The notes beneath the pieces were generated by a model. That model was not told the DNA's origin and made no database searches. It worked only from the letters and a program-made list of their open reading frames with translations. The translations under genes and the position numbers were made by a program. From positions 62,001-126,000 of the forward strand of contig NZ_CP043875.1 of the NCBI RefSeq assembly GCF_032878975.1: 64,000 nt of DNA, in the 5' to 3' direction. Positions 1-64,000 of this stretch are shown in pieces; the first letter of the stretch is position 1; each line of letters starts with the position of its first letter. Origin of the DNA: Methanoplanus sp. FWC-SCC4. Lineage in GTDB: Archaea; Halobacteriota; Methanomicrobia; Methanomicrobiales; Methanomicrobiaceae.

Positions 1-522
1 TGCTATCATTGAGTTTACGGAAAGTCCGAATGTACCGGTAAGGAAGAGGTAGAATCCCAGTCCCCCTGAAGAAATACCTCCAAGAGCCGCACCTGCAACG
101 ATGAGCAGGAAAAACGGTACGCAGAGTATAAGGTTTACAACAGGCCCCGCTGCTGATATTTTTCCGTCCTCCTCCTTTGTCATCATTCTGCCCTGCTGGC
201 CGTATATGACGGTTGCACCCGGTGCCGCAAACACAACACCGACAAGGGCTGCAAGTGCGACTGCAACAAGAAGCATCTGGTTATCTTTGTGAAATTCAGC
301 CCAGTATCCGAATTTCATAGCACTGAATTTATGAGCAAGTTCATGGAGAAGAAATCCTATGCCGACGGTTACCAGGGATATTGCAAAAAATATGGCGAAT
401 GTGACTGGTGTTACACTTCCCCTTGTGAAAACAAGTGTAAATGCGACTGCGATTGCGATCCACCCGATAATGAGATCGTTTCTCTCCCTCGCAGGTATTT
501 TTGATATCACTTTTTCGTACAT
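1..522 (-). CDS. Site-2-protease-family membrane metalloprotease (M50), N-terminal 174 residues
   Basis: The minus-strand frame opens at an ATG (520-522) and stays open to the window edge, so only the N-terminal part is present. Residues 15-32 and 40-58 are hydrophobic helices; the second runs directly into HELAHKFSAMKFGYW, in which HExxH (H60, E61, H64) is the zinc-binding and catalytic motif of M50 peptidases. Further hydrophobic stretches follow near 83-100 and 127-147. Members cleave transmembrane substrates within the membrane. The downstream NPDG-type metal ligand would lie beyond the window. No Shine-Dalgarno sequence is seen; an AT-rich box directly upstream (about 524-545) suggests a short or absent leader. 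The small Cys-rich frame on the opposite strand at 289-504 is a shadow of this gene. Confidence 0.85.
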   Translation of the reverse strand, partial: MYEKVISKIPARERNDLIIGWIAIAVAFTLVFTRGSVTPVTFAIFFAISLVTVGIGFLLHELAHKFSAMKFGYWAEFHKDNQMLLVAVALAALVGVVFAAPGATVIYGQQGRMMTKEEDGKISAAGPVVNLILCVPFFLLIVAGAALGGISSGGLGFYLFLTGTFGLSVNSMIA

Positions 523-631
523 CTATGTTATATAGATATATTCTATGCTATCTTATGCTTGTTGGACGAACCCTCATTCTTTTCCGTGCATGAAATATTT
601 TCTATAAGTTGCGGTTACAATAAGTTATTCA

Positions 632-901
632 ATGGATCTAAAAGAGGCAAGGGAAGAACTGGCCGCAATAGATAGGGAAATAGTAACGCTCATCAAAAAA
701 AGGAGTGATTTTGCCTCTGTTATCAGGGATGCAAAAAAAGAGTCGGGAACTCCCGTGCGTGATGAAAAACAGCGTATGGGGGTTCTTTTAAGGGCGATGG
801 GATTTGCAGAGGATAGCGGTCTTGATCCTGAAAGAATATGCGAAATTTTTGAAATTCTGATTGAGATGAACGAGGATATGCAGCGAAAACTCTCAAAATA
901 A
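632..901 (+). CDS. aroQ: Chorismate mutase, AroQ class
   Basis: An 89-residue all-helical protein that converts chorismate to prephenate, the branch step to phenylalanine and tyrosine. It begins MDLKEAREELAAIDREIV, the usual helix 1 of AroQ enzymes (pattern L..R..ID.....L), followed by LIKKRSDFASVIRDAKK with the active-site Arg/Lys of helix 1-2 and a C-terminal helix from residue 66. The length matches stand-alone archaeal AroQ domains; no prephenate dehydrogenase or dehydratase is fused. It converges on the PAS gene that ends at 918. No strong ribosome-binding site is seen before the ATG. Confidence 0.85.
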   Translation: MDLKEAREELAAIDREIVTLIKKRSDFASVIRDAKKESGTPVRDEKQRMGVLLRAMGFAEDSGLDPERICEIFEILIEMNEDMQRKLSK

Positions 902-917
902 ACCAATCCTGATATTT

Positions 918-1292
918 TTATGCCGGCAGTGCACAAATCAGGAAATTATCGTCGTCAATTTTTGCACCTGAGAGTCTTACACTAAATATCCTACCTGTTT
1001 TAGTCTCTATGGTGTATGGTGCCTCAAAAACCGTGCCGGCGGTTCTGAGGGAGACCATAAATTCGTCCCTTTCTCTGCATTTAGTCCAAATCTCTGCGAA
1101 AAGTTTCCCTGTAATCTCATCTTTTCCAAGTCCGAACAGATCTGCAAAAGCTTCGTTTACAATCTTTATCAGAAAGCCGGGGTGTGTTATTACGCACATT
1201 CCGACAGGGGATTTTAAAAAAACTTCCATGTAGATGTTTTTATCTTTTTTATCCTGTTTGTCACGGAAAAAATCAGGCAGAAATCCTGTCAT
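918..1292 (-). CDS. Single-domain PAS protein
   Basis: A 124-residue protein made almost entirely of one PAS domain (about residues 20-124): SPVGMCVITHPGFLIKIVNEAF at the start of the fold and FSVRLSGAKIDDDNFLICAL at its end. There is no kinase, receiver or DNA-binding part, so it is either a free-standing sensor that acts through a partner or a remnant of a larger kinase. It lies 41 bp downstream of argB on the same strand and has a plausible GGTG ribosome-binding site five bases before its ATG, so it may be the last cistron of the arginine operon. Ligand and partner cannot be told from sequence. Confidence 0.75.
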   Translation of the reverse strand: MTGFLPDFFRDKQDKKDKNIYMEVFLKSPVGMCVITHPGFLIKIVNEAFADLFGLGKDEITGKLFAEIWTKCRERDEFMVSLRTAGTVFEAPYTIETKTGRIFSVRLSGAKIDDDNFLICALPA

Positions 1293-1333
1293 AAAAGCAC
1301 CATGAAATTTTGTTTTTTTGAAAATTTGGGAAT

Positions 1334-2209
1334 TTATGATTTCTTTTTGATCATTGTGCCTATGCCGTCATGGGTGAAAAGCTCAATTAGAAGATTGTGA
1401 TCCTTGTTCCCGTTTATTATGTGGCAGTGGCGGACACCGTTGTCAAGGCATTTAAGGCATGCAGAGAGTTTTGGAATCATACCGCCGACGATTGTTCCGT
1501 CCTTAATAAGATTCATTGCCTCGCTGTAATTTAAGCGGTGATAAATTCTTGTTCTCTGTGCATTCATAACGCCGTCAATATCTGACATGTTGATGAATTT
1601 GTAAGCATTGAGTGCAATTGCAATGTCACCTGCCGCAGTATCGGCGTTCACATTAAGGCTCAGCCCTTTTCTGTCGATTGCAATCGGAGTAATAACGGGT
1701 ATATATCCGCTTTCAAGGAGCCTTTCGAGGATTTCCGGGTTTACCTCTTCTATCTCTCCGACATGGCCCAGATCAACCTCTTCCTCTATCTCGTTGACCA
1801 TGATCTTCTGCATGGCCATCTTTTTTGCAATGAGAAGATTTCCGTCATTTCCGGAAAGACCTACACCGGCTGCCCCGAACTTTGCAATAAGGGAGACGAT
1901 ACCGTCATTTATTTTTCCGACAAGAACCATCTGGGCGATCTCAAGCGTTTCGTTGTCTGTGATGCGGAGACCCCCGACAAATTTCGGCTCCTTGCCCATT
2001 GCCTTCATTTTGTTTGTAATCTCAGGCCCTCCGCCGTGAACTATTACAATCTTCATTCCGACATAATGCAGAAGAACAACATCCTGGATTACTGTGTCAA
2101 GGACATCCGGATCGACCATTGCATGCCCGCCGAGCTTCACAACAACTGTTTTGCCGTGAAACTTCTGGATATAGGGCATTGCCTCCATTAAGACATCTAC
2201 TCGGTTCAT
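1334..2209 (-). CDS. argB: Acetylglutamate kinase
   Basis: The enzyme (291 residues) phosphorylates N-acetylglutamate with ATP, step 2 of arginine synthesis. The amino-acid-kinase fold is clear: VVKLGGHAM near residues 23-31 with the phosphate-binding Lys25, VHGGGPEI near 58-65, and the ATP-site segment [11 protein letters not shown] in the C-terminal half. Length is normal. The ATG overlaps the stop of argJ by four bases (ATGA), showing translational coupling. It belongs to the minus-strand argC-CBS-argJ-argB set. Confidence 0.96.
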
Positions 2210-3378
2210 GTAGTGTACTTCCCGTTGATTTCAACATATTTTTCAGTAAAATCGCAGCCAAATGCGGTTGCTTTTTCACTTCCGCTCTCAAGGGAGAGCT
2301 TAAAAATCACTGTTTTGCCCTTCATCAGACTCTTTGCCGCTGCAAGATTTTCAGGATTCACCTTAATGTCAGCAAGGTTTTCTCCCTTTCTTGCCAGAAC
2401 AACCGTCTCCTCTCCGTTGCTGATTGAAATTGTCATCTCCAGAGGATCGAATGAAACACCCGCACGTCCTGCGGCAGCGATGATCCTTCCCCAGTTTGGA
2501 TCTTCGCCGTAGACTGCTGTTTTTACAAGTGGAGATCCGACAACCGTTTTTGCAATAATTTCTGCGTCTTCTTCCGTCTTCGTCCCTGTGACCTCAACTT
2601 CTATGAATTTGGTTGCACCCTCGCCGTCTTTTGCAATCATCTTTGCAAGGTTTATGCAGACCTCTTCGAGAGCCTCATAAAATTCATCCGGATCAGCTTT
2701 GCCCTTCTTTCCTGTTGCTGTTATAAAAACGCAGTCGTTTGTCGATGTGTCACCGTCGACCACCACACGGTTAAAACTTCTCCGAACGGCTTTTTGGAGG
2801 AGAGTCTTGAGTTCGTCTGCCGGAATCTCTGCATCAGTGTAGAGGAATCCGAGCATTGTTCCCATATTCGGGGCTATCATACCGCTGCCCTTTGCTATTC
2901 CGGCAACTGAAAAACCGGGCTTTTGGACGAGTGCATGCTTCTCGGCAAGGTCTGTTGTCATTATTGCCTTTGCCGCCTGAATCTCGGCATCTTCATCTGA
3001 TGTGATATTGCCGGAAATTCTCCTGCACTGATCCTCAATAATTCCGGTATCAAGGAATCTTCCGATAACACCTGTGCTTGCAACACCAACTCTTTCAGGG
3101 GTTGTTTTGAAGGCTTCGGCAGCAATTTCTGCCATCCGTTCTGTGTCTTTTAGACCCTGTTCGCCTGTATAGACGTTTGCATTCCCTGAGTTTACGATAA
3201 TTCCGTCGAGAACACCGTTTTCCATCCTCTCTTTCATAAGGATGACAGGTGCTGCCGCGAAAATGTTCTTTGTAAACACCGCAGCTGCCGTGCCGGATGC
3301 CTTAATAAGTGCAAGGCCGTATTTCCCCTCCTTTATTCCTGCGGCCTCCACTCCCAAAACTGCACAAATACTCTTCAA
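2206..3378 (-). CDS. argJ: Ornithine acetyltransferase (ArgJ)
   Basis: This 390-residue enzyme recycles the acetyl group from N-acetylornithine to glutamate (and in bifunctional forms also uses acetyl-CoA). ArgJ proteins self-cleave before a threonine that becomes the N-terminal nucleophile of the beta chain; here the site reads PNMGTMLGF with Thr174 as nucleophile. The residue before it is Gly, where many homologues have Ala. [11 protein letters not shown] and [11 protein letters not shown] are further family motifs. The start is a TTG preceded by GGAG at about seven bases. The stop overlaps argB (ATGA) and the start lies four bases after the CBS gene, so the genes are cotranscribed. Confidence 0.95.
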
Positions 3379-3382
3379 ATTA

Positions 3383-3874
3383 TTACTCCTGTTCTTCGGG
3401 TTTTTCCTCAGTCATGGTGATGCCGCGTACAATATCCTGTCTGGTGACGATTCCGACAAGTCTGTCGTTTCTAATCACGGGAAGACGGGCTATCCCCTCT
3501 GCAAGCATGAGTTTTGCCCCGTCCTCAATATCGGCATCGTCCTCGATAGAAACGATATCCGAGCTCATTATATCGGAAATCGGGCTGTCTCCGATGTCTG
3601 ATAATGCCTTTTTTGTCTTTTCCCAGTTTATGAACTCCCGCACAGGGACTTCTATTACCTCAAGAGGAGAAGGAAGCCAGAGGTCTTCACTTAATTCCCC
3701 TACCTCGAGGAGTGAAAGGATATCTGTTTCGGTCACAATTCCTACGACCCTCTCCCCTTCCATCACAGGTATTCCGCCTATTCTGTATTTTCTTAAAATC
3801 CCTGCAGCCTCACGCACTTTTGCATTAAGTGTGATTGTCACGGGGTTTGGTGTCATTACATCTTTAATCAGCAT
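3383..3874 (-). CDS. Tandem CBS-domain protein within the arginine operon
   Basis: A 163-residue protein with two CBS domains: MLIKDVMTPNPVTITLNAKV to about residue 56, and SDIMSSDIVSIEDDADIEDG to about residue 152. The two are joined by a linker of about 40 residues rich in acidic and proline residues, and the tail is EEKPEEQE. CBS pairs bind adenine nucleotides or S-adenosylmethionine and usually report energy state to a partner. No catalytic or DNA-binding part is present. It sits between argC (24 bp upstream) and argJ (4 bp downstream), so a regulatory role in arginine synthesis is a reasonable inference but is not shown by sequence. Confidence 0.88.
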   Translation of the reverse strand: MLIKDVMTPNPVTITLNAKVREAAGILRKYRIGGIPVMEGERVVGIVTETDILSLLEVGELSEDLWLPSPLEVIEVPVREFINWEKTKKALSDIGDSPISDIMSSDIVSIEDDADIEDGAKLMLAEGIARLPVIRNDRLVGIVTRQDIVRGITMTEEKPEEQE

Positions 3875-3898
3875 AATAAAATTCAGTCCTTTGTTTTT

Positions 3899-4885
3899 TC
3901 AGGGGAATACAGGTCCGAACCTGAGTCCGTCCGTCTCTTCAAATCCGCACATAATATTCATGTTCTGTATTGCCTGTCCGCTTGCGCCCTTTACAAGATT
4001 GTCAATTGCAGAGACTGCAACTATCCGTGTTCCCTCGCTCTCCACTCCGATATCGCAGAAATTGCTGCCGCGCACCCCTCCGAGTGACGGGTTTTGCAGG
4101 CGCACGAAGAATTCGTTTTTGTATCTGTCCTGATAAAGCTTTTCGACCTCTTCTTGTGTAAGCGGTTCATTTAGCAGTATGTGTGCGGTTGTAAGAATCC
4201 CGCGGTTTACAGGGAGCAGATGGGGTGTGAAGTGGCATTTTGCTGACGAACCCAGAAATTTTGCTTCCTGTCTCATCTCGGCAAGATGTCTGTGGCTGGT
4301 CCACTTATATGCAGTCAGGTTGTCGGCCACATTTGTGTACTGGTTTGTTTTTGACGGGTTTACTCCCGCACCCGATACCCCTGTTTTGGAGTCATAAATG
4401 ATTGTGTGTGCGAGTTTTGCAAGCGGCGCTGCCGCAAGGGTCGCCCCTGTCGGGAAGCATCCCGGATTTGCAACAAAGTCCGCACCTTTTATGACTTCCC
4501 TGTGCAGTTCCGGGAGACCGTAGGGCGCCTCGAAATAACAGGTGTGTTCCACACCGTACGTGCTCTCGTAAATGTCCTTTGAAAGTCTGTAATCCGCACT
4601 GAGATCGACAGTTTTAATCCCCCTCTCTTTGAGCTGACCTGCATATTTCATCGCAGCAGTGTGTGGCACTGCAAGAAATGCAAAATCTGCATCGAGATTT
4701 TCGATATCAGGGTTTGTAAATTTAATATCGGTTAAATCCTTGAGATTTCTGTGGACAGAAGAAACCGGTTTTCCCTCTTCACTTCTGGAAGTTGCGCAGG
4801 TAACTTCCGCTTTGGAGTGTAAAAGAAGGAGGCGGATGAGATCCCCGCCTGTGAAACCGGACGCTCCGATGATTGCAATATCCAT
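3899..4885 (-). CDS. argC: N-acetyl-gamma-glutamyl-phosphate reductase
   Basis: The 328-residue enzyme reduces N-acetylglutamyl phosphate to the semialdehyde with NADPH, step 3 of arginine synthesis. [14 protein letters not shown] at residues 7-20 is the nucleotide-binding loop; NPGCFPTGA carries the catalytic Cys143; [14 protein letters not shown] around 217-230 supplies the usual active-site His. It is the first gene of the minus-strand operon argC-CBS-argJ-argB. ADP-ribosylglycohydrolase lies 27 bp upstream on the same strand and could share the transcript. Confidence 0.96.
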
Positions 4886-4912
4886 GATGAATAATATTGG
4901 ATACTGACCGGA

Positions 4913-5818
4913 TTAATTCTTTGCGCCGAAGCGATAGTACAGTCTGTTTGCCAGAGATTCTATCTTTTCCCTGTTTTCAATACCTAAAATAAGATCATCG
5001 GGAATGCCTGTCTGCCCGTACTCTGCGCCAAGCCATGCGCCGCAGATGAAGGCTATTGTATCAGTGTTTCCCCCGAGCTGTGATGCGATATAAAGAAGGT
5101 CAGGATAATCTCCGTATTTTTGTATCAGGTAGTAAGCCATCGGGAGTGTCTGATAGATGCTTACATCGTTTCCTATGACTGCAAGTGCGGAATCAAGTGA
5201 GATATTGTCCTTTGCAAGTCTGATGGCCTCGCCTGTCTTAATTCCCAGTGTTTCATCTTCCAGAAACGCATTTTTTTGTGCATTTGAGAGAGGATCAAAG
5301 TCACTGTTTATTGTTGAGAAAATCAGGGATGCAAATGAAACGACGGCTGCATGTGCCCCCGGATGCGTATGTGTGACTGCCGTTGCCTTTACAAGCTCTT
5401 CTCTCATTAAGACCGGATCTTTGTAGACGAGGGCAAAAGGGAGACCCAGTGGTATACATCCTGCTGTTGTCGAGTTGCATCCGGAATTTTCCTTTCTGTC
5501 TTTTAGGAGATGCCTGCATGCCGTTAATATGGTTCCGTCAGCGAACCTGAATCCGTTTCGGATGTGAAGCTGTTTTAGTGATTCAGCATAAGTTGCGGGA
5601 GAAAAGTTTCCACTTGCAAACAGCTCTGATGCAAGCATTACTATCTGTGTATCATCCGTGTATCCGCCGGCAGGCAGTCCTGAATTCGGGTGCCACTTGG
5701 GAGGCCTTGTGTATCCGTCTTTGAGCTGTCTCAGGGACGGGGGGGTTGTCTCAAATGGCATCCCCAGTGCATCACCCACAGCCCCTCCGAGCATTGCACC
5801 CCTGTACTCGTTCTGCAT
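4913..5818 (-). CDS. ADP-ribosylglycohydrolase family protein (DraG-like)
   Basis: A 301-residue protein of the ADP-ribosylglycohydrolase fold, which removes ADP-ribose from proteins or small molecules using two metal ions. Family motifs: GAMLGGAVGDALGMPFE (7-23), GGYTDDTQ with the metal-binding TDDT at 54-57, and near the C terminus GGNTDTIAFICGAWLGA. The last motif is normally GGDTDT; here the first Asp is Asn, while the following Asp is kept, so one metal ligand may be changed. DraG homologues in nitrogen-fixing organisms reactivate nitrogenase reductase, but no nif gene is in view, so the substrate is unknown. Confidence 0.9.
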   Translation of the reverse strand: MQNEYRGAMLGGAVGDALGMPFETTPPSLRQLKDGYTRPPKWHPNSGLPAGGYTDDTQIVMLASELFASGNFSPATYAESLKQLHIRNGFRFADGTILTACRHLLKDRKENSGCNSTTAGCIPLGLPFALVYKDPVLMREELVKATAVTHTHPGAHAAVVSFASLIFSTINSDFDPLSNAQKNAFLEDETLGIKTGEAIRLAKDNISLDSALAVIGNDVSIYQTLPMAYYLIQKYGDYPDLLYIASQLGGNTDTIAFICGAWLGAEYGQTGIPDDLILGIENREKIESLANRLYYRFGAKN

Positions 5819-5986
5819 TGATAAGTTATAGATGTGATAAAGGGATTAAATCTTCGCAATATATTATCAGCGAGATTTGCAAAATCAGGTCTTTTTATGC
5901 CATATGCTTATAAATGAATATACAATAAAGAAAATGTAAGCAAATTTTTGTTCTGTTTTCAGGACTTTTTGGGAGGTGCAAAAAAA

Positions 5987-6991
5987 GTGCTGCACATTTT
6001 GATGGTGGATGAAGAACCGGATATTCTTGAAATCGCGGAAATTTTCCTTAAAAAGTATGGTGAATATGATATTGACCGTGCTTATTCGGCAAAAGAGGGT
6101 TTGTACAAGCTTCAGGAAGGGGGATATGATGCAATCGTTTCTGATTATGAAATGCCGGAGATGGATGGTCTTACCTTCCTTGGAGAAGTAAGACGTTTAA
6201 ATCCACTGATTCCTTTTATTATATTTTCTGGAAAAGGAAGAGAGGAGGTCGTAGGAGAGGCATTCCGGAGAGGGGCGGACGGATTTGTGCAGAAAGGAAA
6301 AGATCCGAGATCACAGTTTGCAGAGCTGAATCACCAGATAGTGATCGCTTCAGAGCGAAGCCGTGCCGAGAATGAACTTAAAATGAAGGAATATGCAATT
6401 GAAAGTTCTTTTAACGGCGTCTTCATGATGGATTCAGATTTAAGGCTCTTTTATGTGAATAAGGCCGCAATTGATTTCTACGGGTATAAATCAAAGGATG
6501 AGATGCTTAACAAAAGGATTTCTGCATATTTTGACATGGAAAATTTTGCAGAAATGAACCGGAATGCATGCACTCATCTGTTTGAAAAGGGCTGGTTTTT
6601 AGGCGAGGTTAAAGGAAGAAAGAAAGATAGCTCCCTATTTGACATTCAGCTCTCAGCAATCTCGGTAAAAAACGAGATAACAAGTGATGTTTACTACTTT
6701 GGATCATTTATTGATATAACAGATAAAAAAATTACTGAGAGAGTTTTGGTTGAATTCATCAGCGAAGCGGCAAAGAGACTCAAAGAGCCTGTCGGATACA
6801 TTTCTTCCGGTCTGCATGAAGCAGTGGGCCTTATTGAGAAAGAAGGCTCTTCAGAGAAACTAAAGCTTATGCTGTCAGTGCAGATGAAGACGGCAGAACA
6901 GGTCCTTGAGAATCTTAATGATTTAAACAGGGTCATAGCGGGAGGGATAGACTCCCTTCCCGAAGAATATAAAGAGTATCTGATAAGGTGA
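5987..6991 (+). CDS. Response-regulator receiver plus PAS protein with a kinase-like helical tail
   Basis: I start this gene at GTG 5987 because GGGAGGTG (5971-5978) is a good ribosome-binding site eight bases upstream; a TTG at 5948 in the same frame lacks one. The 334-residue product has a receiver domain (1-120; acidic pocket DEE at 8-10, phospho-acceptor Asp53 in VSDYEMPEMDG) and a PAS domain (about 135-245). The last 85 residues are helical and look like the dimerisation segment of a histidine kinase but have no phospho-His motif and no ATPase domain. Four bases separate it from the next gene, so the pair probably works together. Confidence 0.85.
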   Translation: MLHILMVDEEPDILEIAEIFLKKYGEYDIDRAYSAKEGLYKLQEGGYDAIVSDYEMPEMDGLTFLGEVRRLNPLIPFIIFSGKGREEVVGEAFRRGADGFVQKGKDPRSQFAELNHQIVIASERSRAENELKMKEYAIESSFNGVFMMDSDLRLFYVNKAAIDFYGYKSKDEMLNKRISAYFDMENFAEMNRNACTHLFEKGWFLGEVKGRKKDSSLFDIQLSAISVKNEITSDVYYFGSFIDITDKKITERVLVEFISEAAKRLKEPVGYISSGLHEAVGLIEKEGSSEKLKLMLSVQMKTAEQVLENLNDLNRVIAGGIDSLPEEYKEYLIR

Positions 6992-6995
6992 ATTT

Positions 6996-7547
6996 TTGAA
7001 AGACATAGAAGAGGTACTTGCCAGTTCTGAATCCGGACGTATTGTTCTTACCACTTCATCCGCCGAAAAGATCGGTGATGTAAACTGTGAACTTGTAAGA
7101 AAGATCTCCCTATGCGGATATCGTACAATAGTAATAACTGTAAATAATCCGGCCCCTCTTCTAAAAGATCTCTATAAATCTGAAGGTATTGATATCTCAA
7201 AAGTTTTCTTTGTGGATGCTATAACAAAATATGCACTTGGAAGTCTCCCGGGGGATATAGACAACTCAATTTTTGTAAGCAATCCGGGAAACCTTACCGA
7301 TATAGGTATTGGCATAACTGAAATGCTTAAGGAAAATCCGGGAGAGAAGACCTGTGTCATCCTTGACTCAGTCAATACAATGCTCATTTATCTCCCAACA
7401 CCCACTCTTACAAAGTTCATTCATTTTTTGTCAAGCAAATTAAGGCTTATGAGGAGTTTCGGGTTTTATATTGCAGTAAAAGAAGGCCTTGATCCTATGC
7501 TTTTAATGCAGCTTAAGACATTTTCAGACGAAACGGTTGAAATTTAG
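6996..7547 (+). CDS. RecA/KaiC-like protein without a P-loop (DUF835/DUF7504-like)
   Basis: The 183-residue protein has alternating strand-helix structure typical of the RecA/KaiC fold: KISLCGYRTIVITVNNPAPLL, FFVDAITKY and a Walker-B-like strand TCVILDSVNTMLIYL. A Walker A motif (GxxxxGKT) is absent, so ATP hydrolysis is unlikely. Such proteins are common next to sensor genes in Methanomicrobiales and haloarchaea. The start is TTG, four bases after the receiver-PAS gene, which places the two in one operon. Assignment to the DUF835/DUF7504 group is from memory of family features and is moderately sure. Confidence 0.65.
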   Translation: MKDIEEVLASSESGRIVLTTSSAEKIGDVNCELVRKISLCGYRTIVITVNNPAPLLKDLYKSEGIDISKVFFVDAITKYALGSLPGDIDNSIFVSNPGNLTDIGIGITEMLKENPGEKTCVILDSVNTMLIYLPTPTLTKFIHFLSSKLRLMRSFGFYIAVKEGLDPMLLMQLKTFSDETVEI

Positions 7548-7680
7548 TTATACCTTTAATCAGTTCTTAAACAAAGGTTTCCGGAGCTTTACCGACCATT
7601 CTAAACCGGGTTTCTGTCCGGGACACCTATGAATATTTTATGTATGATTACCGTATTTTATGGCGTAAGAAAAGAATATA

Positions 7681-7745
7681 TGAGAAATTATCAGGCATCC
7701 CGATATCGGTTGAAGCGTACTGACCAAAGCTATCGGGCCTTCTCA
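7681..7745. ncRNA. Candidate stem-loop RNA
   Basis: A 65-nt element with a 6-bp outer stem, a GGC/GCC step, a 7-bp inner stem and a 25-nt apical loop that can itself form 4 bp. Bulges are on the 5' side. It matches no RNA family I recognise and the strand is unknown. It lies about 130 bp after the RecA-like gene and 120 bp before the hybrid kinase. Confidence 0.3.
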
Positions 7746-7826
7746 TTTTCAGCCGAGTTTTATGCTTCATAATAGAGTTAATTTAACCAGTATTGTGATA
7801 AATAACGGTAAAATATTTTTTATTTG

Positions 7827-7837
7827 AAAAAATATAT
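7827..7837 (+). promoter_or_regulatory. TATA box for the hybrid kinase gene
   Basis: The A/T stretch AAAAAATATAT lies 28-38 bp upstream of the ATG at 7865. At archaeal spacing (start about 25 bp downstream of the box) transcription would begin at or within a few bases of the start codon. This fits a leaderless mRNA and the absence of a ribosome-binding site. Confidence 0.5.
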
Positions 7838-7864
7838 CCTGTTCAAACATCAAATATTATTCAA

Positions 7865-10291
7865 ATGATCTCTGCACTATATGTTGATGACGAGGGGGCA
7901 CTTTTGGAGATCGGAAAGCTGTTCCTTGAAAGGGGAGGTAATTTTTCTGTTGATACCGCTTCCTCTGCAAAGGACGGGATTGAGCTTCTTGGGAAAAATT
8001 CGTATGATGCGGTTATATCTGATTATCAGATGCCTGAAATGGACGGAATTTGCTTTTTAAAGAATGTAAGGGAAAATTTCGGAAACATCCCGTTTATTCT
8101 CTTCACGGGAAGGGGGCGTGAGGAGATTGTAATAGAGGCGCTTAACAACGGTGCCGATTTTTATATCCAGAAGGGGGGCAATCCAAAAGCACAGTTTGCA
8201 GAGCTAAAAAACTGCCTTTCAAAATCCGTAGGAAAAAAGAGAGCGGAAATGGAGGTTTTAAGAAAAGAGGCAGAGCTCTTTGAGGCAGACAAAAAGATAT
8301 CTGTTGCAGAAAAAGTGATGCAGAGCAGTTATCAAAAATTAATTGAAAGTGAAAAGGAGATCCGTGAAACAAATCAGCTGATGACGGATCTTGTAAATTT
8401 TCTACCTGATGCGACATTTGCAATTGACAGGGAAGAAATCGTTATTGCCTGGAATCTTGCTATGGAATCATTTTCAGGGATACCCCCGGAAGAAATTCTC
8501 GGGAAAAAATTATCCGATATTTCACTTCCGTTTTATAGGGATCATCGTCCTCTGCTTGCACAATCCATGCTGAAATCAAAAAATCCTGATGAAGCAGGAT
8601 ATATTTCTGTCTCACGGGAAGGAAACACACTGTTCGCACAGTCAAATATCAGCCTTACAAATAAGCCCGATGCCTATGCAGCTGTTACAGCCTCACTGTT
8701 TTACAACACCAATGGAGAAGTGAAAGGCGCAATTGAGTCTATTCGTGATATTACCGAATACAAACTTGGGGAGAGGTCGATCCGTGAAGCAAACAGAAAG
8801 TTAAGAGAGGCTGAATCAGAGCTTAAACTTCAGATAGAAAATCTGTCGGCAGGAAAAAAAGCTCTTTTGGAGAGTGAAAAGAAGTACAGAGCCCTTTATG
8901 AAAATATGGCGGAAGGCAGTGCTCTGCATGAAATCATTTATGATGATTTTGGAAAACCCGTTGACTATCGTCTTTTGGATGTGAATCCTGCATATGAAAA
9001 AATACTTGGTATTTCGCGTGATTATGCATCAGGAAAATCTGCATGTGAGGTTTACGGGGTTTTAAAACCGCCTTTTTTTGATAAATACCTGAATGTGGCC
9101 TTAACCGGTGAACCCCTGAAAATGAATGTGTTTTACGAGGTGATGAACAGGTATTTTTCAATATCTGCATTTTCTACCGGAAAAAACAGGTTCGTAACAG
9201 TTTTTTCAGATATCACAGATGAGATGAGAACAAAAGAAGCACTTGTACAAAGTGAGGAAAGGTTACGAACACTGATAAATTCAACTCCCGATATCGTCTG
9301 TTTCAAGGATGAAAAAGGCAGGTTGATGATCGCAAACGATGCGTATGTCAGGTTTTTTTCTCTTGAAGGAATTGACTACAGGCTTAACACAAACTCCGAG
9401 CTTTCACTTTTTGCCCATCCTTTGCTTCAGGAGGCTTTGAAAAACTGTGAGATTTCCGACAATGAAGCCTGGAATTTGGGAAGACTCATAATAAATGAAG
9501 AGTCTTTTTTATTGCCGGAAGGGGACAAAAAGATTTTTGAAATGTTAAAGGTTCCCCTGTTTCACGCTGACGGCAGCAGAAAAGGCCTGGTTGTTTTGGG
9601 AAGGGATGTAACATACAGAAAAAATGCTGAAGACAAACTGATACATGCAAACCAGAAACTAAAACTTTTAGGGAGTATCACCCGTCACGATATTGTAAAC
9701 AAAGTGACTGCGATCTTAAGTTATCTTTCATTGATATGTGAAATATCAGAAAATAATAGTACACAGGAATTTACAAAAAAAATAGAATCTCTTGTAGACG
9801 AGATTCATGCCGAGGTTTTGTTTGCGAGGGATTATTCCGTGATTGGCAGTGCGGATCCTGTCTGGCAGAATCTTGAAAATATAATGCCTTTCTCTTCTGT
9901 TCCAAAAACAGTGAGTTTTAATGCAGATGTTTCTGAGGTAGAGATCTATGCGGATATAATGCTGAAAAAAATATTTGCAAACCTTCTTTCAAATTCGGTT
10001 ATGCACGGTGGGGGGGTAACGTCAGTTAATGTTTATCTGAAAAGCAACTTCAATAATCTGACAATTATCTGGGAGGATAACGGCTGCGGGATTCCGGACA
10101 ATATGAAAGAAAAAATCTTTGAACGAAAGGTAGGCAAAAACAATGGTTTTGGGCTGTTCCTGGTGCGTGAGATTCTTTTGCTGACCGGTATTGGTATCTG
10201 TGAAACCGGAACTGAAAATGAGGGTGCAAGATTTGTTATTTTAGTACCGCAGGAATGCTGGAGAAAAATTGAAGGTAGCGATTCTGTTTAA
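7865..10291 (+). CDS. Hybrid sensor histidine kinase with N-terminal receiver and several PAS domains
   Basis: An 808-residue cytoplasmic signalling protein. Order: receiver domain (1-120, Asp53 in ISDYQMPEMDG), coiled coil (125-175), PAS 1 (about 180-300), coiled coil (300-340), PAS 2 (340-445), PAS 3 (450-595), a dimerisation region with HDIVNKVTAILSYL (phospho-acceptor His608) and an ATPase domain with NLLSNSVMHGG (N box), EDNGCGIPD (G1 box) and NGFGLFLVREI (G2 box). There is no membrane segment, so signals must reach it inside the cell. Its receiver is close in sequence to that of the gene at 5987 (SDYQMPEMDG versus SDYEMPEMDG), suggesting duplication. Confidence 0.93.
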   Translation: MISALYVDDEGALLEIGKLFLERGGNFSVDTASSAKDGIELLGKNSYDAVISDYQMPEMDGICFLKNVRENFGNIPFILFTGRGREEIVIEALNNGADFYIQKGGNPKAQFAELKNCLSKSVGKKRAEMEVLRKEAELFEADKKISVAEKVMQSSYQKLIESEKEIRETNQLMTDLVNFLPDATFAIDREEIVIAWNLAMESFSGIPPEEILGKKLSDISLPFYRDHRPLLAQSMLKSKNPDEAGYISVSREGNTLFAQSNISLTNKPDAYAAVTASLFYNTNGEVKGAIESIRDITEYKLGERSIREANRKLREAESELKLQIENLSAGKKALLESEKKYRALYENMAEGSALHEIIYDDFGKPVDYRLLDVNPAYEKILGISRDYASGKSACEVYGVLKPPFFDKYLNVALTGEPLKMNVFYEVMNRYFSISAFSTGKNRFVTVFSDITDEMRTKEALVQSEERLRTLINSTPDIVCFKDEKGRLMIANDAYVRFFSLEGIDYRLNTNSELSLFAHPLLQEALKNCEISDNEAWNLGRLIINEESFLLPEGDKKIFEMLKVPLFHADGSRKGLVVLGRDVTYRKNAEDKLIHANQKLKLLGSITRHDIVNKVTAILSYLSLICEISENNSTQEFTKKIESLVDEIHAEVLFARDYSVIGSADPVWQNLENIMPFSSVPKTVSFNADVSEVEIYADIMLKKIFANLLSNSVMHGGGVTSVNVYLKSNFNNLTIIWEDNGCGIPDNMKEKIFERKVGKNNGFGLFLVREILLLTGIGICETGTENEGARFVILVPQECWRKIEGSDSV

Positions 10292-10385
10292 AAGCAACTA
10301 ATAGATTTTCGCAAAACTCCCCGGCAGTCCGGTAAAAATATTGATTTTTAAAAACAGGATTTTTTAAAATTATAAAATATTGTTT

Positions 10386-13300
10386 TTACTCTTCTTCAGG
10401 GTTGAATCTCTCTTTTTTCTCTTTTCGTGAGGTTTTTTCAAAGACTTCCGCTGCTTCTGTATATTTTCCGAGTTTTGTCAGGCAGATCCCTTTTCTGTAT
10501 GAGGCTGCCGTTTCAGCGCTGTTTATTTCCAGTGCTTTGTCATAAGCTTCTATTGCGGCTTCGTTTTTGCCCACATGTTCAAGTGCAAGTCCTTTTCCAT
10601 ACCATGCGTTTGGATCTTCTGCACCGGATTCGATGGCACGCTCAAATGATTTGCCTGCATCGTTATAATTTCCAAGTGATATGAGCAGCATGCCGCGTGA
10701 ATTCCAGAGGCCCGGGTTATTGTGATCTGCCTTGATTGCTTCTTCATAGCCGGCAAGTGCTTCTTCGAAATGACCTATGCGTTCTGAAGCGTTTGCCTCG
10801 AGAAGCAGTCCGCCTGTGAGTTCGGGTTTTTCGCTGAGGACTTTGGATATGAATTTTATAGCTTTTTCATATCCGCCCATATGCATCTGTGCCACTGCAC
10901 ACTGGAAGAAGCTCTCAATGTCACCTTCTGTGTTTTCAAGAGCCTGACCGTAATGGAAGAGGCCGTCTTTGTATCTGCCGGTGCGCATTAATGATTCGGC
11001 CAGAAGCAGACGTGTTGATTTGTCTTCGGGCTCTTTTTCAACAGTGCTCAGATAGCATTCGGAGGCTTCCTTGAAATCACCTGTTCTTGAATGCGAGTCT
11101 CCCTTCATTCTGAGTGCGGCGGTGTTTTCAGGCTCGACCTCAAGAATGCTGTCGGCCGCTTCCATTGCGTCTTCATACCTGCCCATAAACATCAGGAGCT
11201 TTGTGAGTTTCAGCCATGTGTTGATGTCTTTTGGGTGTTCTTCGAGAATCGCTGCATAATGTCCTGCTGCAAGTTCGAAGCTGCCGGTCTTTTCATAAAT
11301 TCCGGCAAGCTGAAGTCTTGCCGCAGTATCATCCTCATCTGTTGCAAGGAATTTATTGAAGGCCTCGATTGAATCGTTGTATCTGTCGGTTCTTGAAAGT
11401 GAAAATGCAAGTCCGCGTAATGCTGCCGGATTTTCAGGGTCTCTCTCAGTTACTTCTGAGAAGACCTCTGCTGCAGCTTTAAAGTCGCCTGTATGATACA
11501 TCAGAAGAGCGTGATTCAGGAGTATGCCGTTATCATCAGGCATGAACCCTGCCGCTTTGGTAAATGCCTTTGCTGCCTTTTCACAGTTACCTGACTGCCA
11601 CAGTGACATTGCGAGATCCCTCCATCCTTCGGGACTCTCCCTGTTTGCCCTTACAAATGTCTCATAGGCTTTTGATGCCTCCTTGTACCTTCCAAGGAGT
11701 TTCAGGTCGTTTGCAAGCGGCAGGATTATTCCCTGCCTTTCCGGTTCAAGTTCATATGCGTCCGTGTATGCTGATACAGCAGACTGTAGGTCTCCGGTCT
11801 TCTCGAGTATTCCTGCTTTCTGGCATAAGAGCGAGGCGTCCGCAACCCCTGCTGCCTCAAGGTTTTCGATTGCGGATATTGCCTCGTCATACCTTCCAAG
11901 CATTTCAAGGGATGTCAGGTACTTCCTCCACGAATTGACATCGCTGCCGCCTTTTTCGATTAAAGGTTCAAGGGTTTCTATTGCAGCTTCATAGTTTCCG
12001 GTTGAAAGGAGGATGTCCCCTTTATCGGCCTGGGCTGCCTCGTCATCAGAGAGTTCTGATATTTTGTCAATTGTAACAAGTGCCTCGTCAAAGAGCCCGA
12101 GCCGCATCTGTGCTTCAGCACGTTTCTGCCATACGGAGATATTCTGCGGGTCTTCACTCAGGACATGATCAAAGCATTCGGTAGCGCCCGCATGGTCCCC
12201 GAGGTGCATAAGTGCATAGCCTTTCTTCTCCCATGCACTGAGGTCTCCGGGGAATATGTGTATGACCTTTGTGAATGAGTCTGCGGCATCCGCAAATTCT
12301 CCAAGGTGGTAGAGTGCTTCTGAGCGGTATCTCCATGCATTTATATTGTCAGGGTTGATCTCTGTCAGTTTTGAAAAGCATGCAAATGCATCATTGAAGT
12401 TTCCAAGATGAATGAGTGCCTCTCCCTGAAGCTCAAGCATCCTTGTTTCCCTGACATCGATGTTGAGCCTGGCCTCTCTCTCTGTGTTCTGCTTCTCAAA
12501 AAGGCTCAGGTCTATATTATTGTTAATCCAGCTTACTCCTCCGCCAAGTCCGTTTTTGGTAACGTGGCCAAAGCTGTTTAGTGCGTCAGAGTACCTTCCG
12601 AGATTTGAGAGGCAGACCCCCTTTTGGTACCATGTTGCCGGATTGTCGGGTGTGTATCTTAATATATTGTCAAAGCATGCAACGGCTTTCTCGTACTCCC
12701 CAATCTGTACGAGTGACATTCCCATAAGGTGCCATGCCATAATATTTTCAGGATTCCTCTTGACAATCAGTTCAAGGGCATTTGCAGCTTCTGCATATGC
12801 TCCAATCCGTAAAAGGTTTGAGGCACGGTTAAAGGCGGCAGTTGTATCCTCAGGTTTTTCTGCAAAAATACCGGAATAGGTCTCTGCCGCTTCAATGTAT
12901 TTTCCAAGTTTTTCACACACTGCTGCTTTGTGATATAATGCAACATGATCTTTTGGATTTGTTTTTACGGCAATATCATAAAAACCGCGTGCTTCTTCCA
13001 GATTGCCGATTCTTTCCAGAGCCTCTCCGGTAAGGATCATTGCCGAAGTGTTTTCGGGTTCTGCTGTCATGACACGGCTGAAGGCATCAAGTGCAAGGGC
13101 CCATTCCCCGGTCCTCATTGCAAGAATGCCAAGTCTTTCCCGAATTCTGATATTTCCCTGTTCTATTGTGAGAATTTTCACACAGGTATCTGCAGCTGCC
13201 CTGAAATCTCCCAGGTTTTCAAGTGCATCAATTTTTTTGTACCATACATCAATAAGTGAGGAGTCTGCCGAAAGGACTTTCTCAAAACACTGGACTGAAC

Positions 13301-13598
13301 CACTATAGTCTCTTTGGGTGAAGAGTGCATTTCCAAGATCCTGCCATGCCGCAATGTCTTCAGGGTTTGCGGCAACTGCACGTTTAAAAAATCTTTCCGC
13401 ATCGCTGTATCTTGCTGTATACATCAATGCCTTTCCCATCTGGTAACACAGATGTCCGTTTTCAGGCTCAATTTCGAGGGCTTTTTCGAGATCTTTTATT
13501 GCATCTTCGTATCTGCCCTGATCAAAATGGGATGCCGCCTTGTCAATCCACGGGTTTGGATTTTGTCCCTGTCCTATAATTCTGTCAAATATTGCCAT
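10386..13598 (-). CDS. Giant tetratricopeptide-repeat protein
   Basis: 1070 residues built from about thirty 34-residue TPR units from residue 16 almost to the C terminus, each with the usual pattern (W/Y at 4, L/G at 8, Y/F at 11, A at 20 and 27, P at 32), for example AWYGKGLALEHVGKNEAAIE. One unit near residues 345-385 is irregular (NGLGGGVSWINNNID). There is no signal peptide or membrane helix, so it should be a cytoplasmic scaffold. TPR superhelices bind proteins or peptides; the partner is unknown. It stands alone on its strand, between two sensor proteins, and converges on the hybrid kinase. Confidence 0.93.
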   Translation of the reverse strand: MAIFDRIIGQGQNPNPWIDKAASHFDQGRYEDAIKDLEKALEIEPENGHLCYQMGKALMYTARYSDAERFFKRAVAANPEDIAAWQDLGNALFTQRDYSGSVQCFEKVLSADSSLIDVWYKKIDALENLGDFRAAADTCVKILTIEQGNIRIRERLGILAMRTGEWALALDAFSRVMTAEPENTSAMILTGEALERIGNLEEARGFYDIAVKTNPKDHVALYHKAAVCEKLGKYIEAAETYSGIFAEKPEDTTAAFNRASNLLRIGAYAEAANALELIVKRNPENIMAWHLMGMSLVQIGEYEKAVACFDNILRYTPDNPATWYQKGVCLSNLGRYSDALNSFGHVTKNGLGGGVSWINNNIDLSLFEKQNTEREARLNIDVRETRMLELQGEALIHLGNFNDAFACFSKLTEINPDNINAWRYRSEALYHLGEFADAADSFTKVIHIFPGDLSAWEKKGYALMHLGDHAGATECFDHVLSEDPQNISVWQKRAEAQMRLGLFDEALVTIDKISELSDDEAAQADKGDILLSTGNYEAAIETLEPLIEKGGSDVNSWRKYLTSLEMLGRYDEAISAIENLEAAGVADASLLCQKAGILEKTGDLQSAVSAYTDAYELEPERQGIILPLANDLKLLGRYKEASKAYETFVRANRESPEGWRDLAMSLWQSGNCEKAAKAFTKAAGFMPDDNGILLNHALLMYHTGDFKAAAEVFSEVTERDPENPAALRGLAFSLSRTDRYNDSIEAFNKFLATDEDDTAARLQLAGIYEKTGSFELAAGHYAAILEEHPKDINTWLKLTKLLMFMGRYEDAMEAADSILEVEPENTAALRMKGDSHSRTGDFKEASECYLSTVEKEPEDKSTRLLLAESLMRTGRYKDGLFHYGQALENTEGDIESFFQCAVAQMHMGGYEKAIKFISKVLSEKPELTGGLLLEANASERIGHFEEALAGYEEAIKADHNNPGLWNSRGMLLISLGNYNDAGKSFERAIESGAEDPNAWYGKGLALEHVGKNEAAIEAYDKALEINSAETAASYRKGICLTKLGKYTEAAEVFEKTSRKEKKERFNPEEE

Positions 13599-13857
13599 AT
13601 TTTGTGCAGACTCCTAAAAGATATTGTACCAATAAATTGTAACATTGTATTTAAGCACACTTAAATAATGATGTCTGAATTATATCTTAAAATATTTTCT
13701 TCAGCAGAAAAGAGTTTATCGGAAAAAACAGTTCAGAATCATGTGATTAGACCGGCAATTCCCATAGCAGTTACTGAAAAATCCACCTGATATGTCACTG
13801 TTATATCACTGGCACTTATTTACCGGGCGATTGCTTTGTTGAGATCCGGAGTTCTCT

Positions 13858-13877
13858 AATGAATATTAATATTCATT
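13858..13877. repeat. Perfect 20-bp AT-rich palindrome
   Basis: AATGAATATTAATATTCATT reads the same on both strands. It is 260 bp upstream of the TPR gene and 543 bp upstream of the sensor gene at 14421, so it could be an operator or a recombination or replication-related site, or a chance event in AT-rich DNA. Confidence 0.5.
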
Positions 13878-14040
13878 GTATGACTGTGTTGTTGTCGTTT
13901 AACTGTAAGAGGTGTTATCCGAATTCTCTGTTGCAACACCGGTATTTTCTTTCTGGTAAAGTGTCGTTCGCTTTTTATGGAGCACTCTGAAATCCTTATA
14001 AGGAAATGCCGGTAAATCTCATTTATGACCGTGTCATGAT

Positions 14041-14116
14041 GGATGTCTGCCGGATAAAGATTTCAGGTGAGGGGGGGGATTACACCTGTCATCTTGTGGG
14101 GGGGTTTCCGGCGTCC
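14041..14116. ncRNA. Candidate structured G-rich RNA element
   Basis: Nested pairing: GGAT (14041-14044) with GTCC (14113-14116, one G-T pair), GCCGG (14049-14053) with CCGGC (14108-14112), and inside these CAGGTG (14064-14069) with CACCTG (14083-14088). The inner loop holds eight consecutive G, and seven more G lie between the inner and outer right arms. Pairing at two nested levels is better than chance expectation, but no known family is recognised and the strand is uncertain. Confidence 0.35.
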
Positions 14117-14332
14117 ATTTGCAATCAGACGATTCGTTTTTTATTGTTTGGAAGACAAGTTGGGAGATCCGTTAAATGATGATGGGGTTTTGGGGGGGAT
14201 TGATCATGGGGATTAACGAATTTGGTGGGCCAACTTATTTTTACCTGAATATTTAGTGAACCAGTTAAAACTTCCATATTTTGTCTGAATACATATGGTA
14301 TACATCCACATGCACAAAAGGACTTATCTTTG

Positions 14333-14345
14333 AAAATATATAAAG
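14333..14345 (+). promoter_or_regulatory. TATA box upstream of the HTH-PAS sensor gene
   Basis: AAAATATATAAAG lies about 76-88 bp before the ATG at 14421. Transcription from it would start near 14370 and give a leader of about 50 nt that includes the palindrome at 14393-14408. Confidence 0.5.
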
Positions 14346-14392
14346 TTAAGCTATTGGATAATCCATATGTGATATCTACATTGAATTTATAT

Positions 14393-14408
14393 TCATAAAT
14401 ATTTATGA
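14393..14408. promoter_or_regulatory. Perfect 16-bp palindrome, candidate operator
   Basis: TCATAAATATTTATGA is a perfect palindrome ending 12 bp before the ATG of a gene whose product begins with a helix-turn-helix. It overlaps the imperfect repeat TGAAT/ATTCA just upstream. Autoregulation by that protein is a natural inference. Confidence 0.45.
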
Positions 14409-14420
14409 CAAAAGGTTGAT

Positions 14421-15872
14421 ATGTTTGCAAATTGTTATTTTTATAATAATATGCCCGGAGATAAAGAAACCGAATTTATCGAGATTCTGAATATTTTAAA
14501 GAATAATCCCCGGGGAATGTCTTTAAAGCAAATATCCGCCGCAATAGGGATGAACCGTGTTACTGTTGCCCGTTATCTTGACATCCTCAGGACGTCCGGA
14601 AAAATTGATATGGAACCGTATGGTCAGGCCAAAGTTTATTATCTCTCTCATCGGGTTCCTGTTTCCGCGATGCTTGATTATACGCCGGGGCCTGTTGTTG
14701 TAATAGGTAATGACAAGCGCATAATTTATGCCAATTCCCCGTTTCAAAAATTTTTTGAAAAAAGTTTTGATGAAATTGAGGGGTTTTGTTTATTTGATGT
14801 AATACCTGAGGATGCATTAAGCGATGTTCTTGTATCCGGTATTAACTCCCCCCTCTATGATAAGGGAATGTCTGATGAAGTCTGGATTAAAAAGGATGGT
14901 AAGGATTTTTGTTTTCTGATGAAGATGCTTCCGACAGTTTTTGAAAACGGGTATCCCGGGCTGACACTGCTTTTTGAAAATATCACCGGAAAAAAAAGGA
15001 TTGAGGAGATTGTCCGTATCCAGCGTGATCTGGCATTTAAACTCTCGGCCGCCCGTAGTTATGATGAAGCTCTCCCCATGGCCCTCAGAGTTGGCATTGA
15101 CATTCTTGACATGGATTCGGGGATTATCTATCTCCTGGATGAAAGGACAGGTGAGTTCACTAATTATTGTTCGGAAGGACTCGGAAAGGAATTTTTATCA
15201 TTTTTTGATACCCTTGATCAGAATTCTGAATTTTTTGAAGTGATTTCAAACGGTGGCGTGATATATTCACAGGATCCTTTCACGGATTTTCTCTCAGAGA
15301 AGAAGATAAGCACTATAAAAAATGAGGGCCTGAAAAATTTTGCCATTGTTCCCATAACCGATGACGGAGCTATTGTCGGAACTTTTCATTTATGTTCACA
15401 CAGAATCTCCGAAGTCAGGTACAATGAAAGAATGAAGGGATTTGAAACGATGGCGTCCCATGTTGGGAATACAATTTCGAGGATAAGGACACAGGACAAA
15501 CTCAAAAAAAGTGAGATGCGCTACAGGCTTCTTTTCAATAATGCAAATGACGGAATAATTATTCATGGGATGGAGAATGACAAAATTCCAGGGGTCATTA
15601 TAGACGTCAACGATAAAGCCTGTGAGAAGCTCGGGTACAGCCGGGATGAACTCCTGAAAATGCGTATTTCTGATATCGATCTTAATTTAAAGATTGAAGA
15701 GCAGGCAGAAATTCTTAAAAAATTCAGTCTTGATAGGGAGGTTACCTTTGAGAGTACCCATCAGACAAAAGACGGGCATAAGAAACCTGTTTAGATAAGC
15801 TCTCATTTGTTTGAGATTGACGGAAAAGATATGGTTATTTCGATTGTAAGGGACATGGGCTTTAGAAAATAA
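14421..15872 (+). pseudogene. HTH-PAS-GAF-PAS sensor gene interrupted by an in-frame TAG
   Basis: Reading from ATG 14421 (or ATG 14451) gives a winged-helix/HTH segment (residues about 15-65, MSLKQISAAIGMNRVTVARY), a PAS domain (75-185), a GAF domain (195-350) and a second PAS domain (365 onward). TAG at 15792-15794 stops the frame after HQTKDGHKKPV. The same frame then continues ISSHLFEIDGKDMVISIVRD and ends at TAA 15870-15872, which is exactly the missing last third of the PAS fold. Family members mostly have Glu at the TAG position (PVEISSH), so GAG to TAG is the simplest origin. The alternatives are a sequencing error, readthrough, or amber decoding as pyrrolysine; the product without the tail would be 457 residues with a damaged PAS domain. 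Confidence 0.8.
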
Positions 15873-15891
15873 AATTTTATTTTGTTTTAAT

Positions 15892-16146
15892 ATGAAGGAA
15901 GAGAAATACACACTGGAAGGAATTCTTGAGCTTTGCGGTGAGATGAAGCATATGGAAGAACTCCTTTTGTATCGGTCAAGGAAGAAAAAAGGTGCATCGG
16001 CTGATGAGATCCTAAACGAAGTTGTTAATCCGACTCTTGAGGATTTCATGTTTTATCTCAAATACTATATGACAGATAATATCGACAAGGCAGAACTCAA
16101 AAGAATGGTTTCAGGATGGATTGATGCACAGATGAAAAAGAACTAA
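15892..16146 (+). CDS. Small helical protein of unknown function
   Basis: 84 residues, charged and predicted mostly helical (KEEKYTLEGILELCGEMKHM; TLEDFMFYLKYYMTDNIDK). It starts 19 bp after the end of the extended sensor frame on the same strand, so it may be cotranscribed. A GGAAG lies inside the gene, but no clear ribosome-binding site precedes the ATG. I do not recognise a family. Its codon usage and composition look like the neighbouring genes, which supports a real gene. Confidence 0.6.
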   Translation: MKEEKYTLEGILELCGEMKHMEELLLYRSRKKKGASADEILNEVVNPTLEDFMFYLKYYMTDNIDKAELKRMVSGWIDAQMKKN

Positions 16147-16166
16147 AAATTAAAATAAATAAAAAA

Positions 16167-16181
16167 CAGGGCAGACCCCTG
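16167..16181. terminator. Hairpin between convergent genes
   Basis: CAGGG-cagac-CCCTG with six A on the left, giving a T run for minus-strand transcripts. It lies between the small gene ending at 16146 and the kinase gene ending at 16190. Confidence 0.4.
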
Positions 16182-16189
16182 GTAAAACA

Positions 16190-17566
16190 TCATGCCGCTT
16201 TTTTGAGTTTAATTATTATTTTTGTTCCTTTCCTGTTTTCATCGGCAAAGGCGTCTTTTGCAGTGATCTCCCCGCCATAGCTGTTTATTATATGCCAGCA
16301 AAGCGGCAGGCCAAGGCCTCTTCCCCTCCTTTTGTCTACTCCCGGCTGGAAACGTGTGAATAGATTATTTTTCCGGTTATCGGGAATTCCCGGTCCGTCA
16401 TCTCTTATTACTATTTCAGCATCACTGCCGGTATCCTTTGTTTCAATAAAAACAGAAACATTTTCACCGCCGTATTCAACACTGTTTTCCAGAATATACT
16501 CAAATGCATCATCAAGGAACTTTCCTGCCATTACACTGAGGTCTGTCTGTTTGTATGTGATATTGTGCCCCTGATTTATTTTTCCCACTGCCCTTTTAAC
16601 TGATGAATCAAGATCAAAGGGTTCGGACACAATCCCTGATTTGTGAATATCCCTTATCTTTGAGACTTTGCTTATTATGTTGCTGCTCTGTCTGATTCCT
16701 GAGAGCATTTTTTCAAAAAACGGTTTGTCAGCTTCACTTGTTGTGGCATCATAGAGAAGTTCGGCATATCCCTGGGCAGCGGTGTTGGCATTGTTTATGT
16801 CATGCGTCAGGATGTCAATATAGAGGTTTGCCTCATCATTTGCCTCTTTTAACTGTGCATTCAGTTTCATTATCTCTTTTGAATCCACTATTTTTTTGGT
16901 GATGTCCGTTACCGTGAAAACAATCGTATTATTTGGTATTTTTGAGCCTGATATCAGGCAGTAATATTCAGATTCCCCGTTGTTTTTGATCTGTATTTCA
17001 AAATTTTCGATTATGCCGTTTTCGTGAATTTTTTCGCAGATCTGCTTCATGTTTCCCTTTTCATTGCATATTTCATAAATATCTGATATGGCCTGTGGGA
17101 ATCCCCATTCATCAAGCATGTCAGTGAATTTTTTATTTCTTTCAAGGATTTTTCCTGTTTCTTTTTCTATTACAAAGACTCCGCCTTCGGAATAGTTGAA
17201 TATCCTTTTGTATTTGATTTTTTCAGATTTGAGTCTGGCAGAGATTATTGATACAATAACGGAGAGACTTATGTAAACATAAAACTGCATTGTTGCAGAT
17301 ATTATTCCGTAATAATCAGGGTAAACGATGTCATATATCAGAATTATATAAATGAGGGATATCAGGGTTGAGATTATCACCCCTCTTTTAGGATAGAAAA
17401 ATGATGCAATAATTACAGGGAAATAGAATAAGTGTGACAACACAACAGTGGTGCTCTCAAACAAAACCTGATATGTTATCTCCATTATTAAAAATAGCAG
17501 AATAACTATTGCACCTGCGATATAGGTTTTCAGATTTTCATCTTTTAGACTGGCGGCAAAAGACAT
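16190..17566 (-). CDS. Membrane-bound sensor histidine kinase with PAS domain
   Basis: 458 residues. Residues 13-110 hold four hydrophobic helices (AGAIVILLFLIMEITYQVLF; HLFYFPVIIASFFYP; the next two near 63-80 and 86-110), an N-terminal sensor in the membrane. A PAS-like segment follows (120-225, GGVFVIEKETGKILERNKKF), then a dimerisation helix with THDINNANTAAQGYAEL (phospho-acceptor His255) and an ATPase domain with ENSVEYGGENV, RDDGPGIPD and RGRGLGLPLCWHIINSYGG. The HDINN form of the His motif is common among methanogen kinases. It stands alone; no receiver gene is next to it, so its output partner is unknown. Confidence 0.92.
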   Translation of the reverse strand: MSFAASLKDENLKTYIAGAIVILLFLIMEITYQVLFESTTVVLSHLFYFPVIIASFFYPKRGVIISTLISLIYIILIYDIVYPDYYGIISATMQFYVYISLSVIVSIISARLKSEKIKYKRIFNYSEGGVFVIEKETGKILERNKKFTDMLDEWGFPQAISDIYEICNEKGNMKQICEKIHENGIIENFEIQIKNNGESEYYCLISGSKIPNNTIVFTVTDITKKIVDSKEIMKLNAQLKEANDEANLYIDILTHDINNANTAAQGYAELLYDATTSEADKPFFEKMLSGIRQSSNIISKVSKIRDIHKSGIVSEPFDLDSSVKRAVGKINQGHNITYKQTDLSVMAGKFLDDAFEYILENSVEYGGENVSVFIETKDTGSDAEIVIRDDGPGIPDNRKNNLFTRFQPGVDKRRGRGLGLPLCWHIINSYGGEITAKDAFADENRKGTKIIIKLKKAA

Positions 17567-17706
17567 TTGAATAAATTATGTAATAATAAATGGAATAATC
17601 TTTTCCATGACTTAATTAAATATTTCTTTCAACCGAAAGTTTTCAGGGCAAAAGAAAAGACGGGATTTTAAAAAGCAGCGGGTGAGAAGCCCCACATTTT
17701 AACAAA

Positions 17707-19035
17707 TTATTTCCCACCATTTTCCAGATAACCGGCATATTTGAGGAGTACTGAGATTCCGTCGGTAGAGGGATGGACTTCAATGAACCTGTTAAAATCG
17801 GCAATACTCGCTCCTTTTTCCATCATGTATGCAATGTACGCCGCGACCGGTGCCGATGAAGGTGCACCGAGGTACATTCCGGTAAGTCTCCCTGTGTCCT
17901 TTTCGTATTCGATTAATGATTTTCCCGTGTATCTTTTTGGGACAGACCAAAACGAACCCGGCCCCGATGGTGCGGGAAGACTGACGGCCTTTGAATTATC
18001 ATTGTTTGTTCTGCAAAAGGAATGCTCATAGTGAAGTTTTACAGACTGCGGGATGAATGAAGGGAGTTTTTCAGGGGTCTGACCGAGGATTGATTTTGCG
18101 GCGGATGTTCCCTCCATTCTTGCAACAGGTGTCATAAAAGGTGCTCCTGTAACATCCCCTGCGGCATAAACGCCCTTTACGCTTGTCTCATAGTTTTCGT
18201 TTACAAGAATCTCTCCCGATTCTCCCTTTTTAATGCCTTTTATGCAGTCACTGTTTGGTCTCAGACCTGAGGCAATGAGAACGGCATCAGACGGGATTTC
18301 CTCTTCTTTTCCGTTCCCCGATATTTTTACTGATTCAACCAGAGTTTCGCCGCAGATTTCCTTTAAAAGTGTGTATTCCCTGATATTGACATCCCCGAGT
18401 TCCTTGAATGCGGCAGTCCTCATTAAATCAGGCTTGCCTCTTAAAAGACTGCTGCGGATAACCATTGTGACTTCTGCTCCAAAGGCTGAGAATATTTGTG
18501 CATATTCAGAAGCTATTACCCCGCCGCCAATTATTGTGAGTTTTTCAGGGACCTCTTTTAGTGAAAAAATGCTGTGGGGATTGTAAATGCCTTTTAGATG
18601 AATACCGGGAATTTCCGGAATTATTGGCCTGGATCCTGTTGTTATCAGTATTTTGTCTGTATCGAGTTTTTCACCGTTTAAAGTGATATTACTGCCGTCT
18701 ACAAATGCCTCGCCGTTTATTAATTCAACACCTGCATCAATAGTTTCTTTGTCGAGAATTCCCGAAATTACCGACTGTATCTTATTCATTCTGGTCCAGA
18801 GACTGTTTAGTGAAACTTCCGGTACTGTGTTGAAAACAGAGAGATTTCTGAGGTTTTTTGAGTCGGTGACTATTCTTGCGGCATCATTCAGCCCGCAGAT
18901 TACCATACAGCCCTGGTGAAGACACTGTCCGCCAAGTGCCCCTCTTTTTTCAATAAGCCTGACTTTCTCTCCTGCAAGGGCGAGATGTATTGCGCCCATC
19001 CTGCCGGACGGGCCTCCTCCTATTACAGTTATCAT
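17707..19035 (-). CDS. FAD-dependent pyridine nucleotide-disulfide oxidoreductase (dihydrolipoamide-dehydrogenase-like)
   Basis: 442 residues. GGGPSGRMGAIHLA (6-19) binds FAD; GGQCLHQGCMV carries the redox-active pair Cys38 and Cys43 with the C-x4-C spacing of dihydrolipoamide dehydrogenase and mercuric reductase; GGGVIASEYAQIFSAFG is the NAD(P)H site; YAAGDVTG is the second FAD motif; the C-terminal dimerisation domain has EVHPSTDG at the place of the catalytic His-Pro. No lipoyl-protein or 2-oxoacid dehydrogenase genes are nearby, so the electron partner (a thiol, CoA disulfide or metal) is unknown. It may share a transcript with the upstream gene 19 bp away. Confidence 0.88.
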   Translation of the reverse strand: MITVIGGGPSGRMGAIHLALAGEKVRLIEKRGALGGQCLHQGCMVICGLNDAARIVTDSKNLRNLSVFNTVPEVSLNSLWTRMNKIQSVISGILDKETIDAGVELINGEAFVDGSNITLNGEKLDTDKILITTGSRPIIPEIPGIHLKGIYNPHSIFSLKEVPEKLTIIGGGVIASEYAQIFSAFGAEVTMVIRSSLLRGKPDLMRTAAFKELGDVNIREYTLLKEICGETLVESVKISGNGKEEEIPSDAVLIASGLRPNSDCIKGIKKGESGEILVNENYETSVKGVYAAGDVTGAPFMTPVARMEGTSAAKSILGQTPEKLPSFIPQSVKLHYEHSFCRTNNDNSKAVSLPAPSGPGSFWSVPKRYTGKSLIEYEKDTGRLTGMYLGAPSSAPVAAYIAYMMEKGASIADFNRFIEVHPSTDGISVLLKYAGYLENGGK

Positions 19036-19054
19036 TTATTACAATGTCCCCGGC

Positions 19055-20026
19055 TTATAACAGCTCCACACCGTCGTCCATTGGTTCCCTGAGGATTTCA
19101 CCTGAAAATCCGTCTACTTCCACTATTTTATCTCCGCGAATCTGTATTACCGGAAGATAAACAAGTTCCATCTCAATTGAGATGTTCTCTTTATCCGGGC
19201 CCACCTCAATATCCTCATAAAATATGGTGTCACCTTCGGATTTGCTAATACGGACACTTTTCTTAAGTGATTCAAAAAGATTGTCCTTTAATTTATCTTT
19301 CAGATCGCTTTTTTTCAGTTTTGGCTGTATTATCTGTGATCCCGCAGGTATTCCCCTTTCCTCTGGTTTTTTATTTTTAAGCTCTTCAGGATCAGTTTCT
19401 GTTTTTTCACCGGAAATTGCACTCAAAAGACCGGTATCTTCATAATTGAAGTCAATAATATGACTTTTGAATCTTTTTTCGCCTGTACTTGAGCATTTAT
19501 ACATATAATGCGGGATAAAAACGTGTTTAATCTCGCCCCTTATTCCGGCAATAAGTTTTGCCTCGTCATCATTCATCTGTGAAGGCAGGCATGAAATCTT
19601 AGTGAGATTTTCCTGAATATTATTCTGAGGCAGAGTATTTTCAAAAGAAATCTGTGAATTTTTTTGTCCGGCTTCCTGTGTTTCAAAATCCAAAACAAGC
19701 TCCTCACCGAGTACGTCTGCAACGGTTGCCTGACCTGAATACTTTGCAAGCTCCATATGCCCCCAGTGTATGCAGTTTTCGCAAACCGGATTTTTCAACA
19801 TCGTGAACAGAATTTTTTTGCAAAGAACGCTTCCGCTTTCGGTCTGGACTTTGAATTTTGTTCTGTTGAATGATTCAATTTTTTCAGCATTATCTGAACA
19901 CATTGCAACAATACAGTCATCTCCTTTGTATGCTGTAAGATCAATTGTGTCGTTTCCGTCTTCAACGTCGTATGATGCTGCCCTTAGTATTCCTGCAATT
20001 GCATCAACAGCCCTGTCTTTGAACAT
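19055..20026 (-). CDS. Conserved archaeal protein of unknown function
   Basis: 323 residues. Residues 1-75 form an alpha/beta segment (GDDCIVAMCSDNAEKIESFN) that is reminiscent of a nuclease or Rossmann-like core without recognisable catalytic residues. CENCIHWGHMEL (C82, C85) could bind metal. A helical and polar middle section follows (about 200-270, rich in Lys/Glu), and the C-terminal part (VYLPVIQIRGDKIVEVDGFS) is strand-rich. No signal peptide or membrane helix. It lies upstream of the oxidoreductase on the same strand. I do not recognise a characterised family. Confidence 0.7.
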   Translation of the reverse strand: MFKDRAVDAIAGILRAASYDVEDGNDTIDLTAYKGDDCIVAMCSDNAEKIESFNRTKFKVQTESGSVLCKKILFTMLKNPVCENCIHWGHMELAKYSGQATVADVLGEELVLDFETQEAGQKNSQISFENTLPQNNIQENLTKISCLPSQMNDDEAKLIAGIRGEIKHVFIPHYMYKCSSTGEKRFKSHIIDFNYEDTGLLSAISGEKTETDPEELKNKKPEERGIPAGSQIIQPKLKKSDLKDKLKDNLFESLKKSVRISKSEGDTIFYEDIEVGPDKENISIEMELVYLPVIQIRGDKIVEVDGFSGEILREPMDDGVELL

Positions 20027-20196
20027 CTGATTATCCTATAAGTATCTGGATATGAATTATATTTTCTATACATTTTCTATATTGTACGGAAAAAAAGTCG
20101 GAAAAATGGTAGTGAGCCTTTATAATATTACAGACTGCCGGGTGATTTTGGAATTCTCACTGGTATAATTGTCTCCCGTGCACCCTGAAATATTTT

Positions 20197-20997
20197 TTAT
20201 GGCAGAATTTTTGTGTTATGTGACTCGGTGATGTGGGTGTTTACAAAATGCCAGTGTGACTGGAAGAAATGAATGAAACCATCCGACTCCGAATAAAGTG
20301 CTGATGTCATCTTGTCAGGAGAGTTCATCACAACCATGACCTTTTTGTTGTCAATTATATACACGCCTGAAGCCTCACCTTCCATTTCAAGATCAAGGCC
20401 CAGAGGGTCTGTGAAGATTGTAACTTCAAAATTTTCCGGTTTTTCTCCTTCCCAGTTGTTGCTGATGATCCTGGTCTTAACCCCTTCCTCAAGATTTTCC
20501 AGCGTGCCTAAAATCTCTTTTCTCATGTATTCCCAGTAGGAGAGCATTTTAATCTCTTCCTTTGCATCTGATATTATCTCTATAAGACGTGCTCTTATGT
20601 TTTCGTCCCCGAAAATACTCCAGATAAATTCCTGGTTTCCTGTGATTATATTCTTCTTTTCACTGTATATTTTATTCAGGGCTGTTTTTGCAAATTCCGC
20701 ATTTTTTTCTATTGAACCAAGAAGATTTCCGACAGCATCATGGGGAGGTGTTGCACTGAACCTTTTTGGTGTTGTATTAGAGAGGATAACAAGGCTTTTT
20801 TGCATAAGTTTGTCCAGAACAGGATATACTGATGCGCGTGGCACCCCCGAAATTTCATGAAGTTCGGTTGCGGTTGCACTTTCAATCTGAAGAAGCGCGA
20901 TATAAACAAGTGCTTCGTATTTTGTAAGGCCCAGTGATTTTAAAGCTTCAAGCACTTCTTCTTTGTTTTCTCTTAGAACTCCCATTGGCATATACAT
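20197..20997 (-). CDS. TrmB-family transcriptional regulator
   Basis: 266 residues. The N-terminal winged helix is typical of TrmB (LKSLGLTKYEALVYIALLQ, then ATELHEISGVPRASVYPVLD); the C-terminal half has a phospholipase-D-like effector fold (about 125-250, ARLIEIISDAKEEIKMLSYW). TrmB proteins bind sugars and control sugar uptake and sugar metabolism genes. It faces a surface protein plus phosphoglucose isomerase pair across an 80-bp spacer with an inverted repeat. Three ATG codons (20997, 20991, 20985) are possible starts; a TATA-like box so close to the first ones suggests a start a little farther inside. Confidence 0.9.
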   Translation of the reverse strand: MYMPMGVLRENKEEVLEALKSLGLTKYEALVYIALLQIESATATELHEISGVPRASVYPVLDKLMQKSLVILSNTTPKRFSATPPHDAVGNLLGSIEKNAEFAKTALNKIYSEKKNIITGNQEFIWSIFGDENIRARLIEIISDAKEEIKMLSYWEYMRKEILGTLENLEEGVKTRIISNNWEGEKPENFEVTIFTDPLGLDLEMEGEASGVYIIDNKKVMVVMNSPDKMTSALYSESDGFIHFFQSHWHFVNTHITESHNTKILP

Positions 20998-21004
20998 ATA
21001 TATA
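20993..21004 (+). promoter_or_regulatory. TATA box of the surface-protein operon
   Basis: ACATATATATAC lies about 22 bp before the operator half-site at 21018. A start about 25 bp downstream would fall inside the inverted repeat at 21018-21046, the position expected for repression of the gene at 21078. Confidence 0.45.
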
Positions 21005-21017
21005 CTTCGGGTTGTTA

Positions 21018-21055
21018 AATGTTGTTACAAAAAAAACAACAACATTGGAATGTTG
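21018..21055. promoter_or_regulatory. Candidate TrmB operator (three half-sites)
   Basis: AATGTTGTT (21018-21026) and AACAACATT (21038-21046) form a perfect 9-bp inverted repeat with an 11-bp spacer. A third half-site AATGTTG (21049-21055) follows on the plus strand. The site lies between the divergent TrmB gene and the gene at 21078, and downstream of the TATA box, so it would block transcription. Confidence 0.6.
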
Positions 21056-21077
21056 AAGTTTCTAAAGAGGTATACTA

Positions 21078-22364
21078 ATGAAAATAACTAATATCCTGGT
21101 GGCATTTTTTATTTGTGTCACTTTTGCAGCAGTTCCCGCAATGGCCGGAGTAAAATATATTTCAGGTGAACCTGACATCAGTGTTGCAATCTCAGGTACA
21201 AATGAATTTGATCCGGGGGATGACGTATCACTAGCAATTATCGTTCAGAACTCCGGTCTGAAAAACTCAAAGATCATTCAGTCATCAGTTGTTGACCGTG
21301 ATGATCTTCCTGACACCGCAAAGATGGTTGTGGTAACACTTGAATCCGGTGATGCTCCTGTAACGGTCAAAAGTGATCCCCAGATGATTGGTGATATTGC
21401 AGGCGGTCTTACAAAGAGTCTCGTGTTCAACCTCAAGGTTGACAAAAATGCGGCACCGGGCGAATACAATCTGGATACAGTTGTGAAATACAAATATCTC
21501 TACAACGCAGATCAGATTGGAACCGACTCAATCAGGTATTTTTACAAGGATGTAAATCTTGAGATTGCCCTTCCGTTAAAGATCAACTCGGATCTGGATA
21601 TTGAAGTTGGTAATGTGGCTGTGGAGTCGATGAATGTCGGAACAGAAGGCTACATCTCAATGGATGTTAAGAACACAGGTTATGAAACCGGTCAGGATTC
21701 CGTTGTCAAAATAACCCGTTCTCCCGGAAGTGCGGTAGTGCCGACTGATTCAAGCGTCTTTGTTGGTGAATTTGCTCCTGGTGAGATTAAGAGCGTCACA
21801 TTCAAGGCGGCAGTTTCAGACAACGGAGAGGCAAAGAACTATCCTGTTCTTGTTTCAGTCGACTATAAGGACTCTGAAGGTGACCAGAAAACCTCTGATT
21901 CAGTGACAATTGGTGTTGATGTCGGTGGAAAGGTTGATTTTGAGGCAGTTTCAAAAACAAGTGAGATTCACCCGGGTCAGAAGGGCAAGATAACTATTGA
22001 ATACAAAAATACAGGTGATGCAACCGCCTACAATGCAGTTGCCCGTATCAGTGCGGTTGATCCGTTCACAAGCAACGACGACACGGCATTTTTAGGCGAT
22101 CTTGCGCCCGGACAGACTGCAACCGGAGTATATGACGTTTCGGTTGACAGTGAGGCAACGATTAAGACATACGGAATCGACACCGAAATCCGCTACCGTG
22201 ATGCCCTTGACAACAGTCAGATATCAGACTCGATGAAGGCACAGGTTGAGCTCACACCCCGCTCGGGATTTGAGGTTTTTACAAATCCGATTGTGCTGAC
22301 AGTCGTTCTTTTTGCGATTATCGGTGCAGGGTATTTTGTATGGTCACGTCGAAAGAATGAGTAA
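21078..22364 (+). CDS. Exported surface protein with repeated CARDB/NEW3-type beta domains (COG1361-like) and C-terminal anchor
   Basis: 428 residues with a signal peptide (MKITNILVAFFICVTFAAVPAMAG), three or four beta-sandwich repeats of about 100 residues (for example SVAISGTNEFDPGDDVSLAI; VGTEGYISMDVKNTGYETG; IHPGQKGKITIEYKNTGDAT) and a C-terminal membrane helix (FTNPIVLTVVLFAIIGAGYF) followed by SRRKNE. This fits an outer-face cell-envelope protein of the S-layer-associated COG1361 type. GAGGT at 21067-21071 is a good ribosome-binding site. It overlaps the next gene by one base (TAATG). The operator upstream suggests sugar-responsive control by TrmB. Confidence 0.85.
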   Translation: MKITNILVAFFICVTFAAVPAMAGVKYISGEPDISVAISGTNEFDPGDDVSLAIIVQNSGLKNSKIIQSSVVDRDDLPDTAKMVVVTLESGDAPVTVKSDPQMIGDIAGGLTKSLVFNLKVDKNAAPGEYNLDTVVKYKYLYNADQIGTDSIRYFYKDVNLEIALPLKINSDLDIEVGNVAVESMNVGTEGYISMDVKNTGYETGQDSVVKITRSPGSAVVPTDSSVFVGEFAPGEIKSVTFKAAVSDNGEAKNYPVLVSVDYKDSEGDQKTSDSVTIGVDVGGKVDFEAVSKTSEIHPGQKGKITIEYKNTGDATAYNAVARISAVDPFTSNDDTAFLGDLAPGQTATGVYDVSVDSEATIKTYGIDTEIRYRDALDNSQISDSMKAQVELTPRSGFEVFTNPIVLTVVLFAIIGAGYFVWSRRKNE

Positions 22365-23062
22365 TGATGAAATTCTGGGACGGGACGCTTCCAAAACCTG
22401 GGCAGCGGACAGTTGAAGATATGAGGTCTGTGCTTGCTGATTTTAATGCATGCGCAGAGAATACCCTTTATTTCATGTACAGAAGCCTTTCCATGAACCC
22501 GGGGGACAAAGAATGGCTTTCTGCGCGATGCCTGAGATATGACATAACCGTCATACCCCCCTGTCTTCTTGGGGATGAATATGTCAAGACAAAGGGGCAC
22601 TATCATCCAAAAGCCCCTGACGGTTTCGGATTTCCCGAATTATACCAGGTAATTTCCGGAGAGGCACATTTTTTGCTTCAAAAAAGGGATCTGTCGGATG
22701 TTGTTGTGGTCCGGGCAAAGACAGGCGATGTGGTTTTGGTACCTCCGGGCTACGGACATGTCACAATAAATCCCTCGAATGAGACTCTTGTTATGGCAAA
22801 CATAGTATCCGACGCTTTTAAAAGTGAATATGAATTCTATGAGCATAACCACGGTGCGGCATACTACGAGCTTTTTGGGAATGTCTTTTTGAAAAATCCA
22901 AATTATGGGGATGTTCCAAAAATCCGTTTTGTTGATGCATTTGAAGTTCCCGAACTAAAAATTCTTCACAACCAGTCAATATATGATTTAATCGGTGACG
23001 ATGAGGTTTTGGAATATCTTAACAATCCGGTTATTCTGGAAAAAATAAATTTCAAAATTTGA
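22364..23062 (+). CDS. pgiA: Cupin-type glucose-6-phosphate isomerase
   Basis: 232 residues of the archaeal cupin phosphoglucose isomerase family, which interconverts glucose 6-phosphate and fructose 6-phosphate with a bound metal. GHYHPKAPDG (His79, His81), the following PELYQ (Glu92) and PPGYGHVTINPS (His132) supply metal ligands; the spacing between His81 and Glu92 is larger than in the Pyrococcus enzyme, a form seen in methanogens. The ATG overlaps the previous stop by one base, so it is translated with the surface protein and probably falls under TrmB control. Confidence 0.92.
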   Translation: MMKFWDGTLPKPGQRTVEDMRSVLADFNACAENTLYFMYRSLSMNPGDKEWLSARCLRYDITVIPPCLLGDEYVKTKGHYHPKAPDGFGFPELYQVISGEAHFLLQKRDLSDVVVVRAKTGDVVLVPPGYGHVTINPSNETLVMANIVSDAFKSEYEFYEHNHGAAYYELFGNVFLKNPNYGDVPKIRFVDAFEVPELKILHNQSIYDLIGDDEVLEYLNNPVILEKINFKI

Positions 23063-23078
23063 TTTTTAATTAAAATCA
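23060..23078. terminator. Weak AT-rich hairpin after phosphoglucose isomerase
   Basis: TGATTTT-taatt-AAAATCA overlaps the stop codon and lies between convergent genes. It is followed by T-rich sequence. Confidence 0.3.
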
Positions 23079-23143
23079 ATTTGTGATTTCCAGCCACAAA
23101 AATGTGAAAATTTTGTTTTCATCCCGTTTTTTATATGAGGGAA

Positions 23144-23893
23144 TTATTCCTGTTTTAAAAGATTGGGAGGTGCATTTCTTTTATGTGTTGTATTCCTGAC
23201 TTTCTCAAATATTTTCTCTTCAGTTTCTGATTTTGGCGTCCATCCTGAATTTTCAAGGTTTATCAGGGCATTGTCGATCTCCTCATATGAAAAACCAATC
23301 TCTGATTCATCGCTTTGTCCCGGGTAAAGACCTGCAGAAGGTGCCTTTTTAATTATTGATTCAGGAACACCCGTTTCTTTTGAGAGAATGTACACATCCT
23401 TTTTGTAGAGGTGCAGGAGCGGCTGGATGTCCGCTGAATCATCGCCGTATTTTGTTGAATATCCTATCATATACTCTGTTTTGTTTGATGTGCCGCACAC
23501 AAGTGCCGAGAATTTGTTGGCATAATAATAAAGTGCCGTCATCCTTATCCTTGCCATCAGGTTTCCGGTAAGATAGGGGGAGTCCTCATATCCCGGCAGT
23601 TGCTTAAATGCATCGATTACCGGATTTATAGGGACAACCTCGTATGAAATGCCAAATTTTTCCGAGAGTTCCATTACGTCCTGTATGTCTTCTTCAGGAG
23701 TCACTCCTGACGGGAGCATAAACCCTAACACATTTTCTCCTCCTATTGCACGGGAACATAGTGCTGCCGCAAGAGAGGAGTCTATCCCGCCTGAGAGGCC
23801 TATTACAATTTTCTGACGGCCTGATGACCATACCGAATGTCTGATCATCTGCTCTATCTTTTCACATTCACATCCAATGCATTTTATTGTCAT
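23144..23893 (-). CDS. nadE: NH3-dependent NAD+ synthetase
   Basis: 249 residues. It amidates deamido-NAD+ using ATP and ammonia, the last step of NAD synthesis. The PP-loop SGGIDSS (34-40) is clear, with the substrate motif GTSNKTEYMIGYSTKYGDDS and the loop YPGQSDESEIGFSYEEID. No glutaminase domain is present, so it uses free ammonia. The ATG overlaps the stop of the potassium channel gene by four bases (ATGA). Confidence 0.95.
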   Translation of the reverse strand: MTIKCIGCECEKIEQMIRHSVWSSGRQKIVIGLSGGIDSSLAAALCSRAIGGENVLGFMLPSGVTPEEDIQDVMELSEKFGISYEVVPINPVIDAFKQLPGYEDSPYLTGNLMARIRMTALYYYANKFSALVCGTSNKTEYMIGYSTKYGDDSADIQPLLHLYKKDVYILSKETGVPESIIKKAPSAGLYPGQSDESEIGFSYEEIDNALINLENSGWTPKSETEEKIFEKVRNTTHKRNAPPNLLKQE

Positions 23894-25623
23894 TTCTGCT
23901 CATCTCCTGAAAGAATCTCAATTAATTTCCTTATAGACCTGATGCTGCCATAGGCAATAACATCATTTTCCTTCAATATCTTATCATCGGCAGACGGCCT
24001 TAACAGCGTATTTTCCCTGCCTTCGACTGCAATTATTTTTGCACCTGTTACTCTCTCGCACCAGCCGACGGTGGTTTCCTTTTCCCTGTGGTTGTGCTTT
24101 AAAATAACCTTTCTGTTCCCGGGAAGGTCCAGGAGGACGGAAACAATACCGTGAAGAACAATCCCGGCTACAATCTGCCCGCTTGTAGTTGGCAGAAGTG
24201 CCACATAATCGGCACCTGCACGATATAGTTTTTCAACATTTGAGGCCCTGTTTGCACGGGCAAGGATATGTATGGTCGGATTGAGGTTTCTTGCAAGAAG
24301 TGTTGAGAAAATGTTTGCCTCATCACTGTTTACAGCTGCAATGAACACTTCGGCCTCTTCGATGTGTGCCTCGGTTAAGGCTGATTCATCCTCTGCATTT
24401 GATGCAATTGCAAAAGGTTCTGATGATTTCGGGTCTATTACATATGAACGGACTCCCGATTCCTTAAGTTCTTTGTAAACAACCTGGCCCAGATCACCGA
24501 ATCCTGCAATGACAGCAAGTTTTTCCGGATTTTTCGCAGGGCACGTAAGTTCGTTTTTTATAAGCTCTGATATTGCATCCGCTTTTCCCAACAGGAATAT
24601 GGTGGTTGAACGCTGTATTTTGATGTTTTCCTTCTCTTTTATGTAAAAATTGTCCTTGTCGATTATAAAAACCGGGTCAACACCATAATTTTCAAAAAGA
24701 TTCAGCTCATTCAGGGTTTTTCCTATGATTTTACAGTCCGGAGTGACCGGGATATAGACAAATTTGAGCTGGTCCTTCCACCTGTCCTTTTTTTTGATCC
24801 CGTCCCTTAAAGAAGCCTGATAAATAATGTCCACTTCCGGCGTTAAGGATGCATGCCTTGCGATTATCTTCCCTGTAAAGTCTTTTGGGGAGAATACATG
24901 GTCTGCCCCGGCGTATTTCAGGTATCGTGCGTATGAGAGATCGTCTATTATTGAAGTTATCGAGGCTGTGGTTTTTTTCCTGATTCCAAGGATTATGGTT
25001 GCAGATTTCCTCTCGTCCTCACAGATTATGACATCCCTTGCCGAATCTGCATAAACTCCTGTCCATGTGTCGTTTTTTTCGTAATCAGCACTTACAACGA
25101 ATAAATCCCTTTTGTAATTTTTGTAGTATTTTATTGCCGAGAGTGCATTTTTCGGGTTATCGTCCACCAGAATGATTTTAAGGCCGGATACAAGAAGGCT
25201 GTCAATCAGAGACTTTGAGATCTCTGTAAAGCCGATAACAAGGACATGACCCTGTATTTTCCTCGGCACTTTTGAAGGTGCCACCGGCTTTAGCATATCC
25301 TGAAGATAAGGCTCAAGAACTGCCGGAATTATCATTAGAAATGTGAATACACCGGTGCACATTATGATAATCGTCAGAATGATCGTAAGCTGGTTCTGTA
25401 CAGGGAAGAACGTCAGCAGGTCATAACCGACCGTTGTCATGGTCTGAAGTACAAAAAGGGCTGATTCGGCCCATGTGAGTCTTGTTCCTTCCAGAACAGG
25501 TATTGAATAATAGAGAAGGATTGTGTAAAAGACCACCTGGAATATAAGGAGCTGAAAATAAAACTGGAGTCTGTCTTTTAGGAAATAGTGCCTTAAGTAA
25601 CTGATCAGTCCCCTTTTGTTCAT
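23890..25623 (-). CDS. Potassium channel with two RCK (TrkA-N) domains
   Basis: 577 residues. Helix 1 (about 22-42), a pore loop with the K+ selectivity motif TVGYD (64-68) and helix 2 (about 76-100) form a minimal two-helix channel. Two cytoplasmic RCK units follow, each with a TrkA-C-like part: RCK1 from about 108 (HVLVIGFTEISKSLIDSLL, with no GxGxxG) and RCK2 from about 350 (VIAGFGDLGQVVYKELKES, which keeps the nucleotide-binding glycines). The last about 80 residues are a TrkA-C domain. RCK domains gate such channels on Ca2+ or nucleotide binding. It sits between NcsA (1-base gap) and NadE (4-base overlap). Confidence 0.93.
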   Translation of the reverse strand: MNKRGLISYLRHYFLKDRLQFYFQLLIFQVVFYTILLYYSIPVLEGTRLTWAESALFVLQTMTTVGYDLLTFFPVQNQLTIILTIIIMCTGVFTFLMIIPAVLEPYLQDMLKPVAPSKVPRKIQGHVLVIGFTEISKSLIDSLLVSGLKIILVDDNPKNALSAIKYYKNYKRDLFVVSADYEKNDTWTGVYADSARDVIICEDERKSATIILGIRKKTTASITSIIDDLSYARYLKYAGADHVFSPKDFTGKIIARHASLTPEVDIIYQASLRDGIKKKDRWKDQLKFVYIPVTPDCKIIGKTLNELNLFENYGVDPVFIIDKDNFYIKEKENIKIQRSTTIFLLGKADAISELIKNELTCPAKNPEKLAVIAGFGDLGQVVYKELKESGVRSYVIDPKSSEPFAIASNAEDESALTEAHIEEAEVFIAAVNSDEANIFSTLLARNLNPTIHILARANRASNVEKLYRAGADYVALLPTTSGQIVAGIVLHGIVSVLLDLPGNRKVILKHNHREKETTVGWCERVTGAKIIAVEGRENTLLRPSADDKILKENDVIAYGSIRSIRKLIEILSGDEQK

Positions 25624-25624
25624 C

Positions 25625-26509
25625 CTACAAAATCTCCCTTAGTATCCTGCATACCTGGCATTCGCCGAATACCGGTTCGCCGCAGACCTGGCATACTTTT
25701 GTATTTGTATTCTCCTCCTCTTCTCTTTTAGAGAGTTCCTTTTTGAGATTTAAAAGTGCAAATTTTGTTGCAGGGTGCCTGTAACTGTATCCGTTGAGCA
25801 TCTCCCTGACATCTGCACGAAGGGCGTTATGGGAGTACGGGCATCCCCTTTCCTCATAATTTTCAACATTTAAGAGTGCATATAATGCGACCTCCCTTTC
25901 GGGGAGCTCACAAAAAGGCCTTATCCTTGGAATCATCCCTTCTCTAGGGCTCTGATCATGCAAAAGTCTTGCAGCATCCCCCCTCAGGACGTTCATCATT
26001 ACAGACTGTGCATCGTCATCCAGATTGAAGCCCATTGCAATCTTTGTCGCCCCAAGCTCCCTTGCAAATTTGTTCAGGATCTGTCGTCTTAAGACACCGC
26101 AGTACGAGCAGGAATTTCTGTCACCCTTCTTTTCAACGATTTCATCAAGCGTGATTTTAAAGTTATCCTTAAATGATGTGGTATAACATTTTGCACCGTA
26201 TTTTTCGGCGATTTTTATTACAACAGAAGGGTCTCTGTAACCCTCTATCCCCTCGTCTATTGTGATCCCGAAGATCTCTATGTCCCTTCTTTCGCCGAAG
26301 GCTTTTTTAAGAAAATAAAGAACAGCACTGCTGTCTTTTCCGCCGCTCATTGCAACAGCTATTTTGTCATTGCGGGAGAGCCATTTATTCTGTCTTATTG
26401 TTTTTTTTGCCCGTGATTCAAAATCCGCAATAAAGTGCTCTTCACAGAGGTGTCTGCCCGAATACTTCTGAAATAATATTGCTTCCCTGTTGCATTTTGA
26501 GCATTTCAT
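25625..26509 (-). CDS. ncsA: tRNA 2-thiouridine synthetase, NcsA/CTU1 (TtcA-like) family
   Basis: 294 residues of the group that thiolates U34 in tRNA. An N-terminal zinc motif (Cys3, Cys6, Cys22, His25), the PP-loop SGGKDSS (55-61), a central CSYCG with the catalytic Cys pair, and a C-terminal zinc cluster (CQVCGEPVFGECQVC) match archaeal NcsA/CTU1. In archaea it works with a ubiquitin-like sulfur carrier. It is the first gene of an operon with the potassium channel and nadE, and its start lies only 42 bp from the divergent rio2 gene, so the two promoters overlap. Confidence 0.9.
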   Translation of the reverse strand: MKCSKCNREAILFQKYSGRHLCEEHFIADFESRAKKTIRQNKWLSRNDKIAVAMSGGKDSSAVLYFLKKAFGERRDIEIFGITIDEGIEGYRDPSVVIKIAEKYGAKCYTTSFKDNFKITLDEIVEKKGDRNSCSYCGVLRRQILNKFARELGATKIAMGFNLDDDAQSVMMNVLRGDAARLLHDQSPREGMIPRIRPFCELPEREVALYALLNVENYEERGCPYSHNALRADVREMLNGYSYRHPATKFALLNLKKELSKREEEENTNTKVCQVCGEPVFGECQVCRILREIL

Positions 26510-26551
26510 GTTATGATCTTACTCACTTATATCATCTTTAACAGATAAAAT
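26510..26551. promoter_or_regulatory. Compact divergent promoter between ncsA and rio2
   Basis: Only 42 bp separate the two start codons. The A/T stretch near 26526-26534 (CTTATATCA) is at the right distance from the ATG at 26552 for a leaderless rio2 mRNA, and the minus-strand promoter of ncsA must reach into rio2. No ribosome-binding site is seen before either ATG. Confidence 0.4.
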
Positions 26552-27424
26552 ATGTACAGAATTATGCCGGTTTCCGCAGACGATATAAGATCACTCCACA
26601 AGTATGAAATACGCATTTTAAAGGGCATTGAGAGGCTGATGAAGAGATATCAGTGGGTTCCCGAGGATAAACTGCGTGAGGCGGCTGACCTTTCCATGTC
26701 AGAACTTAATTACCGCCTCGGCCACCTGATGGCCAAGAATATGGTCAAGAGCAGCACTCTGCCTTACCAGGGCTACCAGCTCGTTTTCAACGGTTACGAC
26801 ACCCTTGCGGTAAATGCCCTTGTAAAGAAGGGGACTGTTCAGGCTCTTGGATGTCTTCTGGGTGTCGGGAAAGAGTCTGCTGTTTATGAGGCCCTCGGAG
26901 TCGGTGTGGTGGTTCTTAAATTTCATCGTATCGGGCAGCGGTCGTTTCAGTCTGTCAGGCTGAACCGGAATTATCTGCCTGAGTGGAAACACTTTCCCTG
27001 GATATTTGCCTCCAATGAATCTGCCACCAGGGAATTTGAGGCGCTAAAAGAGCTTCACAGGGGAGGAGTTTCTGTACCTGTTCCTGTTGGGATCAACAGA
27101 AATGTAGTTGCGATGTCCTTTATTGCAGGCGTCAATCTTAATCAGGCTGTTTTGGAAAATCCCGATGAAGTTCTTGACGAAATCCTTGAAAACATGAGGA
27201 TTGCATATAGCTTAGGTTACATTCACAATGATCTCTCAGAGTTCAATGTCATGGTGGACAACGAGAGGGTGTGGATCATCGACTGGCCGCAGTGGATTGA
27301 TCCGTCCCACGAAAACGCAGATGAGATCCTGAAACGTGATCTCTACAATATCGTAAATTATTTTTCAAAGAAATACGGAATATCGTTCACTGTGGAGGAG
27401 GCCCTTAAAAGGGTGGTCGGTTGA
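26552..27424 (+). CDS. rio2: RIO2-type serine kinase/ATPase
   Basis: 290 residues. N-terminal winged helix (about 8-85), then the RIO kinase domain with an atypical glycine loop GVGKESAVYEA (104-114), the ATP-binding Lys123 in VVLKFHR, the catalytic loop YIHNDLSEFNVMV (Asp227, Asn232) and the metal-binding IIDWPQWID (Asp244 in place of DFG). RIO2 acts in maturation of the small ribosomal subunit. It overlaps the DUF460 gene by four bases, so the two are probably translated together. Confidence 0.95.
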   Translation: MYRIMPVSADDIRSLHKYEIRILKGIERLMKRYQWVPEDKLREAADLSMSELNYRLGHLMAKNMVKSSTLPYQGYQLVFNGYDTLAVNALVKKGTVQALGCLLGVGKESAVYEALGVGVVVLKFHRIGQRSFQSVRLNRNYLPEWKHFPWIFASNESATREFEALKELHRGGVSVPVPVGINRNVVAMSFIAGVNLNQAVLENPDEVLDEILENMRIAYSLGYIHNDLSEFNVMVDNERVWIIDWPQWIDPSHENADEILKRDLYNIVNYFSKKYGISFTVEEALKRVVG

Positions 27425-29382
27425 AGGTATTTGGAATAGATATAATCAGGGGATCAGTTCGTTCAAAGTCAAAAAGACCTGTCTTTGCGTTTGTAAAGCG
27501 TGAAGGCGGTGAGCAGGTGTATCAAGGAGAGGTTTCCCTCTTCCGTCTGCAAAGGATAGTTTCTTCAGAAAAACCAGATATTCTTGCGGTTGACAGTATT
27601 CAGGAGATCTCAAAAAACCAGCAGGAACTTTTTTTGTTTATGCAGTCGCTTCCGCCAAAGACCAGGCTTGTTCAGGTCACTGGCGGTGAGAAGAAGGACA
27701 CTTTGGGCGTCGTTGCCGCCCGCTACAATCTGAAATTCAAAAACCGTTTTGACCCGTTTGTCGAGGCCCGGACAATTGCACACGTTGCAGAGCTCGGCGC
27801 AGGATGTGAGGTGATTGCGTTTGAAAACTCATGCGATATCATTGTCTCAAGGAGCAGGTCCATTGGGAAAGGCGGGTGGAGCCAGAACAGGTATATCCGG
27901 AAAATTCACGGGGCAGTACTTAACAGGGGGAGATATGTTGAGGATGCCTTAAAAGAGAGCGGCCTTCGGTTTGAAAAAACCGAAACGAAGGGTTTTGGAG
28001 GAATGAGGCGTGTTCATTTCCATGTCTTTGCTGCAAAAGACGACCTCCCGGTCAGCAATGAATCATATTCGGATGTGCAGATAAGAGTAAGTGCAAAGCG
28101 TCTTGACAGGATTCAGTACAAACCGCAGAGCGGGAAAAAGAAGAATCTGATTGTAGGAATTGATCCCGGGACAACAGTAGGCGTTGCGGCGGTTGATCTT
28201 GAAGGAAACCTTGTACATCTGAAAAGTTCAAGGCAGATGTCTTTGTCAGACTGGATAGAGGAGATATCATCTGTCGGGAAACCTGTTGTTGTGGCTTCTG
28301 ATGTATCCCGTATGCCTTCATCGGTTGAAAAAATCCGCCGTGCCTTTAAGGCGGCAGCATATACTCCAAGGGAAGACAGAACGCAGGATGAAAAGGCGGC
28401 AGTCTGCATATCATCCGGCTATTCCTTTAACAACGATCATGAGAGGGATTCGCTTGCGGCCGCACTTGAGGCTTACAAACTTTTCAAAAACAAATTCAGG
28501 AGTATTGAGAGGCGTGTTCCTCCCGGATATGATATGGACACTGTACGTGCCGGGATAATCAGGGGACTTTCAATAGAACAGATTCTCTCTGAAATATCGC
28601 CTTTACAATATCCCGAAAAGAAAGGGGAGCCTGTCGCCGCCGGAGAAGTTTTTGAGGAGAAAACTCCTGACGAATCAAAGGTTCTGAATCTGGAGGGGAT
28701 GGTCAAAAACCTGAGGCTTTATGTATCGGATTTGGAGACAGGGTTGTCAGAGAGGGACCTTGAAATTGAAAGACTAAATAAGCTGCTTAAATCCGAGAGG
28801 TCAGAACGGGCGGAAAAGAGGAAAAAATCCCGGGAGATTTCAAAGCTTGAAGCCGGGATGAAGTCCTTAAAGAAGCATCTTCGAAAGGAGGAGAAGAGGA
28901 ACAAAAAGCTGGTGATGCAGATCTCGCGTCTTAAGAGGTTTGCAGATCTTCAGATGGACGGTGAATTCATCCCGGTCAAAATCATCCCTGCGTTTACAAG
29001 AGAGGGGCTAAGGGCTCTTGAAGATGACCTTGGAGTGTCGGAAGGTGACATTTTGTATGTCAGCAGAACGGAAGGATGGGGCAATGCAGTTGTTTCCATT
29101 CTTAATGATGCCCGTGTATCTGCAGTGATTGCAGGCAGTTTTGATAAAAAACTTGAATATACATTTAGGGATCTCAAAATACCGATAATATCAGATCGTG
29201 AGATCCCTGTAAAGGTGAGGGGGAGAATCGGTACAATTAAAATGAAGGACCTCAAAAAGGCTCTCTCTTTGTGGGAGTCCCGCCAGGAAACATATGAGAC
29301 GGAGAAGAAGTTTGAGATGATTGAATCTATTGTGAAGGAATACAGAAGTGAAAGACAGGTGGAGGCGAGAAGACGTGGATGA
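27421..29382 (+). CDS. DUF460 protein with RNase-H-like fold and coiled coil
   Basis: 653 residues. A conserved archaeal family seen near translation genes. The N-terminal part (1-190) and the middle segment (225-410) have RNase-H-like signatures (FGIDIIRGSVRSKS; LIVGIDPGTTVGVAAVDLEG with Asp in a nuclease-like place); residues 435-525 are a long charged coiled coil; the C-terminal part is a small alpha/beta domain (about 530-630). Start TTG at 27421 overlaps the rio2 stop. The biochemical function of DUF460 is not established to my knowledge; a nuclease or resolvase-like role is a hypothesis. Confidence 0.85.
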   Translation: MKVFGIDIIRGSVRSKSKRPVFAFVKREGGEQVYQGEVSLFRLQRIVSSEKPDILAVDSIQEISKNQQELFLFMQSLPPKTRLVQVTGGEKKDTLGVVAARYNLKFKNRFDPFVEARTIAHVAELGAGCEVIAFENSCDIIVSRSRSIGKGGWSQNRYIRKIHGAVLNRGRYVEDALKESGLRFEKTETKGFGGMRRVHFHVFAAKDDLPVSNESYSDVQIRVSAKRLDRIQYKPQSGKKKNLIVGIDPGTTVGVAAVDLEGNLVHLKSSRQMSLSDWIEEISSVGKPVVVASDVSRMPSSVEKIRRAFKAAAYTPREDRTQDEKAAVCISSGYSFNNDHERDSLAAALEAYKLFKNKFRSIERRVPPGYDMDTVRAGIIRGLSIEQILSEISPLQYPEKKGEPVAAGEVFEEKTPDESKVLNLEGMVKNLRLYVSDLETGLSERDLEIERLNKLLKSERSERAEKRKKSREISKLEAGMKSLKKHLRKEEKRNKKLVMQISRLKRFADLQMDGEFIPVKIIPAFTREGLRALEDDLGVSEGDILYVSRTEGWGNAVVSILNDARVSAVIAGSFDKKLEYTFRDLKIPIISDREIPVKVRGRIGTIKMKDLKKALSLWESRQETYETEKKFEMIESIVKEYRSERQVEARRRG

Positions 29383-30220
29383 CAGGGAGCTTGTGAAAAT
29401 GATAGGGGGAATAATCGGCACTGATACCGTTGAGGACGACTGCGCAAAAATTCCCTTTGGTGACGATTATATAATTCTCAGCACTGATATGCTTCACGAA
29501 ACAACGGATTTCCCGACAGGCATGACAGACTGGCAAATCGGCTGGATGTCTGCCGCTGTAACCATATCCGACATTGCTTCAGACGGTGCCGTGCCTCTCG
29601 GTCTTTTGTTAGCCGCAGGTCTTGACAGGCCGGAGAGGCTCAAAGGCATAATGCAGGGTGCAAAGGCATGCTGTGATGAATACGGGGCTTCCCTAATCGG
29701 GGGTGACGTGGACGCACATTCCGAGCTTACGATTGTAACAACCGGTATCGGAAGGGTTGAAAAGGAAAATTATACGGGCCGGAAGGGTGCCCTGCCCGGA
29801 GATCTGGTCTGCATTGTTGGTGATCCCGGCTATGCACAGGCGGCTCTTGACGGTGATGCGAGGTACAGGGATTACCTCCTTATACCAAAGCCATTTGTTT
29901 ATGAGGGAAGAGAGCTTTCAAAAGCAGGTGTTTCGTCCATGATGGATGTGTCAGACGGCCTTGCACTTTCGCTTTATGATCTTGCCGATTTAAACGGGGT
30001 CGGTTTTGAGATTGACTCAGGCAAACTTCCAAAAACTCTTCCGCAGGACTATGTGCTTTACGGCGGAGGGGATTTTGGTCTGCTTTTCACATGTGAGGAG
30101 AGTATTCTCCGGTCACTGGAAGTTGGTGCAACCGTTATCGGGCGTGTGATCTCTGATGCAGGAGTCTTTGTTGACGGAAAAACTGTAGAGAGAAGGGGCT
30201 ATGTCCATAAATGGGATTAA
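29375..30220 (+). CDS. thiL: Thiamine-monophosphate kinase
   Basis: 281 residues from GTG 29375, chosen because GGTGGAGG (29359-29366) is well placed upstream and the usual family start (DRELVKMIGG) follows; an ATG upstream at 29348 gives ten extra residues without homology. ThiL converts thiamine phosphate to the diphosphate with ATP. Motifs: DDCAKIPFGDDYIILSTDML with metal-binding Asp, WMSAAVTISDIASDGAVPLG, GGDVDAHSE and VSDGLALSLYDLADLNGVG. It overlaps the DUF460 stop by eight bases. Confidence 0.9.
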   Translation: MDDRELVKMIGGIIGTDTVEDDCAKIPFGDDYIILSTDMLHETTDFPTGMTDWQIGWMSAAVTISDIASDGAVPLGLLLAAGLDRPERLKGIMQGAKACCDEYGASLIGGDVDAHSELTIVTTGIGRVEKENYTGRKGALPGDLVCIVGDPGYAQAALDGDARYRDYLLIPKPFVYEGRELSKAGVSSMMDVSDGLALSLYDLADLNGVGFEIDSGKLPKTLPQDYVLYGGGDFGLLFTCEESILRSLEVGATVIGRVISDAGVFVDGKTVERRGYVHKWD

Positions 30221-30297
30221 AATTTCAGGGTGTTTTTGTCTCTAATTTTGATTGTTTAATGTTTAAATAAAAGATAATCCAAGGAACTAATATTATA

Positions 30298-33200
30298 ATG
30301 CCTCAAAAATATCTTTTTAAGACCCCCCCGGGTGAGGGTCTTTTTGAATGCACAAAAAGTTTTGAGAAATGTTATCTGGAAGATCCCTTTAATACATTTC
30401 TGATTGTCCCGACAAAGCGTCTTGCTGAAAAAATAAAATCTGAGCTTTTAAAATCCGGTTCTGCAATTCTTTCAGATTCTGTTTTGGATCCAAAGGATTT
30501 TGCAAAAAATCGGATCATGCAGGATTCTGTTCAAAATCCGAGGATAATATCCGATGAAGATGTAAAAATGCTTCTTTCAAATGTTTTGAGGAAGAATAAG
30601 AAGAATGTTGAAGCCCTCTCCCTCTCAGGCGATTTTTCTCTGAGGCTTGTCGCTGATCTGCTGACACTTTTTTCAGTGATTGACGAGCGGTGCGTTGATT
30701 TCCCAGGGGTTTTGAAGGATGTTTCCAGTTTAAAAACCCGGGCGCTTGGAAGGATATACACGGACTTTTCAGAGATTATGCGTGAAAAGGGGATGGTTTA
30801 TCCTGCAAATATTTACAAAAAAGCGTCTGAGGCAAAGAACGGGATGGAAGGCAAAAAAATATTCATATTTGGAATATACGAGCCCCTTCCCTCACTCAGG
30901 CAGTTTATCTGCTCTCTTTATGAAGACGGGGCGGATATTCATTATTATCTGCCGTATTGCCAAAATGAGCGTGTTTTCGCAGACGACGGCGGATGGCTAT
31001 CACCTGACTTAGTCAGCTTTATTGCAGACGGGGAGGAGCCCGGACCTTTTTCCTCTCTATTTGGAGAAAGCATAAAAGAAACCGGAAAAAATGAACCCCT
31101 TATTTATCAGAACAGATTTTCAAAAGTTGAAAAGGAGTTTGAGGCAATTGCGCAGGAGATATCGGATCTAATAAAATCAGGTGTAAAACCCTCTGAAATC
31201 TGTGTTGCGACTCCTGATCCTGCCGGTGCGACAGGTATTGCTGAGGAGATCTTCCCTGATTTTTGCATCCCGTTCTCATCCTCCGCAACAATTTCACTTT
31301 CACGTTCACCGCTTGTTCAGGCTGTAATGCTGATAAACGAGGTTATTGTGAGCAATTTTGGAAGAGAAGAGGTCATCGCGATGTTCTCTTCGGATTATCT
31401 CTCTCTTTGCAGTGATCCCTCCCTCATTGACTACATTGCAAAAAAAGCAATGATTGAGGACGGACTTTCATACTGGGGCAGAAATATCGAAAGTCTGATT
31501 GCAAGAAACATGGCTTCTCTCTCCCTCCCCGACACTCCTGATTACAGGAAGGAAAGGCTGGAAAAGGAGATTGATGACGCCATAATGGTGAGGGATGCCG
31601 TTATGCCTGTTTTGTCGGATCTTGACAATCTGATAAGGGACAATACATATGCCGGTCACCTTGAAAATCTCGGGAAACTCTATCAAAAGTGGAATATTCC
31701 TAAAATATCTTCTGATTCCGGTGAATTGTCAGAAAGACGGGACTGGCGTGACCTGAGGCTTTTCTCTGAATTCCTTGACAACCTCAGGTCAACTGCCGGA
31801 GAATTTGGTGATGGAAGAATAAATTTTATGGAATTTTCTGCATTTCTATCCTCTGCAACAGCCGGGCTAAGAGTTCCTTCTGTCAGGGATGACACGGCTG
31901 TCCAGATTGCCGGTATTCAGGGTCTTCAGAATACAAAATACCGTTTTGTCTTTCTTGCAGGGCTCATCGGCGGGAAAATCCCTGAAATTCCTCCCCTTCT
32001 GCCATATCTGAATGAAAAGGAGGATCAGGCGGTCTGGCCGGGGAAGAAACGGGAAAAAATCCGTTGGGAGAGGTTCTATTTTATTTCAGCACTGATATCA
32101 GCAAAAGAGAGGCTTTACCTGAGCTGTCATGACATGGAGGCGGGAAAGCCCTGCATTCCCTCACAGTTTTTCCAGGCGGCAGCGGATGCATATTCGCCGG
32201 ATACGTGGGGGGAAAAAGAGCCCTTCGATTCTTACAGATATTCTCTAAAACAACTGGGGCGGTTCCTGGCAGGTCAGGGGGGTGTGCCTGATACAATCCC
32301 CGAAAATGCTGATGTGGTCTCTGTTCTCAATCACATAAATATTGAGAATTATTATAGAAGAGGGCTTTACGATACGGCATATGACGGAAATCTCAGTGGA
32401 GAGCAGGTAATTTCCAAAGTGCTTGAAGAGCGTTTCAGTGAGGATTACCCGTATTCACCTACATCACTTGAGGTGTATTCAGACTGCCCTTTTCGTTTTT
32501 ATTTAAAACATGTTCTGGGCCTGACATCCCCTCCCGAAGTTGATTTTACCCTGTCTTCTTCCGACAGAGGTTCTCTGATTCATGAAAGCCTCTCGTCGTT
32601 TTATTCAGGGTGGATGCAAAGCCATCGGAATGCCCCGGGAGAACCGGATCGCGAAGAGGCACTGAACTTCGTGATTTCAATCGCCGAAAAGATGATCGAA
32701 AGCTACGGCAAGAGCGGGCCTGCGTGGGATTCCATGGCAAATGAGATCCTCGGTAAAACGGGATACGGAAAAGGAATTCTTGAAAAGTTCATTGAAGAGG
32801 AGATCATTCTCTCCAAAACCGAATTTGTCCCTCATCTTTTTGAGGAGGGATTCGGGTTTGAAGGCCTTTTGTCTTCCCTTTCTAAAGAGCCGGTGTCCCT
32901 TTCCACATCTGATGGACGAAGCATAAAGATAAGGGGTTTTGTTGACCGTGTTGACGCAACCTCTGACGGCAGGTTTGCGGTAATTGACTACAAAACAGGT
33001 AATTACCCGAAACTGGCTGACATAAAATCCGGAAAAGCCCTTCAGCTTCCGCTTTACCAAAAGGCAGTTGAGAAGATATCAGGGATGAGGGGAGTCGGCG
33101 GTTTTTACTACAAACTCTCAGGAAGAGAGGTTGTAAGACGTGCAGAGATTTATGATGCAGGCGAGGATGAACTCTTCTCGGTTTTTGGAAAAAGCAGGAT

Positions 33201-33402
33201 TAAGGATGGGGAATTTACTGAAATTATTGATTCCTCCGTTGATTATGCCTGCAATTATGCGGATTCAATAAGGAGGGGAATTTTTACGCCGGCGGATGAT
33301 GCGGGAGGCTGCTCTGATTACTGTGACTTTAAGTCTGTCTGCCGTTTTTCAGAGTTCAGGCTTCTTGAACAAAATGAAGAGAACACGGAGTGTGATGAGT
33401 AA
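30298..33402 (+). CDS. AddB-like PD-(D/E)xK nuclease with Fe-S cluster motif
   Basis: 1034 residues. The N-terminal two thirds resemble the inactive helicase fold of AddB subunits (FLIVPTKRLAEKIKSELLKSG; AGLIGGKIPEIPPLLPYLNE), but no Walker A motif is seen. The C-terminal nuclease has VIDYKTGNYPKLADIKSGKA and QLPLYQKA (the D-ExK and Q-x3-Y elements). Four cysteines typical of AddB iron-sulfur nucleases are present: one in YSDCPFRFYLK and three in GGCSDYCDFKSVCRF. It is followed directly by the helicase gene (TAAATG), the arrangement of bacterial addB-addA. Probable role: processing of double-strand DNA ends for recombination. Confidence 0.85.
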   Translation: MPQKYLFKTPPGEGLFECTKSFEKCYLEDPFNTFLIVPTKRLAEKIKSELLKSGSAILSDSVLDPKDFAKNRIMQDSVQNPRIISDEDVKMLLSNVLRKNKKNVEALSLSGDFSLRLVADLLTLFSVIDERCVDFPGVLKDVSSLKTRALGRIYTDFSEIMREKGMVYPANIYKKASEAKNGMEGKKIFIFGIYEPLPSLRQFICSLYEDGADIHYYLPYCQNERVFADDGGWLSPDLVSFIADGEEPGPFSSLFGESIKETGKNEPLIYQNRFSKVEKEFEAIAQEISDLIKSGVKPSEICVATPDPAGATGIAEEIFPDFCIPFSSSATISLSRSPLVQAVMLINEVIVSNFGREEVIAMFSSDYLSLCSDPSLIDYIAKKAMIEDGLSYWGRNIESLIARNMASLSLPDTPDYRKERLEKEIDDAIMVRDAVMPVLSDLDNLIRDNTYAGHLENLGKLYQKWNIPKISSDSGELSERRDWRDLRLFSEFLDNLRSTAGEFGDGRINFMEFSAFLSSATAGLRVPSVRDDTAVQIAGIQGLQNTKYRFVFLAGLIGGKIPEIPPLLPYLNEKEDQAVWPGKKREKIRWERFYFISALISAKERLYLSCHDMEAGKPCIPSQFFQAAADAYSPDTWGEKEPFDSYRYSLKQLGRFLAGQGGVPDTIPENADVVSVLNHINIENYYRRGLYDTAYDGNLSGEQVISKVLEERFSEDYPYSPTSLEVYSDCPFRFYLKHVLGLTSPPEVDFTLSSSDRGSLIHESLSSFYSGWMQSHRNAPGEPDREEALNFVISIAEKMIESYGKSGPAWDSMANEILGKTGYGKGILEKFIEEEIILSKTEFVPHLFEEGFGFEGLLSSLSKEPVSLSTSDGRSIKIRGFVDRVDATSDGRFAVIDYKTGNYPKLADIKSGKALQLPLYQKAVEKISGMRGVGGFYYKLSGREVVRRAEIYDAGEDELFSVFGKSRIKDGEFTEIIDSSVDYACNYADSIRRGIFTPADDAGGCSDYCDFKSVCRFSEFRLLEQNEENTECDE

Positions 33403-36400
33403 ATGCTCACAGACAGACAAAAAGAGGCGTTAAGGGATGACGTGAGTCTTTGTGTGACGGCGGGTGCGGGAACCGGCAAAACACATGTGCTTGTAAGCCG
33501 GTATATACATTTAATTGAGAATTCAGGCTGCCGCCCTTCTGATATTCTTGCCCTGACCTTTACCGACAAGGCAGCCTCGGAGATGAAGGAGAGGGCTGAG
33601 AAGGAGATCTTTTTAAAGGAGGGTAAATTCTGGGATCAGATAAAGGAAGAGATGATGTGGGCGAACATATCCACCTTTCATTCCTTCTGTTCGGGCGTAT
33701 TAAGGGAATTTTCACTGGAGGCAGGCCTTGATCCGGGGTATGTAATTCTTGGTGAGAGTGACTCCGAAGAGATAATCGCAGGTGCACTAAAGCGTATCTT
33801 TCATGAAAACCCTCCCGTTGCTGTTGGAAAAAATGTATCCGACGCCCTTGATGCCTTCGGGCTTTTTTATCTTGAAAAATACCTGAGAATTCTTTACATC
33901 AGAAGAAGATATGCAACAGAGTTCTTCAGGGAACTATCAGAAAATCCAAGGAAGGTTGTCTCTGTATGGCAGGATGTTCTTCTGGAAGAGAAAACGAGAA
34001 TTGCAAAAGAGTTTAAGGGAAGCGGGCCTCTCTTTTCAGCGGCAAAATCACTCCTCGGACTTGCAGATGCCTATGCAGGTGAGGGTGACAAGGCTACAAA
34101 GTATCTCTTTGATGTCCGTGATTCCCTCCGGATGCTTTTTGAGGATGACCCTGAGTCAGTCTGCACGGGACTTTACGGAGTCGCAAACACAAAGGGCGGT
34201 TCAGCCAGAATGGGCAAAAAGGAGATATTCGGAGATGACAAAAATCTCCTGATTTCTTCTTATTCGGCGTTAAAGGAATATGCATCCGGTCTTCCCTCTG
34301 AAATTCTAAAAGGTGAGATAGGACCGGATCTGCCTGTAACCAAAAGGACTCTGAAGATTCTCTCCTGTCTTGGTGTTGTGTTTGGCTATATGACAGAAAT
34401 CATTGAGAGAGAAAAGCGAAAGAGAGGCGGGATTGATTTCACCGATATGATCAATCTCACCGACTCCCTCTTTAAAAACCATCCCGATCTGGTAAGCCGT
34501 CATTTTAAGGGAAGATACAAATTCATAATGGTCGACGAGTTTCAGGACACCGACCCTGTTCAGGCGGATATTGTCGGAAAACTCTTATCAGATGCCAAAA
34601 GGGGCTGTAAAAGCCTGTTCATTGTCGGTGATCCAAAGCAGTCTATATATCTCTTCAGGGATGCGGATGTAACCCAGTTTCGCCGTTCCGGAGACAAAAT
34701 AACTGAAGAGTTCGGGGGCATAACGGTTGCACTGGATATAAACTTCCGGAGCACAAATGAGGTTCTTTCTTTTGTAAATCTCTTATTTTCAAGACTTCTT
34801 GTTGAAACCAAAAGGCCCTGGGATTTTTCATATGAGCCAATATCGGTTTCCGACAAAAGAAAGGATGACAGGGGATCAGTTGAGCTGATTATCTGTCAGT
34901 CTGCAAAAAGAGCATCTGAAAGGGCGGTTTTAGAGGCAGAATCTGTCGCAAAAAGAATAAAGGCCGCCGTAACATCCGATCCTCTCTATGTATGGCATGA
35001 AAACCCGGATGACAAAAGTCCTCTAAAATGTCAGGCAGGATACGGGGATATCGCGGTTTTACTTGAGAGAAGGAAGAATCTCAAATATCTTGAGCATGCA
35101 CTCTCACTCTATGACATTCCGTACCGTGTTCATGCCGGTTTTGGCCTTTACACCCGGCAGGAAATAACGGATGTCAGATCAGTCCTCTCCTTTTTAAAAA
35201 ATCCGGCTGATGACATATCCCTCTACGCCCTCCTGAGATCGCCGTGGTTTGGCTTTTCGGATGCCAGGCTTTTTATGATATCAAAAGGGTCGGGAAAAAA
35301 TCTATATTCAAAGCTGAAATTATCAGACGATGAGGATGCAAAGGAGGCCTTTTTAAAACTCTCCAAATGGGTTTTGTTTGCCGGCAGAAACACACCCTCT
35401 GAGATTTACAGGCATATCATAAATGACTCCTGTATACATGCCGTTTATGCAGGCATTTCAGAGGGAGAGCAGATGATTGCGAACATTGAAAAGCTTGGCG
35501 GAATTATTCGTGAAAGGGAGAAGGCAGGATTCTACTCCCTTGACAGGCTTGTAAACGATCTCAATACCGCCTGTGAATCAAACGAAGCGGAGGGAGAGGC
35601 TGAGCCTGAGACAGCAGGCGGGGATTCTGTTCTTATTATGACTGTCCACGCTTCAAAGGGGCTTGAGTTTCCGGTTGTATTTGCCCCCGGTCTTACCGAT
35701 TCCGCACCTCCCGACAATGAGACAATTCTGGTTGACGACAGGCTCGGAGTCGGAATAAAGGTTCCTGATTTTGATACAGGCGATGATTTCATAAATTCGC
35801 CTCCGCTTTCACTTCAGAAATATATAAAGAGCCAGAAGCTCCGTGCCGAGTCAAAGAGGCTTTTTTATGTTGCGGCGACAAGGGCACGTGACCATCTGAT
35901 TATGTCGGGCACACTTCCAAAAGAACTGCCTGCATCGGCTGAGTCCTGTAAAACGAGAATGGACTGGATTATGCACTATCTTTTTGCCGGCCTGAACAAA
36001 ATCCCCGAAGACGGGATTTACAACGCAGGAGATGAGGGAAAGCCTGTAAATATCAGGGTTATTTCAGCAGAGAGTATGTCAGGTGTGCCACGGAGTCATC
36101 AGGGCAGGATTCTGGCAAAACCTGATACTGCCCTTTTGGATTCATGTAAAAAGAGTCCGGTTGAGAAAACCACCCCTTCTGTTTTGCCCCGGGGTGCTTT
36201 TTCAGCGACAGAGATTGAGGCTTATGTAAGATCGCCTGAAAGACACAGGAAGCTGTACATTGAGAGAAGGCCGGAAATTGGTCTTTTGCAATACCCTGAT
36301 AAACCCGACGGCAGAGTTTTGGGGAAGATAAACCACGAGATCTTTTCAGGCAGGACTCCGGAGGAAGTTCTTTTAAAATACGGCGCTGAACCAGACGATG

Positions 36401-36780
36401 CCGGAAATTATCTTGATATATACAGGAAGTTTCTGGAAAATCCGTTCATGCAGGATGTCACTGAGACCTACTTTGAACTGCCCTTTTCGGTTTTAATCGG
36501 GGGATATACATTCAGCGGCTTTATTGACCGCCTTATTCGCAAAAATGACGGCTGGTATGTTATCGATTACAAGACTGGAAATAAGTCTGAGGATGATTCA
36601 CATGAAATCCAGATGGCTGTGTACAAAAAAGCCGCATCTGAGATTGTAAAAAGTGATGTACAGACCCTGCTTTATTATACACAGACCGGAGAGTTTGAAA
36701 CACCTGATTATGATTATGAAAAAACCCTTGATTCAATAAAATATGTCTGTGACAAAATTACCGGAGCAGAAATGGTATGA
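33403..36780 (+). CDS. AddA-like UvrD-type helicase-nuclease
   Basis: 1125 residues. Superfamily 1 helicase: Walker A TAGAGTGKTHVLVSRY (19-34), LALTFTDKAASEMKERAE, Walker B MVDEFQDTDPVQ near residue 376, then SLFIVGDPKQSIYLFRDAD, VALDINFRST, VMTVHASKGLEFPVVF-type motif (MTVHASKGLEFPVVFAPGL) and LFYVAATRARDHLIMSG. The C-terminal about 200 residues hold a PD-(D/E)xK nuclease with FSGFIDRLIRKNDG, VIDYKTGN and QMAVYKKA. The length and order match AddA. Its ATG follows the AddB-like stop directly, and its stop overlaps the glycosylase gene (ATGA), so all three are translated as one unit. Confidence 0.9.
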   Translation: MLTDRQKEALRDDVSLCVTAGAGTGKTHVLVSRYIHLIENSGCRPSDILALTFTDKAASEMKERAEKEIFLKEGKFWDQIKEEMMWANISTFHSFCSGVLREFSLEAGLDPGYVILGESDSEEIIAGALKRIFHENPPVAVGKNVSDALDAFGLFYLEKYLRILYIRRRYATEFFRELSENPRKVVSVWQDVLLEEKTRIAKEFKGSGPLFSAAKSLLGLADAYAGEGDKATKYLFDVRDSLRMLFEDDPESVCTGLYGVANTKGGSARMGKKEIFGDDKNLLISSYSALKEYASGLPSEILKGEIGPDLPVTKRTLKILSCLGVVFGYMTEIIEREKRKRGGIDFTDMINLTDSLFKNHPDLVSRHFKGRYKFIMVDEFQDTDPVQADIVGKLLSDAKRGCKSLFIVGDPKQSIYLFRDADVTQFRRSGDKITEEFGGITVALDINFRSTNEVLSFVNLLFSRLLVETKRPWDFSYEPISVSDKRKDDRGSVELIICQSAKRASERAVLEAESVAKRIKAAVTSDPLYVWHENPDDKSPLKCQAGYGDIAVLLERRKNLKYLEHALSLYDIPYRVHAGFGLYTRQEITDVRSVLSFLKNPADDISLYALLRSPWFGFSDARLFMISKGSGKNLYSKLKLSDDEDAKEAFLKLSKWVLFAGRNTPSEIYRHIINDSCIHAVYAGISEGEQMIANIEKLGGIIREREKAGFYSLDRLVNDLNTACESNEAEGEAEPETAGGDSVLIMTVHASKGLEFPVVFAPGLTDSAPPDNETILVDDRLGVGIKVPDFDTGDDFINSPPLSLQKYIKSQKLRAESKRLFYVAATRARDHLIMSGTLPKELPASAESCKTRMDWIMHYLFAGLNKIPEDGIYNAGDEGKPVNIRVISAESMSGVPRSHQGRILAKPDTALLDSCKKSPVEKTTPSVLPRGAFSATEIEAYVRSPERHRKLYIERRPEIGLLQYPDKPDGRVLGKINHEIFSGRTPEEVLLKYGAEPDDAGNYLDIYRKFLENPFMQDVTETYFELPFSVLIGGYTFSGFIDRLIRKNDGWYVIDYKTGNKSEDDSHEIQMAVYKKAASEIVKSDVQTLLYYTQTGEFETPDYDYEKTLDSIKYVCDKITGAEMV

Positions 36781-37613
36781 AGAACAGGTTTGAGCTTTGT
36801 GATATTCCCTTCAGCCTTGATGAAACACTCTCATGCGGGCAGGTTTTCCGGTGGAAGAAGGTAAATGACTTCTGGGAAGGAGTCTGCCATGGCAGATTCA
36901 TTAAAGTTTTGCAGAACAAAAAATTCCTTGAATATTCCGGCTGTGATGAGGAATTTTTGAAGTATTACTTTCAGCTCGACCTTGATCTTGATCTTGTACT
37001 TGACTCCGTATGCACGGATGAACATATTGAAAAAGCAATAAACGAGAGGTACGGTTTAAGGCTTGTAAGGCAGGAGCCCTGGGAATGCCTTTTGTCCTAC
37101 ATCTGTGCACAGAATGCAAATATTGGCTTTATAAGCAGAATGCTTGAGAACATGTCTGCGATGTGCGGTGAAAAAATCGGGACGGATGAGGGTTCATATT
37201 CGTACCCCTCAGCTGAGTCACTCTCACAAAAATGCGTGACTGATATCGGGTGTTGTTCCACCGGATACCGTGCACCATATATCTGTGAAACTTCGTTTGC
37301 CGTTATGTCTGATCCAAAATGGTCAAAGAGAATTCAAAATCTCGGATATCCTGATGCAAGGAAGGAGATTATGAAATACAAGGGTGTCGGGCCTAAAGTG
37401 GCAGACTGCATTCTTCTTTTTGCTTTTCAAAAATTTGAGTCCTTCCCGGTTGATGTGTGGATCAGGAGGATAATGAACGGGTTTTACGGTATTGGAAATC
37501 CGGAAAAACCGATGTCTTCGTCCGAATATGCGTCCATATCGTCTTTTGCAAGGGACCATTTTGGAGAATATGCAGGATATGCTCAGGAATATTTATTTGC
37601 AGGGCGTAAATAG
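36777..37613 (+). CDS. 8-oxoguanine DNA glycosylase (OGG1-type)
   Basis: 278 residues. N-terminal beta domain with LSCGQVFRWKK (19-28), then a helix-hairpin-helix glycosylase fold with KYKGVGPKVADCILL (active-site Lys207) and the activating Asp226 in FPVDVWIRR. This pair defines bifunctional glycosylases that excise oxidised guanine and cut the backbone by beta-elimination. The length is typical of OGG1-type rather than the shorter AGOG proteins. It overlaps the helicase gene by four bases, tying base repair to double-strand break processing in one operon. Confidence 0.92.
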   Translation: MKNRFELCDIPFSLDETLSCGQVFRWKKVNDFWEGVCHGRFIKVLQNKKFLEYSGCDEEFLKYYFQLDLDLDLVLDSVCTDEHIEKAINERYGLRLVRQEPWECLLSYICAQNANIGFISRMLENMSAMCGEKIGTDEGSYSYPSAESLSQKCVTDIGCCSTGYRAPYICETSFAVMSDPKWSKRIQNLGYPDARKEIMKYKGVGPKVADCILLFAFQKFESFPVDVWIRRIMNGFYGIGNPEKPMSSSEYASISSFARDHFGEYAGYAQEYLFAGRK

Positions 37614-37691
37614 GATTTTTTTGCATCCGCAGATATGAATAAATACTCGGCGGCTATAATACCCCGTATCTGTTTTGGGGGGAATGGAAGA

Positions 37692-38000
37692 ATGGCAACG
37701 GGGAAGACCGGTTTTATGGGATTTGAAAATCCCGTTTTATCAGGCATGGAGCTTACGGATATTCCGGGGGTTGGCAGAACAATTGCCGCAGATCTCAGGG
37801 AGGCAGGATATTCGTCTGTCAGTGATTTAAAGGGAGAGGTTCCCGAGGATATATTTTTCAAAATAAATTATCTGCATAGGGGAAATGTGCACCGCAGTTT
37901 TCTTTATGTCTTAAGGAGTGCGGTTTATTATGCAGACAATATTGAGAGCAGATGCCTTGATCCTGAACTTCTGCAATGGTGGAAATGGATGGACGGGTGA
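37692..38000 (+). CDS. Cdd1-like helix-hairpin-helix protein, copy 1
   Basis: 102 residues from ATG 37692, chosen because a G-rich ribosome-binding site (about 37676-37684) precedes it; ATG 37635 in frame would add 19 residues. The core MELTDIPGVGRTIAADLREAGY is a helix-hairpin-helix DNA-binding element, followed by SSVSDLKGEVPEDIFFKINY and a C-terminal LLQWWKWMDG. This pattern (IPGVG, LKG, RxxLYVLRCAVYFA-like, WWKWK) is the Cdd1/pathogenicity-locus family. The cellular role is not known. It lies about 80 bp after the glycosylase and is a paralogue of the gene at 38122. Confidence 0.75.
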   Translation: MATGKTGFMGFENPVLSGMELTDIPGVGRTIAADLREAGYSSVSDLKGEVPEDIFFKINYLHRGNVHRSFLYVLRSAVYYADNIESRCLDPELLQWWKWMDG

Positions 38001-38121
38001 TTAAAAGATGTTTTGTCTTTTTATCTGGTTTTAGTAAAAACTCTGTTTTTACTTTCACACTGCACGGACAGGGGTTATTATTCACAATTCCCAGATTAAA
38101 GTTTAAGTGTCTTTAATAATC

Positions 38122-38397
38122 ATGAAATCTGCAACAGATGAACTGATAAGGATTCCCGGTGTAGGAAATTCAATAGCGGGTGATCTGATAAATCTCGGAT
38201 TGTTTTCTGTTGAGGACCTCAAAGGGAAAAATCCTGAGGAGATGTATGCCAGGCTCTGTTTTTTAAAGGGGGGACGGGTTGACAGGTGCATGCTGTATGT
38301 ATTCCGGTGTGCCGTTTACTTTGCAGAAAATGAGGAGAGTATAGACGAAGGCAATTATGATCCAAGACTTTTGTGCTGGTGGAAGTGGAAGGATTAA
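38122..38397 (+). CDS. Cdd1-like helix-hairpin-helix protein, copy 2
   Basis: 91 residues from ATG 38122; GTG 38107 upstream in frame would add five residues. It contains IRIPGVGNSIAGDLINLGL, SVEDLKGKNPEEMYARLCF, the Cys-rich stretch RCMLYVFRCAVYFAE and WWKWKD. This copy is closer to the family consensus than copy 1: it retains the RxVLYVFRCAVYFA block and lacks the N-terminal extension. The two copies share the same domain order and about half their residues by eye, so they arose by tandem duplication. No ribosome-binding site is seen, suggesting a leaderless start. Confidence 0.8.
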   Translation: MKSATDELIRIPGVGNSIAGDLINLGLFSVEDLKGKNPEEMYARLCFLKGGRVDRCMLYVFRCAVYFAENEESIDEGNYDPRLLCWWKWKD

Positions 38398-38483
38398 GGA
38401 ATAGTGCAATGGCTGATTTTTTCCACCGGAAAGATATAAATTCAGATAAATGTCTATCTTAATTCCGTGAGGAGTGAAAAAAT

Positions 38484-38927
38484 TTGGATAAAATGAATGA
38501 TTTTATGGCAGCCGCAACTGATGAGGCAAAAAAAGGTTTTTTGGAAGGCGGTATTCCTATCGGTGCAGTGCTGGTAAGGGACGGGAGAATTATTGCAAGG
38601 GGGCACAATAAAAGGATTCAGGAAGATGATCCCGTTCTCCATGCCGAGATAGACTGCCTGAGAAATGCGGGAAGGATTGGCAGGTATTCCGATACCGTAT
38701 TATATTCAACGCTGATGCCCTGCTACCTTTGTGCAGGTGCTGTTGTCCAGTTCAATATCCCGAAAGTTGTTGCCGGAGAATCGGAGAACTTTGTGGGAGC
38801 CAGGGATTTTTTAATAAGCCAGGGTGTTTGTGTCATTGATATGGACCTGCCGGAATTAAAGGATATGATGAGGGAATACATAGAGAAAAATCCTGAGATC
38901 TGGTATGAGGATATCGGGACACTTTGA
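38484..38927 (+). CDS. Cytosine deaminase (Fcy1-like)
   Basis: 147 residues of the cytidine-deaminase fold. HAEIDCL holds the first zinc ligand and the catalytic Glu, LMPCYLCAGAVVQFNIPKVV holds the PCxxC zinc pair. The C terminus NPEIWYEDIGTL matches the end of yeast cytosine deaminase (a tail pattern W-F/Y-E-D-I-G), so cytosine is the most likely substrate. The start is TTG 38484 because GAGGAG (38469-38474) is well placed for it; ATG 38493 is the alternative. It stands alone. The nearest upstream neighbour is Cdd1-like copy 2, so pyrimidine salvage here is not an operon with other genes. Confidence 0.85.
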   Translation: MDKMNDFMAAATDEAKKGFLEGGIPIGAVLVRDGRIIARGHNKRIQEDDPVLHAEIDCLRNAGRIGRYSDTVLYSTLMPCYLCAGAVVQFNIPKVVAGESENFVGARDFLISQGVCVIDMDLPELKDMMREYIEKNPEIWYEDIGTL

Positions 38928-39080
38928 TGATTTCAGAATGTTAATCCCGTAATTTTGTTTAGAAAAGTTGCTGACAATAATATTTTTCAGCCGGCACTTT
39001 TGCAGGGAGTCCGGATATAAACATTTGTAAAACTGTTTTTTAAATCCTGAATTAGGGGTAAAAGAAAAAAAATATTATTT

Positions 39081-40307
39081 TTATGTTCCGATATCCCAGC
39101 TGTTCATGTATAATTTCTGCTCTTCTGTAAGGGCATCAATCGAAACATTGAGGGATTTTAATTTAAGGGATGCCACTGCGACATCGATCTCGTTTGGAAC
39201 GTCGTAGACTCCGCCGGAAAGGGCAGAACCTTCGTTTTTGATATATTCAGAGCAAAGAGCCTGAAGACCGAATGAAAGATCCATAACCTCTATCGGGTGT
39301 CCCATTCCCTTTGGCACTGCGAGGTTTACAAGCCTTCCTTCCGCAAGGACGTTGATCCTCTTTCCATTAATGATATATGTGTCAATACCGTCACGCTGCT
39401 CAAAACCTTCCTTGTGGCTCTCAAGCCATTCGATGTCGATCTCAACATTGAAGTGGCCTGCGTTTGAAAGTATTGCACCGTTTTTGAGGTTTTTGAACTG
39501 TTTTTCCCCGATGATTGAGGTGTTTCCGGTTGTTGTGACAAAGATGTCTCCGATTTTTGCGGCTTCGTCCATTGTCATTACGTGGTAACCGTCCATGTGT
39601 GCCTCAAGTGCCCTTCTTGGATCGATCTCGGTAACAATTACTTTTGCACCAAGGCCGTGTGCCATCTTTGCAAGACCGCGTCCGCAGTATCCGTAGCCTG
39701 CGACAACGAACCACTTTCCTCCGATAAGGGAGTTTGTGGTGATCATAACAGCTGAGAGTGCACTCTCGCCTGTGCCGTGAATATTGTCAAAGTGGCGTTT
39801 CATCGGAGTGTCGTTTACAGCCAGCACCGGAAACTCAAGTTTCCCTTCCGCTGCCATTGAGCGAAGACGGTGGATTCCTGTTGTGGTCTCCTCACATCCT
39901 CCGACGATTGAGTCAAGAAGGTCACGTCTTTCTGTGTGAAGGCGGTGGATTAAATCCATTCCGTCATCTATTGTGACTGTGGGGTTTACGTCAAGGACTT
40001 TGTCAATTGCCTCATAGTAGTCCTCGACAGAGCAGGCACGCTTTGCGTAACAATGAACGCCTGAAACATCGTTTAAAGCCTCTGCAACATCGTCCTGTGT
40101 TGAAAGCGGGTTGCAGCCTGTTATATATACTTCAGCGCCCCCTGCTGCAAGTGTTTCGACGAGGACTGCTGTTTTTGCCTCAACGTGAAGTGCCATTGCG
40201 ATTTTTGTGCCTGACAGAGGTTTGTCAGCCTCAAATCTTTTTCTGATTTCGCCAAGTACAGGCATGTACTGCCTTGCCCAGCTCATCTTGAGTGCGCCTG
40301 ATTTCAA
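39081..40307 (-). CDS. ahcY: S-adenosylhomocysteine hydrolase family protein
   Basis: 408 residues. The family hydrolyses S-adenosylhomocysteine; in methanogens the Methanocaldococcus enzyme has been shown to prefer S-inosylhomocysteine, so the substrate could differ. Motifs: NPLSTQDDVAEAL, VDDGMDLI-like TIDDGMDLIH, the NAD-binding WFVVAGYGYCGRGLAKMAHG, and the region TTTGNTSIIG. The start is TTG 40307, preceded by AGGTGAT at 40312-40318 (minus strand), which decides against the downstream ATG 40286. The gene is next to a divergent pair of small genes at 40407. Confidence 0.92.
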   Translation of the reverse strand: MKSGALKMSWARQYMPVLGEIRKRFEADKPLSGTKIAMALHVEAKTAVLVETLAAGGAEVYITGCNPLSTQDDVAEALNDVSGVHCYAKRACSVEDYYEAIDKVLDVNPTVTIDDGMDLIHRLHTERRDLLDSIVGGCEETTTGIHRLRSMAAEGKLEFPVLAVNDTPMKRHFDNIHGTGESALSAVMITTNSLIGGKWFVVAGYGYCGRGLAKMAHGLGAKVIVTEIDPRRALEAHMDGYHVMTMDEAAKIGDIFVTTTGNTSIIGEKQFKNLKNGAILSNAGHFNVEIDIEWLESHKEGFEQRDGIDTYIINGKRINVLAEGRLVNLAVPKGMGHPIEVMDLSFGLQALCSEYIKNEGSALSGGVYDVPNEIDVAVASLKLKSLNVSIDALTEEQKLYMNSWDIGT

Positions 40308-40406
40308 GATATCACCTAAATTAAAACTTCTAATTATATTGTATTCATAAGGTAATAGTTATTTACTGTGATAATACAAAATCTGAGGCAGGACTGGTGA
40401 ACTGCT

Positions 40407-40658
40407 TTGAATAACCTTTTTCCAATCGGACTTGGCCTTAAAGAAGAGCTTTGCCGTTATGGGGAGTTTGTGGGGGTCAATTCGTTTGTCGATCCTGATA
40501 CAGGCAAAATCTGGAGAAAGATGCCTGACGGGCGGCTGGATGAGATTACAAAGGATCCTGAAAAAGTGCTTCTGGCACTTGAACATTACGGGATGAATGT
40601 TGAAAAGCGGCGTGAGAGATGCAGGAAGGGCCGTGAGGAGTGGTTTGGGCAGAGATGA
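40407..40658 (+). CDS. Small conserved-looking protein of unknown function (83 residues)
   Basis: 83 residues, start TTG 40407 with GGTGA six bases upstream. It is charged, with a basic C terminus (KRRERCRKGREEWFGQR). No signal peptide, membrane helix or known motif. The stop overlaps the next gene (ATGA at 40655-40658), so the two small genes form a coupled pair. I do not recognise it. Confidence 0.6.
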   Translation: MNNLFPIGLGLKEELCRYGEFVGVNSFVDPDTGKIWRKMPDGRLDEITKDPEKVLLALEHYGMNVEKRRERCRKGREEWFGQR

Positions 40659-40912
40659 CCCTTAATCCGTTTCTTCTGGCAAAAATTTTTTCAGACGAAA
40701 AATTCCGGGAAATCGTAAAAGCCAGGTCTTTAAAAGTCTTCGGACAGGACTGTACAAAATCCCGGGTGCAGGAGATAATGAGGGAGACTGGATGCGAGAT
40801 AATATCCGGGTACAAAAAATCTGCCGGGGTGGATGAATTAAAGGATATAAAGGATTTTAGTATATTTGCATCCCGGTGGATTGAAAGCGAATACAGAAAA
40901 ATTCAGAAATAA
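40655..40912 (+). CDS. Small protein of unknown function (85 residues), coupled to the upstream small gene
   Basis: 85 residues from ATG 40655. GAGGAG (40635-40640) is 14 bases upstream and may serve with coupling. Helical, with charged surface (KIFSDEKFREIVKARSLKVF; ETGCEIISGYKKSAGVDEL). The two short genes share one transcript, divergent from ahcY. No family is recognised. Confidence 0.6.
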   Translation: MTLNPFLLAKIFSDEKFREIVKARSLKVFGQDCTKSRVQEIMRETGCEIISGYKKSAGVDELKDIKDFSIFASRWIESEYRKIQK

Positions 40913-40970
40913 CAATGTTTTGAAAAAATTACACTGTTTTGTACATTAATCTATAATTTTATCATTGCTG

Positions 40971-40992
40971 TCATAAACCCTGACGGTTATGA
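40971..40992. repeat. Hairpin upstream of hisF
   Basis: TCATAAACC (40971-40979) can pair with GGTTATGA (40985-40992) with one bulged A, loop CCTGAC. It lies 55-76 bp before the hisF ATG. Confidence 0.35.
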
Positions 40993-41030
40993 AAATGTCA
41001 TTGTCCAAAATTTATTAGTATGATATGCCT

Positions 41031-41048
41031 ATATGATACACATCATAT
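41031..41048. promoter_or_regulatory. Inverted repeat overlapping the hisF start
   Basis: ATATGAT-ACAC-ATCATAT is a 7-bp perfect inverted repeat that includes the ATG at 41047. Two more ATGAT/ATCAT copies lie just upstream (41018-41025). Such a position can block translation or RNA polymerase escape. It is AT-rich, so chance cannot be excluded. Confidence 0.4.
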
Positions 41049-41853
41049 GGCACTTACAAAAAGGATCATACCATGCCTTGACATAAAGGACGGAAGAGTT
41101 GTCAAAGGCACAAATTTCCTGGGGCTTCGTGATGCAGGAGACCCTGTTGAGCTTGCATCAAGATACAATGAACAGGGTGCGGATGAAGTTGTTTTTCTTG
41201 ATATCACAGCATCAAGGGAAAACCGCGGGGCACTTATTGACGTAATCGAGCGTGCTGCTGATGAACTGTTTTTGCCGCTCACAGTTGGTGGGGGAGTAAG
41301 TTCAATTAATGATATGCAGGCACTTTTACGTGCGGGTGCGGACAAGGTCTCGGTAAATACAAGCGGAATAAAAAATCCGGATCTAATAAGAGAGGGGGCG
41401 GAAAAATTCGGGAATCAGTGCATTGTATCAGCAGTTGATGTACGCAGAAACAATCAGTTAACAGACGGGGTGACTCCCGTTGAGATGTCTGACGGCAGCC
41501 GGTGCTGGTATGAGGTGGTAATATACGGAGGAACCCGTCCGACCGGAATCGACGCGGTAAAATGGGCAAAAGAGGTTGAAAGTCTTGGTGCGGGTGAGAT
41601 ACTCCTGACATCGATGGAGACTGACGGTGTAAAGCAGGGTTTTGATATACCGATAACATCAAAGATAGCGGCAGAGGTTAATGTGCCAGTCATTGCCTCA
41701 GGCGGTGTCGGAACCTTTGAGCACTTCTATGACGGTTTTGTTTACGGAAGGGCTGATGCATGTCTTGCAGCATCTGTTTTCCACTTTGGTGAGATGACGG
41801 TTCTGGATGTAAAAAAGTATCTGGCAGATAAGGGTGTGCCTGTAAGAATCTAA
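41047..41853 (+). CDS. hisF: Imidazole glycerol phosphate synthase, cyclase subunit
   Basis: 268 residues from ATG 41047 (the usual [17 protein letters not shown] start); ATG 41020 upstream would add nine unrelated residues. HisF closes the imidazole ring in histidine synthesis and releases AICAR, working with the glutaminase HisH. Catalytic Asp12 (CLDIKDGR) and Asp131 (SAVDVRRN) are present, as is the TVGGGVSS phosphate loop. The 135-155 loop is longer than in Thermotoga HisF ([19 protein letters not shown]), which is common in archaea. HisH is not next to it. Confidence 0.94.
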
Positions 41854-41972
41854 ATTGGATAAAAAACGGGTATGTGCCTTTTTTAAAATATTATATTTTA
41901 TGCCGTTTCAATACAATTTTTTTAAATTGCATTCCGTCATCTGCTGATTTATTTTTAAAAATGTGATACTTT

Positions 41973-42908
41973 TTATGGAAAAACAAGTTCGATAAAGTTG
42001 TCTTTTTCCATTGCAATCTTGGCTATTGCAAGGTCCTGGATGCCGAGACCGGTTGAGTCAAATATTGTAATCTCTTCAGGACATTCTCTTCTCTTAGTGC
42101 CAAGGACATATTCCCCGAGTGTTCCTGCGATCATATCACGGCTGTACAGCCCTTTTTCAATTGGAACATTGATCTCGCCGGAGTGGATTGCCTGTTCGTA
42201 ATCATCGATAATCACTGTTGAACGCTTCAGCAGTTCAGGGTCCAGTTCTTCTTTCCCGGGGGCATCCGCACCTATTGCGTTTATGTGTGTTCCTTCCTGC
42301 ACCCATTCGCTTTTTACAACTGGTGTTCGTGACGGGGTTGTAGTGATTAAAATATCACAGTCGCAGGCTTTTTCCATTGATGCGGTCTGGCAGTCAAAGC
42401 GGCTGAACATCCGGCAGAAGTCTTCTGCATGGCTTTCGTTTCTGCTCCATACTTTTATGTTTTCAATATTCTTCTCCTCTGCAATCGCCTCAACCTGTGT
42501 TTGTGCCTGTCTCCCGCTTCCGATAAGGCCGAGGGTGACTGATTTCTTAAAGGAGAGATATTTGGATGCGACCGCACCTGCAGCGGCGGTTCTTAAGTCA
42601 GTAAGTTTTGTTGCATTTAATATTGCCATCGGAATCCCGGTTTCCACATCAAGTATGGTGGTCAGGGCCATAACGGTAGGAAGGCCGATTTTCGGGTTTT
42701 CAGGATGTACGTTTACAATCTTTACGCCTGCTATGTCAAGAGACGGGATATATGCAGGCATAGTCCTGAAATCTCCCTTTTTGAAATCAACGTAAACTTT
42801 TGAAGGCATCTGGACGTTTCCCCGGCCGTGTTCGGCAAATGCCTCTTCAATTGTGGCGTTTAATTCTTTTAGATCGATTCCTGACTCCGGATTCGGGTAA
42901 TATTTCAT
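41973..42908 (-). CDS. ala: Archaeal alanine dehydrogenase / ornithine cyclodeaminase family
   Basis: 311 residues of the mu-crystallin/ornithine cyclodeaminase family. VTLGLIGSGRQAQTQVEAIA is the nucleotide-binding motif, ATKLTDLRTAAAGAVASKYLS holds the family Lys-Arg substrate site, and INAIGADAPGKEELDPELL is also typical. In methanogens and Archaeoglobus the characterised member is an NAD-dependent alanine dehydrogenase; an ornithine cyclodeaminase cannot be excluded. The start is ATG at 42906-42908. The gene is not in an operon with hisF, which converges with it. Confidence 0.85.
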   Translation of the reverse strand: MKYYPNPESGIDLKELNATIEEAFAEHGRGNVQMPSKVYVDFKKGDFRTMPAYIPSLDIAGVKIVNVHPENPKIGLPTVMALTTILDVETGIPMAILNATKLTDLRTAAAGAVASKYLSFKKSVTLGLIGSGRQAQTQVEAIAEEKNIENIKVWSRNESHAEDFCRMFSRFDCQTASMEKACDCDILITTTPSRTPVVKSEWVQEGTHINAIGADAPGKEELDPELLKRSTVIIDDYEQAIHSGEINVPIEKGLYSRDMIAGTLGEYVLGTKRRECPEEITIFDSTGLGIQDLAIAKIAMEKDNFIELVFP

Positions 42909-42997
42909 AAACTGATAATCAACGATTCAGCAAAAAAATTTTTCCATCTAAATTTTATTGAGTACTATATTTACAGCCTGTCTGAAAACCTGGCAAA

Positions 42998-43007
42998 TTA
43001 TATAAAT
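42998..43007 (+). promoter_or_regulatory. TATA box of the lipoprotein gene
   Basis: TTATATAAAT lies 37-46 bp before ATG 43044. Transcription would start about 43025 to 43030, leaving a short leader that carries TGAGGA (43031-43036), a ribosome-binding site eight bases before the start. Confidence 0.5.
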
Positions 43008-43043
43008 AATATGTTATGCATTAGTGGTCGTGAGGACTTTAAA

Positions 43044-43550
43044 ATGAGGAAAAATATTCTGACTCTGTTAATATTAATTGCACTGGTTTTTGGTCTGGCA
43101 GTATTTTCAGGGTGTACTGAATCACCAAGTAAACCGATTGATTCAACGCCTTATGTGACACAGACTCCTGAAAAAACACCTGAGATTACACTTCCGCCAA
43201 CACCGACAGAGACAAAGTGGGTGGTTTTCCGTGAGGGTTCGGTTACCCTGAATGCACTTGGTGGGTACCAGAGTTACAGCCCCGGTGCTCATGGTGAGAG
43301 ATTTACTTCCCTGAAAGTCGAGATAAAGGCAAATTATCCCATAACAGTGATGTTTTTCAACGATGCCGAACTGAAAAACTTTGAAACAAAAATGTCAACA
43401 AATGCAGGGGAATATACGCCTCTTGCAAGGTACGATGATGTTAATTTCAAGGTAATAGAGCATTATTCAGATGATCCCCTGAATCTTGTAGTGTGGAATC
43501 CGGGTGACAAGCTGGTCACATCTGATGTAAATATCTGGTATGCATCGTGA
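43044..43550 (+). CDS. Lipoprotein with DUF-type beta domain
   Basis: 168 residues from ATG 43044; a longer frame from 43011 has no ribosome-binding site and would precede the hydrophobic signal. MRKNILTLLILIALVFGLAVF followed by SGC (Cys24) is a signal peptide with a lipobox, so the protein is probably anchored by a lipid outside the cell. A Pro/Thr-rich linker (about 25-57) leads to a beta-rich domain (60-168). I recognise no function. The stop is followed by a perfect hairpin. Confidence 0.75.
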   Translation: MRKNILTLLILIALVFGLAVFSGCTESPSKPIDSTPYVTQTPEKTPEITLPPTPTETKWVVFREGSVTLNALGGYQSYSPGAHGERFTSLKVEIKANYPITVMFFNDAELKNFETKMSTNAGEYTPLARYDDVNFKVIEHYSDDPLNLVVWNPGDKLVTSDVNIWYAS

Positions 43551-43566
43551 AGTGATGGATTATTTC

Positions 43567-43589
43567 TGTGATTTTTTATTTAAATCACA
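43567..43589 (+). terminator. Hairpin after the lipoprotein gene
   Basis: TGTGATTT and AAATCACA pair perfectly over eight bases with a 7-nt loop and lie 17 bp after the stop at 43550. Confidence 0.5.
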
Positions 43590-43772
43590 AATATTCCGTT
43601 CAGAAGAATTTTTGCTCTTTACCTGACCTCTGTCCTGTTGGCAGTATTTTGGTGTACATTTGTTTGTTTTCAGATGCAAAAATGAAATATTATTCACTTT
43701 CTAAATGTTTCAAAAATATTGATAACGCGGGGGGGTGAATGCAGTAGTCAGATTAGAGGAGGACAAAAAGGA

Positions 43773-44387
43773 GTGCTGATTTCCGATTTGGCAGCAGGCG
43801 ATCCGGTAATTGTATATCTTATACTGGTTCTGGCCGTTTTTCTGGCGATATTCATGGTGTACATTTTTCCGTTTTTTTTGTACATGGTTACAGGAAGCCA
43901 TGTCTATGGTAAAAACAGATCAAGGGTTTTGTTTCTTTTGTCCCTTTTTTTGATAATTGTCGTCTACTCCGGGCTATATTATGCGGGAATCCCCTTGTCT
44001 CCGCTTGACTTCATCGTAACATATTCATTCGTCTTTGGTGTTGCGGGTCTTGCGCTTATCACCTCATATTCGGTATTTGAAAAGAAATTTTTGAAAAATT
44101 ATCCTATTGTGCCTTATTTAGTTGCATCACTGTTCTCTGTTGTTTATCTGCTGTTTTTAAGGATAGTTCCGGGCGGGTATCTCCAGCCTTCAAATCCTTA
44201 TTTTTCATTTGAGATAATCGATGCCGACATATATTTCATGGATATTTTCAACTCAATGAATCAGAATTTTGTCAGCCATTCACTTGCAATTGGGTTATTT
44301 TCGTATGTTTTTCTGTATCTTGAGATAATGGTGATATCAGCGGTTGTGTTTGCTGTTATTTCATGGGGCCTAAAAAAGCTGGAATGA
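43773..44387 (+). CDS. Polytopic membrane protein of unknown function
   Basis: 204 residues from GTG 43773, chosen because GAGGAGG (43756-43762) is correctly placed; an earlier frame from 43719 is poorly supported. Five to six hydrophobic segments are visible (about 8-30, 49-65, 75-90, 104-124, 170-195), for example VIVYLILVLAVFLAIFMVYI and SRVLFLLSLFLIIVVYSGL. No charged catalytic motif stands out. It lies between the lipoprotein gene and the protease gene, which converges with it. Function unknown. Confidence 0.7.
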   Translation: MLISDLAAGDPVIVYLILVLAVFLAIFMVYIFPFFLYMVTGSHVYGKNRSRVLFLLSLFLIIVVYSGLYYAGIPLSPLDFIVTYSFVFGVAGLALITSYSVFEKKFLKNYPIVPYLVASLFSVVYLLFLRIVPGGYLQPSNPYFSFEIIDADIYFMDIFNSMNQNFVSHSLAIGLFSYVFLYLEIMVISAVVFAVISWGLKKLE

Positions 44388-44405
44388 GTGATTTAAAATA
44401 ATCTG

Positions 44406-44435
44406 CTAAAAAACAGGGGATATCCCTGTTTTTAG
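44406..44435. terminator. Bidirectional terminator hairpin
   Basis: CTAAAAAACAGGG (44406-44418) and CCCTGTTTTTAG (44424-44435) pair, with A/T runs on both sides of a GC core. It separates the convergent membrane-protein and protease genes and could stop transcription from both sides. Confidence 0.65.
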
Positions 44436-44438
44436 GTA

Positions 44439-47400
44439 TTATAAAAATCTTTTTCTTATGTATATTGCAGTTCCTGCAGATATCAGCACAAATAAGCCTG
44501 GGAGTGGTGATTTTTGTTCTTTTGTTTCTCCTAGGTTTCCGCTCTTCTCTGAATCAGTTCCTGATATATCGTTATTTTGTTGAGATAATTCATCATCCGT
44601 TTCATCGGTTTTTAATGAATCATCATCTGAAATTGTTATTGCAATGTCTGAAAGTGTGTCAGTTGTCGCAGTGAAACAGGCTTTTCCATCTTTAAATTCA
44701 TTAAATACGGTTTCTGCCAAAACCCAGATGTTTTCATTAAGGACATAGAGTTTAACATCCCCGGAGGATGATTTTTGCTCTTCAATCAGGATTTTTGGAA
44801 CAGAGAACTTTATAATTCCATCATTAAGTTTGTCTGTTGTTGTATGATATAATTCGATGTCAACAAATGACAGGAGTTTACCCTCAGGCATGATCAATGA
44901 TGTGGCCGGAATTTTATCTTCTGCTGTAATCATGAGTTCGTTTATGTTTTCTTTTGCCCTGAATGATAATTCGGTAACAGGTGTTTTGCTCATTTTCAGA
45001 GTGAATCTGTCGCCCGATTTTATGCTGTCAGTCATTGCTGCGGAAACATCTGAGATACCTCCACTTCCGGTATGTGATGTCACACCTGTGTTGTCTGTGG
45101 TGCTCTTTGCAACCGCGACAAGTCCGAACTCACAGAAACCTTCAGGTGAAAATCCTTCAAATTTCATGTCGCCGTTCTCGTCAAATCCTGCAAAGGTTGT
45201 TTTAAGGACGCTTAATTCACCTGTGTCGCCGATACGGATGATTTTAACATTTTGTGATCCGCCGACTGAATCCACCCACTCTGCAGGGACGCTGATGAAA
45301 ACACTTGCCTCTTTGATATCTTCGACGTCATTTATTCCATCAAGGTTTACTTCCATTGAACATGCTACATCCTTTAAGGACAGACCTGTCTGTGATGCCG
45401 CGGCAGCGAAGTAATTTCTTGATTTATCGCTCACACTGCTTGTCAGCACTGTTTTGATATTTGCACCTTCAGGAATGTTGTTGAGCTCTGCTTCAATTGA
45501 ACCCGACAGAAGACTGCCGGTTTCTGAATTAATCATTGTCGGATGTGTTTTCAGTTTAATGGATCTGATGTTCCCTTCCATCATCCCATCTTTCTCGGTT
45601 GTGTTCTCTCCGGTTGAAAGGGTAAGGTCGAAAGATTCCCTTCTAAGTGTAACATTCTTTTTATCCTTTGAGACTACTGCACCAGTACCTGTCAGGTTGA
45701 GCTGAATGCGGTTTGTACCGTTATTTTTCTTAATTTTTAGTCCGGGAATATTAATATCAATATTTTTGGATTCTTCTCTTACCGGTTTTAGGACATTTAT
45801 TTCATTTGGAGTTACCGTTGTTGTAATCTGGTCTCCGCCGTCTGCGTCAATCTGAATTATTTCTGTTTCAAAGCCCGTTTTTCCGTCTGAAACAGCTTCA
45901 ACTTTAATTGTTCCGAGAACTATTTCATCAGGTCCTCCCTGGATTTCGGCCTCAAGATCAACTGCTTTTAGAATGAATTTGTCATCTGTTCTGGTATTCT
46001 GATTTAGTGTGGCCCATTTAGGGAATGAAATGTCTTTGATATTTACAACAGAACTGTCAGTTGGTTTTATTGATAATTCATATCCCGAAAGACCCCTTGG
46101 TGATCTGCTCATTACAATATCCAGATTTTTGACCTGGCCTTTTTTGAGTGAAACATTACCTGGCATCAGGGAGATTTCAGGTGATTCATAAATTGTGAAA
46201 GCTTTAAGACAGACATTTGTATCCGGATAATACTTTGTTAAATCGTCCCATTTCTCTCCGTCATCACTTATGAAACTCTCACCTTTGTTTGCCGATGCCA
46301 TTGTTGAATATTTTGCAATAGGGCTTTCGACAGCTATCGGGAGTGTGTAAGCCGGTGTTGTAAGCTTTACAACTACTGAGAATTTTTCTCCGGGAGCCAG
46401 TATTACTGATTTTGCAAGATCCACTGTATGGTAACCCGGAAGTGCGAAACTGCCTTTCAATGTTGAGACAGGTTCTTTATTTGAAAGAGGTCCGTTTTTG
46501 GGGTTATTGTATATGGATACCTCATAATCTGCATCAGGTGACGGAGTATAAAATCCGACGGCTCCGAGTCTGTCTGCGTTTCTTGCTGTGAATACATTTG
46601 CAAAGTATGCTGTTTCTGAATTCAGTCCTATTTCCTTTGTCCATCCAAGCGTGTCATACTGATAGATGTCTGTGTAGTATTCGGTATCCTCTCCGGTAAA
46701 AACAGCCTTGCATCCCCTGTCTGCATCATAATAGGACTGGTAGAAGTACCCGTCATCTCCCCATTCAGGGCCCCATGAATTTCTGACTATGAAAGCTCCG
46801 TCTCCGGGAGGCGTAAATGAGAAATTATCCTTGCTGTAATTATCATCCCATCCGACAATTAAAACCGCATGGCCTCCTCCGATGAGCCAGGGATCGAAAT
46901 AACTGCAGTGTTCACTGTCATAAAAACCATTTGACCAGTACATTGAGGAGTAAACTCCACCATACTCTTTAACAGCCTGCTTTATTTTGGTGACATCTGA
47001 TCTGTCTTTTCTCTTTGGAAGGAATTCAACATTTTGTACATGTTTCTGAACTTTGAGATTTTTAGGTGAAATTGCGGAGTATTCCTGATATGGATCGTCT
47101 TTTTCAAGAACAGGGCCGCTCCATCTGGAGAGATAAGCTGTAGCCATATAGGCATTTCCACCTTCATCGTGCCCGTAATTGTATCCATGTGTATTTTTGA
47201 GATTGTTCTCTGAAAAATCCAGATTTTCACTGGTGAGGAAGAATGATTCGAGTGAACCCATTGCTGCAAAAGCCCAGCATGAACCACAGTCTCCCTGATC
47301 TTTTACAGAACCGACACGGTCTTCCAAACGAAGATCAAAGTAACTCTCTGTTGGTATTTCGTTTGAGATGTCCATTGCGCTTACAGAAATTTCCATCGGC

Positions 47401-47651
47401 CACTGAACTACAACGGGGGAGGGTATTTCTCCTAAAATCTCATTGTGAGGTTCACTCTCGCCGGGCACTGCTGCAAGCATCATTACGGGAGCACCTTTGT
47501 CCTGCTGTTCTTCTTCAAAATATTCTACAAATTCCGGATTTAAGGGGGCTTCTGAAACTTCAAGTGCAAAAGCTCCGGGGATTATAAATCCAAGAAACAT
47601 GCAGGTGAAGAATAATGCACCTGCAATTTTTATGAACTGGTTTGATTTCAT
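44439..47651 (-). CDS. Secreted papain-family (C1A) cysteine protease with lectin-like and cohesin-like domains and C-terminal anchor
   Basis: 1070 residues. A signal peptide (to about 30) is followed by a propeptide-like stretch and the protease domain, with DQGDCGSCWAFAAMGSLES (catalytic Cys125), GGGHAVLIVGWDD (His261) and IVRNSWGPEWGDDGYF (Asn291). Then come a lectin-like beta domain (about 330-480), a cohesin-like domain (about 490-610, opening PGNVSLKKGQVKNLDIVMSR), a long pre-PGF-type region and a C-terminal KSPLPGLFVLISAGTAIY with RKRFL, which resembles a PGF-CTERM-type anchor processed by archaeosortase. The protein is upstream-coupled to the PKD/dockerin gene (33-bp gap), which lies before it on the same strand. 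Confidence 0.9.
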   Translation of the reverse strand: MKSNQFIKIAGALFFTCMFLGFIIPGAFALEVSEAPLNPEFVEYFEEEQQDKGAPVMMLAAVPGESEPHNEILGEIPSPVVVQWPMEISVSAMDISNEIPTESYFDLRLEDRVGSVKDQGDCGSCWAFAAMGSLESFFLTSENLDFSENNLKNTHGYNYGHDEGGNAYMATAYLSRWSGPVLEKDDPYQEYSAISPKNLKVQKHVQNVEFLPKRKDRSDVTKIKQAVKEYGGVYSSMYWSNGFYDSEHCSYFDPWLIGGGHAVLIVGWDDNYSKDNFSFTPPGDGAFIVRNSWGPEWGDDGYFYQSYYDADRGCKAVFTGEDTEYYTDIYQYDTLGWTKEIGLNSETAYFANVFTARNADRLGAVGFYTPSPDADYEVSIYNNPKNGPLSNKEPVSTLKGSFALPGYHTVDLAKSVILAPGEKFSVVVKLTTPAYTLPIAVESPIAKYSTMASANKGESFISDDGEKWDDLTKYYPDTNVCLKAFTIYESPEISLMPGNVSLKKGQVKNLDIVMSRSPRGLSGYELSIKPTDSSVVNIKDISFPKWATLNQNTRTDDKFILKAVDLEAEIQGGPDEIVLGTIKVEAVSDGKTGFETEIIQIDADGGDQITTTVTPNEINVLKPVREESKNIDINIPGLKIKKNNGTNRIQLNLTGTGAVVSKDKKNVTLRRESFDLTLSTGENTTEKDGMMEGNIRSIKLKTHPTMINSETGSLLSGSIEAELNNIPEGANIKTVLTSSVSDKSRNYFAAAASQTGLSLKDVACSMEVNLDGINDVEDIKEASVFISVPAEWVDSVGGSQNVKIIRIGDTGELSVLKTTFAGFDENGDMKFEGFSPEGFCEFGLVAVAKSTTDNTGVTSHTGSGGISDVSAAMTDSIKSGDRFTLKMSKTPVTELSFRAKENINELMITAEDKIPATSLIMPEGKLLSFVDIELYHTTTDKLNDGIIKFSVPKILIEEQKSSSGDVKLYVLNENIWVLAETVFNEFKDGKACFTATTDTLSDIAITISDDDSLKTDETDDELSQQNNDISGTDSEKSGNLGETKEQKSPLPGLFVLISAGTAIYIRKRFL

Positions 47652-47684
47652 ATGTTTCTACCTTTTTATGACAAATTTCCCTTT

Positions 47685-50600
47685 TTAGCAATCCCTGTAC
47701 ATGACAACAATATCGTCAAAGTCGGTTCTTCCGTTACCGTTGTAGTCAAATACGCTCTTTGTCTCCTGTTTCGTGAAATCCCCTATATTTGTGAAATATA
47801 TGGAAATATCGTCAGTGTTGAGAATTCCGTCACCGTTTAAGTCTTCATACAGACCGTCTGCGTCAGGGTCGGAAGGAATTCTTAAAAAGCCTTCAAAAGG
47901 ACTCACTGAAATGATTTCAAGTGACTTTGGATTTTGAATGATCTCTGTCTCCTTTCCGGAATCGTCGTGAATAATACTTTTTGAAATTGAAACGTCGGTG
48001 CTTCCTGACGAAAGTCCTTTGATGGTTAATTCTGCCAGAATAACATTTTCACATCCTGCTTCGAGAATGCTCTTTGTATCTTTTGCCTTAATTATGGCCG
48101 ATGCTCCCGGAATTCCCTCTGAACTTACTGTTACAATATCGTCAGGCAGTGAAAATCCGGTAATTTCTGCTTTGTCTGAGTCTGAAAGTAAAATTGTTAA
48201 TTCATAGTCTGATATTCCCTGTGGCAGATGATCAGCAATAATTGTCAGTTTATTCTCTGCTCCTGCTGCTGTCAGGGGTTTTTCTGTGAAATAGTAAACT
48301 TCAGGTGCAACATCGGCAATTCTTATATTGTCTATCCATCCGCAGTCTTCACCTGATGTGCTGTATGCATTCTTCTGGTATGTCCAGCGGAGGGTGTGTT
48401 TTCCACTTTCAATTTCAAATTCCTCATCTTTCCAGGAATTATCAGTGCCTGCAATCTCTTTTTTGGTCTCTCCATCAATGGAAAAGGTAAGCCTGTCAGA
48501 ACTGCTCATTGAATATCCGGATTTTGAGGAGACATTCCATGCAAAAGTGACCTTTTTAGGGCCTGTGACTGTGGTTTCAATCCATGATTTTTCGTAGCGT
48601 TTTTTTAGTTCACCGCTTTTTGCACAGCTCTGGTTGACATAATTGTCATTTGTTTCAACAAACCAGTCTGAGTTCCCGCCTGTCACCCACGTATGTTCTG
48701 TGGTTTCAAGTGCATCTTCAAAGGTAGGTGTGACCGTAATGAATGCCGGCTTTGTTTTAACCTCGTCAGTGCCGTCTTTTTTAATAATCAGTGTTACATT
48801 GTAGGTTCCCGGTTTGTCATAGGTATGTGTCTGTGTTCTTCCGACAGCCGATTCCTTGTCTCCAAAGTCCCATGCCCATAACGAAACATTTCCTGTGGAG
48901 TATCCTGTGAAGTTGACCTGAAGCGGAACCTGTCCGAATACGGTGTCGGCTTTCAGATCGGTTTTTTGGGTTTTAACATATGTTACGTTGTCAATCCAGC
49001 CTGAGTCACGACCCATGTCACGACCGCTGTCTTTTTTGTATTTCCACATGAGCTCATGTTCTTCAAAATCTATTGCAACGGATTTATGCTCCCATTCCTC
49101 TGTTGTGCCGGAGATTTTGTCAGTCTCCTCTCCGTCTATGAGGAAAATTAAATAATCAGAATTTGGCTCAGAGGATGCCATCCAGGAGAAGTCAAGAATA
49201 CCCGGACCTGTAACTGATGTTTTGATCCATGATTCCTGTGATGCAGCTGTTTCTCCGCTTTTAACCGATGCATTGTTGCATACATACGTGTCAATATCAA
49301 CATCGAAAGGTGAAATGCCTCCTGTTGTCCATTCAATGCTGGTGTCTGTTGTGTCAGCTGCATCTGAAATGTTCATAAAAGGAAGTATTACTATCTCCTT
49401 TGAAATGTGGTCTTCTCCTGCATCATTTGTTACAGCAAGGGTAGTTGTGTATGTTCCCGGTTTTTCAAAATTATGCATCATATTTTGATTATTGTACAAT
49501 GTCGGACTGTCTCCGAAATTCCAGTTCCAGGCTGTCGGGCATCCGGATGATGTGTCATTGAACCGGATCGATGCAGGGGCCATTGCCCTTGTTGCATTTG
49601 AAATGAAATCAGCAACCGGATTTATTGCTCCAAAAGTGAAGGTAACATTGTCAATATGACCACAGTGTCCTTCTTCAAAGACGTAATCATTTGTATATAT
49701 CCATCTGACTGTGTTTTCCCCGGGCGGAATTTCATAATATTCCGTGTGCCAGTCTTCCCAGTTTTGTTTGCCTTTTATTGACTTTTGGGAGACGTTGTTC
49801 AGGAGAAATTCCAGCTGGCCGTCATAGGTGTAACTCGTTGAGTTTATGTTCCAGTCAAATGTCAGAACACCCGGGCCTGTCATTGTGCCCTGAATCCATG
49901 ATTCTTCATCGGCTGAAGATATCAGTCCGTTTCTTGCGGATGTTTCTCCTTTGCCTGATACATAAAGGTCTGTGAACCATTCCGCATCCCCGCCTGTTGT
50001 CCATTCAACATCCGGTGCGTCAACCGCATCTTTGAGTGGTATTGGTTCAAGGACGGTCACTGTTTTTGAAACGGTTGCCTGACCTGTAACCAGGTTGCCT
50101 GATTCGTCTTTTTCGGCAATGTTTGTAATGGACAGTTTCACTGTGTATGTGCCGGGCTTTTCATAAATGTGAACAGGATTTTCCTTATTGGAGTGTTCTG
50201 ACAAATCACCAAAGTCCCAGTCCCATGTTGTCGGGAAACCGTTTGAGGTGTCTTCAAACTCAACAGAAAGGGGTGCAAAACCACGATTCTCTGTGACATT
50301 TGTTTCAAAATCAGCAACAGGCTCTCCGCCTCCAAAATTGAATGTGACGTTATCAAGCCATCCTCCGTTTGTTTCTTTGTCGGATGTTTTGGTTGAATAT
50401 GTCCAGTTTAATTCATGCACACCGTTTGGAATATTGAATGTCTCATGGTGCCAGCCCTTAAACCTGATTTTTTTGTATTTGTCAGTTTCATACTGGTCTG
50501 CATTGTCTATGGAAAATTCAAGTTGTCCCATGGGCATTCCCATGACAGTACCGGGTTCTGCATTCCAGTCAAACGTAGCTGTTCCGGGTCCTGTAACTGA

Positions 50601-51548
50601 TGTACTAATCCATGAAATTTCTCCGGATTTTAAAACTCCTCCGCTTCTTGCACAGCTGTTGTTTACGTAAATATCAGAGATTTCATATGACCAGAGGCTG
50701 TTTCCGCCTGTTTTCCATTCAAGGCCGTGTGCATCAACTGCATCTTTTAGCTCAATTCCTTTCATTACATCAATATAGTCGGTTTTTGTAACGGTCTCGG
50801 ATTCTCCGTTTCTTGTTACCGTGAGAGAAACCGTGTATTTCCCCGGATTATTGTAAGTATGTTCGGGGTTTTGGTCAGGTGATTTGTCTCCGTCTCCAAA
50901 ATCCCACTCCCTTGAGGTGATGTCGCCTGTACTCTCGTCAGTGAATCTGACTGTCAGTGGGGATTCCCCGCATACTTTGTCTGCTGAAAATTCGGTTGCA
51001 ATTCCCTGGATATATGAAACATTATCGACCCAGCCTGTGCTTAATCCGTCAGATTCGTCACCATTCCAGCTCATTTTGTAGTATTCCCACATGAGTGTGT
51101 GCTCTCCGGCGGGAACATCAAATGTTTCGGATGACCAGGTTTCTTCAAGGCCGCAGATCCCTTTTTGCTTGTTTTTGTCAATGTAAAAAGAGAGTTCATC
51201 GTTCATCTCATCGCAGGACACATTCCAGTCAAATGAAATTTTTCCCGGACCTTTTACGATTGTTTTAAGCTCGGATGATCCCATGTCCCAGGAATCATAT
51301 GAGAATGAGCCGCTTTTTGCAGAACTATTCCCTCTTATAAAGAGTTCAGTATCGATTGTCCATCCCAGATCTCCGGCACATGTCCAGGCGAGATCGTTGT
51401 TATCCAGTGCGTCACCCAGTGGACTATCTGCCGATACAGGTACTATTATAGTACAGATCATCAGCAGAATGAGAAATATGGGTGATGCCGGATTTCTCTT
51501 AATGCACTCTGTAATAACTCTCATAGCAAAATCATCTTTTGAATACAT
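47685..51548 (-). CDS. Secreted PKD-repeat protein with cohesin-like and dockerin modules
   Basis: 1287 residues with a signal peptide (to about 40). Five beta-sandwich units of about 120 residues (each with a WTTGG-type opening, a GPG...FxWN core and an xGWIDNVxY end) alternate with four PKD domains (WDFGDGDKSPDQNPEHTYNN; WDWDFGDLSEHS; WNWNFGDSPTLYN; WAWDFGDKESAVG). After the fifth unit comes a cohesin-like domain (about 1080-1220, YELTILLSDSDKAEITGFSL) and at the C terminus two dockerin-type Ca-binding repeats, DLNGDGILNTDDISIYF and DYNGNGRTDFDDIVVMY. It is the first gene of the pair with the C1A protease. Role: cell-surface or secreted scaffold. Confidence 0.9.
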   Translation of the reverse strand: MYSKDDFAMRVITECIKRNPASPIFLILLMICTIIVPVSADSPLGDALDNNDLAWTCAGDLGWTIDTELFIRGNSSAKSGSFSYDSWDMGSSELKTIVKGPGKISFDWNVSCDEMNDELSFYIDKNKQKGICGLEETWSSETFDVPAGEHTLMWEYYKMSWNGDESDGLSTGWVDNVSYIQGIATEFSADKVCGESPLTVRFTDESTGDITSREWDFGDGDKSPDQNPEHTYNNPGKYTVSLTVTRNGESETVTKTDYIDVMKGIELKDAVDAHGLEWKTGGNSLWSYEISDIYVNNSCARSGGVLKSGEISWISTSVTGPGTATFDWNAEPGTVMGMPMGQLEFSIDNADQYETDKYKKIRFKGWHHETFNIPNGVHELNWTYSTKTSDKETNGGWLDNVTFNFGGGEPVADFETNVTENRGFAPLSVEFEDTSNGFPTTWDWDFGDLSEHSNKENPVHIYEKPGTYTVKLSITNIAEKDESGNLVTGQATVSKTVTVLEPIPLKDAVDAPDVEWTTGGDAEWFTDLYVSGKGETSARNGLISSADEESWIQGTMTGPGVLTFDWNINSTSYTYDGQLEFLLNNVSQKSIKGKQNWEDWHTEYYEIPPGENTVRWIYTNDYVFEEGHCGHIDNVTFTFGAINPVADFISNATRAMAPASIRFNDTSSGCPTAWNWNFGDSPTLYNNQNMMHNFEKPGTYTTTLAVTNDAGEDHISKEIVILPFMNISDAADTTDTSIEWTTGGISPFDVDIDTYVCNNASVKSGETAASQESWIKTSVTGPGILDFSWMASSEPNSDYLIFLIDGEETDKISGTTEEWEHKSVAIDFEEHELMWKYKKDSGRDMGRDSGWIDNVTYVKTQKTDLKADTVFGQVPLQVNFTGYSTGNVSLWAWDFGDKESAVGRTQTHTYDKPGTYNVTLIIKKDGTDEVKTKPAFITVTPTFEDALETTEHTWVTGGNSDWFVETNDNYVNQSCAKSGELKKRYEKSWIETTVTGPKKVTFAWNVSSKSGYSMSSSDRLTFSIDGETKKEIAGTDNSWKDEEFEIESGKHTLRWTYQKNAYSTSGEDCGWIDNIRIADVAPEVYYFTEKPLTAAGAENKLTIIADHLPQGISDYELTILLSDSDKAEITGFSLPDDIVTVSSEGIPGASAIIKAKDTKSILEAGCENVILAELTIKGLSSGSTDVSISKSIIHDDSGKETEIIQNPKSLEIISVSPFEGFLRIPSDPDADGLYEDLNGDGILNTDDISIYFTNIGDFTKQETKSVFDYNGNGRTDFDDIVVMYRDC

Positions 51549-51903
51549 AAGAGTTTAAAAAAGCACTGTCATAAACCAATAAGTAAAATTAATTAAATTG
51601 ATGTGTTTTTCAAAAAATATTGGGTTGTGGCTATTATTTTTGTTTCAAAATAAATATCTGTTTTACGAGCCTGTTATGATATAATGACATAATGGTATTT
51701 AACAGATTAATCCTGACCATTCCAGTTCAAATATAAATCGAATAAATCTCTAAAAATGCTTTAAATCCTTTGATATGCAAATATTTTTGGCATTTTTGAA
51801 ATGCACCCGGGTTTTGGCCGGAGTTTAGGTTAAGGGCGCAGAATCTGCAAAATAAAAAAAATGAATTTTTATATCCTGTGACTGTAGGACATAGATTGTC
51901 AGA
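51549..51903. other. Gene-free interval upstream of the PKD/dockerin gene
   Basis: 355 bp without a supported frame. The right end holds a T-rich stretch (about 51849-51862 on the minus strand, T8 followed by ATTTT) after pheT, suitable for termination. The left two thirds are AT-rich with several TATA-like boxes (for example near 51672 and 51730) that could start transcription of the PKD/dockerin-protease pair. Confidence 0.5.
51849..51862 (-). terminator. Poly-T terminator after pheT
   Basis: On the minus strand the sequence after the pheT stop contains ATTTTTTTTATTTT-type T runs, the usual archaeal termination signal, about 45-55 bp downstream of the stop. Confidence 0.4.
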
Positions 51904-53526
51904 TCATTCCTTTAAAACCCTTAAATCAAGTTCAAAGCCTGATACCGGCTGATCCATCTCAAAGTTGAGGATAACCTGTGGGTGAATCTCCCCGAATACT
52001 CCGGCTTTTTTGCCGTTTACAAGTATATCTGCACGGCGTCCTTCTATGAAGGCAGGATCACAGGATTCAAGGACTGTGTATGAAAGACCTGCCTCCTGCA
52101 TGAACGCATCAACGGCAGCATATATCTCTGAAAAGTCCGCGTCTGTGTGCATTGAGACTGCGGAAACCTTCTGGAAGGTCTTTTTACCCTCTATTACATC
52201 ACCGGTTGAGAATAGCCTCTGTGGAAGCTCCCTGTGCTGGTTTATTTTCAGCGTCTCCATTAAGAGCGGGAGTATGTCTGTTCTGAAAACAGTCTGCTCT
52301 TCTGATATCGGGTGGAGAACAGGCAGAACATAGTCCGGCACCTCTCTTTGCATGTATTTATACATCACTCTCTCGTTTGAGAGTGTGAAAGGCATCATCT
52401 CAAGGTATCCGAGTCCTGAGAGGATGGTTCTGACCATGCCCATGATTTTCTGGTTTGGATGCTCACAGCCGATTGTGAATGTGGAGGGGAGTTCTGCTTT
52501 GAGGTTGTCAAATCCGTATGCGATTGCAACGTCTTCAAATACATCCCAGTCGTGCATGATGTCGGCACGGTAGCAGGGGATTTGGACTTTGAGTCTGTCC
52601 TCACAGCCGCATTCGGGTTCTGCACCAAAACGCATTTTTGAGAGGTGTTCTGCCATCTCTTCCGCACTGAGATCAAAGCCCAGAAGTCTGTTGCACTCCG
52701 ACACTGAGACAATCCTTTCCACCGGTGCAAGTGAGGGCATAGGACATCCGTTTACCAAAACGCTCTCAACACTTCCTCCGGCTTCTGCAAGTGCGGCACA
52801 GATGATGTTGACGGCAGTCATCACCGCTTTTTCATCTGTTCCAGTGCAGTCAAGAAGCACATTTTTCGTCTCTGTTGTGACCTTTGTAAGCTCACCGTTG
52901 ATGATTGGAGGGAATGAAAGCACGTTGTCGTCGGCATCGACAATTAACGGATATTTTTCATGTGACTCGACAAGGTGTGCATAGTCCTTACCTTTCGGGT
53001 GCTCTTTTAAGATCTCGTCAAGACTGAGTTCGGAATCGAAATCAAGCGGAACAAACTTTCGTGATTTTTCCGATGCAAAGTATTTAAAAGGTGGTTTAAT
53101 CCTGTCAAGGTCGTGGACACCTATTGCAACCTTTGCCCTGCCTCTTCCGACAGCCCAGTGGAGAGCCTCCTGAAGTCCCATAAGACTCTGGATGGCTTCT
53201 TCGGTAAAGGATAGACCTCTGATTACAGCGGAGCCGAGGAATGGTCTTATATCTTTTAAGCCTTTGTCAACCTCGAATTTAATCCCTGAAGGCTTTACGT
53301 CGTAGGTTTTAAGTCCAGTCTCGATTCCCAAAAATCCCCTCATTGCTCTGGAGACTCCTTCTGTTGAGAACATGTCCGGCCTGTCCGGGAAGAACTCGAC
53401 ATCAAAGTGATCGTCTTCGTATCGTTCGATGTCGGCCGCTATCATCGGCAGTCTGTCAATAAGGGTATCCCTGTCAACGCCTGTGAGATCCTCGAGATAT
53501 TTGTATGGAAGTGTGATAATCGGCAT
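51904..53526 (-). CDS. pheT: Phenylalanyl-tRNA synthetase beta subunit, archaeal type
   Basis: 540 residues, the normal archaeal length (bacterial subunits are near 800). The opening [20 protein letters not shown] is typical. The B3/B4 editing region (about 85-270) and the B5/catalytic-like region follow ([39 protein letters not shown]). With PheS it forms the tetramer that charges tRNA-Phe. It follows pheS with a gap of two bases and is the last gene of the endA-trpS-pheS-pheT operon. Confidence 0.95.
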
Positions 53527-53528
53527 TT

Positions 53529-55178
53529 TTAAATCTCCTCCTTTCTGTTTACCGGACTGTTTCTGATCCAGTCCACATCACTCTTGTATAGCTGGCGGAG
53601 GTCTTTTAAGCCCATTTTCAGCATTGCAACACGGGAAACGCCAAGTCCCCATGCAAGAACCGGGTATTTGACACCCCACGGAGCAGTGACTTCCTCTCTG
53701 AATATTCCTGCACCGCCGAGCTCTACCCATCCGAGCCCTTCAACGTAGACTTCAGGTTCGACTGAGGGTTCGGTGTACGGGAAGTATGCAGGTCTGAAAC
53801 GGACGTTTTCAAAGCCCATTCTGTGATAGAATTCTTTTAGGAATCCCATTAAGTGTCTGAATGAGACATCCCTGTCCATCACTATACCCTCAAGCTGTTC
53901 AAACTCAGGGGTGTGTGTCGGATCAATCGCTTCGCGGCGGTAAACCCTTCCTATGCAAAACGCCTTTGCCGGCTCGTCTGGGTGATCCTTTAGGTACTGG
54001 ATGGAAAGCCCTGTTGTGTGAGTCCTTAAGACACACTGCCTTGCCTTTTCCTCCTTCCATTTTCCTCCCCATCCGACAGAAGACGTGTCTCCTCCGAATT
54101 CGTGAATGTCCCTTACGGCCTCATAGTTTTCAGGGAGTTTCTCCTCCATGTCAAGGAAGAATGTGTCCTGCATTTCACGTGCTGGATGATCCTGCGGCTG
54201 GAAGAGTGCATCGAAGTTCCAAAAAGAGCTCTGGACAATCTCACCGTACATCTCTGTGAAGCCCATCTCCAGAAGAACACTTCTCATCTCATCGATCAAC
54301 TGCTGGTACGGGTGTTTCTTTCCGGCGTAAATTCTCTTTGGAGGGGTTGTGACATTATATCTCCTGAGTTTGAGATTCTCCCATTCCCCTGTTCTTATCT
54401 GTTCGCTTGTAAGGGTGCCGGCTTCCATCCTTAAATCGAGGCCTGTTTCAACCAGAACCTCACCTTCGGTTGTGATTGAGACAAAGTAATCAGTCGTCTC
54501 AGTCTCTTCCACAAGCTTTCTTTTAAGGAGTTCGTCAAGTCCCGGGACGCCGGGTTTCAGGTCTTTTAGGGCCTTTTCATCATCTCCTATTGGAGCATCG
54601 CTGATTTTCTCAACGATTCCCTCCCTTATTGCAATCCAGCCCTTCTTTCTCAGCCATCCGATTCCAAGCTTTGAGGAGGGGTGTTTCTGGAGCTCTTTCA
54701 TCGGGATTGCATTCTCAAATGACTCAAAGAGTACTCTCTCCGGCAGACCCTCAGATGCATATTTCTCTCCTTCGCGTGTGAGCCTGTATTCCACAGTCAC
54801 CTTTTTTTGAAGGTCACAGAGTTTTTTTGACTCAAGAAGGACTGCATGCTGGACGACAGCCTCGGGGGTTGTGTCCATGATGCGTGCGAGGTACACGACA
54901 TTTGGCCTGTCCATTCTGGTTATGGGTCCGAGTGTTCCTTCTGTTGCATCTTCAAAGAGTTCGATTGCCTTTTTTATCGGTGCAAATGCGATGTTTTTGG
55001 TTTCTTCAAGAATTCCGAGGACATCCCTGAGAGGATTTAAGTTTGATTTTCTTAATTCCGCAACACCTTTTGCCGTTTCGCTGATTGGCTTTAAAGCCTC
55101 CTGTCTGGCTTTTTCAGCATCCCTGAGCGGTTTTAAAACCGCAAGAAGCTTCTTTTCATTGTATGTCAGATCCGCCAC
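53529..55178 (-). CDS. pheS: Phenylalanyl-tRNA synthetase alpha subunit with an N-terminal insertion
   Basis: 549 residues, about 50-60 longer than usual archaeal PheS. The class II catalytic motifs are intact: [17 protein letters not shown] (motif 2 region), [20 protein letters not shown] and [15 protein letters not shown] (motif 3). The N-terminal DNA/tRNA-binding helices are interrupted from residues 16 to about 80 by a helical segment with repeated LKPLRDA, LNPLRDV and APIKKA-type units before the normal sequence resumes ([20 protein letters not shown]). It may be a recent expansion of the helical region. Four genes lie in one operon with gaps of 2 to 11 bp. Confidence 0.93.
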
Positions 55179-55181
55179 GCT

Positions 55182-56438
55182 TTACTCCTCCGTCAGATGC
55201 ACTGTTTCATCCATTTTTTCTTTGAAGTCCTTTAAGAATTCACGTACACGCTCAAAGGTCTGCTTTTTGCATGTTCCGCACATTAGTTCCCCTGCCCTGC
55301 ATGCCCTGCACATCTCCTTTATTTCCTCATCGTCATCCATCATGTGGAAGAGGTTCAAGAGATATATCGAACATTTGTCAGGGTTTCCGCCAAGCTTTTT
55401 CTGCTCTTCAAGCGTCATTCTGCCGCCTGTGAGGGCACTCATTATCTTCTTTTTGACGTCTTTTTCAGAGTCCTGGAACCTGAAGAGGCTGTCAGGGACA
55501 CTTGATGACATCTTGCCCCCGGTTAGCCCCTGCAAAAATGTGTGATAGGTTGCAGATGGCATGTGGAATCCGTAACCGCCGCATTTTAGCTCGACTTCCC
55601 TGATGATGTTTTCAGCTTCATCTTTAAAAACACCCTTTACGTCAATATGCTCTTCATACCTTTTTGTATCGGGGAATGCCGCTTCAACAGCATCCATTGC
55701 CGTTTTTGGAGCCTGTTTTGATCTGATGCTGACACCATCAGGTGTTTCGATAATTGTAAACATCCTGAGTTTGTTTGCAACATCACGGGTGAGTCTGATG
55801 TGTGGGTCCTGATCAAGACCCACCGGAACGATTGTCGGGGCTGGGCTGTTGGTCGCAGTCTGCGGGTAGAGTATGTCCCCGACCTGTGTTGCGACACTCA
55901 TTGCATGTGCAAGTGCCGTGTCCTGCGTGAATCCGTAGATTGCTGAAAGCTCTGAGAAATTAATCTTTATTGCGGCTTCAAAGGCGAGATCCTTTAAGGC
56001 GTTGTTCTCACTCTGGTAGTATTTGTTGCCGGAGTACCCGAGTGCGTAGAGGCAGTTTAGGTACTCTTTTCCAAATTCCCTGCATTTATCCCATGAGATA
56101 CCGCGGACTGCATGGGCTTCCCTGTCGGCGATTGAGATAAAACCTGTTCCACCCTGAGAAACGTGCCATGCGACCTCTTTCATGACCATCAGGTGTCCTA
56201 AGTGCGGGTGGCCTGACGGCATAAATCCGGTCATTACATAAAACGGTGTTTTGTTCTCTATTGCGCTGACTATTGGTTTGTAATTGCGCTGGCCTACGAC
56301 AATTCCACGCCTTAAAAATGCAGGCGGGTTTGTCATTTTTTCTACCAGCGGATTTACAGGTTCAATTCCAAATTCTTTGAAAAGCTTATCCGCATCAAGG
56401 TTCTGGTTGCTTGACCACGGATTGATTTCGGGCTGCAT
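55182..56438 (-). CDS. trpS: Tryptophanyl-tRNA synthetase
   Basis: 418 residues from ATG 56438; TTG 56450 in frame would add four residues. Class I motifs: PSGHPHLGHLMVM (HIGH box) and GGKMSSSVPDS (KMSKS box). The C-terminal part carries a Cys-rich stretch (CRACRAGELMCGTCKKQTF), typical of archaeal TrpS that bind zinc. It is preceded by the endA gene (23-bp gap to this ATG) and followed three bases later by pheS. Confidence 0.95.
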   Translation of the reverse strand: MQPEINPWSSNQNLDADKLFKEFGIEPVNPLVEKMTNPPAFLRRGIVVGQRNYKPIVSAIENKTPFYVMTGFMPSGHPHLGHLMVMKEVAWHVSQGGTGFISIADREAHAVRGISWDKCREFGKEYLNCLYALGYSGNKYYQSENNALKDLAFEAAIKINFSELSAIYGFTQDTALAHAMSVATQVGDILYPQTATNSPAPTIVPVGLDQDPHIRLTRDVANKLRMFTIIETPDGVSIRSKQAPKTAMDAVEAAFPDTKRYEEHIDVKGVFKDEAENIIREVELKCGGYGFHMPSATYHTFLQGLTGGKMSSSVPDSLFRFQDSEKDVKKKIMSALTGGRMTLEEQKKLGGNPDKCSIYLLNLFHMMDDDEEIKEMCRACRAGELMCGTCKKQTFERVREFLKDFKEKMDETVHLTEE

Positions 56439-56461
56439 GGTGATTTCCAACTTATACTTAT

Positions 56462-57460
56462 CTATAATTTTATTCTCGCAAATTCAATGTACTTTATCAT
56501 ATCTTTGCTTACACAGGCAAAAAGCATCTTCTTGCGGACACTGTGTGCCAGACGGACTGATCGTGAGATGACACTCATCGGCATCGTCTTATCTGAGGAT
56601 AATGCATGAACGAGGAGTTCTGAGTGCTTTTTTGACCCTGAGTAGACTCTGAAGTGATGGCCGAATTTATAGGCCGTTCTTGGTATGTGCCAGAGGTCAC
56701 GCAGGTGCGCATATGATTTTGATTTAAGCTCAAATTCATGATCGCCGTCTTCGATTTTTTTGTAGTAGTCTTCGGGGGAGATTTTCTCATCGAGTTCAAG
56801 GAATCCCTTTCTGATCAGGTAAATCGCCTCTACCGGTGAGAGCATTAGCCGTTCTTTGTCAAATCTTGTTCCAAAAAGTTTCTCTTCAAAGATGCTCTCA
56901 GGCGGGATGGATATCAGTACGGATTTCCCAAAGATTTTTCCTGAGATTTTTGGAAGTTCCGGCTCGCATTCTCCCTTTTGGGGATCACTGGTCTTTATTT
57001 CATAATAGGTGATCTCGTCTTCATCGTCAGCGACTGCCAGTAGAAACTGTTTTCTCATGTTTCTGGCGGTCTGTGCCTCTTCTGCGAATTTTCCAAAATC
57101 GACCAGGTCACGCTCTGAGAGTACTCTCATGAGATACTGTGATCTGCCTGTTCCCGGTTTTTCACCTCTCCTGAAAACCCTGAAGTCATGCGGCCCCGAC
57201 TGGATGACATACCCTCTTTCACGGATGTCACGGTAGACAAGGAACTTTCGCAGAAAATCGGATTCTTCTGTAAATGCGGCAAAGAGACTCTCAAATGAAT
57301 GGCCTTTTACCTCTATTTTGTTTCTTCCGAGGAGATAGAGTGCTTCTTCGGGTGACAGCTTCAGCCCGTTTTTATCAGGCCTTCCGTATCCTCCCTGGTC
57401 GTAGAGGCTTTTTCCCTCCGCGCCCAAAAGGACCTGTTCTCCGTTGTATTCAGCTTTCAC
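56462..57460 (-). CDS. endA: tRNA-splicing endonuclease EndA, fused two-repeat form
   Basis: 332 residues, start GTG 57460. Two homologous halves, as in the alpha2 type that combines two subunits in one chain. The first half has YRDIRERGYVIQSGPHDFRV (Y84, H91) and the second YAHLRDLWHIPRTAYKFGHH (H258, H269), followed by SVRLAHSVRKKML (Lys310/311). Catalytic Tyr-His-Lys triads normally sit in the second half; there the Tyr position is His258. It cleaves introns from pre-tRNA at bulge-helix-bulge sites. It heads the endA-trpS-pheS-pheT operon. Confidence 0.92.
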   Translation of the reverse strand: MKAEYNGEQVLLGAEGKSLYDQGGYGRPDKNGLKLSPEEALYLLGRNKIEVKGHSFESLFAAFTEESDFLRKFLVYRDIRERGYVIQSGPHDFRVFRRGEKPGTGRSQYLMRVLSERDLVDFGKFAEEAQTARNMRKQFLLAVADDEDEITYYEIKTSDPQKGECEPELPKISGKIFGKSVLISIPPESIFEEKLFGTRFDKERLMLSPVEAIYLIRKGFLELDEKISPEDYYKKIEDGDHEFELKSKSYAHLRDLWHIPRTAYKFGHHFRVYSGSKKHSELLVHALSSDKTMPMSVISRSVRLAHSVRKKMLFACVSKDMIKYIEFARIKL

Positions 57461-57599
57461 AATAAACCATATTAATTGGTTATTATTGCTTTATGCATAT
57501 TTTGGATGTTTGAAAAAAGAGGTTTTTTAAGGGGACACCATAATTTTTTGTTTTATTGCGGATTGTTCCGGGCAGGCGGGGTGTTTTTTGTCTTCTCAG

Positions 57600-58070
57600 T
57601 TATTTTTCCAGAATAATCTGCCTGATTTTTTCAATATCCTTTGTTTTTATCAGACCTGATATGTGCCTGCATTTTAAGAGAAATTTTGGTGCCGTGCTTA
57701 GAATTTCTGAGATTTCCTGTTCTTTTAATTCATGTGTTGTGTAATACTGCGACTGAATCCTCGTCTTTCTTGCATTTTCAACTGCTTCGATGTCGCTTTC
57801 GCTAAAGTAATCGCCGAGGCACTCCCTCATGCATTCTATTGTGCATGTGTGTATCCCGCTTTTAATTCCGGCTTTCATCAGGAGTGCATAGAGTGAATAG
57901 TACATGGCATAGTATCCGGTTGAGATTATCCAGTCCGGAGATTCTATTGATTTCATTGTCAGCAGTGCATCCTCGGCTTTTTTAAAGTATGCATCCGTCA
58001 GGTTTTCGTTTGGCTCAATGAGCCTGATGCCGTTTTTATTATGTTTGCACCATCTGATTTCGTCCGTCAT
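57600..58070 (-). CDS. HEPN-domain protein of a HEPN/MNT pair
   Basis: 156 residues, a four-helix HEPN fold (UPF0332-like) with TGYYAMYYSLYALLMKAGI and a C-terminal helix KDIEKIRQIILEK. HEPN partners of minimal nucleotidyltransferases are usually RNA-cleaving toxins or are modified by the transferase. The canonical R-x4-6-H ribonuclease motif is not seen in the expected place (ARKTRIQSQYYTTH), so activity is uncertain. The ATG overlaps the stop of the nucleotidyltransferase gene by four bases (ATGA). Confidence 0.8.
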   Translation of the reverse strand: MTDEIRWCKHNKNGIRLIEPNENLTDAYFKKAEDALLTMKSIESPDWIISTGYYAMYYSLYALLMKAGIKSGIHTCTIECMRECLGDYFSESDIEAVENARKTRIQSQYYTTHELKEQEISEILSTAPKFLLKCRHISGLIKTKDIEKIRQIILEK

Positions 58071-58651
58071 ACAATCACAGCCTCTAAAAAGAATTCAGGG
58101 CATTTTAAGAATATATGGTTTTTGTACATCTCTTTTATCAGGGTGTCTTCCTTTGCTGCTCTTGTGAATACTTCTCCCGGGTACTTTTTGACGTTTATTT
58201 CAATCCCGAATGTTTTTGAGATTTTGTCGACCTGTGTTTTGTCGAAGTCTCCTGCCGAGAGGAGATCTATGTCTGAGTCAGGGGTTGTTGTTCCTGATGA
58301 GTAGCTGCCGAAGAGTGCGAGTGGTCCTTTGAAGAAGGGCATCACTTTGTATATTATTTCGCCTGCAAGCACCTCACTTTCAAAGAATTTAAGCCGTTTG
58401 TAGCTTTCTGCGAGGAGAAGGTGGTTTACTGCCGCGTTGGTTTTTTTAAGCCTGAATATTCTGGTCCTGCCCCTTGTCACTGATTCAAGAACGCCTTTCT
58501 CCTCAAGCGAGATGAGAATTTTGTGTGCCGTTCCGTGTGATACCGAAATTACCCCCGGGATTTCCCTTGGGTAATAATCCCTGTCGTATCCGTTTGTGTA
58601 GAGTGCGAGAATTTGCAGGTGTTTTTCTGTTATGCCACAAAGACAGGACAT
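58067..58651 (-). CDS. HTH and nucleotidyltransferase (MNT) fusion of the HEPN/MNT pair
   Basis: 194 residues. The N-terminal winged helix (about 25-70, TAHKILISLEEKGVLESVTR) is a DNA-binding domain, and residues 110-150 are a minimal nucleotidyltransferase with LFGSYSSGTTTPDSDIDLL (GS at 115-116, catalytic DxD at 127-129). In characterised HEPN/MNT systems the MNT is the antitoxin and modifies the HEPN protein with nucleotides; the fused helix-turn-helix suggests that it also binds the promoter. The start is ATG 58651. Confidence 0.85.
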   Translation of the reverse strand: MSCLCGITEKHLQILALYTNGYDRDYYPREIPGVISVSHGTAHKILISLEEKGVLESVTRGRTRIFRLKKTNAAVNHLLLAESYKRLKFFESEVLAGEIIYKVMPFFKGPLALFGSYSSGTTTPDSDIDLLSAGDFDKTQVDKISKTFGIEINVKKYPGEVFTRAAKEDTLIKEMYKNHIFLKCPEFFLEAVIV

Positions 58652-58782
58652 ATGTCTAATATATTAGACAATTGCTGATTAATGTTTTGGAGAGTTTCTG
58701 ACTATCCGTGATGACTCTTATGTAAATTACTATGAGAAACTGTAAATTTGTGCAAAATAGCCTGCAAAAAATGTTGATTCAA

Positions 58783-59049
58783 TTATTGGTAACCCTTTCC
58801 CCGTCTGAAAACCTCGATGACTTTGACTGATTCATCGTGAATGAAATAAATTATCCTGAAATCACCAACTCTTAATCTGTATTTTTTAAGGTTTGTGGCT
58901 GTCAGAGGTTTTATGTCAGCTGATGGGCGTGGACTGAAGGGATCTGTTTCAAGTTCCTAAAGCGCTTTTTTTATTCTTTTTTAATCATCTTTTGGCAGAC
59001 CTGAATACTGCTTTTTAAAAGTCTGTGAAAGAAGAACCTGATAACTCAT
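58783..59049 (-). pseudogene. RelE/ParE-type toxin gene with two in-frame stops
   Basis: Read from ATG 59047-59049 the frame gives MSYQVLLSQTFKKQYSGLPKD D, then TAA (58981-58983), KRIKKAL, TAG (58957-58959), ELETDPFSPRPSADIKPLTA and TNLKKYRLRVGDFRIIYFIH with DESVKVIEVFRRGKGYQ and TAA at 58783-58785. The frame is otherwise complete and matches RelE from end to end: LxVGDFRIIYF and the C-terminal VFRRGKGY. The TAG stands where relatives have Glu (ALEELE), as in GAG to TAG. Two stops point to an inactivated toxin. The ATG overlaps the antitoxin stop (ATGA), the usual operon layout. Confidence 0.8.
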
Positions 59050-59228
59050 AGTTCTGCAAGTGGCGTGAATTTCTCATCTTCAAGAATTCTGTTCCAGCGT
59101 GCATCCGCTTTTTTCCATCCGGCATCTTCCATCAGGCGCCTTATTATCTGGTCAAATGTTTCACCTTTTTCACCGAATTTCCTCAGGTTCTCCTTTGTAT
59201 CAGGTGACACGGCTATTGTTGTGGCCAT
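59046..59228 (-). CDS. Antitoxin of a RelE-type toxin-antitoxin pair
   Basis: 60 residues from ATG 59228 (an upstream frame to 59282 lacks homology). MATTIAVSPDTKENLRKFGE opens like a VapB/RelB-type antitoxin with a ribbon-helix-helix segment, and QIIRRLMEDAGWKK follows. The C terminus KFTPLAEL would neutralise the toxin. It overlaps the toxin remnant by four bases. An AT-rich direct repeat ATATATTCGATATATT lies near the start and could be the autoregulatory site. Since the toxin is dead, this gene is an orphan unless it acts elsewhere. Confidence 0.75.
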   Translation of the reverse strand: MATTIAVSPDTKENLRKFGEKGETFDQIIRRLMEDAGWKKADARWNRILEDEKFTPLAEL

Positions 59229-59339
59229 TATAATCAATATATCGAATATATCTGATATAAAAATTTTATAGTAGTGGCACATACCGGGTGTTTGAAGATC
59301 TGAAAACAGGCAATATCACAGATATAATAACAGATTTTT

Positions 59340-60191
59340 TTAATTCTCCCGCCCGGCAAGCTCCCTTAAATGAGCGATATTTCCCCTGTCATCCCTTCTC
59401 TCATCAACCGGTGTCTCAAGTATGAAGGGAAGAGAGGAAAGCTTTTGGTGTCTTAGAATCCTTGCCATCCCCTCATCGCCTATCTTTCCGAGGCCAATGT
59501 GTTCGTGCCTGTCAAGCCGGCTCCCGCATTCGCCTTTTGTGTCGTTTATGTGAATCACTTTCAGGTTATCAAGACCAATCAGGGTGTCAAAGTCTGACAA
59601 GGTTTCTGAGAGCCCTTTTTCGGTTGAAATCTCATACCCTCCGGCAAAGGCGTGGCATGTATCAAAACATGCTCCAAGCCTTTTGCTCTTCCCGATACCG
59701 TCCATAATCTCGCCGATGTCCTCCAGAGTTCCGCCGATTGAGTTCTTTGTCCCGGAAGTGTTCTCCAAAAGGATCATAACGCTGCTCTTTTCGGAATCGA
59801 TTGCGTTTACGACGGCATCAATCGTCCTTTCTATCCCGCCGTCCCTGCCTGTCCCGAGATGGCTTCCAAGATGTGTGACAAGGTAAGGGATCTTCAAAAC
59901 TCCGCAGCGTTTAATCTCCCGCAGCAGAACATCGCACGACTTTTCATACACATCAGGCTTTGGGGTTGCAAGGTTTGGGAGATAGGGCATATGTGCGACA
60001 ACCGGTTCAATCCCTGAATTACCAAGCTTTGATATGAATTTTTCAGCCGTCTCATCCTCAATTTCCTTTGCCTTCCATCCCCTCGGGTTTCCGGTAAATA
60101 TCTGAAAAGTGTCACAACCGGATTTTTTGGCCCTTTCAACCGATCTGTCAAGCGATCCCGCAATTGATACATGAAACCCTGCTTTAACCAT
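59340..60191 (-). CDS. nfo: Endonuclease IV
   Basis: 283 residues. The enzyme cuts DNA at abasic sites during base excision repair. Zinc ligands and family motifs are visible: FHVSIAGSLDRSVERAKKSG, VAHMPYLPNLATP, LLENTSGTKNSIGGTLEDIG, GACFDTCHAFAGGYEIS and HINDTKGECGSRLDRHEHIG. Length is normal. It lies near the end of the region between the toxin remnant and the aldehyde dehydrogenase, and no operon with the repair island at 30-38 kb is implied. Confidence 0.95.
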   Translation of the reverse strand: MVKAGFHVSIAGSLDRSVERAKKSGCDTFQIFTGNPRGWKAKEIEDETAEKFISKLGNSGIEPVVAHMPYLPNLATPKPDVYEKSCDVLLREIKRCGVLKIPYLVTHLGSHLGTGRDGGIERTIDAVVNAIDSEKSSVMILLENTSGTKNSIGGTLEDIGEIMDGIGKSKRLGACFDTCHAFAGGYEISTEKGLSETLSDFDTLIGLDNLKVIHINDTKGECGSRLDRHEHIGLGKIGDEGMARILRHQKLSSLPFILETPVDERRDDRGNIAHLRELAGREN

Positions 60192-60230
60192 TTTTTTTGT
60201 TTCCCTGAATTGTATTCTTGTGTATACGGT

Positions 60231-61631
60231 CTATGGTGATACAATCACTGTCTTCTCTTTCATGTACCGTTCAAGTGCAAAAAGCCCGTTTTCACGTCCC
60301 GTTCCGCTTGACTTCTCCCCGCCAAACGGAATTTCCGGCGGGACTTTCAGATGCCTGTTGACCCAGACGATTCCTGCATCAACAGACTCTGCAAAATCTG
60401 AGGCGTTTTTGATGCTCTTTGTCCAGACCGAAGCTCCAAGGCCGAACCTTGTTTTGTTTGCCTCAATAACCGCCTCATCCATTCCTGAAACAGTCATGAC
60501 CGGAAGAACGGGGCCGAATATCTCCTCATTCAAAACCCTGCTGTCCGGGGAAACACCGGTAAGGACTGTTGGCATCAGGAAGTTTCCTGCATCAAAATCC
60601 TCACCTGTGGGGATGTATCCGCCGGTTAACACCTCGGCTTTACCCTTGTCAACGGTCTCTGATATAACATCTGTTATACCATCCCTGCCTTCCCTGCTGT
60701 GAAGCGGTCCCATCCGTGTTCCCTTTGCCGAACCGTCTCCGATGGTCATCTTCTCCGTCTTTTCCTTCAGTTTAGAGATGAACTCATCCGCAACATCCTC
60801 AAAGACATAAAGCCTCTTTACCGCAGTGCACGTCTGTCCGCAGTTGTAAAACCTGCCCGAAACTGCGCCTGACACCGCCAGATCAATATCGGCATCGCTG
60901 CACACAACCATCGGATCGCTTCCGCCCAGTTCAAGTGTCATCTTCTTGAAAGTCCCGGCAGCGAGCTTTGACACTTCAATTCCAGTCTCTGCCGATCCTG
61001 TGAATGAAACGGCCGATATCTTTTTGTTTCTGACAATTTCCGCTCCTGCCTCCTTTCCGCTGCCGCAGACAATGTTTAAGACGCCCTCCGGCAGTCCTGA
61101 TTCATTCATAATCTCCGCAAGCCTCATGTTTGTAAGAGGTGTGGAGCTTGCCGGCTTTAAGACAAGTGTGTTGCCGGCGGCAAGGGCGGGGCCCACCTTC
61201 CATCCCATGATTATCGCCGGCATATTCCATGGGATTATTGCCCCGCATACTCCGAGAGGCTCTTTTTTCGTAAAGGCATATCCGTAGTCTGATTTGGGAA
61301 GGGATGATCCCGAGATTGTGCCTGACACTGACGCATAGAACTCAAGAATGTTTGCAAAACCCTGAATCTCGTTTTTTGCCTCTGCGAGAGGCTTTCCCTG
61401 CTCTGAAGTTAAAAGGCGGGCAAGATCATTCTGGCGGGCCCTTACAGCCGCTGCTGATTTGAATAATATTTTCCCCCTCTCAACAGGCTTTTTCATGGCC
61501 CAGAGGTCTGACGATAAAAGTGCAGTGTCAACAGCATCTCTTACATCCTCTGCCCTTCCCCTTACAACCTCGCCGACAATACTTCCCGTTGCCGGATTTT
61601 TTACAATTATTTTGTCATCTGTCTCCTGCAT
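60231..61631 (-). CDS. NAD(P)-dependent aldehyde dehydrogenase
   Basis: 466 residues from ATG 61631, preceded by GGGGTGA; an upstream ATG 61667 would add 12 residues that are not family-like. Catalytic Cys268 lies in FYNCGQTCTAVKRLYV, Glu234 in TLELGGSDPMVV, and Asn136 in IIPWNMPAI. The length and the motif set suit lactaldehyde- or succinate-semialdehyde-type enzymes; in Methanocaldococcus a homologue oxidises lactaldehyde for F420 synthesis. The substrate cannot be told from sequence. It lies 39 bp downstream of the nfo start and runs on the same strand. Confidence 0.9.
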   Translation of the reverse strand: MQETDDKIIVKNPATGSIVGEVVRGRAEDVRDAVDTALLSSDLWAMKKPVERGKILFKSAAAVRARQNDLARLLTSEQGKPLAEAKNEIQGFANILEFYASVSGTISGSSLPKSDYGYAFTKKEPLGVCGAIIPWNMPAIIMGWKVGPALAAGNTLVLKPASSTPLTNMRLAEIMNESGLPEGVLNIVCGSGKEAGAEIVRNKKISAVSFTGSAETGIEVSKLAAGTFKKMTLELGGSDPMVVCSDADIDLAVSGAVSGRFYNCGQTCTAVKRLYVFEDVADEFISKLKEKTEKMTIGDGSAKGTRMGPLHSREGRDGITDVISETVDKGKAEVLTGGYIPTGEDFDAGNFLMPTVLTGVSPDSRVLNEEIFGPVLPVMTVSGMDEAVIEANKTRFGLGASVWTKSIKNASDFAESVDAGIVWVNRHLKVPPEIPFGGEKSSGTGRENGLFALERYMKEKTVIVSP

Positions 61632-61808
61632 ATGTTCACCCCGGATTTTACTTTTATTCAACCTCATTGTTTATTTTAGCTCTCATTGCTGCTGCTCCCC
61701 CTGAAAAATTTCGATCCTGTTCAATTTAAAAAGATATATCGTATTCGTTGACAAATTATCAAAAATACCCAAAAAAGGGATATGCGGGTAGGTTTTTTTT
61801 GAAAACCT

Positions 61809-61844
61809 CCGGAAACCTGTATGAACTTACTGTCAGGTTTCCGG
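61809..61844. promoter_or_regulatory. Perfect 11-bp inverted repeat upstream of the AhpD-like gene
   Basis: CCGGAAACCTG (61809-61819) and CAGGTTTCCGG (61834-61844) pair perfectly with a 14-nt loop. They lie 56-91 bp before the ATG at 61900 and 178 bp upstream of the divergent aldehyde dehydrogenase. An operator or a leader hairpin is possible. Confidence 0.5.
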
Positions 61845-61899
61845 CCGGAATTGTGCCCGCAATCAGGGTTTAGTAATTATTTTTCAGAGGATTGTCAAA

Positions 61900-62253
61900 A
61901 TGGCTGACTTAAACAAAGACATCGCAAAAATCATCGCAGAGACATATGACACAAACAAAAGGGTATCCGAAGACGATCCTGAGTTCTGGGGTTCTTTCCT
62001 GAACTTTGCAAATCAGGCAACAAAGGAGGGTGCACTGCCCTACAAGATGAAAGAGCTCATAGCACTTGCCGTTGCAATAAACGACCACTGCAAGTTCTGC
62101 ATAAGTGTGCACCTCAAAGCGGCGGTTGATGCAGGAGCATCAAGAAAGGAGATAATGGAAGCCGCATATGTTGCAGTGCTGATGGGCGGCGGACCATCAA
62201 TGGCATATTTAAGGTATGTAATTGACGGGTGCGACCAGTTCTGCACTGAATAA
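61900..62253 (+). CDS. Carboxymuconolactone decarboxylase / AhpD-like protein
   Basis: 117 residues with the CxxC motif HCKFCISVHLKAA (Cys64, Cys67, His71) of alkylhydroperoxidase AhpD-type proteins, in a helical fold that begins MADLNKDIAKIIAETYD. Such proteins use the cysteine pair to reduce peroxides or act in thiol redox chemistry; the family also includes gamma-carboxymuconolactone decarboxylases. The ATG is preceded by AGAGGA at about 61885. The inverted repeat upstream suggests regulation. It is divergent from the aldehyde dehydrogenase. Confidence 0.85.
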   Translation: MADLNKDIAKIIAETYDTNKRVSEDDPEFWGSFLNFANQATKEGALPYKMKELIALAVAINDHCKFCISVHLKAAVDAGASRKEIMEAAYVAVLMGGGPSMAYLRYVIDGCDQFCTE

Positions 62254-62302
62254 AAAAATAAAAAAAAAGTTAAAAATATACCGTACTACCGGTTCTGATT
62301 AT

Positions 62303-63283
62303 TTAATCAGACTTCTCTTCTTTTATTATTTCAGTAAGTATATATTCGCCGGTTTCCTTTGTTCCGTAATTTCCGCCGAGATCCTTTGTGCAGACACCCA
62401 TTGAAACGGATGCCGATATCGCCTTTTCAACCAGGGCTGCATATTCGCAGTATCCGAAATGATCCAGCAGCATTCCGGCACTTCTGATTGCGGCTATCGG
62501 GTTTGCAATGTTTTTACCTGCAATATCCGGAGCACTGCCGTGAACAGGCTCAAAAAATGCATGGGCATCTCCGATGTTGGCGCTTGGAAGCATTCCAAGG
62601 CCGCCTGTTAAGTATCCGCATGCATCACTAAGTATATCTCCGAATATGTTGGTTGTGACTATAACGTCATAATTGGAGGGCTGCATTAAAACATCAAGCG
62701 TCAGTGCGTCGATGAACATCGTCTTGTATTCAAGACCGTAGCTTTTGCATACACCAATGCATGTGTCCCTGAAGAGCACATCGGATTTTAACACGTTTGC
62801 TTTGTTGCCGATTACAACCGGTTTTGTGCTCCCTCTTTTAATCGCAAGTTCACACGCCGCCTTTGCAATCCTCTCACTTCCCTTTCTTGTTATAACACGG
62901 AGGGTTGTTGATCTCTCCTCACCAATCTCTTCAATTCCTGAATAAAGGCCTTCTGTATTCTCTCTTACAACCATTATGTCAAACCCGTCGCCTTTTACCG
63001 GTCTCAGGTTTGCATAAAGATCAAGCTCGTGGCGGATTTTCATGATCACACTTTTGTAGTCAGGATCAGGGGGTGTTGTAATGGCACCGAAAAGAATTGC
63101 ATCAGCGGATTTGAGCTTTTTTATATCGTCATCAGTGCATGCCGTGCCTGTTTCTTTCCATTTTTCATAGCCGACCTTAACATCAAAGTATTCAGCACCG
63201 GGCAGAAAATGCCTTAATATCTTTTCTGCCGGAGGGATGACCTCCTGTCCTATGCCGTCGCCTTTTACTATTGCTATCTTCAT
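62303..63283 (-). CDS. Isopropylmalate/homoisocitrate dehydrogenase family protein
   Basis: 326 residues. A beta-decarboxylating dehydrogenase with KIAIVKGDGIGQEVIPPA, the family loop VRENTEGLYSGIEE, KANVLKSDVLFRD, and NIFGDILSDACGYLTGGLGM. Methanogens carry LeuB (leucine) and AksF (coenzyme B side chain) paralogues that cannot be separated from sequence here. The start overlaps the stop of the upstream gene by four bases. Converges with the AhpD-like gene. Confidence 0.88.
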   Translation of the reverse strand: MKIAIVKGDGIGQEVIPPAEKILRHFLPGAEYFDVKVGYEKWKETGTACTDDDIKKLKSADAILFGAITTPPDPDYKSVIMKIRHELDLYANLRPVKGDGFDIMVVRENTEGLYSGIEEIGEERSTTLRVITRKGSERIAKAACELAIKRGSTKPVVIGNKANVLKSDVLFRDTCIGVCKSYGLEYKTMFIDALTLDVLMQPSNYDVIVTTNIFGDILSDACGYLTGGLGMLPSANIGDAHAFFEPVHGSAPDIAGKNIANPIAAIRSAGMLLDHFGYCEYAALVEKAISASVSMGVCTKDLGGNYGTKETGEYILTEIIKEEKSD

Positions 63284-64000
63284 CTTTTTTTATACTCCTC
63301 TAAGAGTTCAAATATGGAATCTGCTATCTGTTTTGGTGACGATCCCCAGTGAACGACAACGCCGGTGGTGTTGTCGGTTACAAGGCCGCATTTTTCAATC
63401 CGGCAGCATCTTGCAATCCAGGGTTCGTTGATAGTCCGGTTTTCCGGTTTTTGCGCCTCATCGGCAGGGCAGATGTTCTCAACAACAAATTCGCCGTCGT
63501 AGCATTCCGCCAGAAACTGCCTTGCCGTAAGACACCCTGCTACCGTTTCACCGCCGGAGAGGCGGTCACTGTCAAGCGTGACATCAAAGCCTGATGCCTT
63601 GCAGGGATAAACATCTGCCTCGATTTTTTTGATATCCTTTATATGATGCACAAATTCAATCTCAAGCTCTCCGAAAATCCCTGTTTTTTCAAGTGATTTT
63701 ATGGTCTCCGAGAGGTTCGGCCTTGGGGGCATCACGTCATAGACAAAAACCCGTAAGAGGGAATCAGTATCCGGATCGATAACAAAGGTCATGTGATCGT
63801 CTATCCCCGTGAATATTGTGCACTTCTTTTGGGTTGATTCTGCAATCCTTATCAGCTCTGCCCTGTTGTGAAGAACCACCCTTTCAGGATAAAGATATGT
63901 TTCATCAGCAGAAGCAAGTGTTTTTACTGATTTTACCTCCCTCAAAAGCCCGGTTCCCGGTTTCTGTTCAATTTCAAGAACCTCATACCCAAAAGGTGTC
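63280..64000 (-). CDS. Protein of unknown function, N terminus cut by the window end
   Basis: The minus frame is open from the stop at 63280-63282 to the right edge, so the gene begins outside; at least 239 residues are visible. The edge sequence reads TPFGYEVLEIEQKPGTGLL before REVKSVKTLASADETYLYPE. The protein is compact and acidic, with a Cys-rich second half (ADVYPCKASGFDVTLD; CLTARQFLAECYDG; WIARCCRIEKCG). I recall similar conserved methanogen proteins without a known role. Its stop overlaps the start of the dehydrogenase gene (ATGA), so the two are one operon. Confidence 0.75.
   Translation of the reverse strand, partial: TPFGYEVLEIEQKPGTGLLREVKSVKTLASADETYLYPERVVLHNRAELIRIAESTQKKCTIFTGIDDHMTFVIDPDTDSLLRVFVYDVMPPRPNLSETIKSLEKTGIFGELEIEFVHHIKDIKKIEADVYPCKASGFDVTLDSDRLSGGETVAGCLTARQFLAECYDGEFVVENICPADEAQKPENRTINEPWIARCCRIEKCGLVTDNTTGVVVHWGSSPKQIADSIFELLEEYKKR

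Follow-up and report, generated by a model that had tools for sequence, protein, structure and literature searches.

A cohesin-dockerin gene pair in Methanoplanus sp. FWC-SCC4 as a candidate surface module with a C1A protease as the anchored partner

Two co-directional open reading frames (ORFs) occupy positions 44439-51548 of the window, the 64,000-nucleotide stretch of the Methanoplanus sp. FWC-SCC4 genome (a single contig of 2.31 Mb) analysed here, and the borders of this region coincide exactly with theirs. Both lie on the minus strand, separated by 33 bp, with the gene for a 1287-aa repeat protein (47685-51548) upstream and the gene for a 1070-aa C1A cysteine protease (44439-47651) downstream. 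The upstream neighbours on the same strand are what we take, from reading their sequences, to be a phenylalanyl-tRNA synthetase-like pair, and the downstream neighbour is a convergent ORF for a membrane protein. A hairpin accompanied by a T-run lies 3′ of the protease stop and is a candidate terminator. With these neighbours, and with the hairpin and T-run behind the protease gene, the two genes resemble a self-contained unit, which would be co-transcribed. The features of the upstream gene and its product are as follows.

47685..51548, minus strand: secreted repeat protein, 1287 aa (sequence, domain matches)
51429..51548, minus strand: N-terminal hydrophobic signal region, approximately residues 1-40 (mean hydropathy 2.4)
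51006..51419, minus strand: beta unit 1, no curated family (sequence comparison)
50763..51005, minus strand: PKD domain 1 (domain match)
50337..50753, minus strand: beta unit 2 (sequence comparison)
50055..50327, minus strand: PKD domain 2, approximate limits (domain match)
49629..50036, minus strand: beta unit 3 (sequence comparison)
49383..49625, minus strand: PKD domain 3, approximate limits (domain match)
48975..49370, minus strand: beta unit 4 (sequence comparison)
48723..48965, minus strand: PKD domain 4, approximate limits (domain match)
48309..48719, minus strand: beta unit 5 (sequence comparison)
47910..48299, minus strand: cohesin domain B, in cis to the dockerin, approximately residues 1084-1213
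47691..47900, minus strand: dockerin module, residues 1217-1286
47841..47870, minus strand: extra acidic loop DPDADGLYED just before the dockerin (archaeal family alignment)
47793..47843, minus strand: dockerin F-hand repeat 1, DLNGDGILNTDDISIYF, residues 1236-1252 (sequence, family alignment)
47697..47747, minus strand: dockerin F-hand repeat 2, DYNGNGRTDFDDIVVMY, residues 1268-1284 (sequence, family alignment)

The repeat protein thus reads signal peptide, beta1-PKD-beta2-PKD-beta3-PKD-beta4-PKD-beta5-cohesin-dockerin, and a domain library search found no recognised enzyme domain in it. A first-pass annotation of this DNA had placed the five beta units and four PKD domains on the protease; they lie instead on the dockerin protein. 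The five beta units are related to one another and matched neither curated families nor solved structures, so any role given to them is a guess.

The two dockerin repeats that the same annotation had read at the end of this protein are present letter for letter, and the C-terminal module is, on its sequence, a two-F-hand dockerin. Both F-hands are complete, with acidic residues or Asn at positions 1, 3, 5, 9, and 12, and their calcium loops, DLNGDGILNTDD and DYNGNGRTDFDD, have the D, N/D, and G positions; the dockerin would depend on calcium. An alignment of 21 dockerin sequences has D11, D20, D31, D52, and D63 invariant, and the acidic loop before the dockerin is kept in the archaeal family with the consensus DPDGDGLYED. 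Pfam Dockerin_1 (PF00404) matches residues 1234-1282 with an E value of 0.019, below the cut-off (21.2 bits in the genome search, against a curated 22.9). The same model matches 34 of 39 dockerin homologues, with a best E value of 2.9e-8, and two homologues, L123 and L078, exceed its cut-off at 29.1 and 27.5 bits. Matches of the family profile in the PDB include dockerin structures.

The downstream gene has the following features.

44439..47651, minus strand: C1A cysteine protease, predicted at the cell surface, 1070 aa; also carries a lectin-like domain, a cohesin, PGF-pre-PGF, and a C-terminal anchor
47565..47651, minus strand: signal peptide, approximately residues 1-29 (hydropathy 2.2)
46737..47354, minus strand: C1A papain-like catalytic domain with Gln119, Cys125, His261, and Asn291
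46194..46667, minus strand: lectin-like domain PF18560, as in Cwp84
45786..46184, minus strand: cohesin domain A, proposed dockerin receptor, approximately residues 490-622
44634..45023, minus strand: PGF-pre-PGF domain (TIGR04213, 49.3 bits, cut-off 28)
44442..44507, minus strand: C-terminal anchor segment PLPGLFVLISAGTAIYIRKRFL (sequence; archaeosortase A homologues in genome)
44405..44435, minus strand: terminator-like hairpin AAAAACAGGG..CCCTGTTTTTT, directly 3′ of the protease stop (sequence)

The protease scores above the cut-off against both PF00112 (100.3 bits) and PF18560 (187.5 bits), the latter domain being the one lectin-like copy in the genome, and the predicted catalytic Gln/Cys/His/Asn set is intact. 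Among solved structures, it is closest to Cwp84 (E 1e-32). Cwp84-type proteases (4ci7, 4d59) share with it the C1A and lectin-like domains and the catalytic residues, but Cwp84 carries cell-wall-binding repeats, whereas the protease here has a cohesin, a PGF-pre-PGF domain, and a C-terminal anchor segment. An anchor at the C-terminus had been proposed from the first reading, and a short membrane segment is indeed seen there together with the PGF-pre-PGF domain. The motif of this segment reads PGL rather than PGF, and none of the PGF-CTERM models matched the protease C-terminus, though the PGF-pre-PGF domain is above its cut-off; the genome encodes three archaeosortase A homologues.

Domains A and B are homologous to each other, with 27% identity (E 9e-7) and an alignment score of 118 against 33 +/- 6 for shuffled sequences. 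Pfam Cohesin (PF00963) gave no significant match to either, as was also the case for NCBIfam and other library models, and it matched 9 of 80 relatives weakly; a profile of the 80 relatives searched against the PDB had two cohesins as its sole matches, with E values of 0.27 and 0.39. Sequence searches in Pfam, NCBIfam, and the PDB could by themselves neither confirm nor exclude a cohesin, and it was the fold that decided. AlphaFold models were built as single chains with alignments of related loci, and reached a pLDDT of 95.7 and a pTM of 0.87 for cohesin A, and 94.0 and 0.84 for cohesin B together with the dockerin. In Foldseek searches, the best 50 PDB matches of cohesin A were all cohesins or cohesin-containing structures (E 1.7e-9 to 2e-5), the best 50 of the cohesin B and dockerin model likewise, and the matches include several cohesins solved together with their dockerin. 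The Archaeoglobus fulgidus cohesin 2xdh is match 4 of cohesin A, at an identity of only ∼11-12%. As modelled, both domains have the cohesin beta-sandwich fold, so that the cohesin-like domains first suspected in the two proteins have no different fold. The pTM of 0.84 suggests that cohesin B and the dockerin pack in a fixed arrangement, compatible either with an X-module-like support or with a cis complex.

The genome holds two family cohesins, A and B, one per protein, and a single dockerin, on the repeat protein; a search for further dockerin-bearing proteins returned none. With two family cohesins and one dockerin, the system is a dedicated pair and not a recruiting scaffold. An assembly of the cellulosome type had been suggested, and of this idea the cohesin and dockerin modules and the protease as anchored partner stand, with the genes forming a conserved unit, while the composition does not. 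A single dockerin protein and the absence of a multi-cohesin scaffoldin from the genome led us to discard the cellulosome. Clostridial cellulosomes share the cohesin fold and the two-F-hand dockerin, but they differ from the pair described here, which lacks both a scaffoldin with several cohesins and a suite of dockerin-bearing enzymes, and in neither protein of which a cellulase or cellulose-binding domain was recognised.

The same two genes occur in the same order in four genomes of one related genus (L034-L037), in Methanogenium cariaci (L038, whose assembly is fragmented and has interrupted reading frames), and in two Methanofollis-labelled contigs (L046, L047). At the readable loci they overlap by 4 b or lie 17-18 b apart, and the genes flanking them differ from those in the window. 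Over seven loci, the identity matrix of one protein tracks that of the other with an r of 0.99, as expected if the sequences were co-inherited, although ancestry is not factored in and the correlation is statistically weak because the window is an outlier to a tight cluster. C1A-lectin-like proteases as a class are present in 33 of 60 relatives. Among those surveyed for architecture (loci L124 and L126-L154), PGF-pre-PGF is combined with a cohesin placed immediately behind the lectin-like domain in L137, L140, L145, L147, and L148, in addition to the window, and each of these five has a cohesin-dockerin gene directly upstream (fragmented in L137). Two other surveyed proteases have a cohesin further along, and most have no cohesin.

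A scan of genome contigs with the whole repeat protein as query found nothing. The cohesin-dockerin alignment, run against 84,980 genomes, yielded 78 loci from a best-80 list, distributed over haloarchaea, Methanomicrobiales, Methanococcoides, Archaeoglobaceae, Methanophagales, Thermoproteaceae, and two bacterial candidate phyla. Within these loci, cohesin and dockerin share an ORF in 81 cases. Of the 76 [X]-cohesin-dockerin genes for which the next gene could be assessed, 51 have a cohesin-only gene behind them within 600 b on the same strand (median gap 38 b). A C-terminal membrane segment is present in 40 of 58 complete cohesin-only proteins versus 0 of 91 dockerin proteins (Fisher p 1e-22), a zero that is partly positional because the dockerin itself occupies the C-terminus, and over 60 genomes cohesin and dockerin co-occur in 18, appear singly in 4 and 2, and are both absent from 36 (p 1e-9); as the counts come from related genomes and the best-80 list, these p-values overstate independence. 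Anywhere beyond residue 90, a membrane-like segment was seen in only 2 of 110 dockerin proteins. Four genomes have family cohesins without a recognised dockerin, and G004, G023, L157/L158, G032, and L155, when checked, remained exceptions of this kind.

Domain content adds to this picture. The three haloarchaeal dockerin proteins scanned (L052, L075, and L081; ∼880-950 aa) are PhoX-type phosphatases. Ten longer proteins, mostly cohesin-only partners, have PEGA, PKD, NosD, and similar domains, and no catalytic domain was evident in these ten. Taken with the gene pairing and the anchor counts, the partner domains indicate that the usual logic of the family appears to be an exported dockerin cargo and an anchored cohesin, of which the window is a variant with a protease as the anchor. 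The gene-pair pattern and the phosphatase cargo in haloarchaea suggest a common way in which archaea retain exported proteins on the cell.

Archaeal cohesins and dockerins, also in methanogens and ANME, are already known, as are C1A-lectin-like proteases. Verified binding between archaeal cohesin and dockerin is reported in PMC9012536, and in E. coli the A. fulgidus modules serve as a surface display clip (PMC9705933). ANME genomes encode cohesin/dockerin proteins in many copies, for which surface assembly has been proposed (PMC9012536, PMC5244752). These proteins share an archaeal origin and a proposed surface assembly with the pair described here, but include scaffoldin-like proteins with up to five cohesins, whereas the set in the window is minimal, with one dockerin and two cohesins. 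The haloarchaeal and methanogen pairs of an [X]-cohesin-dockerin protein and an anchored cohesin share the gene order, the cohesin and dockerin families, and a cohesin-only partner that often has a C-terminal membrane segment. In those pairs, however, any enzyme recognised is carried by the dockerin protein (a PhoX-type phosphatase in the haloarchaea examined) and the partner is small or carries PEGA/PKD repeats, whereas here the anchored protein is the enzyme.

The non-cellulosomal system of A. fulgidus, also archaeal, non-cellulolytic, and built on the cohesin fold, is said, after Voronov-Goldman in 2011, to comprise two cohesins and one dockerin, with both cohesins binding; the system described here differs in that its separate cohesin is part of a C1A protease with a lectin-like domain and is only remotely similar in sequence to 2xdh. 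A protease in the role of anchored cohesin partner looks new. This arrangement, the minimal two-gene repertoire, and the counted pattern of pairs and anchors were not found in the literature searched, which contains few subscription papers, and priority is uncertain. The function of cohesins and dockerins outside the cellulosome is described as not known (PMC5244752), and in archaea these modules, although familiar for decades, have no well-defined physiological role. A genome whose only dockerin and two cohesins lie in neighbouring genes, with one cohesin on an enzyme whose catalytic residues are intact, offers a minimal test case for what the archaeal clip holds.

The computed domains, folds, gene pairing, and the presence of an anchor segment on one protein and its absence from the other are best explained by a two-gene surface module. 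It is probable, in our judgement, that the dockerin of the repeat protein binds cohesin A of the anchored protease with calcium and so fixes the repeat protein to the surface, and we favour this trans docking over other arrangements. The protease would be exported and retained in the envelope through its C-terminal segment, displaying cohesin A, and the repeat protein would be co-expressed and exported without an anchor of its own, ending in the calcium-binding dockerin. Docking would then place the repeat protein on the cell surface, close to the active site of the protease. The beta and PKD repeats probably give reach or substrate contact, the lectin-like domain probably gives extra surface or glycan contact, and cohesin B may be a support module or an additional site for chain growth.

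Carrying its own cohesin B, the repeat protein leaves room for cis binding or self-assembly. It is possible, if somewhat unlikely, that the dockerin binds mainly cohesin B, of the same chain or of the next copy, giving a closed unit or a head-to-tail fibre for which cohesin A would be a cap or anchor at most. The 81 ORFs that hold both modules make cis pairing the more constant arrangement in the family, the modelled packing of cohesin B and dockerin is compatible with a fixed arrangement, and cis cohesins retain conserved positions of their own; a pure cis lock, however, leaves the adjoining cohesin-only gene of the 51 paired cases unexplained, and several positions of the trans cohesins are more tightly conserved at paired loci. 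A comparison of cis and trans cohesins at 42 non-redundant paired loci found differences at specific columns and slightly higher overall conservation in trans, and a leave-relatives-out profile separates the two with an AUC of 0.93. The profile was not taken as support because it gives the opposite sign for cohesin A of the window, which scores cis-like (-30), with 5 of 6 protease-cohesin orthologues trans-like; the window copy is thus atypical, and this inconsistency lowered our confidence in trans docking. If both A. fulgidus cohesins bind, both cohesins here may do so too, and docking on cohesin A and on cohesin B would merge into one explanation. An unlikely further reading is that a cohesin-dockerin gene with an anchored cohesin gene behind it forms a general archaeal clip that keeps secreted proteins at the surface, rebuilt in this methanogen lineage so that the protease is the anchor and the repeat protein, with its own cohesin, chains head to tail into a surface fibre ending on it.

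The intact catalytic residues, the co-inheritance of the two genes as neighbours, and the relationship to Cwp84, which processes an S-layer precursor at the cell surface (PMC4089489), would also suit a docking of substrate, in which the dockerin delivers the repeat protein or its cargo for maturation or shedding as Cwp84 does with that precursor. This is very unlikely, since there is no known cleavage site and most sampled C1A-lectin-like proteases of relatives have neither a cohesin nor a dockerin, so that docking is dispensable for the enzyme class. Least probable of all, in our estimate, is that the cohesin folds are merely structural or glycan-contact beta-sandwiches and that the dockerin binds something else or nothing: the very weak sequence similarity to known cohesins (E 0.27 in the PDB, 9 of 80 in Pfam) would allow it, but the fold matches are overwhelmingly cohesins, and cohesin and dockerin genes co-occur and adjoin as pairs. 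By analogy with the action of Cwp84 on its S-layer precursor, the protease that would hold the repeat protein through cohesin A could reasonably serve to process the envelope or to degrade proteins close by.

The five repeats that alternate with the PKD domains in the 1287-aa secreted protein occupy one stretch of the window:

48309-51419, beta units 1-5, each roughly 135 aa long and sharing W, G and D residues at invariant positions

These units matched no Pfam family or PDB sequence and are possibly an uncurated jelly-roll domain.

The operon of this protein and the adjacent C1A protease is also present in two contigs labelled Methanofollis (L046 and L047), whose proteases are up to 93% identical to that of L037, a locus from a genome of genus g11, a likeness for which mis-binning or recent transfer are possible explanations. 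Bacterial-labelled contigs, too, carry the archaeal-type cohesin-dockerin module, namely L116 and L117, which are Fraserbacteria and Acetothermia MAGs, and L102.

Cohesin-dockerin proteins of ~880-950 aa are found in haloarchaea (L050, L052, L054, L062, L063, and others), often adjoined by a small cohesin protein that has a membrane segment at its C-terminus. All three haloarchaeal cohesin-dockerin proteins scanned (L052, L075, L081) are PhoX-type phosphatases, and together with the small membrane-segment cohesin they are a candidate surface phosphatase clip.

Genomes G004 and G023 each encode a 462-aa protein with two family cohesins (L157 and L158, respectively), and neither genome contains a recognised dockerin. 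In a relative, G054, locus L042 encodes at 10036-12285 a protein of 749 aa that combines three cohesins with two PKD domains, adjoining two cohesin-dockerin proteins and one more cohesin gene, and this gene group is a scaffoldin-like archaeal cluster.

Elsewhere in the window, an ORF at 10386-13598 consists almost entirely of TPR repeats; its length of 1070 aa, equal to that of the C1A protease, is a coincidence.
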